A DNA stretch of 64,000 nt, from NCBI RefSeq assembly GCF_947623445.1, contig NC_135243.1:8372501-8436500 (forward strand), in the 5' to 3' direction. The notes under the pieces were generated by a model, which was not told where the DNA came from, ran no database searches, and was given only the letters and a program-made list of their open reading frames with translations. Both the position numbers and the translations under genes were made by a program. Position 1 is the first letter of the stretch, and each line of letters begins with the position of its first letter. The DNA comes from Clavelina lepadiformis. Lineage: Eukaryota; Chordata; Ascidiacea; Aplousobranchia; Clavelinidae. Below are positions 1-64,000 of the stretch, piece by piece.

Positions 1-496
1 ATCGACGAAATTCTTGTCATGTTTGGGCATGTAACTTCTTATCTCATAACATTTTCATTGCAACCAAATTTTCAACGTTTCTTGAAGTTGTGTATGTAAT
101 AAAGTATATATATATGAAATCTTATACAACTTGTGCTGCTAATGGGCATGTAAACACGGCGACTGAAAGCGATAACAAGGTATAATGAATCGTTCAAAAA
201 GAGTAGAAATGTTTGGTATCTGACATATTTTCTGGTTTCATTACACTGCATTGCTCATCACGCGCTCACTAGCATATATAGGTAATAAGCGTGTCATTTT
301 TTAAAGTTGGTTTTAGCTGTGGCAAAGCTAAAAACCGCTGATTCCTGAGGTAAATTTTTCTTGAGTGTTTGAACAGCGCATACTTTGCAATTGCATTGCG
401 TAGCTGAAAGCTATAAAACGTCGGCGTAGACTATTTTCCCAGACCAACAACAGTTTATAGGCTCATGAGGGCTCATGCGTAGGCTACAGTTTATAC

Positions 497-788
497 CAGG
501 GATGTCCAACCTTTTATTATAGTGGGCCCCACTGTCACTTGAAATAATTCAATGGGCCGCAGAACTTTCACTATAGGCTACCGAAGCACTAAACGCGTGA
601 TTTCATTTTTCGAGTCTTATAGTTATATATGATCCTGTTGCTCCCATACTATACTATTACTGTCCCCCTAAAAGCTGACTGGTACATTTTAATTAGGCTA
701 AGATTCAAAGTTCAAAATACTACTTGGAGTGAAAATGACTAGCGGGCCGCACAAAAATCTCAGGCGGGCCGCAGGTTGGACATCCCTG
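497..788. mobile_element. hAT-type MITE with perfect 8-bp target duplication
   Basis: The ends form a near-perfect terminal inverted repeat (CAGGGATGTCCAACCT at the left, its complement at the right). The element is flanked on both sides by the identical 8-mer GTTTATAC (489-496 and 789-796). CAG...CTG ends and an 8-bp duplication are the hallmark of hAT transposons. At about 290 bp it has no room for a transposase, so it is non-autonomous. The clean target duplication suggests a fairly recent insertion. Confidence 0.9.
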
Positions 789-1139
789 GTTTATACGTTC
801 AATCTTGCAAATCCTATGCAAAGCTTTACGTCCACGTATCACAGAATAGTTGGGAAAAATGCCAATTTCCGGTTAAGCTAAACCACATTTGAATAAAAGT
901 ACTGCTTTCTGTCTTAAGGGTAATTTCTTGAGGCAAGCAGAACAAAATATGCTAACCTCGGTCGCTAATAAAATCTATACTATTGTAGGCTACAGTTTGT
1001 CCTATGTGGCGGTCGACAGTTTTACCACGTTTTTCGTATTTTAGCAAAAATATTTACATCAGTTATATGGTTTTTTTTATTCCAATCAGGGTATAGATAA
1101 AAAAGATTAGTAAGTGGAAAACAAAGCTACAGTATAGTG

Positions 1140-1540
1140 ACCAGGGATGGGCAAACTGCGGCTCTTTGGCATGTTTTTTGTGGCTCTTCTAGTCGAATTG
1201 TAAAATTCCAAAAAAATTGTAAAGGCTACCAAGAATACCGTTTATGAACGTTTCTGTCTATTTTTTTCTTTATTTAGACCAGCATTTCGTTTATGACGTA
1301 ACACGAAACATAGAATCCGACATTGTTTTCAGGTATAGATTCTATACTCAATGGCAGAGGTGGTCAAAGTACGCTTCGCTGACATGTTTTTATGGGTTTT
1401 CTAGCTGAAAAGTAATATCCCAAAATGACTACTAATAATATAATAAACAAATTGACAATCATTACTGATTTTGCGGCTCGCTGGTGTTTATAGTTTCCTG
1501 CAAGTGACTCTTTCATTGAACAAGTTTGCCCACCCCTGGT
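1140..1540. mobile_element. hAT-like MITE, CCAGGGRTGGGCAAACT ends
   Basis: The left end ACCAGGGATGGGCAAACT is answered by AGTTTGCCCACCCCTGGT at the right. ATAGTG (1134-1139 and 1541-1546) flanks it as a short direct repeat. The stretch 1160-1270 is matched in inverse orientation at 2640-2790, so this and the next element belong to one family. No transposase frame is visible. Confidence 0.8.
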
Positions 1541-2024
1541 ATAGTGGTATAACGCTTGTCAGCCATCAACTAAACAAGCATAACTTTCTGATTGTGAAAT
1601 TGCTAAACAACAAAATAAAAATATGGCATTTCACTTGGACGATGTTATATAGTTAAACTTCTGTTGATCTTTGTGTATGACTTCTAAATTCGCCAGAAAA
1701 TGAGAAGCATAAGATATTCAGATTAATCTGTAAACATCAAATCATGCAAGTCAATCAGTTGTCGTCATAAAACTTATTCATACTTTGTAGAATTAAGCCA
1801 AATTATATACGTTTTCTTGGCTATAGCAGCATTAATTTTTAATTATTTATGTGTAATGTATGGCATACGATGAAAGTAAAGTACGTAAATATTTATAAAA
1901 ACAAATGAAAGAAATCCTTTCGGGAAATTCCACTGCCGACCGTTACTATTTCTGCAGATAACCGAAAAGTTAAAATTTGCATTCGTTTCTTTAACACTCT
2001 AAATTTAAACCGAATTTAACTTGA

Positions 2025-2210
2025 CTGAGATCATATTGGCCAGAGTTGAGTTGACCAAAGTTGAATTAACTGGGGTTGAGTTTATTGAAATTTGATTGAC
2101 CGGGGTTGAGTTTACCGTGATTGATTTAATCGGTGCTGAGTTGATCGGGTGTGTTGACCAAAGTTGATTTAACTGGGGTTGAGTTTAACCGGGATTAAGT
2201 TGACCGACCA
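2025..2210. repeat. degenerate minisatellite, about 20-bp unit
   Basis: Roughly nine imperfect copies of a unit close to TTGACCGGGGTTGAGTTTA follow one another, with TTGACC, TTGATT, TTGACT and TTAACT variants. The G-rich core GGGGTTGAG recurs about every 20-23 bases. No coding frame is implied. Confidence 0.75.
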
Positions 2211-2484
2211 ACAGTGAAATATCGGTTGAATTTTTTCATAACTTGTTCCGAGATTGATTAACATTATACCGCGAACTATCGTGAAGACCGTTATGCGTTT
2301 TGTCTATTTTTTGAAATTGCTATGACGGTCTTCCAAAATCATTTGTATTTAGACCTGTAAAAGACTATGTAACCGTCACGGTGATTACTTTCATTATACA
2401 CGGATCCGTCATCCGTCCGTCAATGTTACATGCCGGCTTCTGTCATTCTAGAAGCTGAGTGAGATGGATGGTGAAGTTATATGC

Positions 2485-2827
2485 CAGGGGTGGGCAACCT
2501 TTTTGAACCCGAGGGCCGCTTTGGTTGTTAACTTTTTACTGACGAAGCAAGTCATAAGAACTTATGACGTCATAAATAGTTTATGTCGTTTAATTGTTCC
2601 TTATCTGCATTCCTCAATCTAAAAATATCATTAAATTGTGGATAATCAACATCTTGTCATCAATATCCTAGCCTAAATAAAGAAAAGAAAAAGAGAGAAA
2701 CGTTCATAAATGGTACGCTTGGTAGCCTTTACAATTTTTTTGGAATTTTACGATTCGACTAGAAGAGCCACAAAAAACATGCCGGCGAGCCGCTTGCGGC
2801 TCGCGACCCGCAGTTTGCCTACCACTG
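2485..2827. mobile_element. hAT-like MITE, same family as 1140-1540 (inverted)
   Basis: It starts CAGGGGTGGGCAACCT and ends with CAGTTTGCCTACCACTG. The flanking 8-mers TTATATGC and TTTTATGC differ at one base. The inner part (2640-2790) is the reverse complement of 1160-1270 in the first copy, including the run encoding a GGCTCTTC-like motif. It is non-autonomous. Confidence 0.85.
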
Positions 2828-4097
2828 TTTTATGCTTTTTAAAGGTTATTCCTCGATACCAACGAATCTCATCTTAAGACGTAAATAATTGATGGTTAGT
2901 AGTTGTCCTAGGAATGGCGTATATACGTTCAGATAAACACTTATCAATTTCCAGTTGCTTTATTAGTTCAACCGTCTAGGTTAATAGTTCGACATTTTAA
3001 CGTGGTCACACTAGTACTACATTTGAGTTATCAATTGAAAAACTTGGTGTGTCTGATATAAATACCGTCCTTTTTAAAGACAATTTTCCCGAGGGTAAAT
3101 AGTTATGTAAGCATAAAATTTGCAACCGAATACGGGCATCATAATGTGATTAAAGCTATCATGCACCTTACCGGTTACGTCACAACTAGGCGTTAAAAAC
3201 GCAACGAACTTCGCAGACCAGCGTGAAGCTGGTTACCGGTTCCCTGTTTACTCATTTAAAACGTAAAGCTGTATGCTGGGTACGGGTTTCTGTTTATTTA
3301 TTCATACTTATTCAACGGAACTACAATATTGTTTTTAATACATGATCACATGACTGTATCTAAGAGTGTTGATTTCATGATAAACTCGAATATAGCGGAA
3401 GATACTTTTGAATAGGTTGTCAATTTTTCTTGTTAAAAGAAGCGGTATACCATTATGGGTGTCAGTTGAGTAAGACAGGAAGGAAAATGATTAAACTTTT
3501 CAAGCAAACTATAACGTTACGTTGGAAAATTCATCATTGCCTCAGTAACATCGTCATACTAACCTGATATTTTGTCGCGTTTGTGTATTGTATGTTCAAA
3601 ATGTACACAGAGTTTACCACAATTACAGTCCAAATAGCAATAAAACGCACAACGCATATATCGAACTAAAACAAAAAATATATCATGCTTCATGTAAGTG
3701 TGGTATAACGAGAAAAATGTTAATTAGCGTTTAAATTCAGCTTATGTATCTTTCCGGTCAAGCAAGCAGTTTTATAACAATGAATAATACGGCTTTTATC
3801 TAGTACAGAAAAAAGGATTCAAATTACCCTATATACATGAACAAAAATAATATCATTAGGCCTACTTGCAAAAATATAAACATGTATGACATGTGCAACA
3901 TAACATGAATGCAATACAAACGAGAGCAGTAATACAAGTGATGTAATGTTTGAAGTTTAAAAACCTACAATTAACTTGAAAATTTCATTTCTAACAAGTA
4001 AATCTGCTATATACAAACGATGGACAATTCTTTCCACTATTTCAGACACAACGACAAGGTACAGATGACACAGAAGAAATTACTATAAAGGGTTTCT

Positions 4098-6499
4098 TCA
4101 ATTGTTGGTCGAATTATAATCAACGGGGGCGCTCTTTTCTCCTCCAGCACAAGTGTTAGGCTTGTAACGTCCGCACCAATCATATTCCTTCAATATATAA
4201 TATAAACGATTAAAAGTGTCAGACAATTGTAAACTGTTACGGTATTAATAACTGGGAAGCAAGTTGCAATAGTATTCTGGGCTTCTTACACTGTTAAATG
4301 TTTCGTAATGATGAAAAATATTGAGGTGTATTTGAAAAAGGCCAGGGAAATCTTTGGCCTAAACGTCATCAAAATATCTTAAATCTTTTTTTGCAATTTA
4401 GAGTAATGGAATGGAAGTGTAATTATTGAAATTTGTATGCGGTTTGTTTGCATGAGTATATAAGGGCGATTAAGCAATATATATGTACACTAGTACATAG
4501 GCTATAGTAAATATACACAAAATAATACCGAAATGATCAATTACAATCTGTCGTTCAAAATTGGTTTGACACAGTGCGTCTGGCTTCTAAGCGGTTGTGT
4601 CATTACGATGTATTTTTCAGTTTGTGAATAAACTCATCAAAATGTTGATTTTGAAGGCCTGCCTTATAAGCAATGCATAATACATGTGTGACGTGACGTT
4701 GTTGTGAAAAATGCACCACATCACACAACACCATGGTCAACAATTTTGATGATTTCCATACTATATCATATTGTGATTGTGATAATTCCAAAACCGTTCG
4801 ATTATGTTTAATAATGCTACGTCGTATGAACAGGTCACACCGAAAACATTTTTGTCATGATGAAACCATTAATCACATGATACAGTTATTCGCGTTAAGC
4901 CTGTTTCAAACCTTTGTCTGTGAAGATAGCTAATAGCCGTAATGTACAGTATATAACTTTTATTGCCTTAATAACTTCCAAACTTACTTCTGTTGCGTCT
5001 GAAGTGCTAGAATAGATATTAATGACGCCTACGCCAATCCAGAAGATTGCCAGTACCCAGTAAACAGCATAGCAATATCCATATTCCCAACCAGCAGAAA
5101 TATTTGATGCAGTGGGTGCAATAGCCGTAAAGCATATCACCCCAATGAGCATGAACAAACCTTTTAAAGCATAATTTTAGTAAGGTTGTCGTGGCAAACC
5201 TATCCATGATCGTAAAAACTTTGCCAGGCATTAGCTACCGTTCTTGCAATCGAACTGCATTATGTCTTCTTACCGGTAAAAATACTGAAAGTTCCCTCTA
5301 TCTTTAGGACAGTTTTTAATGTTTCCAGCCTGCTGCACCATCCCTTAAACCATGATATGATGGTAAAGCCCATGAAAATATCAGCAATAATAATGAGTAT
5401 GCGAGTCACGTACGAAGCTGTGTATGGGTCTGCTGCTGTCCAGGCTAAAAAATGACATTTATGGCAAACGTAAAAACAACGAATAGCAGTTTGATATAGG
5501 TTTCAGTAAGTCATAATTAGGGCAACCAGTTTTTTGACCTAAAAAGTTTAAATTTTGACCTTAAAATTTGCAAATTTTGACCTCATTTTGACCTAAAAAG
5601 TTTAAATTTTGACCTTATTTTGAAAAACGCTATACTGATAGTCTCTACACTGTCTACAGCAACTTTCTAATCTAAAGCTGCATTTAAAAATGACAAAATG
5701 CTTTTCTAGTGTTGACTTTTTTTCGTTTCTGCGTATTAAGATTGACAACTTGCAGTTTCAAATGCAATGCCGTCACATCGTGACGTCACCAAACGCGCTG
5801 AAAAGCCTTCCCTCTCTTTGTGGCTTTGGTTCTAAGTAAAATTTGCGGCACTGGAATTGTTTGCGGTACAAGAAAAGAGAAAAACGGAAGAATAATATTA
5901 CAAAATGGTTACAAAATTACAAGTTTAATAGATTTTGACCTAAAAAAAAGACCTAAAGAAACAATTTGACCGTATTTTGACCTAACGTAACATTTTGACT
6001 TTATTTGACCTAATAACTTCTATACCACACGTCGTACAAAGCTGAAATTTGTTTTGTGCTTGTTTGATAACATTCTGGGCAGGTTAAAAAAATTGACCAT
6101 ATTGACTTTTGGTTGCCCTAGTCATAATACAGTACTGTGTTTGTTACGTTGTGAATTGGTTGGCTATTTTGCCTACAGTAACGTTATTTACGAAGACTGA
6201 GCCACCGGCCCGCGCCCACCAGTTATGTCATATCCTATGAAAATAGCCAGCACTTCCTGTAACCGTATTTGAGCAGAATAGTTACAAAACATTTTATTGT
6301 GTAAAAACGTTCATGTTTATTTTCCAATTGAAGCTATGTACTTACGGAGAGCTGTACAATCCGGTGTGCAAACCTGATACAGGCCTACTCTTTCAGTTGG
6401 AGTATAAATCCATTGGGTGTTTATTTGAAAAGATATACTCAATCCGAGCAAAGCACCTCTTGTGAGATTGGAAGCAAACTGACCTAGCCTTGGATGCAT
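4098..6499 (-). CDS. tetraspan claudin/PMP22-like membrane protein, copy A
   Basis: Four exons read on the minus strand: 6499-6346, 5444-5274, 5160-4988 and 4187-4098. All junctions are GT-AG with matching phase, giving an intact 195-aa protein. The order is a weak first membrane segment (about 9-26), an extracellular loop with W30, GLY at 39-41, C44 and C48, then three strong segments (about 64-83, 100-122 and 133-155) and a polar tail with the motif YDWCGRYKP. W...GLW..C...C is the claudin/PMP22/EMP signature; here the third residue is Y instead of W. Membrane or junction function is inferred from the family; the exact subfamily is unknown. It is arranged head to head with copy B at 13681-15194. 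Intron 1 carries a hAT MITE absent from copy B. Confidence 0.8.
5518..6120. mobile_element. hAT-like MITE in intron 1 of copy A, perfect TSD
   Basis: The ends TAGGGCAACCAG and TTGGTTGCCCTA are inverted repeats. GTCATAAT flanks both sides exactly (5510-5517 and 6121-6128). Copy B of the duplicated gene has a single ATTATGAC at 14057-14064 in the equivalent place, which is the empty site. Just inside the ends, TTTTGACCTAAAAAGTTTAA and similar TTTGACC repeats recur on both sides (5530-5640 and 5935-6010). No transposase frame is seen. Confidence 0.92.
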
Positions 6500-9145
6500 T
6501 TTGAAAGATTTTATTTTTTCTGTAGAAAAAATAATTATTCATACCTTTGAAAAACTAACACATTAGGATATTACCACAAAAAATCTTGGCTTCATTGCGA
6601 CCTGGATGACGTAGCCTATACTAACCAGATTTTTTCTCGACGCCTGCCAACCCTATCTAAACCGGGTGCGCGACGTTACTATTTTTAATGTATGGCGGAC
6701 ACAGCACACAAATTTTAAATCGTTAATTACTCGAAAACTATACGTCGTAAGCTGATCGGATTTTTACAGGTTAGTAGCAAAAACATCTCGCTTCCTGATT
6801 GCATCATAATTGTAATACGAAAGCAAGTGCATTTAGTGTAAATTAAGTATTTCGACAAGTGATACATTTCTAGAAGTTTTTCTTGTTACGTCGCGCCCCC
6901 GTTTTGCGGAAAACCAGCTGACAGCGAGAAGAGAACACAAGAGAATAGTTAGTCGAGTTATTGGTGCGTAAATGAGTAAACGAAAACGATTCGCTTTAAT
7001 GCGGAGAGAAAGCAAAGTTATGAAAATATGACAATATTTCAAAAATTACAAAATCAAACTTTATAAAACAAAGATGGACAGATAACCGAACCTTTTTTTT
7101 AGGAAAAGTCACCAAATTTCAAGTTTCTACTGCAAACAGTGCAACTGTACGCCAAGTTTTGCTGTGAGTGTGTGCAGGGTTGGCCACACATAGTGTAGCT
7201 AGGGTAGATCGGCGTATTTCACCTCTGAACTATCTAGCTACAGCATAATCTATTAGCATTACTGTATAGGATAAGTCAAAACACGTTGCACTTCAAGTAA
7301 TCATTTTTTCTGTCGATTTATTTTCAAAACGTCATCTGCCCACTGTTACAGCCAAAGCTAAGAAATCACTATCCTTGCCGCCCAATGATAAACTATGCTA
7401 CATACATAAAAATCTAACAGGTATGAATATAACATGCACAAATATAACATCATTGAAGCACCATTGTCTCACAATTTGACTCACAGATTTTCGACATATT
7501 GTGATGGTTTGCTCCCTATTTGTACCCTAAGTCAATTGCTACCAAAAGAAGGCTGGGGTTGGTCGCCTAAACTCTAAAGCAAACACTTAAGAAGAATGTT
7601 CGTTGCCATGCTTGGGTTAGATTGCTAATGACAGAATGAAAAAGGTAAGAGTGCAGCCAGTAATTGTTTGAAAAACTGCTGAATCATTGGCGTATGATAA
7701 ATGATTCATGGCGTGTGCACTCTATGCGTGGGTGATCTTTTGCCGTTTATGCGATCTCAAACACCATTGTTTGAAACACGATTGTGAACTGTTTGTCTTC
7801 TCTGGAATCTCACGCACTATTGTAATACGAGAACAGTAGCGTTGAAACAAAAACAAACTTTCCCATACATTGACAACTGGTTTTTTCCCGTTGCCTCATC
7901 CAGACTTAAAAAGGATAAGGCTGGATTCAAATATACATTTCGCGAGAACAGAATTTACGTTTATTTAACATAACGGAGCCGACTAATGGAAAAAAAGTAA
8001 AATACGTGCGGAATCTTTGCACGGTCTGATGTAAAAGAAATGGTTTAAGTTTCCTCATTACAGCGAAATATTTGCCTTAAATTTGTTTCTTTTCTCCCCA
8101 TTCATCAGCATGTCATCGCTTTCTATTTTTGTAACTCTTTAGCTTGAATAATTGTGTTCGGATTTGTACTTCGCATTATGTGCAGTGCCTTGTATTTGGT
8201 AACCGTTAAAAGTCGTTTTATTGACTTAATGCTTTTTGACACAAAACTTGTTTTCTGTTAGGCAAAACTTTATTCAATAGATTTATGTGATGCCCCAATA
8301 CTAAATGACAATCTCAATGATAAAGCAAACATTATACCAGGGGTTGCTAATATCACGTAATATGTAGAAACCGAATTTAACAAATCAAAAATCTTGAAAA
8401 CAGCAAAGTCCACAACAAAATCATTAATAAATTTAAAAACATCAACTTTTTGAAGTGTATCATTTTTTAGACAAACAATGATAGTTTAGCGGTGTTCTTT
8501 TTGCGAATATGTTTAAAAGTTTATATTTATACAGCTTTTCTCATATAAAAAAATAAAATATCATGATTTTAAATGATTCTAAAATTAATCCCTATCCCTA
8601 GTATTTTATAGATACTCCCAACTGACCACAAATATTTGAAACACTTTAAGCACTAAGCGCTGGATCTGGGAATTTCCTGAATTTGTTCCAAGCTTACAGT
8701 CAGTTCGGCGTATTACGTATAATTACATATAATTACGTATAATAATATAATTGTGAAATTGGAAATTCGCGTGTTTTTTGACACATGCACTTCTTTCTCT
8801 TTTCGTTATTTTTTATGCCTCAGAAATCAGCATCACTTGCATTGCAAATAACGTAAAATAAGTCCTGGGTGGTAAACTATTAAAAAATCAAGCTGCAGGC
8901 TTACCGCGCTGTACAGTACGTCTATAGTCTACATTACTACAGTACAACAAAAAATAAACCATGTGACTATTTTGCCATATTGTCTAGCAAGGTAAAAGTT
9001 TTTGAAAGAGAATAGCCTATAGCCTAGTCAGATTTGGATAAAAATAAGCCGAATTCAGATATTTTGGGCCTAAAATTGACTTGAAAAGGTACAGCACATA
9101 ACGGACTACAGTACCAGTAAACGGTGATATAAGCCAGGTCTATAT

Positions 9146-9235
9146 ATTGGAACTTGCACAAAGGCTATAGCTCGGTAGTCGGTAACTGTGGCTCGAGCGA
9201 CAAGAAATCGTTGCCCGGAGTCGTGCAACAATTTT
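9146..9235 (+). repeat. SINE tail fragment
   Basis: The stretch beginning CTTGCACAAAGGCTA and ending GTCGTGCAAC resembles the 3' part of the two tRNA-derived SINEs at 29.9 and 30.9 kb (CTTGCACAAAGGCTAGCTGG...GTCGTGCAAAGAC). The tRNA-like head is missing. Confidence 0.6.
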
Positions 9236-12200
9236 TTTAACTAAATCTTGCTGATCTTGCTGATTTTTTTGACTTTAGATTATATACTACTCCCTTATTC
9301 TATTCTAGACCTATACGTGCACCAGTTACGTTAGTCTATAGTTGTCAAACGTTTACTTACTGGTAAAGAAACAACAATTTTTGAAACTTTAAGCAATTTG
9401 TAACCAAAATGAAAATCGCGTTACTCGAAAAATATTTTTTAAACTTTACAATGGTAAACTGTGTGCTGATGTTGGAATGTCTTTATTTATTCCTACCTGC
9501 CTGCCTGCCTTCCTTATCTTTGGACAGAAAACAGTTTTTGCACGATTTAAACTGGGCGATAGTTTACTGACACTACAGAGCGAATCGTCTTACGTTTTCG
9601 AGTCCTTGTTACAGTGCGTGTATTTGCTAATCGATTTGATATTTCCTTTACCATTTTGTGGTTTTCTTTTTATTTGTCATTCAAAATGGTCAAAAGAGTA
9701 TAGCTATGAACCGTTATTGCTCTATCCATTGCTGTCTACTGTCGTGCCTACAGAAGATAGACACAAACACCAACCTGTGTACACTGCATGATAGGTCCAT
9801 TGCTCTTGCATCACGTTTAACCTCATGAATTGCGATGAACTTATAACTTAATAAACTCAGCATGAAAAATATCATGGTAAGGTTTCGTTTGACTTGCACT
9901 TATTAACAGCATGTTTGTTTTGCAAAATTAACTTTGTTTAAATCTTAATTCTTTAATATCACTTTTTTCTGTTTTTTTTGCGTTCACACCGAAGTACAGT
10001 GTTGAGTAACATACTAGAAATTTAGCAAATCAACGCCTTGGTTTGTTAAAAATAAGTTACGTTGTCGAATAATGTAATTAATTGATTTTAATTAACGAAG
10101 AAATAATGAAATAAATTGTGTTGGCAGGTAATTCCGTTAATATGCAGTTACAGTTCAAATTTCCAAACCAATAGTAGAGGTAGCCTCTAGCGGTTAGATT
10201 TTATTTGGCCGATTAAACAGTCAAAGTTTTTAATATGATTTATAGGATATGGGTTGATTAAATATGTAAAAGATTATGAACTTTTACTACATGTTCTGGG
10301 GAATACTGTTTGTGAATATTCTGCATGCATTTTGTTCTATATTAAATGTTATTTATCAATTGACAAAATTTTGCGTATGGGCCCCCTCATCTGCACTTTT
10401 TCGTCCCAGCTCCAACACGGACTTAATCCAGCTTTGATCTCAAGTAGATGTCCTTATACCCTCTACTATATACTAGGCTATAGTGTCGTTAATAAATAAC
10501 ACAGTAACAACTTCGCCCGTGTTTTATCTTTAAGTGTTATAACTTTTAACTAACTTTTAACTTGAAGTGAAGAAAATTTGTCAAATTGTCTACAATTAGA
10601 ACCATAGGGAAAAATTCAACCATGATGCAAACCTAGGCTGTCGTCGTATTAAGTTGCTAGATGTGGACAGAAGTTGACTGAGTTAACAGAATGATGATTC
10701 GCTTGCAGTGGTTCTGTTTAAATGTACTAAATAAGTTGTGACCAATGCATCTGCAAATAAAGCGGTCTTATTTTTGAAAATATTGAAATACATGCTGCGC
10801 ATACTTAGTAGCCCAGTAACAAGATGGCAAACGACGCTTAATAGGATATGTGTAGAGTGTATTGAATTAGCCGAAAAGAAAAACATCAACTGTTATAATT
10901 GATTTTAAAGCGTTTTTTCTATAACAAACCATAATTTCTATAATGTGTTCTTCACGCAAGAACAGTCGCAAGATTATATACATATCACGGGGTTAGATAT
11001 GTTGCAGGCAAGCACCTGATGTCCAAATCATAAAGGAAGGCGCCGCATAGGCTACATAAACGTCCTGAAAAGATATTTCGCTTGTTAATATGACGTAACA
11101 GGTAAAATCATAACAGCAAAAAGCTTAGACAATCCAACGATATAACGGACGTGTTTTATATATATGTTTTGGTCAAACAAAGCATATTAAAATTTTCGTG
11201 TAGTAAGACTATAGATGGAAGAAACGAAGTAAACCCCATAAAAGCACAATTTTTTGTTTGTAAGTAGTCTAGCTTATTTAGATAAATACGCAAATGCACT
11301 ATGTATATTGTCAAATGCACATGTTTCATCGTTGATAATTAATAATTAATAATACGCCATGCAAAACAGCATATCTACCTCAGAGATACGGTAGATGAAT
11401 AAAGAACGTTTAAACACGAAATTGACAAGATAAATATCAACTCAGAGATCGCTTTGTGAATAGTAAAGAATTCACTGACTGGAAGTTAATTGTGGTGACA
11501 TTCCTTTGTCTTGCTTTTCTGCCTCGCGCATAATCACGCCGCCTTAATTGGTTCTTTATATGTTGGTTTCATCTCTATGACGTTATTCAGTTGTAAGCGC
11601 AGTGTGGGCGGGTCGGCTGCTCAATACTAAGAGTTTATCTATATATAGTTTACAGTCACGTGCGTGACTAATTATATTTTATTTTAGGACTTGCAATTCT
11701 GTTTTTAATGAAGCCTTAGTTACTTTGATTTCACATTTGAGTTTCGAGATCATGACATTAATTATAGGCCCTATATGGGTTCCCTGGTTACTTATTCAAA
11801 ACGTGAATTTTATTCACTACATGCATTTTAATCAGTTACTTATCGCTGTATTGGGCCTTTACCTATTTATTTATCAATCAATCATTTTAGTTATCGTCAA
11901 AAGTCCGGCGGTCTGGACGAAAAAATCAACCCAGTTATTATTAGAGCGCCTTTTAAGGAAAGGGAAAAAATGACAAAACCGAAAAGACTTAAATGTGCTC
12001 GAAAAAATTAAGGTAATAATTGCTGGAAACAACTAGCACGGCCACTAAATCCACAGTTCCTATTGGAAAGTTTGCTTTCAGTGCGCGGGATAAATACGCA
12101 AGTAAATGTAGCCCAATGCTAAATTTTGAACGTGGTCTTTTTAACAATGTCCTGGTAAAAATTTGTGGTTCAGTTCGCCCCTGGACTGCGAATACTATTA

Positions 12201-12270
12201 CTTCTTTTTGTCAAACTTTAAAATTTACGAATATTATTTTCCTTACAAAAATAGCCTACAATATTTTAAA

Positions 12271-12336
12271 ACGCATCCAAGGACAGGTCAATTTGCATTC
12301 AATCTTACGAAAGGAGCTTTGCTCGGATTAAGTATG
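12271..12336 (+). pseudogene. third, diverged exon-1 fragment of the tetraspan family
   Basis: In one frame this reads THPRTGQFAFNLTKGALLGL, closely matching residues 2-20 of exon 1 in copies A and B (HPRLGQFASNLTRGALLGL). The ATG is ACG here, the rest of exon 1 (the W30 and GLY loop) is missing, and no following exons are seen nearby. It is a relic of an older family member, or of an older duplication, lying between the two intact copies. Confidence 0.75.
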
Positions 12337-12545
12337 AAGCACGCTTTCTATTAAAGTTTATTAAACGAACATTTACACCTGTAAGCCTATGATAAACGCA
12401 CGTTTAAATCGTGAAAAATACGTTACGTTTTCTAATTGCATTCGGCATGTAATTTTCACGCTTTTTCTGCCAATATATTCCCAAAAAACTCACGTCGTAG
12501 CAACGTCACTTTTTGAGGTTTTCCATCAATATATGACGCAAAAAT

Positions 12546-12679
12546 CACGTGCTTATAAGCACGTGAACTGTAATTTTATCACGTGGTCTTCAATTATGCT
12601 TGGCACGTGATTTTCATTTTCTTTAGCGTCGCACAAATGTTTCCGAAAAATCATGTCGTAGCAACGTCATGATCACGTG
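12546..12679. promoter_or_regulatory. cluster of five CACGTG boxes with a 20-bp palindrome
   Basis: CACGTG occurs at 12546, 12560, 12580, 12604 and 12674. The first two form the perfect palindrome CACGTGCTTATAAGCACGTG (12546-12565). CACGTG is the core bound by bHLH-zip factors of the USF/MYC/MITF type. The flanks also repeat: CGTAGCAACGTCA occurs near 12497 and again near 12658, so the block looks like a diverged tandem duplication of about 160 bp. A regulatory role is inference; it may simply be a decayed repeat. Confidence 0.45.
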
Positions 12680-13239
12680 ACGTTTCTCAAAGATAAACCA
12701 CCTTTTCAATCACCTCAAGTCAGCAGATTTGAAAGAGAAAATTCCATGAAAAGCTGCTTTCTACTCAACGAGGCCTCCGTGTTGCAATAGTTGAACATAA
12801 ATAGAAACAAAAACCAAAGTTGAGTCAAAGTTGTTGCTGGTTTGAAATAAAATGTCCCTTCGTAAGATGATACAATTCTTGTTATAAACTCTTACGAGTT
12901 CGTCATGATTGTTATTGATAAAAGCAGCCTTGAGTTTTGCACGGTGAGGAAAATGTTGTAAGGCATTTCTGTGCCAGAAAAAGCATTTGTGTGGCATTTT
13001 GCAGTATATAATTCAAATCTTAAACGTATTGTTGTATCATAATGCTTTCGCAAAAGACTTATTGTCGCAAAATTCTTCTGCATTGAAAGTAAAGTTTGAA
13101 GTAGCAGAAGCGCTAGCTAGCACAATTAAGACTAACAGTGCTTAATTTTTGTCTGAAGCAGGAGAAGTATTAATTAATATTATTTCTGAACGTGTTGATG
13201 GAGAAAAATCGGTTGTCAATGTAAGGAAGTTTGTTTGTT

Positions 13240-15630
13240 TCAAACAATCACTGACTGCTCTCTTACCTTTTTCACTTTGTCATTAGCAATCCAACCCAAG
13301 CATGGCAATGAAGACCTTTCATAAGTGTTTGCTTTAAATAATATCAATACCAACCTTCTATCAGCAACAATAGGCTTTAATTTCTGTATAAATAGTGGGC
13401 AGGCAACGTTCTAGAAATAAATCGACAGAAAAAATGGTTGTTTGAACTGTTGTACTTTAAAGTACAACATGCTTCGGCTTAGCCTGAAGTAATAGATTAA
13501 GCTGAAGCCGGAATTTTTAGGAGTAAAATACGCCGACCCAGAAGGCAGGCGGCAAGAAAAAACTAGTTTAATGCATCGCATTCAGGTGGTAAATGTAACC
13601 TAGAATTTTTTGTGGCTTTTATTTGTTAATTTTTCAAAAATCATGATTAATTTTTTACAGAAAAAATAAAATCTTTCAAAATGCATCCAAGGCTAGGTCA
13701 GTTTGCTTCCAATCTCACAAGAGGTGCTTTGCTCGGATTGAGCATATCTTTTCAAATAAATACCCAATGGATTTATACTCCAACTGAAAGAGTAGGCCTG
13801 TATCAGGTTTGCACACCGGATTGCACAGCTCTCCGTCAGTACATAGATTCAATTGTAAAATAAACATGAATGTTTTTACACAATAAAATGTTTTGTAACT
13901 ATTCTGCTCAAATACGGTTACACGAAGTGCCGGCTATTTTCATAGGATATGTCATAGCCTAACTGGTGGGCGCGGGGCGGTGGCTCAGTCTTCGTAAATA
14001 ACGTTACTGTAGGCAAAATAGCCAATCAATTCACAACGTAACAAGCACAGTACTGTATTATGACTTACTGAAACCTATATCAAACTGCTATTCGTTGTTT
14101 TTACGTTTGCCATAAATGTCATTTTTTAGCCTGGACAGCAGCAGACCCATACACAGCTTCGTACGTGACTCGCATACTCATTATTATTGCTGATATTTTC
14201 ATGGGCTTTACCTTTATATCATGGTTTAAGGGATGGTGCAGCAACCTGGAAACATTAAAAACTGTCCTAAAGATAGAAGGAACTTTCAGTATTTTTACCG
14301 GTAAGAAGACATAATGCAGTTCAATTGCAAGAACGGTAGCTAACGCCTGGCAAAGTTTTTACGATCATGGATAGGTTTTCCACGACAACCTTACTAACAT
14401 TATGCTTTAAAAGGTTTGTTCATGCTCATTGGGGTGATATGCTTTACGGCTATTGCACCCACTGCATCAAATATTTCTGCTGGTTGGGTATATGGATATT
14501 GCTATGCTGTTTACTGGGTACTGGCAATCTTCTGGATTGGCGTAGGCATCATTAATACCTATTCTAGCACTTCAGACGCAACGGAAGTAAGTTTGGAAGT
14601 TATTAAGGCAATAAAAGTTATATACTGTACGTTACGGCTATTAGTTATCTTCACAGACTAGTGTTTGAAACAGACCTAACACGAATACTGTACCATGTGA
14701 CCAATGGTTTTATCATTTTCTTTACGGAAAAATTTGTTTTGGTATTATCTGGTCATAACACTATTGATTAATTAATTATCGGAATGGGTTTTACATTTAT
14801 CACATGATATAGTATTGAAAACATCAAAATTGATGATGGCGTGTGCTGTGGTGTATTTTACCTCATGGAGCTAGACGTCACACAAACATGAGGCAGTTGT
14901 AAAAGTCAACATAAGACTGATTGTAATTGATCGTCTCGTTATGATTGCGTGTTAACACCGTTCTATTACTTTTACCAAGAAATAAACATGCAAACAAACG
15001 GTACATATCCATTGTATTATTCTATATTGCAAGAAGAAATTATTATGAGATATTTTGATAATGCAAACCAAAGGTTTGTTAATTGTTTATGTTTTACTTT
15101 GAAGGAATATGATTGGTGCGGACGTTACAAGCCTAAAACTTGTGCTGGAGGAGAAAAGAGCGCACCCGTTGATTATAATTCGACCAACAATTGAAGAAAC
15201 CCGTTATAGTATTTTCTTCTTTGGCATCTGTACCTTGTCGTTGGGTTTGAAATGGCAAAAAAATTCTCCCTTGTTTGAAAATAGCGGATTTATGTAACCT
15301 GTAAGAAATTAAACTTTTAAGATGCAGCAAAAGCAGTTTTTTAAACTTCAAAGATAACACCACTTGTATTACTGCTCTCGTATGTACTGCATTTATACAT
15401 AAAAATACTGCATTTATATAATGTTGCACATGTCATACGTTTATATTTTTTTCAATTCGGTAATATTTTTATTTCAATGGTGCTGTATTACTTTTGTTGA
15501 CGTATACAGGGTAATTTTACTAATTTTTGTGTACTCTGTACAAAGGTGAAAGCTGTATTATTTATTGTTATAAAACTGCTAGGTTGACTGAAAGGAGTCA
15601 TAGGCCTGAAATAAACATCTAACGTTGTCA
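13240..15630. repeat. right arm of the inverted duplication
   Basis: Reverse-orientation counterpart of 3720-7700. Coding parts are almost identical to the left arm; introns and flanks have drifted more and carry indels. It lacks the hAT insertion and about 0.5 kb found upstream of exon 1 in the left arm. Confidence 0.9.
13681..15194 (+). CDS. tetraspan claudin/PMP22-like membrane protein, copy B
   Basis: Four exons: 13681-13834, 14130-14300, 14414-14586 and 15105-15194. All phases agree, giving an intact 195-aa protein. Exon 1 is the same as in copy A. Exon 2 differs at a few residues (GFTFISW against GFTIISW; WCSNLET against WCSRLET), and exon 3 has GWVYGY against GWEYGY. The first donor is GTCAGT here but GTAAGT in copy A, so splicing of intron 1 may be weaker. 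The claudin-like loop (W30, GLY 39-41, C44, C48) and four membrane segments are preserved. Both copies being open argues for recent duplication or continued use; which family member this is cannot be told from sequence alone. Confidence 0.8.
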
Positions 15631-18021
15631 GAATTACGCTTTGGGATATGTATTGGCAATTTTGTACTACACTACTACAGGTTACTTATATATGTATCAC
15701 AGTGCGCGAGTAGTAATCAGCCGCAAGCGAGTTACACACCAAAATAAACCAAGTGCTGAGATCCGTGTAAAGAAATACACTACCATCAGTTATTATGCTG
15801 TCCGCCACTGTTCCTTTCACCAATATCAGCACGAAGTGACTATACGTGCAGCTTTATGCTCATGGGCGGTGGATTTTGTTTTGTTAGCTGCAGGTTTGGC
15901 GTAAAGAAAATACCGTACATCGAGTTAATTTTTAGCGACATGCAGCAGGTGTAATCGCAGTTGCAATAACGAAAAAATATCCTGTTTTCACCAATGAATT
16001 TCTTTTCCTTCGTTGTAATGTTATGAGAAAATGTGATATCATTATATGAATTGGTTCAATGGACGATGTATGCTGTAAATAGCTTATTGTATGGACAGGT
16101 GCTAATCAGCAACAAATCTATCACCCCGCTCTTTCTCAACAATGCTTCTGCAGTCACGGTAAAATTTTCCCCGCACCTGTAAATCTTTTGTCTGAACCGT
16201 AAACCTATAACGTTTATTTACTCAAGCCAACGTTCGGAAGAAAATATTTTCTCTACTTCTAGGACGCATTATTGTTAGCTCTGCTTAAGTAGTTGTGGAG
16301 TATTTAATCGGACTGTAGTCTATTGTAGAGTATTGGGCATGTGATATCATCTTGTGCTTGCGTTTTGTTTTCTTTGGGGTATCTTTTTGTCTTTGGCCTG
16401 TTATTTTTTTGAAAAAACAGAATTCAGGTTTCATCTCCACACTTTTGTCCAAAGTACCACATCCCTTTTCGTATAAACACTCCATATAAGTTAATATATA
16501 CACTATACAGAGCCAATAAGTACTGTAGAGCGGCGTGGCCAATGTCCTAAAAAAACATTTATTTCTTAATAAAACGTAACAAAAATATCATCGCTAAAAC
16601 GTATCTCAATATAGATAGAAGTAACAAAATGCAGCGAAACAGAACAATTTTTTAATTTGATAAATGTTTTAAAACATTTGCAAAAATTTGTTTCAAAATC
16701 ATTTTAAACGATTGCTTAAAAACTGATTTATACCATTGTATTATACAGTAACCTTTTTGAATGGCACAAAACGTATGCAGTTTAACCATAGTATACTAAG
16801 AGACATTTTTTATAGGCCTACTAGGGTTTAACATCATGTTGGTTTCTGCAGTGAGAATCACTCATCGTTGTGCGCTGTTGTTAAGCAATCTTACACAAGG
16901 CAAGGGTTGTGATTAACACACAACTGACCAGCGAAATTTTTAATAAAAACGTTTCCTTTAAATGTATAACCCACCTTGCAGCCGTCAAAAATGTAAGCCG
17001 CCCCAAGAATTGTTCTTGAGGATGTAAACCTCGGAAAGTCGGTTTCCGGTATCTGACTCCAAATTAAAAGACGAAGAGGGTTTCGATTTCTTTCCAGCTG
17101 TATCACTTAGCAAGAGCTACCCCAAACGTAATAGTTAAAAAAAAAACTTTAGGCCTAACTGTTGATCAGCAGTAGGCCTAACCCTACATGATTAAGTTTA
17201 AATTTTAAGGGAAGATACCCAAACAGCGTTGAGGACACATCAAAGTCAACGCGTTGTAGCCCCAACAAAGACAAGGCCATGGCTAAAACCATATTTCACC
17301 AAAATAAACTCCCTGAACTCTGCGTCACGCAGGGAAGTGAACAGTTAGTTAAGTGACCTGAATCGTTGCCTGAACAATTTCTGTAAAAGCACTCACCCGA
17401 TTGGGCGTCATGATGAATTGGTTGGAAATTCGTTGAATCTGCTTTCTCAGTAACTTTGCGATTGGTCGGCCGTTTTAAACAACACCTGCACATTAATTAA
17501 ACAGTAGCATTGCCGCGCCAGTCACGTGTGATTATATTATTTCAATATACAGTATGGCTCAGGTGTGGACCTTTAGAAAACATGGGGCGGCAGATGACTT
17601 GAAGATGGTGTCACCCATAAAAGCTAAATGCAAAAAATAAAAACATTTTTGTCTTCAAGCCAAACAAAAAGCAAGCTAAATATGGCTGAACCAATCAGGC
17701 CATTATCGAAACAGTTTCAAGCCAATACCTCTGAGACGACAACCAGTCACACACGATAGCAAAACGTTTCCATGTTGCAATAAATTTATTTAATTATTTG
17801 TGAGGGGTGCGAGGAGATCAACAAAATAAACAAACACAGATTTTCTTATCAGAAATCACTTATGTTAATTTCTGCAAGTTAAAATATGACATTCGTAATT
17901 TTACGACACTGTATAGTCATGGTTATTGCAAAGGCGCAAATATTACCTATAATAAAAAATTCTCTACATTGTGCAACGTACAAGATTGCCACAGCATTGA
18001 AATAATCGTGTACTGAATAAG
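15631..18021. other. intergenic, with a doubtful two-exon minus-strand frame
   Basis: No recognisable gene. On the minus strand a frame starting MCRCCLKRPTNRK at 17493 reaches a GTGAGT donor near 17397. A following open exon (17105-16975) is in matching phase. I recognise no family and see no convincing continuation, so this is only a candidate. Confidence 0.3.
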
Positions 18022-18027
18022 TTTATT
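18022..18027 (-). terminator. candidate poly(A) signal of ALDH5A1
   Basis: An AATAAA on the minus strand lies about 375 nt downstream of the ALDH5A1 stop. It is placed by motif only. Confidence 0.4.
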
Positions 18028-18401
18028 CAGAAAAAATTGAAAATGTCTGGGAGTGAAGTTTTGAAAATTTGGCTATACGACTTACACGCAGAACAATTTT
18101 GAGGAGCCAAAACGACAAAAACATATGAATTAATAGTACACATTTCGTTGGCTACATTCAACATTATTAACGTACTGATGGCAATTTGCTCGTTTTGCGT
18201 GTCTTATAAAAGCTAACTTCAAGAACCTTGATTAATTAGTAATAAGCTTTTCTAGAAGCACTACCTGTAATGCACCAGATTCTGTACCACTACAGTAGAC
18301 GGTAACTATTTAGCACAGTAATGATTAACATCCGCATATTAAGCTCAATTATAATGAACTGAGTGCAACTGCAGTACAAATATTGTTTCAACAACTTTCA
18401 A

Positions 18402-21400
18402 TTAAACGTTCCAACACATGTATTTCACTTCCATGAATTCGTCCAACGCATAACATGAACTCTCACGTCCAAGACCCGACTCTTTTACGCCACCAAACGG
18501 TGCTTCGCAAGTGCTCACCATACCCTCATTGATTCCAACCATTCCTACTTCTAACTGCTCGGCAACACGCCAGCATTGGGCAACATCGTTTGAGAAGAAA
18601 TACCCTGAAAGGCAAAATCAACATTCTTTTACTGAAAAGAAAAATTTATACCGGAAACGGTCAGCAGGTGATTCGGTTTCTTGCATGGGTTAAATATTTC
18701 ATGAAAATAAGCGTTAAGGATTTTATTTGTGAGAGGGTAAATCTAAAACATGGACGGTTCAGCTGTGTTTTACACTGGAATACGAAACTGCCAAGATGAG
18801 AAATGACATTACTTGTGTCCATCCGCTAACCGAGTCTATGCAGTGTATTCTATGCATTTATGCATATCATTACATAAAATTCCATATCATTACTGTACAT
18901 ATCCATCGTTATGTATTGGACTTGCACTAACTTCTTTAGGGGCGCTCTTTCAATAGAAAGAAAATTTACACTTCATACCTGCGAGTCCTGATCTTGTATT
19001 ATTTGCCATTGCAAGAACCTCCTCCTCAGTTTCAAACCTGCAGGAAATGCATAGTATCAGCAGATTCGCTTTTCTTGAGACATACACTTAACTCCAGTAC
19101 TGATTTTTTAGTACTCAAGTATACATAAGTGATTTTGTATACTTTAATATACCCAAGTACTTGAAGATATGCACTTTGTGTTTTTCTACTGTGATTTGAG
19201 TTGGTGTTCTAGTACTTACTGAATATTGTATAGTACTCATATTTATTCATAAGTATTTTGATAACTTAAGGTACTTATACTTGAAGTGTAAAGTTAGTAC
19301 TTGTATGTAGCTCTGAAAGCTGTTTATTAATTATTATTACTTCTAATCAGTAAGTAAGTTATCACATTCACCCAATCAAATGTAAACTTTGTGGCAGCTT
19401 ACTTTATAATTGGAGCAAGAGGTCCAAAAGTTTCTTCATGGCAACATTTCATGTCCAGATTCACGTCTGTGATAATTGTTGGGAGATAAACACCCCCTTC
19501 ACCCCTTGAACCTCCCATGACCACCTTACCACCTTTCTTAATGGCATCTTGGACCTGGTCTTCAACCTAAACAGATAGAAAGAGATTTATGGATAAGCTA
19601 GATACAGAATTGCCTAAGTATTTTATGTTTATTCAATGGGCAAGTCTTATGAAAAATGCAACTTAACAAACACGATAAAAGGTTGCTGCAAAACTTGGAT
19701 TTCAAATCACACAGTGACATAGTCACAACATCAGCATATCTTAATGAATTACTACTATCACCTTCAAAATGGCCTTTTCATTAATCAGCGGACCAAAAGA
19801 AATACCGGAGTCCATAGGGTTTCCAATCTTTAGGTCTTTTTTCACTGCACGAGCCAGAACTTGCACATATTCATCATAAATTTTCTCTTGCACGTAGATT
19901 CTGTTTGGGCATACGCAAGTCTACAAAGTTGAAAAACTAGTTAACATGTAAATAATTAATCAAGGAATAATTTAACACAAATACAAAAGTAGAGCCTTAC
20001 CAATAAATATGCAAAAATGCAATGATAAATGGTAAGAATACAAATTAGTGTACTCCAATTTCAGTTTTCTGTTTTATCTTTACCTGTCCCATATATCTAA
20101 ACTTGCTTATCATGGTATTCATAACAGCTTTGTTGATGTCAGCTGAGTTAAAAACGATAAAAGGAGCAAGACCACCCAATTCCATCGCAACCTTCTTAAC
20201 AGTACCAGAAGCTTGCTTCAACAGAATCTGGAATGAAAATGCAAATTAAGGTACCGGAAAAAGATCACAGACTGTGACTATAATACATACTTTTCCGGTA
20301 GCTGTTGATCCAGTAAAAGACAATGCCATCACACCCGGATGCTGGGAGATCACTTCACCCACTTCAGGAGCTTTCTCTCTTGAGCATGGTAAAATGTTAA
20401 GCACGCCATCTGGAAGTTTTGCTTTCTCAGCCAACTACAACGTAAAATTTATTCCATAATGGCCTTGTTTGAGTAACATTATGTACAAAAGTTTGAACTT
20501 TAAGTGCAAGTTTGATGTAGCATGTATATATGCATTCACAATAAAAGACACAAGTGCAATTCAACAAATGTACGACACATTAGAATAGCAGTGATACTCG
20601 GTACTATGTGATATGGCTATAACATAAGCTCCATATTTACTTTTGCAATTGCAAGTGCAGAAAATGGTGTGTCTTCTGCAGGTTTTAAAACCACAGTACA
20701 TCCGGCAGCAATTGCTGCACAAGCTTTGCGAGTGATCATGGCAATGGGGAAATTCCACTGAGAAGCAAATAATTATTATAATTATAATCAATACTAAAAT
20801 TGCAATCAAACACGCATTATCATGACAGCAGCCAACAACTTTAAAACAGAAATCAATACCAATATACGTCATGTATAAAGAAAACAACAGAAATATTTTA
20901 ACTTGTAACACAAATAGAGATCTATGAAATAACAAATATCGTTAAACTTCTAATGTAACAACAAATTACCGGGGTGATCATTCCCGCTACACCAATGGGT
21001 TGCTTGACTGTCATCATCCTTTTATTTTGCGAGGTGGTGGGAATAGTAATACCATAAGTTCTCTTTGATTCTTCTGCACACCACTCCAAGAAAGACGCTG
21101 CATAATTGACTTCACCAATAGATTCCTGAAGTGGTTTACCCTGCAATGGCAATGGTAACACTTCAACACATTAAAGCAATTATGTGAGACTCTTAAGCAT
21201 TTATTTAGCACTCAAATGATACTAACATGTAGTATCACATGTACTTACATTTTCCACAGTTATAAGTTGAGCCAAAGTCTGTTTATTTTCAATCATGAGT
21301 TCATACCACCTTCTAAATATTGCAGCTCTTTGCTAAAGAAAAATGCAAGTGTGAATACAATCACCAACAAATGGACAAAACATGAGGTAATAAACACAGT

Positions 21401-21722
21401 TGCCAAGAAGTCAGAAATACAAGCACATAAGCAAAACTAAAATCAAAAGTATGTAGAAATGTATAGAACGTACCTTGGCACAAGTGTTTTTCCAGCTCTT
21501 AAATGCATCCTTTGCACATTTCACTGCATTTTCAGTATCTTGTCTAGAGCAGTCTGCTGCTTGTCCAACATTCTCTCCATTAAATGGGTTTAAGACAGGA
21601 AAAGTTGCCCTAGCAGATTGCCACTTGCCATTAACATAATACTTATCTGTGATAAACTTTTCCATATTTCTCACGCTGTAGCTCCTTGAGTGCTGAACAA
21701 GCCCTGACAAGTTTTTGAGCAT
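18402..21722 (-). CDS. ALDH5A1: succinate-semialdehyde dehydrogenase, mitochondrial
   Basis: Oxidises succinate semialdehyde to succinate with NAD+, the last step of GABA catabolism, in the mitochondrial matrix. Ten exons on the minus strand: 21722-21474, 21332-21249, 21140-20970, 20757-20641, 20434-20291, 20227-20084, 19920-19762, 19566-19403, 19037-18979 and 18604-18402. All are phase-consistent; 497 aa from this ATG. Landmarks in order: [21 protein letters not shown] and [12 protein letters not shown] (NAD site), [19 protein letters not shown] with the catalytic Glu, GQTCVCPN with the catalytic Cys and the second, redox-switch Cys of [14 protein letters not shown], and [13 protein letters not shown]. 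An upstream in-frame ATG at 21836 would add 38 residues of targeting peptide; both N-termini are basic and lack acids. It is head to head with the collectrin-like gene. Confidence 0.95.
19090..19320. repeat. AGTACTT-rich stretch in ALDH5A1 intron 8
   Basis: The motifs AGTACTT, AAGTACTT and AGTACTCA recur about ten times in both orientations between exons 8 and 9. The stretch looks like a decayed short repeat or MITE; I could not define ends. Confidence 0.4.
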
Positions 21723-21836
21723 AGAAACGGCCACGTGAAAAGACGCTGGGTTGTAAAAGGAACATCTGCTAGTGTTTACAGACAATGTTTGAGCAGTAAT
21801 ATAGCAAACTTTGTTGAAACCATGTCTGATAGTCAT

Positions 21837-22622
21837 CGCAAATGTGCTATGATCCCTAAGAAGTTGGCACCACACTGGAAAATTTAGTTTGCCATAATAT
21901 ACTAATTCTAATTCTGTATAAACATAGAAATTATAGGAAGAATTAAGGTAAATATGGTAATTAACTTGATAGATTGTAGACGACCAAGTGATGTGGAGTG
22001 ATAAAAGAGCAGTGGCCTGAGAAGCAATGATGGAAGTAAATAAAATGCTAACAAGTACAGGAAGTTCAACAATTAGAAAGCACAAACAATATAATATAAA
22101 AATTTTGAGCTACGAAAATCCTTAAAGCTTGAAGCATCAAAACCTTAGATTCATTAATAATTTCTTACCCAGCAAAAATGTTGACCATGTCAGGCAAAGC
22201 AAACAAAAGTGTTCATGGTAAATATTTACCATCGTGACGTGACAATGCTTAGTAACTTTCCACAATGAGCTACCAAAAATTTATTGACGACTCAGTCCTT
22301 TTTAAAAAGCTTTGGATCTTTTCTACTTAAACGTAATATTTTAGTTATAGAATCTCTTACATGTCAAACGTGAATACCTAGCACAAGTCATTTTATGAAA
22401 ATTATCAATAAACTGGCTATTGGTATGGATATGTGCTGTTACTACAGCATATTAGTAGGTGTTTGTAACTAAACACAAAGTTTTTTTCTAAATAATTTAT
22501 AATAAATCAGACTTAAATTCTTCAAAACAACTAAACAGTATTTTATGTCATTTATAGTTTAGTTAGTAAAAATCTGTTCCAAGATAAGAAAAGTAGTAGA
22601 GTTGAGAAAGTAGTTCAAGTTA
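21837..22622. promoter_or_regulatory. shared upstream region of two divergent genes
   Basis: ALDH5A1 starts to the left (minus) and the collectrin-like gene to the right (plus), leaving about 0.8 kb between start codons. The only long open frame here is the upstream extension of ALDH5A1 exon 1, which is probably 5' leader. No clear TATA box is assigned; a shared promoter is inferred from layout. Confidence 0.4.
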
Positions 22623-24782
22623 ATGAAGATGAAAATCTTTCTCATCTTGAGTTTGTTCATAGCAAGAGGTAAGGCATAAATCTAGAACATTAGGAGTTAA
22701 TTGGTAGAAAGATAGACATTAAAAACTTTAAAATCTACTTGGTGACGAATAGAGTTTCTTTAACATCTAGGTAGAATTCACAACTCTACATGTAAACAGT
22801 ACTTAAAAGGAATACCTCCAAGTATTCTTTCTCATACTGCTATGGTGATAACAAAATTTTAGGCTTAGTAAATAATTCATAGTATTTTGATTTTAAATGT
22901 TGAATGATTTTATAGTGGTTTTGTACAATTAACATCAGCCATATCGGGTTCAACCTTGCAAAAATGTATAACTATTACTTTTCCAATACCAACTACAATT
23001 ATTACCATACTACAACAGATGCAGCTTGATTGTAATATTAAAGATTATTCAAAAAAAAAATCTATAACATTTTCTACTAGAATTAGATAACAGTCTAAGT
23101 CACACAATTTACAACAAAATTAGCATAATGGTAAAAAACAACTGATTATGCGTATGTGTTAAGAATTATTTATCTTTTTGTCCTATCAGGTTCCTCATTA
23201 ACCTGTGATCCTGCATCAAATGAAGTAAAAGTTACTGTAAAATTAGCAGATCCTTCTGAGGTGAATTTATACATGTAAACTGAATGAATGAATGTGTACA
23301 ACTGTTAACTGCACATACTAAATAAAAAATTTCTTAAGTGTTATCTCAAATAGACTGTAACAAGTTTTTAAATGTGACCAGGTACATATGCCTTCAAATA
23401 TACGTTACATGCCTTACGATACTTCTACTAACTACCGAAAAACTATCAGAAAAAGATATTGTTGCTTAAAATGATATTCAGTAGTATCACAGCAAGAATC
23501 TCATTACATTACATTAGATAACAATTGACATGATGTACAAAGCTTATTTAAAAACCATGATATTTTGTTATCGCAGTTTGACGATTATGATCAGTATTTA
23601 TTCAAAGGACTCGTTGCTTATTCATTGCAAAAGTACTGTGGCACCACAACATGTAAACCTTCAAGCCTGGAAGAAACAGAGTAAGTTAAGTATAGTTATT
23701 CAATCTGGTTTTATTATGATTTGAAGACAAACCTCTGCTATAAAACGAATGGTTAACAAGCCGGACATAGTAGATAGTTAATAATGGTGCATTATATGGC
23801 TAGCCAAACTTTTCTTATTATGTTAATGAAATATGCTTACATAATAATATACATATTTGTTTTAAATGAATCAATAGTAAAAATTGAGTTAATGAAATTA
23901 ATGTTTTGCTCAGCACTGTCAACGTGCACATTAGTAATAAAACAGATCGATTTGCAATGTGTGTGGCTGTTGACGACTGCACTATTGACACTTTGACAAA
24001 AGCTATCAAGTGAGACAAAGTTTTACTTCATACACATTGTTTGCTGAAAATAGGTTTTGACAAATTTATATAAAAAACATTAAACTTCACTGAATTATTT
24101 TCAATATCTTTATGTTCCTTAAAATGTAATTGTAGTTCAAAGTGGTTGTATGCTGTGTGCTTATATTTTTTCAGACAAAGCAAGCCACAATTCAACGGAG
24201 CTTTGGAACTTTCTGATACCGTTCTCTTGGTTGATGGAATTCCACCAACATTAAAACCGCAAACTATACCAGACTTTCCCACCTGGCTGATTCCTTTCAT
24301 CGTATTCATTTGCCTGACAGTCATTGCAGCAATAGCAATCATTGCCTACACTGTTCACCAAACGTGAGAAAATTTCTAATTGTACTCAGGATAATTTTTT
24401 ACATTGAATAACTGGCCTACAGACTTTGATTTGAATTAATTCGCAACATCTGTTGGATTATAATAACATGGATAGTTCAACCTTCTACAGTAAAAAACTT
24501 TTGTTAGCTTAAAGTTTGAACAATAATGAAACACACCTGAAATCTTTAGTGTCTTACAGTCAAGCATATATGAGATCTCAAGGGAAATACCGTAGCTTAC
24601 TTTCCCCAGTATATCACTAATTAAATCAATATTTTCACATTCTTGCTTTAAAATACATCTTTGCATTGACAATAAACAGAAAAAAACGAAAAAAGAGGAT
24701 GTTGAGCAGCTCAAGTGATGATGATGATGATGAAGACAGTGATCATATTTATGAGAACCCTGGTGCAGCTACACAGCTGTAA
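22623..24782 (+). CDS. collectrin-like (TMEM27 / ACE2-tail family) type I membrane protein
   Basis: Six exons: 22623-22668, 23190-23260, 23577-23680, 23935-24009, 24175-24363 and 24680-24782. Phases agree throughout; 195 aa. A signal peptide (1-16, MKMKIFLILSLFIARG) is followed by an ectodomain with Cys 21, 60, 65, 83 and 89 and an NKT glycosylation site at 75. The membrane segment is about 136-157, then KKRKKR, an acidic Asp run and IYENPG. It resembles vertebrate collectrin along its length: YLFKGLVAYSLQK against EYLFKAMVAFSMRK, RFAMCVAVDD against VSFWFVVTD, and ALELSDTVLLVDGIPPTLKP against AFFLNDQTLEFLKIPSTLAP, then a W-starting membrane segment. Collectrin and the ACE2 tail chaperone amino-acid transporters to the epithelial surface; that role here is inference. 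No peptidase domain is present. Confidence 0.8.
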
Positions 24783-25931
24783 ATGATAACTAAAATACCC
24801 TCAAAAATATTTCCAAATTCCAAGTAAACATAGATTTTCTCAAAGCCCTAGATTTTCAATGTTAAATGCAGTGTAACATTTTATGCATTTTAACATACTG
24901 TAGAAAGACATCAACTCCACAAAACCAGTGCCGATAATACATCAGAATGTTACATTCCACTTAGTTAATACTGTATTGCTTGTCATATGTGTTTGTGATC
25001 CATGTACATACATCAGGGTTTGAACAACGTAACTTGGCATTTTATTTCTGCTGCAGCATTAATTATTATCGACATTGGTGGCATTTTTTATGTTTTACAT
25101 ATATATATATACTAAGTATATATAACATAAAAATGATACCTTTCCAAAAATATGTACTAATTCTTTAATCAATTTCTTTTTACCAAAATTGTGTTAACTG
25201 TATATATATCATGAATTAAAATCTTGTTAACATTTTCTATAAGGAGCTTTGTACTTAGCAACATAACCCATTAGCATATCAGCAGGTTGTGCTTTTATTC
25301 TCTTTGAACAATAACACATTCTTAATAGAAGTGTTGGTTTCAATTTATTTTTACTAACTCAGCTTATGTTCAGGTTACTAATTCAGGTTACCCAAGCATA
25401 ATTGCCTTACACCTGCTTGATAAAAGTTACTTAAGAATCAGTAAAAATCAAAACAATATTTCATTTGCAAAAAGCAATTAATTACCGTACCATTATGTAA
25501 AACAATAATAAAAGGGTATTTCAGTTAGTATGTAAACTGTGTATTGTCCCACTTGTGGTAACAACTAATTAGTAGAAAAAAATGAGATGTTACGCCCGAA
25601 AGCTAATTCCCTTGCATACTAAAGTTCTAATTTGCCTGTCTTTTTCGTTGAACTGCAACTTGTAATTAGCCAGTGGTAGGCCATGACAACCTCTACTCCA
25701 TTATCTATTTTGACTGTATTAAAAGTAACAAATTTTGAACACATAATCCAAAAATGTAAGACTCAAGTACACGGAGCTATGCACGGCATGCTATAACATA
25801 GGACGCTTCATGTCATAAAGTATTAAGCAAAATGTCATGGAACTCATTTAGGGTATATATTATAGTATAATAAAAATACCTAGTCAAGGTTTGTAATGTT
25901 CAGATGTATCTTTCAGTTCTATGATCTAGAA

Positions 25932-26595
25932 CAGCGTGGTCCAACTGCAGGCCCGCGGGCCAAAGTTGGCCCGCGAGCACCGATTTTTGGCCCGTGAACT
26001 GATAATAAGCTTTGATTCAATCTGGCAACATAACTTCAATTTTTGTTTCTTTGTTATTGTGTAATAATATTGTTATTGACAAAAACTTTTTGAATGATCC
26101 TTTGTAATGCGTAACAATACCACTTTGTCCAAAAAGTTCTCTTAGGTTTTAGTTACACGCCTTGTTGTCCTAGCCCAGCTTGGTCCAACTACAGCAGGCC
26201 CGCGGGCCGCAAGTTTGTCTCAAAGGAGAGGTTTCCCCTTTTAAAAGATGTTGCTATGAAGCTGTACTCTATGTTTGGAAGTAGGTACATACATTTGTGA
26301 ATGTACGTTTTCAGCAATGAACAATATTAAAACAAAAAATCGAAATCAACTTGGAAACGAGGCTCTTCAGGCTTGCCTTCGCATGGCCACAACTACGATT
26401 CCCGTGGATACCAACGCTATTGTCGACCGCAGATGTCACATTGATCAGCATTTAATAGCTAAATTTTGAACTATTCTAATTTCAGTTTTAATTAAAAAAG
26501 AGAACTTTTTTCAGTTCTAATTTAAAAACATTGGCCCGCAAGATAAAAAAAATTTCTGATTTTGGCCCGCGATGAAAAGAAGTTGGACCACGCTG
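25932..26595 (+). mobile_element. internally deleted hAT element with transposase C-terminal remnant
   Basis: The ends CAGCGTGGTCCAAC and GTTGGACCACGCTG are perfect inverted repeats. ATCTAGAA flanks both sides (25924-25931 and 26596-26603). Inside, 26275-26469 reads YICECTFSAMNNIKTKNR and LGNEALQACLRMATT, the C-terminal dimerisation region of hAT transposases (GTF2IRD2/ZBED-like). Just upstream, FPLLKDVAMKLYSMFGS lies in another frame, so the remnant is frameshifted. A second copy of an end-like sequence (CTTGGTCCAACTACAGCAGG near 26180) suggests a rearranged or composite element. Confidence 0.92.
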
Positions 26596-27641
26596 ATCTA
26601 GAATGAGGCAATCAGAAGGATAATGGTACAACACAAGATTAAAGGGAACGGTATCATAATATATTCATTTAATCAAGGAACAGCTTGCAATAATTTATGG
26701 GTAATTAAAGTTAAGTATGCTGTTTTCCATTCGGTGATTTAACAGTTAGGGAGGTGATGGTGAAGCTAGATCAAGCAGTTACCAGGGTAACTAGTATAGC
26801 GACCAACACATCAGCAATAACAATTTCTTACAAACATTATCACAAGGTTTATGAAGAATTGTTTTCAAGTGTGATACAAAAGCCCTGTCTTTTGTACCAA
26901 GTAAAAACATTTGCAATTTAAACGTTGAATTAAAAGCATATTTTTTGTTTTATTAACCAGCTTAAATTTTATAAAAACTGAGTTTAAGAAAAATATCTAT
27001 TTCTCAAAGGCCTTGCAACCCCAGAAATGTTGCTGATGAAATGTATGCACTAAATTAGTGGTTCTAAACATATTTTCCTCACTATCCACTTTTGGCTTAG
27101 ACTGAATCTTCATATCCCACAATTTAACCCAAAGCAAACTGAACTATTTCTAAATTTCATTATATAGCGCAGACAACGCGCTCAAAAGACAATAGTGATA
27201 ATCAGTAAATTAACAGAACATTTTAATGCCAAAATAACATGAAAAACACCCACAACTTTTTACAACAACATGAATGGAATTCTAGATTTGATTCTTGAGA
27301 TTGCATCACAAATCTAACTCCGGATCCAACAATCTATTGCAAAGTTTTGTTTCAAAAGCAACCAACACACATGAAAAAACTGCCTTACAGACCATAGTGG
27401 AAAGTGTGGCACCTGTGCCGCTGAATGCACGAGATTCATCCATATGCACGCCAGTACGGCGAACATTCTACTCATCACGCCAATTTATAATAAGTACACA
27501 ATTGAGGCTTCAATGTACGCCATCAAGCCAAATTTGCATGCACGATTTCTCATTGAAAACTGCCGTACTTTCCACTTTATTTCTCAGCATCTAAGTTTGC
27601 ATTGAGGGAATGTGGTGCAAAAGTTTATGAATTAAAATTCT

Positions 27642-27743
27642 GGTTCTAGTGCTGAAGTGCACAACCACAGGATGCATTTGTATAACAGACCTCAGCTACT
27701 CAAATTGTGACATCATTTGGTTGTGCACTTCTGCACTAGACCC
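27642..27743. mobile_element. 102-bp foldback MITE, copy 1
   Basis: The terminal repeats GGTTCTAGTGCTGAAGTGCA and the complement of GGGTCTAGTGCAGAAGTGCA take up about half the element. AAAATTCT is duplicated exactly on both sides (27634-27641 and 27744-27751). The 8-bp duplication suggests mobilisation by a hAT transposase. Confidence 0.88.
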
Positions 27744-29450
27744 AAAATTCTTGTGTTTGCCTACTCTGCTCGAAACATGCACAGCTCAAAATGTTTGGGC
27801 TTTTACACGTTTAAAACCACTTAGAATGCCTACAAATTAAATGTATTTAGCTATTTGTGCATAATGTGGGGATCAATTACGGTGTGGGCGTATAATTTGT
27901 AAACGGTGTATAAACGCACAACTCGAATATGCAATAAACAACTCCATATCAACAACTACAATGCACGTTTTTGTTGGTAGTAGGTTATGGATTTTTCTCT
28001 TAATGCTGGGCAACTAAAAGAACGAGCAATAGCAGTTTTTGATAATCAAGCCGTTGTGTTCTTGACTACGGAGTCTATGGCAGTATGGTGATTGTTTTAT
28101 AAGCTTCAGACTTTGCTGGGTGCAACTGCACGTTGCTTTCATATAGGAGTAGTAACTAGTATGGTAATACATATTGCTACGGTAATAACCGATAATGTGC
28201 TGCAAACAATAAAAATACTAATCATCACAGGAGAAAGCATATTCACAGAACCCATCTTTCAATAATAATAATAAGATGTTTAGGCATTTTCATGTGACAG
28301 CCGAACCAATTCCTATCTGCTAAGGAAATCTCAAGTACCGCAAGGGAATTACCCACAGCTGAAACACTCTTCTAGATACACCATAGAGTACTAAAAATTA
28401 AATTTAAATCGTTGTTAGATTTCTATAAGGCTATAAATAAATGTTATAGTTATGAATTCTTTGTCATTTGAAATAATGGAAGAATCATGCAAAACCCTTT
28501 GGCTAAACAAAACTTGCTTTCTTAGCCACAAGACGGACATGAAAATATGCATTGGAAAATCTGTAGGAGTGTACCGTACATGCAAAACCGGTGACCGGTT
28601 TCTTGCCAAACGGCTCTATACAATTTTTGAGCTTTTTTATCCATTCAAAAAAAAATTCTCCTTTACCTTCTGAATCGAAAGGTAGAAGGCATTGGCTTTC
28701 ATGTTAATGTGAATTCTAAACTCAAGTTCGATACAAACAATTTTTTTATTTTTTGCGGTGACCTTATATTTGTGGTTTGCACTATCGCGAAATTGCATCT
28801 ATTGTGAAATTTGCAAACATAAGACTAGACTACTCACTTAAAAAGTTTTCATTTTACAATAAATAGTAATAGCCTACTGTAATAAATCAACCGTTTTAGG
28901 GACTATGGCAGTATTGTTGCAATAAACAGCGGTTACCATTTTTGCGTCAAAACAAACCGCTATAGGCAGACCGGATAGATTGTTAACATTTAGCTTAATG
29001 TGTGTGGGACCGTACGTAGAAAAGTTTAATGGCTTGTGGTTATTGCATATTTTAGTACCGGTAACTAGAAATAACGCGATCTTATGACGACTATTAGATT
29101 CGTGAAACTAGCCTACATGTTAACGCTATCATTTGCACGATTTTTGTCGTAAACAGTGAAGTAGCTTTATTGGTCGTCTAACAGTCCAACCAACTGTCCT
29201 AAGATTTTATAGCACCAATTTTATTAGCTTAGTGCCTGTGCCATCCTGTTAAATGTTTTAAGGCTTATAGTTTTGCAAAGTTTTTTACCGACTGTTACAG
29301 CCTTTTCTTCTTCACACATATATCAGCTCAAGCTACAAAGCTATAGTTTTCGTTTGCATATAGGCTATTTATCAAGCTTAAAGCAACTTTTAACCCTTGT
29401 CCCTTTGATTTTTTTTCAGCCTAACAACTGATTAGAAGTATTATCAAATC

Positions 29451-29483
29451 ATGGACATCATTGCTAAGTTCGAAAAGCATTAA
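29451..29483 (+). promoter_or_regulatory. short upstream ORF in the TEX2 leader
   Basis: ATG to TAA encodes ten residues (MDIIAKFEKH) and ends 43 nt before the TEX2 start. It begins 31 nt after a strong polypyrimidine-AG acceptor (29418-29419). The uORF could damp translation. The acceptor has no obvious upstream exon and could be a spliced-leader trans-splice site, as known in tunicates; both points are inference. Confidence 0.4.
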
Positions 29484-29526
29484 GTTTTTTTGCGGAATCA
29501 GTCTGTTACGTTGGAAAACTTCATAA

Positions 29527-32500
29527 ATGGATAAAAAACCTTTTTCGATGAAAGGTCTTGAAGAAACATTATCAGACGATGATGATATTGTTTTACAACA
29601 ACCTGGTAAACTATAGTTTATATATACACTTAGGCATAAGCTATGTTTGTGCAGTTTGGACAAGCATATATATTTTTAGGATCTAGTGCAGAAGTGCACA
29701 ACCAGGTGACATCACAATTTAAGTAGCTGGGGTCTAGTATACAAATGCATCCTGTGGTTGTGCACTTCTGTACTAGACCCCATTTTTATATGGGCTGATA
29801 CTTTTTGATGCCTGTACTTTTTTATGGAAAATCATCAAAAAACATTTGAAATCAATTCCTGACAATTAATTTAACATTGTTATTGTTTGTTAACCACACA
29901 TCAAAACTGATGTACATTTTGTTATTGTTTAGTAGCCGAGTAATATAGAGCATTGCGCTGGCAATATTGCGACCTGTGTTCAATTCCCAGTGGTGCTACT
30001 ATTGCAATGCTGTTGGGCGAGGCATTAATGACGCTTACTCCTGTTCATTGGACCTGATGAACAGTACAAGTTTTGGGCTATACGATATAAAAAAACAAAA
30101 AACAAATAAAAAAATGTGTGATAATTAGATCTTGCACAAAAGCTAGCTTGTTAACCATGGCTCTAGTGATGAGGAATCATCGCCAAGTTAATGACGTGCA
30201 AAGATTTTCTTCAGTTCAAAGATAAAGTTTATATTATACCATTCAGTTAACAGATTCACTATTGGATTTAAGGCAAACATGTTTTTTCACTTGTTCATTC
30301 AATAAGTTAACTTTTGTTGTTATTAAAAAAAGGATTGTCCAGTTTTATGAGCTACTGCTGGTATAAGTACATGACACATTTACTTTGAACCTGGATTTGC
30401 AATTGGTGTTATCTTAAGTCATAAACTTTAGCCATATGAACAGTAACCTAAAGTTGTTTTTTTTTACATAATAGAGTGTATAATTTATATTTATTGATTT
30501 AATGATACTAATACATTATATAATATAATTGATTTTATTTACAGTGTTTAATTTTGAATGAAAAATTGCTTTTTTAGAGAATACAATCAGCAAACTCAGT
30601 ACTCAGACACATCCTTCCATTGAAAACAATGAATCAACATCATTAAGTCATCAAAGCAACAGACACCAATCCAATCAGTCCAGAAAAGAAGTCATTGTCA
30701 AGGTGTATATACTGAATGCTTACTATTAATTTTTTTCAGTTTTCAGAAAAAGTTTGACCTCTGCTTCTTAATTTTAGTAGGCTTTATTTTCATATTATAA
30801 GTTATGCGATACCACATATTCTATGCCAATGCAAATTCTTAGTTTTAAATGTACATACTTATGACAAGACTGTGTTGATGCATTTTGCAACTAAGAAACT
30901 AACATTAAAATCAGTTATTTGTATGTTGGCGCAGTAGCCGAGTGGTTGGAACGCTGGCATTGCAACAAATGTGGCTGTTTGATACCCAGTGGCGCTATAC
31001 CGTTGTAATACCCTTGGGCAGGGCAGTAATGGCACTTGCTCCTGTTCAATGGACCTGGTGGACTGTTCTAATTTCGAGCAATAATTCACACTATATAAAA
31101 AGTCAAAAAACCAAAAAGTTTGTGGCAATTGTCGCTTGCACAAAGGCTAGCTGGGCAACCAGGTCTCAAGCGATGAGGATTCATCGCCAGGTTTAAGTCG
31201 TGCAAAGACTTTTCTCAGGTTGAGGATAAAGATTATCATACCATAGGCATATACACTACATGCGTCACATAAACAAAAAGGATGCAGCAAGAAATTTAGT
31301 TTGCACTGTGTTTTGTTATTAAAATTATTTTAAAAGTTTGGACTGAGTATTTGATGTTAAAAACAAATAAATGCACACATAGTTAAAAACAACTTTGCTT
31401 TGTTGCAGAAAGTATATGTCAATAGAAAGTCAATTTATAATATAGCGAATTGCAATAAATACTGAACTATTTGAAAGTATTTTTATCCTAATTAATTTGT
31501 AGTCAGTTGGAGTATCATAATTGTTATATCATTGCAAGTGTGGAGTAATTAATATGGAGAGGTAGTCATGAACGTTCAGTACTTTCACTCTCAACAACTA
31601 TTCCTATGGGCTCCTGACTAGTGTTTTGATACCAAAATGCACAATATGCTGTAAGTATATCGTCAACTGCCCTAACTTCGGACAAATTTCATTAACAATC
31701 CTAAATAAATTTGTGAGTATTATTTTTTCGATACGTTTTCTTCTATGATTTAGACATTAATGGTTTTAAATTTAAGATATTACCAATTTGTTAATTCAAA
31801 GTTATATATCTAAAAAATGTATCATAATATTTTAACATTTTTATTGTCCGAAGTTTGAATCCTTTTTTCAACACTTCGAGCAAAGTACTTCAAAAATTGC
31901 TTTTCACACTTCTACTTGGATACAAAAATCAATCGATGAAATTTGTAGTTTTAAATTGTTACAAAAGCAAGTACGTAGTAACTTTATCAAACATCCATAA
32001 TCTGTCTATTTTCACAGGATTAAGTTTTTAATAGAAAAAAATTTTTCTTTTTATCAGCATCAAAATACAGACTACTCCTAAAACACCAGAATTCTGCCAT
32101 AAATTTGTACACTTAGCGAAAAATCTTTTTTTATTTTAAAAAGTGCTATATGCTCCATACCATTATCTAAGTTTTAGGCAAAAGCACCCTTTGGTGTTTG
32201 TAGCAGTGAGAGTTAAAGAAATTGTCCAAAGTTTAGATGCAGTCCGAAGTTAGGCCGATTGACGGTATATTTTTAAATGTCGTAAGCTGACACAAGTTTG
32301 TCAATGAGTTGCAAATTTTTGAGCTGAAGTATTTTCATTCTGTGTGATCATGGCGACTGATTACACTACGTAACACAATTTTTGTTTGGCTACTTTTTTA
32401 ATGTCCTTTTATGTATTTTTGGGTGCTGAGTTCAAAAATCCAGTTAGTTTTTTCGTACCATCGTTACTTTTTGAGATATTCAAACTTTGATATAGCTGTA

Positions 32501-35500
32501 AGTATAGCAAATTGTGTTCTACTCTTGCAGTAGATTTTAACTCCACATCAAGGTTCCGATCCGTTTATTAAACGCAAAAGCCAGTTTAAAAACGTTAATA
32601 AGGAAGGCTTGAAGATAAATGTAACATAGTTTTGTCAAACAGTAAGAGTCGTTCAAAAATGTACTTTTGAGCGAGCTTTTCTTTTATGGCCGTGCCTGTC
32701 TTGCCTTACTAAAGACCAAATGTAGTCTCCCATCATTGCACTATCCCAGCGGCCTTTGTATCGTTTTTCCATTAGCTCAATATCCTGATGAAATCTCTCA
32801 CCATGCTTCTCACTGAAGTCACCTAGATTTTCTTGAAAAAAATCCAGATGGGAACATAAAAAATGAAGTTTGACAGACATGCGACAACCCATGTTTTGGT
32901 AACTTCTGATAAGTTTCTCCACCAACTCTTTGTAATTTCTGTCCCTTTTATTTCCCAAAAATCCATCAACCACACCTCGAAATGCTTGCCACGCTTCTTT
33001 TTCTGTTTCATTCATTTTTTCTTCCAAGCTTTTACGCTTTACCATTGTGTTTATCTGGGGACCAACAAATATTCCTCCTTTTATTTTGGCAAGTGATAGT
33101 CTGGGAAACATTGAACGGATTTCTTGAAAAATTTGTCCTTTGAAAATCCAAAGCTTTCACAAACTGTTTTACCAGACCTAATTTGATATGAAGTGGAGGC
33201 AGTAAAACTATTTCTCTATTACTTTGATATGTTTATAGCAAAAATAGCAATCATCATGATGATTTTGCGGCTCTCTCCAATTTCTGGGAACTGCAAATGA
33301 CATAACTTTTCCAGAACCCCTCAACCATCCTTCAAGATTAGATCGACAGCTACCACAGATTACATGTGGTGCCCATGACTTATCCTGATCACCAATGTCC
33401 ATCCCAAAATATAGTCTATATGCTGTCCAATACTTTGTTCTTTTCACAATTTTATATGCGGTGTGTTTACTGCTGATGTAGAATCCACATACATAACAAA
33501 AGCAATCCGGTAAATTTTTGCATTGTCTACTAGACATTTTGATTTCTACTATTTAAAAGATGAACTGAATCTAAGATTTACAAAATGTAATCATATGGCA
33601 TACTTCTCTCTGTAAACACTAAACACGACTTTCTAGTGATACTATACTGAATTTAACAAGCTGAGATAAAATGAAAACTGAGATAAGAAATAAAAGCACA
33701 TTAGTCTGCATTTCACATTCCCACTCCCATTCACTTCCTCAAGTAAATAGGACCGATTTACAACTTGATAATGCTGACAGATACAGATCATAACCGCATA
33801 AAAAACCTACAGTTAATGGAAAATCACAAAAAACGAAAATCGTTGTATCTTGAAAACGATCGATGATAGAAAAAAACTGATAGCATTTTTGGAATCAGCG
33901 CTTGAAAATCATACAGATACACTTAATAAATGTAGCCAAACAAAAATTTTTTTAAATTTTGTTACGTAGTGTTATTTATTGCTAAATGGTTATGACTCAT
34001 TCTGTGCATAACAAGTGTGATGCAATGTATGCAGTCACTGACACTGTCAGAGTAAAACTTTTTCAAAATTGTTCATTAGTCAAGCTATCATGTGAAGCCG
34101 GAATCAGTAGAAAAACATCCGCTTTCCAGAACCTCCTCTGGATCTTCATCATCAGATTTGGATCTAGATGTCACTTTCAAGAAATCGTCACCGAGGTAGG
34201 TACTACGATTTATTTGAAACTCGAACATTATATTCTCATCAAATCTCTACATTAGATGGTAGATGTACCTATGCTTAATATTATGATCTGTGGTATTGTA
34301 TGCTATAATCAGGCCAGAACTCATGTGTTTGGAACTAATGGAATCCAAAATTCAGCCAGTAATTTATTGTGATATGTAATTTACACTTTTTATAAATAGA
34401 ACTACCGGTTAATCTATTCTTTTTGTTGCTTGCCTGTTTTGTTATTTATAAATGTACCGGTAAATATTATGATAATTTTTTTTCAACTCAGTTCATAAAA
34501 TAATCTCCACCATTAATTGTTGTGTTAATGTGCCAACTCCACGAACAGTTTGTTAAAAAATGATAGTTTAATAAAATATGATATATTTTGCTTTCAGTAG
34601 AATATATCTGGTAACCATTTAATTTTTGGTATAATTGTTTGATGCAACTGCGAGTATCCATAAATATATATATATATATATAAACAGCTAGAATTTAAAA
34701 TTTGTTTTTTGCAAAAGTTACTTGGTAAGAATTTTTATTTCTAAAACGATGCATTCTCCACTGCACATATTACAAAAACCATGCCATGGTAAACAAAAAG
34801 TTTCCTTACTTTACATAAATATTTAGCACATATTATTCGTTTTCCACAAATTGAAATTCATACTTCCAATTATCAAAGTTACAATGTTCTGTTCATTGTC
34901 CAGGCTGTCAATAGTAACTCACTCACTCGCTACAAAAATTCCCCATTTCCTTTTTAATCAAACAGGATGTAAATATCGCTGACAAGAACAGGCTGCTTAG
35001 GTAATTAAGCTATATCCATATGCTCGGTATGGTAAAACAGCTCTTCACGCCGTTAGCAGAAATAGCATTAAACGCAGTACCGTATATATCGGGCTGTTGC
35101 TTGGAATGGGTTAGATGAAGTCTTAAGTTTTACCTAATTGTTCAGTGGCTATGTAATTGCTTTCATTGTGTGGTAATATGTGCAAGGTTTCTTTAAACTC
35201 TGTGCACAAGACTCGTATGCACAGGCATTGGTACTGTACTTACAGGCAGTCTTCTGCAGCCAGTATAAATTGAATTAAAGTCAAGCAAAATGGCAGGCTC
35301 TCAGTAGAAAAGGAATACAACTAATAAACTTGCAGAAATATACAGAAATGCAATAATACGTTAAAGTCTAAAACAGCAAATAAAAAATAAATTAATAATA
35401 GTACACACAATCATCTAAAATTTCTAAAAATAAGTATGGTATGGTGCTGAAGCAAAACGTTTACTAATCCATATATTGATTTTCACTAAAATAGGATATA

Positions 35501-38500
35501 TATAAGTGGTAAGAACAAAATGAAATGTCAGTGTGAAAAAGTTTGTATACTCTCTTCAATTGTCCCACATATCCTTAGGAAGTGTAGAATAATATGCCAA
35601 TGACGCAAGCTTAAGTGTGGGTGGAAATTCACATTTTCCCTAGCTATATTTGTCATGCCATAATCTACTCACGTTCTATATTTTAGAAACATGAAAGGTC
35701 GTGTCTCATCAGTTGGTCGCTTGCGAGATTTTATAAATAAGTCTGATGATGAACCACTGGAAGCGTCAGAGGGCGGTGGATATTATCAGTCTGCATCTGC
35801 CTTATGGCACAACCGTGGAAAAATATTTGAGAATATAAAAAAACAAGGTTTTGTTTGTTTTCTGAAAAACAGATTTGTTGCACCATTATGTGTAACAGTA
35901 TGGGCTGCGCAATAAAGTAAAAAGTAATAAGGGCAATGTACGATGTTTCATAAATATACTTCACCTTTCATACAGTTGCTTAAAAATGACTAATACTAGG
36001 CGTTTTATATGGGGTTTAATAACTGGTAATTTATTTATTGCTTTTAAATTTTCCATGCTTTGTTCAATTTATTGTACTATTCACAAATATGAAAAGTATT
36101 TGCCTTTCAGCCACGGAAAGTGTAAAATCACTGAAGCAATCCACAAATCTGGAAACCAGTTCCCGAGAAGGCTTACTTTCGCAATCAACAGAAGTACCTG
36201 TGGTCATTCCACAATCTGATACTCAACCCCAACCATTACTGACCACTTCCGGCTTAATTAAGGTTAGTGTGATATGGCTTGAAAGCTTTTTTGCAATTCT
36301 TTGGCCTACACGATAGTCTCTGAACTTCGTCTCTTTCATATTTGTTTATTATTTTTCATTTTGTGCTAGATTGAAACGGAAAACATCTCTGAAAGCAAAG
36401 AGGACAATGAAGTTAGCTCATTCTTGCAAGGTTTCAAAGATAAAGTTTCAGATCCTCTTCAAGTTCTACGCAAGAAAAAAGAAGAAGAGGACAAAAAGCA
36501 AGAGGAAGAAGAATTTTATAATGTGATTATATATTTGATTTAAACACTTTTTTCACAAACTATTCTATTAGAGCTTCGTGCAATTCACATTTAACAATGG
36601 AAGTTTTACTGCCTGGTGCAAAATAAATAATGCTTGTTGATTTTTTGCAAGATTTTTTTCTGCTTATTGCTATTCAGCTAAAGGTCAAAACTTCAATGAA
36701 TGACTTGTTGAATTAGTTTTAAAAACATCTTTTTTGTATAGAAGCCTGTTACTACTCTACGCCATCGATCAGTTACCAGTTCTACAGGTACACTTCCTTA
36801 GATAATGCTTTAGCCGAACATCGTTTATTTTGCTCATTTCTTTGTTATATCAAAGTAATCTTTTTAAATTAACCCATTTAACAGTAAACGATGTTTCGAG
36901 CAAAGAAAGGAAGGTGAAAGAAATGTCAAGGTCAAACGAAACACCGTTGTCGTGGCGTCCTTCTACTGATTTAGCCAGGTATAGTTTAATCTATTAATTA
37001 TCATAATCTAAGCAGATTTTCTTTCTTATTTCGTTATATCGCGTTCTACTTTATTTTTATCTGTAAAATATTTGTGTGTTACTTTTGCACTGGTTCCGGT
37101 CATTTTCAAATAACCTGTATCTGAAGAATATTACTCCAATGTTGCATATTGACACGTTAACAGTCATATTGACAGTTATAAAAATAGTCTGACCATGAGC
37201 CTGTCTGCCCTCCTCGCTGGCAAAGGAAAAATAGATAAAGAAATGCAGGTCGTTGATGATGTGGAAGAGAAGGGAACAAGTTTGGAGGACAAAGATCTTG
37301 TTTATGATAGTATTGTCAAGTAAGATCACATTTACCTAACAACAGCGGATAGATAGCTAGGGCATTATCTTTGTTTAGTGTTTCCCAATACATTCAATAT
37401 TTATTTCATTAGCATTGATATAATTTAAAATAAGTTGTTATTTGAAGTATTGATAAAATTATATGGAAGTTATTGATGATGTGCTTAACAATATTTTATC
37501 TTATAAATCTACAGTAAAAATGACTCTGAAGAATCAGTTTTTGATATAAATGACTTATCAAATGAAGAAGCCGTTCCATTAGATTACGATGGTTACGTAT
37601 CTTGGAATGAGATTTTATTCGTTGTGCCATTTGTATACTTTTATTTCATCGCCCCAGTTCCTTTCATTATTCAAGTTATTATTACAAGTCAGTATCAGTA
37701 GTAAAACACAATAACAAAATTTTTAACTTGGTTGTGTGCGATTTGTGCTTACAGTAACGTGCTTACTGCAGCTAAACACGCAATCTCTTCTTAAGGTTTT
37801 GGCTTCGGTTGTGTCCTCTCTACTGCATTTTTGTGTATTGTTGCGCCACGTTCTCGACGGCCACAACCTTTCCTTCCAATGTTTGTGAAAGAAGTGACAC
37901 CTATACCTGTACCAAAAGCAATTTTTGATCCAGGAATGCCCATTAAGGTAGTGCTTTTTGCTTAACTAGGTAACTTTTGTACAGGAAATGCTGTTGGACA
38001 TGAAATGCATTTTTCATAACTGCCAATATTTTATAGAAAATTGTTTGGGATTTTTGAACTGAATTAAACTTTAAATTTCACTTTAGTACCAGTAGTTTTA
38101 AATCACTGTAGCTGTTAAACTTTCCATTTTTAGGGTTGGATGAATGAAGTGTTCTCATATAATTCCGAAACATACCACGTTAGCAGCACCCAGAGTGTTT
38201 TCATAACTCTTGATGGCGCTACCCTTAGGATACAAACGCCTCTGAAGTGAGTTTCAATATTCGTGGAATTGTCACTTAACCTTTGTAATGCATCATATAG
38301 ATGCTATGTGCTGACTCTTCTTGGAGGCATTTACATATGTTCGAAAAAAAAAAACCAGTTTCTTAACTTCTTTTGTTGCGTAGTAAAATTACCAAAAATG
38401 CAATTATTTGAAAATGGTATCATGTGGCTCGCAGGATTTTTAAAGCACCACATAAGAGTCTAACAAAGTCATAAAAATCTTTATTTCTCACACATATACC

Positions 38501-41500
38501 TCCTTCAATGTTGAAGCTAGGAGTAAGTTCTGAAAGCAGAGTGGTTGTTTAACTTATATAATATATATATCTGTTTTGCAATGTGCAGGAGCATTGCGCG
38601 AAGAAGTGTCTACAATGAGGGAAACACTCCAGTGTCAAATGTAGTACAGCAACGAATGTATGATTTGACTTTTGCAAAGGTGCATATGCATAGTTATTAA
38701 TTTGACTAGGTTTTGCAAGTAGTTATTTATCTTTTGTTTTTAACAAGTTTTGCTGGCTATTAAAGTATTGAAGTAAGGCTTTGTATCAAGTTACATATAA
38801 AAGCTGGATACTGGAAGCTTTTCAGCAAACTTTTAGTAAACATAAGTGATAAAAATTTATCGGTAATGTTTTATAATGTAATGTTTTTGGAAGATGTATT
38901 TACGCCCTCCTGGTTTGGTGAAGAAAAGAGTTTGGAGCAAAAAGTACCCCATTTGCTTGGAGTTACCAAAAAACAAAAAGTCCGACGGCAAGGATGTGGC
39001 AGTCACTGAGGAAACGGGTACAATTTCTTTGAAACACAATTCATACAATAATAGTCAAGATTGTAGCAATAATGTAGCAACGTTGGAAAAGCTGGCATTC
39101 ATAGTGACCAGTTTTGATTGCACTAGATTTGAGGTATTTCAACTCCACTCGAACATTTGTAACGGCTGCTTGTTTCTATATACAGACAGACAGCCAGATG
39201 ACAAAGATAACAAAACAAACTACAACAGCTCTGAGTTGAATTCGCAAAAGGATGTGGATGTCCTCTATTTATTTGGAAGAACTGATCGCCAGAAAGAGGA
39301 ATGGTTTTACAGGTGAAATGACTTCCAGCTTCAGGATACCTACTTTATTCCTAATGCTGGAGTAATCCAAACTGTGTCATGTGATAAGAATCATAACTAA
39401 AAATTGTTAGGGATTTCTTCAATTTTATTTAATACTAATTGCCGAAACTGTTAAAACTGTTTATTGACAAGTTTCTTGTCATTGTATCTTTGTTATACAA
39501 TATACACGTACCTTACAGTTGTTGTACAATAAAGATACTTCAACACTGACATACAGACTGTAATTTTGAAAAATGTTTGACAGTGTTAACATCACCATGC
39601 ATAATTCGTATTGTGTAGCCCTTAATGAGTTCATTGGGTTGTTTTAAACATTGTTTAAACTTATTAGAATTCAACGCCAGATCAACATATCATTTATGAA
39701 ACACACAAAGGAGCAAAAACGCTTGCAAAATAAAGAATCAGTGACAGGGGTATGTATCTGTTTAAAGTGCTAACAAGCAAACGCTAATGTAATTTTGGTT
39801 GAATGGCATGTTTGCTTCACCCTATATTTTTGACTTACCCAGTGCAAGATTCTTTTTGATATCTGAAATACCTTTTTGTTAAGATACAGTTTAATTTGAA
39901 TTTTTCTTTAGTACGCAGATATAGAAGATGAATGGAGTGTCATTCAGGATCACTACGAAGAAGGTTGACGATTGCCGTTGAATTGTTGCATTCAAAATCT
40001 TCAATTTAAATGTAACTATTTTGTTGTTGCACTTACAGAAACCTACGTCGCATCGAGTGTTTGTGATGTTGCAAAAATAAACGAAGAGCCACTTCACGCA
40101 ATACAAGATTACTTTGTTCACATTTCAAGACTGCTTCCTGAGATGAAATCACAACCAGGCAAGTTTAGAAGCATTTAAAATTAGCCGATGGTTGACATTT
40201 AACTTCTCACTTTGTCCAAAATATGCCCATGCACTTTGTGCACTATTCGTACAACATGCATGTTATTTACATTGCTGTTTGCATTATGGTTTGGTGGTAT
40301 TAAGCTGAAACATATCATTTTGCTAAGTAGCAGTAACTAGTAATAGGAAGTACAGTATAGGAAATAAAAAAAAATCTTTTTTATTTGCAGATTTGAAAAA
40401 GTATGATTCACGACGGCACAGTCACGAAACTACCATTTCCACACGATCCAGCGATGTATGTGCCTGTGTCACCTTTCATAACTATGTTTTTAAAACATTG
40501 CATGTCAATAACAGTTTTTCACTTTAACAAACCCGCATAATTTGTTACATGTTGGCATTGACTCTGTGAATAACATACTAGGCCTTTAAACACTAGTTGT
40601 ATCGGTTTGTAAGTTTTACTACACATGATCAATGATCATGTTACAGGCCAGTGAGCGTATTTTTAAGGAACCTGGTTTGGAAGTGTCATGGTTAAATGTT
40701 ATGATCGGTCGTGTCACGTTTGACTTTCTACGCCAACCAGTATGGGCGAAATGGCTGTCAAACAAAATCCAGAAAAAATTGGACAAAATAAAGGTGAGTC
40801 CACATTCTTACATCTTCACACAAGTTAATTTAGATAAAAGTCCGCAACAGTCTTCAAGCTTGAACATGATAGTGTACCTGTGGTAACTAATATCTGGTAT
40901 GTTTTTGCTTTACGCAGCTACCATACTTCATTGATGAACTAAAGCTTACTGAGATGAATCTGGGAAGTTCCGTGCCACTGATCCATGATATATCACTGCC
41001 TAAGTTAGATGCCCAGGTGATAACTTGTTTTTGCCAGTTACATAGTATTACGCTTAATTGGAACCACAACTAAAACTACACTGACACGCAAATTGGAAAA
41101 TGGCGGAATATTCAGCTAATAGTGATTAAGTGGTCGCCTAAGGTATTAATATCTGTTGGATGTAATTATATGGTATCCAGGCAACAAGGTATAATGAACT
41201 TGAATGATCGATACGATATGGTTTAGATTGGACATGATATCATGTCCTGCTGTCCTGCTTTTTTCGTAAAAATTATTTGCTCTCTTGCTTACACAAATAG
41301 CCGTTTATCAAAACCAATTAATTGACCAAATAGCTCAAATCGATTGGCAAAATAGCCAATTATCAATTTGATATTCCAAACAGTCAGCGCAACCCTGTTC
41401 AGAAAACAGAAATCGGACAAACTTTCTCTGCACACTCACTTGTTGAAGTTGTTAAACATTGTGTTTCATTTGACAGGGTGTGTGGCTTGACATGGAGGTC

Positions 41501-43958
41501 ACTTACACTGGATCGTTACAAATGACACTCAGGACTAAGTTGGTGCTCACTAAACTGGGCAAAAATGAGAGCAATGCAGAGTTGGAGAAGCAAAGACAAA
41601 AGAGGTGCAGTGTGGACACAAGGATTGTTATAAATAGCTGCGCAAAATAATCTAGTGTGAAGTATCAGCACAAAAAGTTACCAACACACCTACTTTAGCT
41701 TGTGTTGTTGTTTAACGTTTGTTGATGTTTTCTGATTAGCAAAATAACTTGAAATATACTTGTTCCAAATAGGAAAATTTCCAAACTTTACCAGGGATTT
41801 AAAATTTATACAATTCTTCGATTTACCCTTTCGTGTTTGCTGCACTGTGATTTCTCCGGCATTAAAAGCTTACTTTTCATTTTGGCCACCTAATACTATT
41901 TTTCTACACTATGCAAATAATAACCAACAGTTCCCATCTTATATTTCAGTTCGAATCAGCCGTCTGCAATCACTAACAGCGATGCTGAAGACAGTGCTGA
42001 GTCATCAGATGAGGAAGATGATGAATCAACAGTTTCTCGAATTGTTGGGCAAGTTCAAACAGCCGTCTCAAAGCTTGATGGGTAAGCAGCACAATATGTT
42101 GTTGGGATGTAAATTTATGTTTACCACTTTCTAAGCTTTCATGGCCAGTGTTGTTCGTACTGAGGTTGACGCTAATGCATGATAAAAATTTATGCAGACC
42201 ATAATTTTGTCTTCAAACAATCATGATTATTGCGTTTAACTTTAGTTTTGTGAAATTATAACCACTTTTTCTAAATGCTATTACAGTCAAAAACTGATAA
42301 AAGATGCAATAAAGCACGTAGGAAACGAACCAGTGTCTGCTTCCCAATCCCCAACAAACACCCCGGCAGCTTCCCCTGCTGGTGCTCCACCAAAAAAATG
42401 GGTTCGCATCGTTGACAGCATTGCAAAGTCGAAGTATTTTCAGAAGGCGACCGAAAACGAGTATATCCGAAAAAAGCTGGAAACGGTTTCGAATACGCCC
42501 ATGCTGTTAAGTGTTGAATTGCTACAGTTGGGTGGAACGGTAGCTGTGAATATCCCACCACCACCCACAGACAGGATATGGTAAGTGCACGCTCATTTTT
42601 AAATTGCTTTTAGTGGAGTATTTATTGATGACGATGCTAACATTTCTGTTAGAAATCGAGAAAATACTGAATAATTATACAATTGTTAGAAGACCCAAGT
42701 TGAATTGGACCACTTTGAAATTTTTCTAGCATTAACAGAAGAGTGTGTATAAAATTTCCATCATGCTCTGGTAAACTTTAACCAATACCAGATTTGCTTG
42801 GTCCAATAAAAAATTTCATTCCAAAAATGGATCAAAATGCTGATTTACCAACAAAAACTGGGCCACCTTCTTAGTAGACAATATTGAACTTTATAATTTC
42901 TCTTGTTAAATCCGGTAGCAAAAATTTGGCCAACTTTTAGTTTGTGATTCTATGTTCACATAAGTTTGACAGTAGAAGTAATAAGGTTTAAAAAGTGCAA
43001 AAAATCCGTTCTTTTACTCCTTTAAGTTGCTGAACTGTAAAAAGTGTTTTCAATTATTTTCATTGTGATGCAAAAGTTAAAATTTAAAGACTTTTTTTCT
43101 AAATTTTAATTTTTCCCTTGAGTTGGCTTCGATATTATGATATATGATATACCTCTGTCATAGTATTTCTTCAATAGATTAGTGTTTAACATCAGATTAA
43201 TTGGTGATAGTGCATTTCATAAACTTGTAAAGCTTGTAAACTTAACCAGGTATGGATTCCGTCAACCACCGATGATGGTGTTAAAAGCGCATCCAAAAGT
43301 TGGGGAACGAGTCGTGAAAATCACCCATGTTACTGACTGGATCGAAAGTAAATTGCAGCAGGAATTTGTGGTAGGTTATCGCACATTTAGAAACGAGTTT
43401 GTCGCTGAACACAGTGCTTTTAAGGGTGTTTTTGGGGACCAGAACGGTCTCTTAAATTTCCCCAAAGGTCTCAAAAATTATAGTTTAAAATTTATACTTC
43501 TGCAACTACAGCAGAAATTAGCAGTTAGTCTTTAAAAGTCGCAGTCTCAAAAAATTTCTGAACTGATCAGACAGGTTTTTCTAATTTATTAATTGTTGTT
43601 TACTTTTCCAGTGGTCGACTTGTAACTTTTAACTTATTTCAAACAGATCTAAACGTCGCTCAAAGTTATCATTAACGTTAGATGAAAACCTAAGCATTTT
43701 CACCCTTGTAACCTAAACGCCGGTCTTACGCAACGTGGTTTGTGATCAAATTTTAATGACGTAGTCACTTTTTCATGCATTAAGACAGCACTCAATGGTA
43801 GCTACACTACCATTAGCGGTAACAATATACAGATAACGAAATCGCCATAAATTAATACTCTGTAATTTATTCTCGTTTTGTTACAGAAAATCCTAGTGAT
43901 GCCGAACATGGATGATATTCCAGTTCCCATAATGTTTAACAACAGGCCGCCATCGTGA
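29527..43958 (+). CDS. TEX2: TEX2, SMP-domain lipid-transfer protein of ER contact sites
   Basis: A 25-exon model, phase-consistent throughout, gives 1109 aa (human TEX2 is close to 1130). Exons: 29527-29605, 30578-30702, 34080-34195, 35687-35847, 36111-36262, 36370-36522, 36742-36787, 36885-36978, 37176-37319, 37515-37687, 37796-37947, 38134-38246, 38589-38679, 38894-39312, 39668-39749, 39912-39963, 40039-40158, 40391-40455, 40647-40793, 40918-41016, 41477-41604, 41950-42081, 42287-42580, 43250-43370 and 43887-43958. The N-terminus is disordered, acidic and Ser-rich. Two adjacent membrane segments lie at about 388-432. A PH-like region begins at GWMNEVFSYNSETYH (about 466) and includes KKRVWSKKYPICLEL and LYLFGRTDRQKEEWF. 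The SMP domain runs from about 780 (VTFDFLRQPVWAKWLS, LPYFIDELKLTEMNLG, GVWLDMEVTYTGSL) to NIPPPPTDRIW and VTDWIESKLQQEF. SMP domains carry lipids between the ER and other membranes. Intron 17 uses a GC donor. The donors of exons 4 and 16 are weak, so those ends are less sure. Confidence 0.93.
29679..29781. mobile_element. foldback MITE, copy 2 (inverted relative to copy 1)
   Basis: Same family as 27642-27743 but reversed: GGATCTAGTGCAGAAGTGCA at the left, TGCACTTCTGTACTAGACCC at the right. ATTTTTA flanks both ends. It lies in TEX2 intron 1. Confidence 0.82.
29925..30245 (+). repeat. tRNA-derived SINE, copy 1
   Basis: The head has an A-box-like TAGCCGAGTAA and a B box GTTCAATTC, as in a tRNA. 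A conserved body follows (TTACTCCTGTTCATTGGACC) and then a tail shared with copy 2 (CTTGCACAAAAGCTAGCTTG through GACGTGCAAAGA). It lies in TEX2 intron 1, same orientation as copy 2. Confidence 0.8.
30926..31250 (+). repeat. tRNA-derived SINE, copy 2
   Basis: The head GGCGCAGTAGCCGAGTGGTT contains a perfect A box (TAGCCGAGTGG). The B box GTTTGATAC has one mismatch. The body and tail (CTTGCTCCTGTTCAATGGAC, CTTGCACAAAGGCTAGCTGG, GTCGTGCAAAGACTT) match copy 1. The acceptor ends do not pair, so this is a SINE and not a tRNA gene. It lies in TEX2 intron 2. Confidence 0.85.
31656..32269. mobile_element. TIR element (MITE) in TEX2 intron 2
   Basis: TATATCGTCAACTGCCCTAA plus CTTCGGAC at the left is answered in inverse at 32242-32269 (GTCCGAAGTTAGG...TTGACGGTATA). 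The repeats are about 28 bp with a few mismatches. Ends in TA and an AT-rich interior suggest a TA-targeting family, but I cannot name it. No transposase frame is seen. Confidence 0.7.
32364..33971 (-). mobile_element. CACTA-ended DNA element with long TIRs and a passenger-type gene
   Basis: The left end CACTACGTAACACAATTTTT and the right end (complement of CACTACGTAACAAAATTT) are inverted repeats. They continue imperfectly for about 110 bp, including TTTTTGTTTGGCTAC and a shared block around 32410-32490 and 33835-33900. TTA flanks both sides (32361-32363 and 33972-33974). CACTA termini with a 3-bp target duplication are typical of the CACTA/EnSpm (CMC) superfamily. At 1.6 kb it is too short for that transposase. 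It contains instead a gene of unknown function on the minus strand (next entry). It lies in TEX2 intron 2, antisense to it. Confidence 0.85.
32653..33537 (-). pseudogene. uncharacterised Cys-rich / GERFHQDI-family gene, decayed
   Basis: The first segment (33537-33208, 109 aa) starts MSSRQCKNLPDCFCYVCGFY. It has paired cysteines (CYVCG, CGSCRSNL, CYFC) that look like a zinc-binding region, with the motif GDQDKSWAPHVICGSC. The second segment (33111-32653) reads FPRLSLAKIKGGIFVGPQI, GCRMSVKLHFLCSHLDFF, KHGERFHQDIELMEKRYKGR and a basic end. The roughly 100 bp between carry family-like residues (LLPPLHIKLGLVKQFVKALD) in another frame, so this copy is frameshifted. From memory, proteins with this layout are multi-copy and unnamed in many invertebrates. 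I recognise no transposase catalytic triad and assign no function. Confidence 0.75.
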
Positions 43959-44531
43959 TGCTCACAATCTGGCGTCAACCCATGATTGTTTATCTGTTGT
44001 CTGTTTTCTCATAAAATGCATTTCACGATCGTTATTTGTCGTCATGTGACCGCTCAGCATGAAGTTTGATCTTGTTTTGAAAGCCGCATACAGTCGTAAT
44101 AACTCGCAATTGCTCCGGGGAACGTTCATGTAGAATGCTGATCCAGTTAAACGCCTGCATGTTGCAAGTTACAACACACTGTTTACAATTTCAAGTTATA
44201 TTACCTTCGTCCGACTGCGAGTTACACGAGCAAGTCCACGTTTGCGTTTTGTTAGCCACAGCTGAAATATCTCATTTTTCTTTATTAATGACGCTGTTAG
44301 ACATGTTTTAGTTTGATCATTGATGTCGTTTCCGTTGTGTACACCTAGTTAGTGTACTAAATAAGCTTTGTTGTTGTTTTCATTTGCTGAAATTTACTGC
44401 TATAGCTATTTTGACTCATGCTGTGTGATGCAGTGCCCAGTGATGTCACTATGTAATTAGTAAGAACACACCTATACCGGACTTCAGTAATGCTTGCTTA
44501 GCGCAGGCGAGCATTTTCTTTTCTTATAACA

Positions 44532-44789
44532 AATAAATAACAACCTCAAACAGGTTCAAGTTGGAAAAAAGTAAAAATTATGCAACGCTTTGCAGTGTAA
44601 GTTAATGCCAAGCAACACAACGTGCTTGCTATTGAATTAATTATTAATCGTCTGCTTGTTAAGATGTCGACAACTTATTCACTGTGTACTGGTATATGTA
44701 CTTTCAATGTGCAAGAGCTTTCATGGATGCAGTGTTTTATTGTTCATGATTTCACTTTTACTTTTCTTGCCTTTTTCTCATTCAATAAA
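44532..44789 (+). terminator. candidate poly(A) signals of TEX2
   Basis: AATAAA occurs at 44532-44537 and 44784-44789, about 0.57 and 0.83 kb past the TEX2 stop. The opposite-strand candidate for MAP1LC3 (44880-44885) is very close, so the two convergent 3' ends may nearly meet. Confidence 0.4.
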
Positions 44790-45527
44790 CTAATGTGCAA
44801 TTAAGTTTTGGCATAATGTTAAATAAGGACACTTAGTCAATCATCGTTGTTCTCACGATAAGTGACATTAATAAGCTTGTTTATTGTTTCTTTACCAGTA
44901 GAAGTCAGTACACAGTATTGTTACAGATTTTGTACAACCTTATCATTTAAAGCACACATGTTATTTATGGTAAATGGAACATACTAATGATTAATTTCAC
45001 CAAGCTTAAGCTAAAATATTATTAAAAAAACCGCAGTGCTAAGGTTTGAAGCCAAATAAGAAATATCAGTTATCTAAAACCTTACTGTAAACCATAGCTA
45101 ATCATGGATTAAAAACGCAATATTTAGTTGGAGCTTATGAACAGATATTACTCAAAAGCATTTCACAAAGACCGATAATATTCACAAATACATGACAGAA
45201 ATATTGATACATCTAACACTTATCATGATATTTTAAAGCAAAATTTAAAACAGGGTAGAGTCTGCACACTTGACAATACAGTTTAGTCTTTACAGAAAGC
45301 TAAAAATAAAACAATCTCAACTATGTACAAAGATTGTATATGTGTTTTATCCACTTTAACATAAAAAGTTTGCTTAGTCAGCTACTAAAGATGACAGGGA
45401 TAATACCATAAAATACCATAACAAATTAAAAACCAAGTTAGGCAGAAACCAAACAAAGCTACTTAGTACAGTTCTGGCATGCGAAATATGAGCATGGTGC
45501 ATCTTTTAATGATAAGGAGAAACAAAA

Positions 45528-46518
<991 letters not shown>

Positions 46519-47877
46519 ATTTGTTGTAGTTATGTTTTGGGCACTCAAAGATTATTATTACAAAAACACACAACAAATACAGCCAATGAGCAACAACAAC
46601 AACAATTGGGTACAAAAAGTTTAAGAAACCTACTTTACTTGATAGTAAATGTTTAATCTGCAACAATAAATTCATTACCGGTATATTATTTTGGTGGGCT
46701 TTTAAAAGCAATTTGATAAAATTATGGAAGCATAAGCATCTTCTAACTTTGATGGTGAAATACACAAAATAAGAAAAAAGGAAAACAACTGATTGTGAAT
46801 ACATTTAAACCAAGTGAGATTAAATACTAGACACCATCTTGCTTAATTACGCCACTTATATTAAAATGAATGGTATGTATCAAGAATTCGACATAACTAG
46901 AAATAAGTGTAAAAAAGTGTAGCAGTACACTCTTAGTTAGTGAGATCAATCAAATCTAAATTTCTGAACTAATGTGGCATGATCAGTGCCTCAATGACAT
47001 GCAAACAATCAAACAAATGTCAAAGATGAGCGCACATTAATCAGTTATGGCTTCTATGTAAGAGGCAGCTGAATCTGATAAAGATGCAATTTAGAGACGG
47101 GTCAAGTCCAAGTAGTCAACTGAGTATACTGACATATTGAAATATACTTAAAATCAGCAGAGTATTGCCTAAAACCGGTACTTCGCATAAAGGCATAGTG
47201 GTTTTATGCTCTTTCACTGGCTGGTATGAGTATACATTTTCTATTTTCAGTCTGTATTGAACGTTTTAATCATTAGAAATATTGGGCGTAGGTGCCACTG
47301 GCGGATGGGTAGAGTAACATTTTCTGCCTTAAAATTTTATATTTCCTAACAAGAAATTTCAATTTTTTGCTCATTTTCTATTTCTCTTTGTCTTCATATG
47401 TGTTTGCCTGATAGAATTATTAAAACACCACAATGTATTTTCCTTGAAATGAGGAAAATATTGTATGTCAATAACCATAAAAATGTTTGACTGTGCAACA
47501 GACTGACACTGACTGTGACGAGGTACAAAAGATATTGGTAAGATTGAAGTGTGATGGCGGTATATAATAATAGTAACGTTATATTATGCCTCAATGCATT
47601 AAAACAATTCATAAGTAAGAAATAGGTGGTCGTAATATGTGAAGTGTAGTCATAATAAGCAGAGACATTGAAATTCCAAGAATATACCGAAAACATAATA
47701 AAAGCAGTTGGTCATATTATCTATGGTTATAACAAGCAGTTTCCAACGTATTATCAAACTGTGGACAAGCTACGTTGCATTGTTATAAATTCAATGTTTT
47801 GCATATACTTTATTTTTGCTATGAATCACTGGATGAAACACTATGACCAAACTACCTGTTTGCGACTTGCGTGTAAC
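46519..47877. other. intergenic, upstream of MAP1LC3
   Basis: Presumably holds the MAP1LC3 promoter or leader. No exon or repeat with clear ends is visible. The long minus-strand open frame at 47394-47696 is a low-complexity hydrophobic reading of AT-rich DNA. Confidence 0.4.
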
Positions 47878-49002
47878 ATGGGTGATTGTTCACATTCCAC
47901 ACTTTCTAAAAAATCTGCTGCTTTCGAAGTCAAAAGGTAGACACCTATATCACAAAGTGTTTCAAAAATGAAACGCTAAAATACACCAATAGAAATATAA
48001 ACTGACAAATCTTTCAATTACACAATAGATAAATAAAAAGTACTTTTTAATGGAAAAGTGAATTTTCTGATAACCGGTTGCCTTATACTTTTGTAGTTGC
48101 ATTTTTATAAAACCATGAGCCAACAACTATATTTGGTTGAGGCTAAAAAACCCTTAATCGTTTTAATTTTGTTTTATCCCTAAAGATTCCTCTGTATATA
48201 TATGACAAAGAGATACTTAGTAGAAAGAGATCTCTTAGTACACCTGACGAAAAAAGCTTATGCTAGCAAAAGCTTCTGTAGAGAAATCAAAAATAGAAGT
48301 TAGCCCTCAAGTCGCTCAACAGTGCATGTAGCTTATCACCAAAAACCGACAAAAAATAACATTATATTCCGGATAAATTAGGACAAGGGATAAAAACTCT
48401 GAAACTTTCAAAATTATACTTTGGTTTACCCTATTTTTGACATAAGTCTCGGTGTTTGTAAATACAACCTTTCCCAGAAGGTTGTAACAAAATAAAATTT
48501 CTATGTGTGTAAAAAGTGGTTTTTCTCAACCTGGTTGATTGACTCCTTGAGAAGAAGAATTTTAGGGAAATTTAAAGATAGATGAATTTTCATAGAATAG
48601 ATTTTAGAGGAGCTCAGCAAATAACTGTAGAATTTAAAATCATAAATTTCACAGAAATCACAAAAATCAAATCTGTAAATTTTTCCAAAATTTTAAATTA
48701 ATGAGGAATTCTAAAATCTACCATAAGTTAAAAAATTGAAGGTTAAGTTATATATATTTCATGTTTTTTTCAGAAGTATGCGTATTTTTAATTGGTCCAC
48801 AATTTTTTGCAAATAATATTTTTTTATCTTATGCAGGTGGAGGCAACTTTCAAAGCCTGTTGTTCTTTCATCCAGCCCGCAGTATTTTTTTTTGTGAAAA
48901 GCTAATTTTGGTGTATGTAGGAGAGATGAAGAACAACTTCAAAACGAAAAAAGAAGGCAGTATGTTGAAAAGGTTAAGAATCACTGGCGTAGAATTTGGT
49001 AA
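47878..49002 (+). CDS. possible two-exon micro-protein, basic coiled-coil-like
   Basis: Exon 47878-47936 (MGDCSHSTLSKKSAAFEVKR) ends with a GT donor in phase 2. Exon 48921-49002 starts after GTATGTAG in matching phase and reads RDEEQLQNEKRRQYVEKVKN, then HWRRIW and a stop, 46 aa in all. The second exon has a charged helical pattern typical of real coding sequence. I recognise no family. A GTAACC donor overlaps the stop, so a longer spliced product is possible. Confidence 0.35.
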
Positions 49003-49109
49003 CCACCAATCTCGCCAAGCAGGTCTTAGTGCTATTCCAACACCAATATCACCAAGCATCAGAACATGATTTCTCTTATCTTTTCTACTGTCTTACTCTT
49101 TTTGATCCT

Positions 49110-49390
49110 CTAGAGCAGAAGTGTCCACTCCAAACTACGGCGTGCGGGCCAACTGTGGCCTGGCACCTGTTGATTATTGGCCCGTGGCCATCATCGAGCT
49201 CACACGTAACTTTGTATCAAAGAAAAGAAATACAAAACAAACGTTGAAAAATGAAAGTTTAAGTCTAACAAACTTTATTTCATTATGGTTTACATAAAGC
49301 TGTTGAACTTCACACTATTCAGGGGCAAAGAGTCAGTATGTATGGCAAAGAGTCAGCCTGCATCTTCGCAAAACCAAGTCTATTATTCTA
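49110..49390. mobile_element. truncated hAT-like fragment
   Basis: CAGAAGTGTCCACTCCAAAC followed by GGCGTGCGGGCCAACTGTGG resembles the left end of the hAT element at 25932 (CAGCGTGGTCCAACTGCAGG with GGCCCGCGGGCC). No clear right end is found; TCTAGAGCAG recurs at both sides (about 49111 and 49388). Confidence 0.5.
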
Positions 49391-49393
49391 GAG

Positions 49394-49722
49394 CAGTGGT
49401 TTCAAAAGTATTGGTCACACCAAGGCGATGCAAACCTATGTTTGAAATAAAATAAATTTTTTCAGTGCACAACCACAGGATGCCTTTGTATACTGCAACT
49501 CAACTGTGACACCATCTGGTTTCGCACTCGTATATTAAATCCAAAAATTATCTAGACAATCACTATTTTTTCTATTTTTTATTTTCTATATATTTATATA
49601 TGTTCTTTTATTTTTTATTTTTTACTATTCACTATTTTTAAATACACTGATTGAGGCTTGGGTCGCTAGACGTTAACCAAACTCAAATTTGGGTTGCGCT
49701 CAAAAAACTTTGGGAACCTCTG
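49394..49722. mobile_element. hAT (Charlie-like) MITE containing MITE-family debris
   Basis: It begins CAGTGGTTTCAAAAGTATTGG and ends AACTTTGGGAACCTCTG, hAT-type ends. The flanking 8-mers agree only weakly, so it is old. At 49466-49545 it contains a degraded copy of the foldback MITE seen at 27642 and 29679 (GTGCACAACCACAGGATGCC). Confidence 0.65.
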
Positions 49723-50786
49723 TTCAACAAGATAAAAGAGAGGAGATAAAAGAAGGTTAATCTTGTGTTAATGCTTGGTGAGGTCTGTTTCAAATAATCC
49801 TGCTGAGATTATCCTGGTAAAATCAGTGGCATTCTAGAATATATGCCTCTTTCCCTATGTTTAAACAAATGTGGAACAAAGTAGGCTACATTGTTTCAAG
49901 TGAATACTAGAATATATTTCGTGGGCACTTGAAAGTTGGCCAGTCTGCCTGTTTTCAGTCTGGAGTCTATGTAAACATAACCAATAAAATTCAAACCTCC
50001 AACTGTTTAATGGCAATACATGTTAGCGAAGTGTTCTGTTTCGCATACAAAAATTTATAAAATAGCAGTTATGCTATTTTTCTGCTCAAAAATATTTACA
50101 AATCTTCCAGTTGGAGTATATATTGCTATAGTGGTAATTATATTGCTATATGTAGTTACTTCTATAGCTGTGTAATACCGTAAATCGGTCAAAGAGGCTA
50201 GCATAAAACTGCAATCTTGCAATTTGACCCATGGGCAGGGAGGCCTAGGCTACAAAATACAAAGTTGCGCAATGAGATTGCATTGGAAATTATCTTCTGG
50301 GAAGCTAACTCCTTCCTTATACCTCAATTCAAAAATCTTTTATCAACATGTACGCTATTAAAAATTTCAATTTCTTTCTTGGTAACCTTCTCTTGGCAAG
50401 CCGCCATGTTAGACACCTCTTCGCTACAGCACAAAGACCTAAATACAGTTCTTTGTTGACAAACATTATCAGCCATCAGCTGATCTTTTATATCACGTGA
50501 CCTACAAATTGCTGTTTATATTTCCGATGTCTATAGATCAAACTGATCGCGGATCAAAAATGGCATAATTTTATCTGAGATATTGATCCTGCGTTCCAGT
50601 TAGGTCAAAGCGTGGAATCGTAGATCATAATCATAGAAGTGTTCCATTTGAAACTTGCTTCCGTATGTTTCGCCTACTTTATTGCTTATGCTGCAATAGA
50701 AAATATTAGCAAAAGAAAATTAAAAAATTAGAAACAGAAAATCTCCAGTTAATTTACTGTAGGTAAGGCGCGTTATGGTTACAATA

Positions 50787-51233
50787 TAGCGTTCGCCAGC
50801 TTGCCCGCTAAATAGCGGCAATACACGTCGCTATTTGCCGAAAAAGTATTTTTATTTTATTCACAGTTCGCATTTCGAGTCAGTCAACTTTACGACAAGG
50901 AGGCACGTAGACGCTCTTTTGAAACTTCTCTCCGCATCAGGTTATACCTGTGCTACCGCTCATGTTATCCGCCAATAAAATAATATCAAGTTAAATGTAG
51001 TCGTGAATCAGGAATAGTTCAACAAGACAACAACATATATGTAGCGTAATGTTTTTCGTTACGCTATATACCGTAAAACCTCTATTTCACCGCCATGGCG
51101 CTCTATTTTTCAACTCTTGTTTAAAAGTGGCGTTCTATTAGAGGTGACGTTCAATTAGAGGTGGCGCTCAAATAGAGGTTTTACGGTATTTTGGTGTCTT
51201 GCCGTTATCTAGCGGACTAAGTGGCGAACGCTA
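50787..51233. mobile_element. TIR element with 35-bp ends, hit by a second MITE
   Basis: TAGCGTTCGCCAGCTTGCCC plus GCTAAATAGCGGCAA at the left is matched in inverse at 51199-51233 with a few changes. The interior holds no transposase frame. A separate 120-bp MITE (51069-51188) is nested inside. Confidence 0.8.
51069..51188. mobile_element. nested 120-bp MITE with TA ends
   Basis: TACCGTAAAACCTCTATTT at the left and AAATAGAGGTTTTACGGTA at the right are perfect inverted repeats. The interior repeats GGCGYTCWATTAGAGGTG-like units. TA ends suggest a mariner-type TA target. It lies inside the element at 50787-51233 and is therefore younger. Confidence 0.85.
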
Positions 51234-52405
51234 CAACAGCATCCGTTGAAAAATATACCAAGACACAATAAACGCCCAACTTAGTGAAGTAAAGATAAGC
51301 GTTATCCAACAGTTTAATACCGGTAAACAACCACCCGTCAAAGTCAAACTAACGCTATAGTACAACTGCAATGCAAGCACTAGGAAGGAAGCTAACGAGC
51401 ACGTTTTTCAGTTTTTTTTTTTCACCATAAATCAAGCTGCGCTTCACCGCCAGCTAGCGACACGAGAAGTTTTCCCCAACGGCCGACATAAGTTGTTAAA
51501 AAGTCGAAAACATTTTTTGGTGGCCAGCCAGCCATTCATTTATTCATTTTATTCTTAGTCTTCAATGTGAGGGACGAAAGAATTGTGTCAGTCGGTACAA
51601 TACATTTTACTGGCAGCTGCTAGCATTCTGGCATATGCTGATTGCTGACATACTTGTGCTAGTGTCGTAACAAGAACAAGCTGACATACGTAACAAGAAC
51701 GTTCAGAAGTGGTATGCTGCATTACTAGGCCTATTAAGATAAAAGATTGTGTGCAAAGTCCAATATGGCTTGTTTTTAAATAGAAATGAGTAAATCTCTA
51801 AATGACTTAATGTTCAAAGGTCAGTAGTCGTGCTATTGTTATGCATGCCCTCAGGAGCTTAGAAAAAGGTAAAATACTTGCATAGTATATACAGCAGTTT
51901 ATAGACGAGAAGCCAGTAAGAGGTTGATATCAATTCATGGCAGTAATGTCACAGGCCTATAAGATTAGTCATCTATCAGTCTGTTGCAGATTTGCTCTGC
52001 ATTTAGCTTATAGACCCAGACGGAAAATTTTGCTGTTTTTGGGTGGGAAATCCCCTGCACAACAAATGTAGCAATCAACCATTATACGTGCAATTAATTT
52101 TAATCCCCCTCGCACTTATTAAACTTTCCAGTTTGGGCCTAGTCTATGTTAGGTTTGAGTGCGTGACTTAAATTATATAGACTTGTGTTTCTGCTAAATA
52201 ATTAGCTTAAGTAACTGTTTAGGCTACTATGCTTATACCAGCGGTATAATAGAACTTTATGTACCTACCACAGAAATTATGATTTGTATAGTTGATAACA
52301 ATGTACTATTATATTTGCACAAGCTTTCAGGTTGTTGCCTTGTAATCGTTATTTTCTGTGAGTTGAAAATTGTTAGTCGTAATTTTTCTGAGTTAAACAC
52401 CTAAA

Positions 52406-54274
52406 ATGGTTAACTACTTGCCATATCTTGTAGCAATACCAGCTGGTATGTTTGTATTATGGCAATTCTTGAAATCTTATTTTCCTTGGATACCAAGAGA
52501 TATTGAATATTTGCGGAGGCTGGTCAAATGTTTGAAAATGATAGGGCAATTTAGGTCCAAAAATATTACAATTAGTACAAAGCTTGAGGAAAATGCCAGA
52601 AAATCTCCTGATCATAGATGTGTTTTATTCGAGGATGAAGTTTGGACTTACAAGCAAATGGATGAATGGTCCAATCGCTGTGCTAGAGCTGTTAGATCTT
52701 TGAACATTTTGCCAAAAGACAAGGTTGGATTGATGATGATGAATGAACCAGCTTTTATTGCCATTTGGATTGGAAACATAAGAGCTGGTGCAATTACTTC
52801 ATTTCTTAATTTCAACCTAAGGTCAAAAGCGTTGCTTCACTGCATTGATGTTGCTGAAATCAAAACCTTAATTGTCGGCAAGGACAAGGCTTTGGTTGAT
52901 GCTATTATAGAGATTGATGCTGATTTGAAAGATCGTGAGATCAAAGTTTTAGTATATGGTGATGATTATGAAGAATATGACTCATTTGCTAATGTGGTGG
53001 AATGTCAGAATTTTGACCAGCCAGATTGGATTACTGGATGTAAGTTTGACGATCCTATTTGTTACATATACACTTCTGGAACTACTGGCCTACCTAAAGC
53101 TGTAGAGGTCAATAACCGCAAATGCTGGGGAGGAAGTTGTTTGATGACTTTCGTTCAACCTTCTCTAACAAAAGATGATGTTGTGTACACATCTTTACCT
53201 TTATATCATTCGTCTGCTGCATTGATCGGTGTTGGAGGTGCTCTCTTACATGGCAGCACCATGGCACTGAGGAAGAAGTTTTCTGCTAGTCAGTGTTTAC
53301 CAGACTGCCGTAAGTTTGGCGTTACAATAGTGCAGTATATTGGAGAGACACTGAGGTATGTCTGCAATCAACCTCCTCATCCCGACGATACAAAGCACAG
53401 CGTGAGAGCGGTAATAGGAAATGGTCTGCGACCAGATGTATGGAAAATTTTTCTTAGTCGTTTTGGTCCCAAAATTCATGTCATGGAGTTTTACGCTGCC
53501 ACTGAAGGGAATGTAGCATTTGTTAATTTGTTTAACTACTTTGGATGCATCGGTACCTTTACTCCGATTACCAGCAGACTGGGCCCTGGAAGAATTGTGA
53601 AGTTTAATACTGAAACTGAGGAAGTGATTCGAGATAGAAGTGGCTATGCCATGTCAGTTGGTGTTAACGAGCCTGGTTTGTTGATAGGCAAAGTTACGCC
53701 ACAGTTTGCTATTTCAACTTACAAAGGTAACAAAAGCTTAACAGAGAAAAAGATTCTACGAGATGTCTTCAAGAAGGGAGACAAGTTTTTCAACACTGGT
53801 GATCTACTTATGTATAATGATAGTTACGGTGTAAGTTTCTGTGACAGAGTTGGAGACACTTTTAGATGGAAAGGTGAAAATGTTTCTACAAACGAAGTCA
53901 GTGATACAATTGTGATGCTAACTGGAATCCAAGAAGCCAACACATATGGCGTTAAAATTGAAGGCTGTGATGGAAGGGCTGGTATGGTGGCTTTGGTCTT
54001 AGATGAAGGAAAGGAACTGGACACAAAAGCACTCTATGACCACGTCTGCAGCAGTTTACCCTCCTATGCAAGACCAATCTTTGTGAGAGTTTTGACTGAG
54101 TTAGAGCTGACTGGAACCTTTAAACAACGAAAAGTTGCTTTGAGAAATGAAGGATTTGACCCAGATGTTGTGACAACAGATAAGCTTTATGTCATTGACA
54201 ACAAGAACAGAGATTTCATCCCACTCAATACAGAAATCATCAACAAAATCAGTAGTGGAATGCTAAAGCTTTAA
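52406..54274 (+). CDS. SLC27 / FATP-type very-long-chain acyl-CoA synthetase, intronless
   Basis: Activates long and very-long-chain fatty acids to acyl-CoA with ATP, coupling uptake to activation at the ER or plasma membrane. The single open exon gives 622 aa, close to human FATP family lengths (about 620-690). An N-terminal membrane segment (about 4-28) comes first. The AMP-binding loop YIYTSGTTGLPKAVEV is at 220-235, the FATP motif YAATEGN at 363-369, FNTGD at about 462, and the FATP signature DRVGDTFRWKGENVST at 480-495. The C-terminus has LTGTFKQRKVALRNEGF, as in SLC27A1/A4/A6. I cannot tell the exact paralogue. Neighbouring genes have many introns and this one has none, so a retrocopy or intron loss is possible. 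The frame is intact and all motifs are kept, so it is likely functional. A candidate poly(A) signal AATAAA lies at 54547-54552. Confidence 0.95.
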   Translation: MVNYLPYLVAIPAGMFVLWQFLKSYFPWIPRDIEYLRRLVKCLKMIGQFRSKNITISTKLEENARKSPDHRCVLFEDEVWTYKQMDEWSNRCARAVRSLNILPKDKVGLMMMNEPAFIAIWIGNIRAGAITSFLNFNLRSKALLHCIDVAEIKTLIVGKDKALVDAIIEIDADLKDREIKVLVYGDDYEEYDSFANVVECQNFDQPDWITGCKFDDPICYIYTSGTTGLPKAVEVNNRKCWGGSCLMTFVQPSLTKDDVVYTSLPLYHSSAALIGVGGALLHGSTMALRKKFSASQCLPDCRKFGVTIVQYIGETLRYVCNQPPHPDDTKHSVRAVIGNGLRPDVWKIFLSRFGPKIHVMEFYAATEGNVAFVNLFNYFGCIGTFTPITSRLGPGRIVKFNTETEEVIRDRSGYAMSVGVNEPGLLIGKVTPQFAISTYKGNKSLTEKKILRDVFKKGDKFFNTGDLLMYNDSYGVSFCDRVGDTFRWKGENVSTNEVSDTIVMLTGIQEANTYGVKIEGCDGRAGMVALVLDEGKELDTKALYDHVCSSLPSYARPIFVRVLTELELTGTFKQRKVALRNEGFDPDVVTTDKLYVIDNKNRDFIPLNTEIINKISSGMLKL

Positions 54275-54546
54275 GACCTATGCATTTGGCTAAAAAACCT
54301 GTGTTGAAAAACCGGTGTTGGCATCGTTGTATTTTAGATGCAAAGTATATGTGTATTAAATACGTATGAAAGTGTATCATTGATTATTATTTTATTCATG
54401 TACAAACTGCTTGAGTATCACAACGTCCGTTGTTCTGCGTTTTGTTAGTATTGAGTTTGTGTGGTTAGTAGTGTAAGTCTTGGATACCAGTTTTTCATGA
54501 TGGCAATGTACGGCACAAGTTGAACTAATGACGTATATTTTTTGCC

Positions 54547-54552
54547 AATAAA
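54547..54552 (+). terminator. candidate poly(A) signal of the SLC27 gene
   Basis: AATAAA about 270 nt past the stop codon. Further AATAAA hexamers lie in the duplicated block downstream. Confidence 0.5.
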
Positions 54553-54937
54553 GTATTTCGGTTGGACAAAGCTAGGCTAGAATGTTTTGAGAAACAACTG
54601 TGACAATTAGTGCATCAATAGTGCATTGACACGGTGTAGTGTAGTGCATCATCATAAGGATTGTGTTGTTTCATTTCTGTCTTTTGTCAATTATGTTAAA
54701 CTATAAAGCATTTATATATGATAGTTTAGGTAAGTTACGCAGAAATTATGCAATGTGTGGTTGTTAAGTTTTTTCTATTAGGCAATCCATTATGCAATTA
54801 TGTGGTTAATTACTTACATGGTATAAAATGCTTTGCTGTGCAAATTTTTTTAACAACTTACAGAGCAAATAACACTGAAAATATAATTTTCGCTTTTATG
54901 ATAGCCTAATCAGAATAACTATTTAAAAGATATTTTA

Positions 54938-55155
54938 TTACCTTTTCGTCTTGTATGTATTACAGGCTTGTTTACATTCAACGACTATCATATTTTGTTA
55001 AATTGTTTTTTTTTAATAAAGTTGTATTGACAAGCTTTGCTACTGATATACACTTTTGACATTTTGCCTTGCTTGTATTATGGACATATTTACATTCACA
55101 TTAGGCTATCATATTTTGTCAAAAGGTTTGTTTTAATAAAGTTGTTTTGACGTAA
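54938..55155 (+). repeat. tandem duplication of about 120 bp, each unit ending in a poly(A) signal
   Basis: Two diverged units (about 54938-55035 and 55058-55155) share TTTACATTCA, CTATCATATTTTGT and TTTTAATAAAGTTGT. Each contains AATAAA (55015-55020 and 55135-55140). They may be alternative 3' ends for the SLC27 transcript or part of an old repeat. Confidence 0.65.
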
Positions 55156-57800
55156 GTTTTTAAATGTAAAAATTGTAAGCAATTTGATCGAATACTTTTC
55201 AGATGTTAGTTATGCTTATGCTACAGTATTAGTTCAAAAACAATTTTCTTAACAAAGAATTATGGAAATCCATGATTTAAGCAAGTATAGTAATTTTTAT
55301 TGTTTTCTAACATCAGTCTATTCACGTTTGTACTTTGAATCCAGGAAATTATATGTTAGTTTCAGCAAACGCTCTGTCTACGTTTAACGGACTTTGCCCT
55401 CAGTCAGGCGATTTCTGCAACAACACGCATGTACAAGTGTTTTTATAAAATGTGTGTATCTCTTGCCACCAAAAACCGTTCTATGGACTTACTTGCATAT
55501 GTTCTGTATCTCAGTGCGTGCATTTATAGCAAACTTATATGTGATGTATATTCTTAATTGTTTTCAATCAAGATTAAATTCAATTACAATTCTTATATGC
55601 TTTCTGCGGTTTCCCAAACTTGTTAGCTTCTTAACAAATGCCTCAATACCAACTTCGACAATCATTCCTGCATTTAGTGATAATTCGATTCGTTACTCGT
55701 ATCAAACTCGATGTATTGTAATTTACTGTTTAAAGTATGTACCGTAACTTTCCCTATTGATTAATTATTACTGTACTGTACTGTAATTTCATATTGAGTA
55801 GATCGTAATACGTCGCACGTAATATGCATAACTTCGCAATTTCCGTTGATTTTCTTTTAAGAGCTTTTCATTGTTATTTTACAAATTTCTGAATACGGGC
55901 CGTCTGCATCAAAATTTCATGTAATCGTTAGATGTAAATTGTTTGGATTGTAATGTGTTTTGATCTTTGATGTCACGACTCTGGATTTCTGGAATTGTTC
56001 ACGCTCGTTTCGAAATACGTTACATTCATAAAAACGTAAGAGTTGTATGCTTCCTGAAGTGGAACATTCATTTATATTTCGCAATCATGTTTTCACAAAC
56101 CATTAACTATCTTAAATATGGTTGTAAAGTCATTACAAATAAATAAACATTACATATTTGTAATTAGTAATTAAGATGGTTATCAGAGTGTTTATTTTAA
56201 TAACGAGTTTTGCCCACCCATGTTCCCTTATTCTGGAGATTAGCCTGTTAGGTCAATTTGCGCGGGTTTCCAGATTACCAGGCTTTTGACTTCAGAACTT
56301 TACAGCTACTGGAGTTCATAATAGCAACAGCGGCTGTGATCTGAAGCCCATGTAAATTTTGAGCTCAGCCCATCGAAAACTTGAGCCCAGCCCATCTAAG
56401 GGAAAGTGTGGGACGAAAAAGACATAATTTCAAACACTGTAAAAAGTGTATAACATGACTAACTTCTTGTATACAGTTTTGTAAAGCAGTTGAATATTGC
56501 TTTAAAAAGTTATTTTAGCCAACTAAAGTAACTTTAAGTAGCCTACAATTTTTTAAGATTGACTTGAGTTTAGATTGTGGTAAGTTTACATTTACATTTT
56601 ACAACGATGAAACCAATACATTCGGCTTAACTTAAACTTCAGTGGAATTCATTCATTTCTTAAAATTAAGGCATGTGAGACCGATGAGACAGCAGTGTCT
56701 CTCAATTCACGAAAAATAAAGACCAATGCTGAATTAACCTCACACCTTGCTTGAAGCGGATGATATCGCTTCTGAATCAGAAAATGACATCGAACGAGTA
56801 TTGCCGCAGACAAAGCCCATCATTGTGCACACTAAAACACTCAGTTCGGAGCTAAACTCCTGGAGGTGAGGAAGAAACGAGACAAATATTAGTTTATTAG
56901 TGTTGTACAATTAAGAATCACTATGATAAACAAATTTCAATTCTTTCGATTTCAATTCTTGGTTAAGTTAAAAACAAAAAGCACTAAAATGCGTTGACAG
57001 GTTGCATTAGAATCTAATCTAATGATTAGACAGATCAATTGTTTAGCGACTTGAGAAACTTATTAATGAGGTTCAGGAACAGCACAGTTGCGAAAATAAG
57101 CAATTCTGCAATGTGATAGGTTATCATGAAAATGAATAATTCTGCTATGACTTTCTTTGCAGCTTTTTCTAGTTATTTCGTTGCAAGATTTGTGTCAGGA
57201 TGTGCTTTTGAAATTTAGAATTTCTAAATTTCTTCCTAACTAAATTATCGATCAACCTAGTTTGCCTACGTGCGACGTAGGTGCAGTTGAAATGCTTGTA
57301 ACCTTGTTAAAATTTAACCTGCTTTATTGTCAGCGTAAATGTAATTATTGTTAGCAATAAACAAGTGCTTAGCAGTTAAAAGTTAACACCATAAGATTTT
57401 ATTGCTTGATACTGCTTTATTGCTTGAAATTTCAACAGAAATAAAAAGTTAAATAGGCTATTTGCAAACTTCTAAAACATAGTTTCAACAACAATCAACT
57501 TTGTTGGCAATTGATGGCAGCAAAAAAGTTTTTCTTTTCTCCTTTAATGAATCTATTTCGCAAATCCAACTGCTTTTATGTTGTCACCCAGAGGTTAAAA
57601 AGCACTGAAACAAAATAAAGATAACCCGACAGAACATACAACAATCGTTTGTATGGACATAAATTCTACTGCAATTCCAATACGACTTATCGTTGTTGAT
57701 ATTACTTGTAACGTCAGTTTAATACAAATAAAATGATCAACACACATTTAGAGTATAGGCCATGCAGGGCCTGTTGCCAAGTTATGTCACAAATATTCAA
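55156..57800. other. intergenic, with one repeat fragment
   Basis: No gene is supportable. About 56320-56400 (CAGCGGCTGTGATCTGAAGC, then GAGCTCAGCCCATCGA and CTTGAGCCCAGCCCATC) resembles 62330-62435 inside the hAT-like element near the right end, so it is a fragment of that family. Confidence 0.5.
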
Positions 57801-58524
57801 CTAAAAACTATCTATATTACGAAAGTACGGTGGCGGAGATAGGACGTACAGCGTTGGATCCACAAACTTTTGGTACATTGTTAATCGACGAGCGTCCATT
57901 AGTCGCTGAAACAGTATCGCCAAAGACAAGTTATACCAAGAATACAATCTAAATTTCCTATCGGTATAACCTAACATACTGCACACAAAGAGCAGAAAAG
58001 CACAGAAATCGAAGATCACCGAATGAAAAAAACTCACAGAGAAAATTGCAGCCACACTTAAAGGAATTAAATTTATAACTGCCGCCAACAAGCTTAGAAT
58101 GAAACATCGTTTGATAATTCTCAGTACTTTTTACGTCATTTATTTTTGCAATTCTCACATTAGACCGACGTGCTCGTAACAACGGATGAGCAAAAAGGTA
58201 AGTAGATTTACAATAAAATATCGTTGTTAAAACAGGTACAATGTTTATGATCAAAATTGTGCAATACTTTTGGTAAAATCAGAAGTGAACAAACCGCAAC
58301 CACTTCAGTACAGATCCAACCAGCAAACCAATGCAACTTAAGACTGATAAGATCCTCGGAAAATTGTTGTACTGTATCCTACGTTTGGTTATCCTATGTT
58401 TGGTTAATTTCCATCCATCGAAAAATTTAGCTGTTACCGATATTTGTTTTCTATGTTTGTAAACATTCAGAGCGATTAAGAAGCAAAGACATACAAGAAA
58501 GTTTAGGAGATTCAGAACAGACAC
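57801..58524 (-). pseudogene. decayed multi-membrane-segment protein gene
   Basis: Three overlapping or adjacent minus-strand frames read as hydrophobic segments joined by basic loops: NLLNFLVCLCFLIALNVY (58524 on), then a stop, then in the same frame IINIVPVLTTIFYC and RARRSNVRIAKINDVKS. A +1 shift near 58085 continues as LAAVINLIPLSVAAIFSVSF, SVIFDFCAFLLFVCSML and VDPTLYVL, the last like the DPxxY of rhodopsin-type receptors. A broken receptor-like gene is my guess; unseen introns are an alternative. Confidence 0.35.
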
Positions 58525-60929
58525 TGGCTGAACTAAAAGCTATACAAATGTTGTACAGTTGTTCATGATATTGCTGTCACATAACTTTATTTGCGATTCC
58601 GTATTGTTTTGCGACATTTTTTCGAAGCTAATACTTCGTCTTTTCCCTTCTAAAAACCTCTCTGGAGCAAAGTTTCTATATAAGAAGACGTGAATTTGCC
58701 CATTTTCATTTTTTCAAAAACAGCTTCTCCGTGTATACCCAACTGCTATCTATGCTTGTGTAGCCTATTTATTAAGAAGAACAAATTTTCTTCTCCACAC
58801 TGCAACACTATTTATCTTTAAACTCTTTGCTTACAGGAAAGTCTTTGTTTGAACGTTGAAGCTTCGACACGATTGAACCTCGATAAATTATGGGCGCACC
58901 ATAAAGTAAATTGGACCTATACAATAATAAGATTTCATTATGAAAGATGTTAATTTTAATCGAAATCTGTAGCACATGTTGTCGTAAAATCAGCTGAGAA
59001 GTCTTGCTGGGCTTGCCTACCGCAATTGTTTTATTTTTAATGCGATCTTTCCAGATACGAACTTGTTCTTAAGTATGGCAAAATGGTTTGGACTTGTATG
59101 TGAAGTATAAAGATTAGCAAATAACCGGATCGTATACGTCACAAAATGAAATAAAAAGAGACTTATCGAGGATAGCCTACAATGGTTTTCGGTGTGTTGT
59201 GCCAAGTAGCCTACTGTAATTTTATAAAGCAGTGCATGATGGTGTGGTAACTACTATTCAGTATTCAGCAACTGTGGTGAAAGCATTTCAAAGAAACTTA
59301 AACTTTATAGGCTAAATAGTAGAAATATGTATTCGTTTCGATAAGATGTTTATTTCGATAAAAAGTTTTTCTTTTCGATGAGATGCAGATTGAATTGGCC
59401 CATTTGAAGAGTGGGCATGATCAGCTAGCCAGGTAATTCAACCGATTCAACCAGCATGATAATGTATAACATTTTGCGAGTGAAATAGACATGTTTTCTA
59501 AATTTTACGACATTTCACGTACTATCAGAAGTCATACTCATGCAACGAGCCATGGTATATAAACAAATGCATTGACATAAAGTAGTGGAATAAAGCAGAC
59601 TGGAATAAAGTAGATAATAGTTAAACGCTATATAAAAGACACGCGTCTGATACCGACATACCAACCAACCACGCATAGACATTTCAAATGTACTTCGTTT
59701 GCAAATGTATACAGCATGCGCCGATAACAACATCACAGGAAGTAAAGTGATGCCTGAGTCACGTAATTCCTGTTATGGTTTAAGATTTATACAACGATTA
59801 CGTTTACCTATGAATGCGAGAGGTTTTACAAATGGTATTTTGCAGTATCATGCAGAGTGGGAGTTCAATTTGCAGGTTGGCGTAGGCAGCTTGATAGCAT
59901 AATAGCAGCACCTTATAAATGATAACATACTTGCTGAGCAGGCTTCATTAGGTTTAAGGTTAGTAAAGTTTTGTTGAATACACGCAGGAATCCGAGATGA
60001 GAAGCAGCGGAAATATTGTCTTCATATGCTGCTTTTCGCGACCATAAACTTTTCATATACAGTACTGTACAGTAGTAACAGTACCTCCTGTTTTATTTAC
60101 CAAGTGTATTCGAGCAGTGAGCATTTACGACTTTCTCTATTCAACAGTCAACCGGCATTGATTGAAACTTTCAAGCAAGCTGCTACAACACTAGTTTCTT
60201 TTCTCTCTTTAATGTCCTCTTCGAAGCCAATGCGATGGGATCGATTGAAGCAAACTAGTTGTTTTTGGTGAAGCGTAAAAGGAGTAGCATTTGACTGAGG
60301 TTTAACTTAAGTTTATTTAAACTGTACAAAAAGCCTTACTCGTCAATGAAGTGAGTTATTGTATAGGAAATTGTGGATGAAGGGTCGAGATGTATGAAAG
60401 TCGACACATTACGTTTAAAATCAAATTCATGTGATCAGTTGTTCTCACACTTCTGCATTAATTTGGTTTGTAGTTTTCTTTGGTTCGTAGAAGAGTCTTT
60501 GATATAATCTGTTTGCCCAATTTTCAGTTAATGGAGAAGTCAGAAAGTCATATCATATCAGACAAAATCTGCACTTCGAAGTTACTACTATACCGGTACA
60601 CTATAGGTCAACTACTGAAAGCCAAGCTCACTGGCGGCAGCAATAAATAGCTTGTACTGTATTTTGTGTTAACTAGTATCAGTATGATACATTTCGGCGA
60701 AAGCCAAATATGGAAATCCGTCACAAAATTAGTGTGCAGTTAATTTAAAATAAGTAATGAAGGCGATATATGTTATTTGCTGTTAATATATATAATACGC
60801 TAGGATCGTGGTGATTTGATGGATTAAGCAACGTCCTCCCTGAACGCAAATAAAGGCTGCTTTATGTACTGGCAGGTCAACTCTTAAGTCACGCTATCGC
60901 TTTAGTTTGATTAATTAGTTGTTGTGAAG
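58525..60929. other. intergenic, upstream of the gelsolin-family gene
   Basis: No gene or bounded repeat recognised. Short hydrophobic frames at 59515-59736 and 60026-60271 look like chance reading of AT-rich DNA. Confidence 0.4.
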
Positions 60930-63681
60930 ATGGTGCTTGGTGCTCAGAAGCTACAGGTACGAAACAGTTGTTAAAGTAACGATAGCTTCCGTTTATAGAC
61001 CCATGAATATTATCGCGTAATACCGTCACATTACTTTTGCACTTTGCAGCAAGAAAAGACTGGCGTTTACACGTATTGCGTTTGCTTTTGTATATTCACT
61101 TGCATGTTTATTGCAGGTTTGGAGAATTGAGAACTTTGAAAAAGTACCAGTTCCGAGAAACAACTATGGCTACTTTTTTACTGGCGATTCCTATATCGTC
61201 ATGAATGAAACGAAAGATGCTGACGGCAACGTTGTATACGACCTTCATATGTGGATAGGTAAATTTGTAGAATGTGTTTTGACTGGTATCAAGCACGCTT
61301 TAATAAGACGTAAACCGGTTGCGTATTCAAATTATATTCAATTTAACGATCAGTGGTTATGATTTAAGTATTTATTTAAAGTGACGCAGCGTCAAGGGAG
61401 TTCTGTATGCTTTTATACAAGGTCAGTTAAGTGCTTTCTCAAGCAAGATAAATTTATCCGGGTCGCCTAGGGGCATTCGTCTCACACCAACGAACTTCAA
61501 AGTAATAATCAGTATAAAATCTTTGACGCCATGGAGTCTTGCACTATACTCACATTGCATATACATTACATGAAATTATAGTAAGATTCAGGGTTGGCAG
61601 TTATCACTTATTTTATTATAATGTGTTTCGGTATTGGCAGCTTCAACCTGAACACGTTGTGCGCAATTCCTCTCGAAGCGTGACACGTCTCAGGAAATTT
61701 AACGATTTGATGTAATTGCATCTAACTTCAAAAGCTCTAAATTTACATATTCCAACCTTCAGCCCGTTCAAGCTGTAGTTACTTCTACGAAACAAAGGCC
61801 ATCAGACATATTTCGTAATAGAATAATCAGGCTCATTTGGGTGGTTATTCTCAGCAAAGCCTCTCGTTGCTAGGTTGCAGAGGCCATAAATTTATTAGCG
61901 CTTTTTGATAATATAGTCGCGCGTAGTTTAAATATTTACAGGTTATTCTTCTGTTATGAACTTTAGGGGCGGTCGCGGTTCATTTCGTTTAGCGAAAAAT
62001 GAACAACAAGCGGTTAAATGTTCGAAGGAAAGCGTTCCTATTGGTCACATCTGCACTTCATACCAATGTGCATTGATTTTCTAAACCACTGGTTGTCAAC
62101 CTTTCAGGATTCGTGGCCTCCTTACAGTGACCCTTAAAATTCGTGCCCCCCTGCTTATCAATGTAAACATGTACATTGTTGATTGCAAAACACTTTTACC
62201 TCACTCCTGCGTATGCAGTAGTTTTCATAATTTCATGCCGTTAATTTTGCACAGCAAGCACAAAAACGTGAGAAACTTGTGTCCTGCTTTGCTTCGTCTT
62301 CCCAACTATTACACCATAACTCACCAGTGCAGCAGCGGTTGTGATCTGATGATGGGCTCAAGCCCAACCCACAAAATAGGCCATAGTCCAGCACATCTAA
62401 TTTCTGAGCCCAACCCAATGAAGACTTGAGCCCAGATCGTTTCAATGTCTATACTCTATAGCAGGGGTGGCCAAACTGCGGTTCTTTAATGAATTAGCAT
62501 TGTTGAATTAGACATGCAATTTTCCCGGTCTAGACGAGTTGTTTGATCAGATTATGAAACAATGCGTTCTATCACACGTATTAACAATGGACTCATCGTT
62601 AGTAATAATCAAATTACACTCCAAAAAGTACATTATTGTATAGAAGTGTGCGAACTTGTACACTGTAGTTAAGTAAACTGTCAGATTGAAGCTGTACGTC
62701 AGGGCTGACCTAGTTTTAAGTCTTGGTTACGGTTATAATAATAATTGCAAAAAGAGTTGGTGAAGCCCAGTTGGAGACTCATAGTATCACCACTTAGCAC
62801 TAATGTTAATCAATAGCTACACTTCTTTGTGAGTGAATAAATTCGTGTTTTTTGTTGTGTTTGTGTTGTGGCTCTTTTAAAACTGGAATATGTTATATGC
62901 GGCTCGAGCATGAAGCAGGTCTGGCACTCTGGCCACCCCTGCTCTATAGTCTATACTACAGAGTCTATAGCGTATACCATTTATACCACCACTTATATCA
63001 TTTCTATTATGAGAATCTGAGCCATTATTACACTATTTGGGGGCTACTTTCAATACCAGAATTATTGCTAATACTGTTAATGTTAGATGGTTATCAATTT
63101 AGTTAAACGCTTGAGTCGTTTTCTTGATTTGCAAAAAGTAAGACGGAAAGTAAATTTTGAAAGAAAAACGCAAAATAATTTTTGTTTTTCATTGGTCCCA
63201 CAATTCTCCTACTCTGTATTCAGCAAAAAGAAAATAATTGAATAAAAATGTGAAATTTTAAATGCTGTAATAGAGATCACAGTACAACTCCATATGACGG
63301 ACGGGCTAGAAATAGAAATTGGCAGGCCTTGAAATTAAAGTGCGCTGGCCTTAACAATGATATGGGTAGGGCTCAAAATTTAGAATAGGCTGGGCTCAAG
63401 GCCATTATTCGGTCACAACTCCCTCTCCACTACAGTGAGACATCTGCTCGTGGCCCCCAGTTGAGATACCCTATTCTAGACCCTATTACAAGTAGATGGT
63501 CACTAGCTAAATGCTCATAATTTTAGGTAGTGAAAGTAGCCAGGACGAATACGGCGCATGCGCAATTCTCACTACTCAACTGGACGATGAGTATGGAGGC
63601 GCCCCAATCCAGCATCGTGAAACTCAAGGCTACGAATCGGCACTTTTCATGGGTTACTTTAGACCAGCAATTAAATATGAG
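60930..63681 (+). CDS. gelsolin/villin-family actin-binding protein, 5' part only
   Basis: Three exons are visible: 60930-60956, 61117-61258 and 63527-63681. They are phase-consistent and open at the end, giving the first 108 residues. [20 protein letters not shown] is followed by [42 protein letters not shown] and [20 protein letters not shown]. That is the first gelsolin repeat, including its type of calcium and actin contacts (GDSY, DEYG, QHRE.QG.ES). Family members cap, sever or bundle actin filaments under calcium control. VPVP after the first strand is reminiscent of villin and advillin, but one repeat cannot decide between gelsolin, severin and villin. The rest lies beyond the window. 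Intron 2 (2.3 kb) is mostly transposon. Confidence 0.9.
62087..63473. mobile_element. hAT-like element, 1.4 kb, in gelsolin intron 2
   Basis: The left end CACTGGTTGTCAACCTTTCA and the right end (complement of AGGGTATCTCAACTGGGGGC) resemble hAT Charlie/MER5-type ends. TTCTAAAC and TTCTAGAC flank it (7 of 8 match). Subterminal blocks rich in GGGCTCAAG and GAGCCCA lie in opposite orientation at 62335-62435 and 63360-63410. It is interrupted by the MITE at 62462-62941. Confidence 0.75.
62462..62941. mobile_element. nested hAT MITE with perfect 8-bp TSD
   Basis: The ends CAGGGGTGGCCAAACTGCGG and GGCCACCCCTG are inverted repeats, with a GCGGTTC/GCGGCTC subterminal motif as in the 1140 and 2485 family. 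CTCTATAG flanks both sides exactly (62454-62461 and 62942-62949). It lies inside the older hAT-like element. Confidence 0.92.
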
Positions 63682-64000
63682 GTACATGCTCAGTAAACAA
63701 GCTTGTGTGGCCAGTTTTTATGCATCATTACAGGTTTTTCAATTCCAGCTCACTTAAACTTATGCTGTCGTACCATATTTGCTTTAGTTTGTAAAAAGCT
63801 TTGTTTTCGTATCAAACTTTGTTCAGAGCTTTGTTACAGCTGTAAGGCCCAACAATGAAAAATCAAGGCTGTAATAAAATCAACGTATAAAAGCGGTTGA
63901 AATAAGAACAAGTTTATTACTATTTAAAAAAATGTTGTCGAAGTTGGGTCGCGTTTCATTCATGGTTTTTAGAAAGGCGTCCACGGAATAAACGCATACT
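63682..64000. other. start of gelsolin-gene intron 3
   Basis: A GT donor (GTACAT) follows exon 3. No further exon is recognised before the window ends. Confidence 0.5.

Follow-up and report, generated by a model that had tools for sequence, protein, structure and literature searches.

An internally deleted, probably Chapaev3-type DNA transposon with CACTA ends and a broken transposase gene

Chapaev3 is a group of cut-and-paste DNA transposons within the CMC clade. CAC and GTG termini are given for Chapaev, and all Chapaev3 elements examined in the same source are flanked by TWA duplications lying between an A and a T (PMC4079192). One of them, Garfield_BM, is ~2.3 kb long; its transposase is described as a protein of 556 aa in which the motifs C(2)C, LH and H(4)H occur (PMC4079192). 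A complex zinc finger termed the Chapa domain is reported for Chapaev3 transposases (PMC4411706), and Chapaev3 copies are listed in a blowfly (PMC3630058). The motifs C(2)C and H(3-4)H, located between the second D and the last E, are described as common to EnSpm, Mirage, Chapaev, Transib and RAG1 (PMC12730594); for mouse RAG1 the residues D708, C727/C730, H937/H942 and E962 are given (PMC4914335).

An earlier note on the window (the whole stretch of 64,000 nucleotides analyzed here) had singled out a short element carrying a gene for a GERFHQDI protein as a candidate for an undescribed system. The family fits the Chapaev3 group of CMC transposons instead, and the kind of system is known: an ordinary non-autonomous transposon. 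With a probability of about 90%, the element is a Chapaev3-group transposon that is dead and non-autonomous; the name is based on the combination of ends, target, length and motifs as published and not on a sequence alignment.

The element in the window and its broken gene

The whole element spans positions 32364 to 33971 (1,608 bp, minus strand). It starts with CACTACGTAAC, finishes with GTTACGTAGTG and carries a copy of TTA on each side, at 32361 to 32363 with an A before it and at 33972 to 33974 with a T after it. The terminal inverted repeats (TIRs; left, beginning CACTACGTAACA, 32364 to 32404, plus strand; right, 33921 to 33971, minus strand) pair in two segments, one of 22 nt with 91% complementarity and one of 34 nt with 82%. 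The TIR match holds on alignment, as the 60-nt ends score 24 compared with at most 17 in 20,000 random window pairs. An 11-bp perfect TIR combined with a 3-bp repeat is not rare when taken alone, with three in the window versus 1.24 expected (maximum 5; 50 Markov sequences). The decisive point, from which we conclude that the element is real, is that the same ends with at most two mismatches lie on either side of the gene at 25 of the 30 close loci. The description of a CACTA-ended 1.6-kb element with long TIRs and a TTA duplication was therefore borne out, with coordinates, termini and duplication being exact.

The gene lies on the minus strand and is broken into a 109-aa ORF, a short fragment and a 167-aa ORF in differing frames. 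Its 5' part, the 109-aa ORF (33208 to 33537, minus strand; ATG at 33537, stop at 33208-33210), encodes the N-terminal Cys-rich domain. At the deletion junction (~33214-33220, within 33208 to 33220) ~895 bp of a longer copy are absent. A remnant reading LPPLHIKLG, which contains the LH motif, is located at 33128 to 33220 (minus strand), and the 3' part, the 167-aa ORF with the H(4)H motif and HGERFHQDI, at 32653 to 33156 (minus strand). The codon of the presumed third catalytic residue, the E of GERFHQD, was placed by eye from the sequence and the alignment at 32797 to 32799 (minus strand). LH, H(4)H and E are the motifs left in this copy, while both D and C(2)C are lost. Judged by the motifs of the family, the protein inside the element is a remnant of the transposon's own transposase. 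The earlier view that the gene is not a transposase did not hold, since D, D, E are present in full-length members of the family and the stretch with both aspartates is missing from the window copy. Truncated P-element proteins (KP) repress P. By analogy, the 109-aa ORF, which has the Cys-rich domain and no catalytic core, might act as a dominant repressor of a full-length Chapaev3 transposase, although we regard such a role as very unlikely.

Two further ORFs were observed elsewhere in the window. A 625-aa ORF on the plus strand (52397-54271) with AMP-binding and AMP-binding_C domains is probably a host gene, and an ORF on the minus strand (21414-22109), the C-terminal part of which matches aldehyde dehydrogenase (PF00171, E 6.2e-8), is perhaps a host-gene exon.

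The transposase family in the genome

A search of the window's own genome (209 Mb) with the 167-aa piece yielded at least 151 matches to the GERFHQDI family; the true number may be higher, because scoring covered 150 of the 1,170 candidates. Thirty close loci, the window copy (L001) among them, and 20 more distant loci were used. Five of the more distant loci contain single ORFs of 554-565 aa; in these full-length members a Cys-rich N-terminal domain precedes D, D and E, and the motifs C(2)C, LH and H(4)H are arranged in the order known from Chapaev- and RAG1-type transposases. Seven proteins were aligned (A1; the five full-length members and two that are shorter at the N-terminus), and D264, D318, E516, C337-x2-C340, L385-H386 and H494-x4-H499 are invariant among them; the spacing is 19 residues from the second D to the first C and 17 from the last H to the E. 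These open frames, which belong to other subfamilies of the same genome, are by sequence candidate transposases, and among the 30 close loci no intact full-length gene of the window's own subfamily was found. Full-length relatives encoding a probable CMC transposase, a search for which had been proposed, were thus obtained, the transposase being the family protein itself.

Pfam returned no family above cut-off for the two window ORFs or seven relatives, and the matches below cut-off include a weak zf-AD-like one to the Cys-rich N-terminus. This N-terminus is probably the Chapa domain. PDB chains gave no match for the family up to E 10, nor did NCBIfam and PHROGs with two proteins each or a literature text search with the string GERFHQDI. 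Pattern scans of viral and prokaryotic collections, from which records near the window genome may have been omitted, pointed to 59 and 67 stretches, none of which was upheld by tblastn, and the DNA pattern of PPLHIKLG occurred in three viral contigs, all of them unrelated (best E 0.78). Because no Pfam model is reached, copies of the family can pass as unknown genes, here and probably in other genomes. The present assignment corrects this annotation gap for a transposase family without a Pfam model above cut-off, and with GERFHQDI recognized as a signature of the Chapaev3 transposase, such copies can be masked and named.

Four family matches (L018, L022 and two more) lie within ~65 kb at G000:C2:18.63-18.70 Mb, and the two longest copies of the window subfamily that were observed are among them; the cluster is perhaps a segmental duplication. 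Beside the family member of L034, ORFs at 543-1349 and 3930-4700 of the reverse complement resemble, by eye, pieces of a hAT-type transposase.

Target sites, deletions and movement

Ends were searched with at most two mismatches in 11 plus an inner TIR word, within the stretch cut for each locus. Both ends are present in 25 of the 30 close loci, counting the window copy, and two ends were not found in the cut stretch of L005, L018, L022, L023 and L028. Identical 3-bp flanks surround 15 of the 25 two-ended copies (9 TTA, 5 TAA, 1 TTG); exact TWA duplications are consequently present in 14 of the 25, which is 14 of the 15 exact duplications, and all 15 insertions lie between A and T. The expectation that family members sit between CMC-type ends with 3-bp duplications was hence confirmed in the window's own genome. 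The ten two-ended copies without an exact 3-bp duplication are L010, L017 and eight that lie in a MITE. For 11 of the 20 more distant loci the two ends could be placed, partly by eye. Five of these have exact TWA duplications (L037, L041, L042, L045, L046), three show TWA after a one-base slip at the right end (L033, L034, L039), and three do not show TWA (L049, TTT; L036, TTA/TTG; L038, none). The letters after CAC vary by subfamily (CACTAC, CACTGTG, CACTGG, CACCATG), CACTA termini being found in the window subfamily while the other subfamilies have CACTG or CACCA ends.

The eight copies in the MITE (L006, L007, L014, L019, L020, L024, L026, L027) share a common insertion point within CAGGGCTGGGGAGCC...GGCTCCCCAGCCCTG, which we take to be hAT-like on account of its ends and 8-bp duplications. 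They were amplified together with this MITE. Exact 8-bp duplications surround the composite in four of the eight (L007, L014, L024, L026); for L019 the duplication is not judgeable because the stretch stops inside the MITE. Empty sites, represented by the four of 36 matches that cross the insertion point, each similar to part of the MITE only, read CTTTAATAATTTG, and the occupied site reads CTTTAAT, the element and then ATAATTTG in seven of eight copies, with four extra bases in L027. The MITE site contains ATAAT, yet two bases (AT) instead of three are duplicated there.

The longest copy of the window subfamily observed, L022 joined to the adjacent L051, measures 2,577 bp and combines the N-terminal domain with the D-D-E stretch. 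It contains stops, and its two parts are in different frames, for which an intron is a possible explanation; an exact duplication is missing because the right end is altered. Compared with this copy, the window element lacks one block of ~895 bp that encodes the two aspartates presumed to be catalytic together with the C(2)C stretch. Another difference, of 129 bp, corresponds to a simple-repeat run in L022 and L051. The commoner class of 1.81-1.83 kb, to which 15 of the 25 two-ended copies belong, lacks another, partly overlapping block that includes the N-terminal domain. The deletion junction of the window copy is crossed by a single other locus, L055, while the other 38 of 40 scored matches (79 candidates) stop there. 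L055 has the same 895-bp gap and no exact duplication, and its flanks are unrelated to those of the window copy, with nothing beyond 9-nt chance words. Since the same junction lies in unrelated flanks, the deleted form was probably mobile after the deletion had arisen, with the enzyme supplied from elsewhere (in trans).

We propose that the full-length transposase of another copy would bind the CAC...GTG ends, excise the element and join it into an A-TWA-T site, by which a 3-bp TWA duplication would be left. The window copy, from which ~895 bp and both aspartates are lost, would be movable solely with an enzyme provided in trans.

Alternative readings and likeness to known systems

The GERFHQDI protein had been viewed as cargo or as an accessory gene of a CMC transposon whose transposase is encoded elsewhere, which would agree with the failure of Pfam to recognize a transposase domain in the window ORFs or the full-length members and with the eight of 25 copies that ride within another transposon, the hAT-like MITE. 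However, the family members have the invariant D, D, E and the CMC motifs, and no second ORF of >150 aa was seen inside the ends of the 11 distant two-ended loci, with up to three ORFs shown per locus. As the members carry the catalytic signature themselves, we reject this reading as highly improbable. A genome search for Transposase_21 gave no match, but detected 0 of 14 controls either and is uninformative alone. The assignment to CACTA/EnSpm made in the earlier note stands with respect to the CMC type with a 3-bp duplication, while Chapaev3 (TWA, CAC...GTG) is the better subgroup. An EnSpm/CACTA element in the strict sense would account for the CACTA ends and the 3-bp duplication of the window subfamily, but hardly for the CACTG or CACCA ends of the other subfamilies or for TWA in 14 of 15 exact duplications, and PF02992 was without match at E<=1 in the two window ORFs and seven relatives; we consider it very unlikely.

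TWA duplications would also be consistent with a PIF/Harbinger element, yet they do not discriminate, being a feature of Chapaev3 as well. The Harbinger DDE domain, presumably PF13359, had no match at E<=1 when the two window ORFs and seven relatives were compared with Pfam. Published descriptions place C(2)C and H(4)H in the CMC/Transib clade (PMC4079192, PMC12730594), and the chance of a Harbinger element appears negligible. Ends, target and domains led us to reject both the strict EnSpm and the Harbinger identity. A CMC-clade lineage near, yet outside, the published Chapaev3 group might be considered since that group was compared by description, not by sequence; ends, A-TWA-T target, protein length and motifs nevertheless fit the published group as it is described (PMC4079192), which makes a separate lineage unlikely. 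The Chapaev3 assignment is accordingly preferred.

Of the known systems, EnSpm/CACTA resembles the window subfamily in its CACTA ends and 3-bp duplication, and differs in that no Tnp2 (PF02992) was found, that the exact duplications are nearly all TWA and that other subfamilies have CACTG or CACCA termini. Transib elements have a target duplication of 5 bp, in contrast to the 3-bp duplications of the family, for which the PDB chains were without match up to E 10. Transib/RAG1 and the family share the order D, D, E and an H(4)H before the E (PMC4914335). The distance from the second D to the first C is 19 in mouse RAG1 as well as in the family, whereas that from the last H to the E is 20 in mouse RAG1 versus 17 in the family (PMC4914335). 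Unlike Chapaev3, the window copy is without both D and C(2)C, and the named families were compared by description only. The ORFs of 554-565 aa and the elements of 2,577 bp and 2,295-2,668 bp agree with Chapaev3 in size, though the window copy does not. As described for Garfield, Merrow and Conan, the family has CAC...GTG ends and TWA between A and T, and it shares with Chapaev3 a transposase of ~556 aa with C(2)C, LH, H(4)H and DDE as well as the occurrence of non-autonomous derivatives (PMC4079192).
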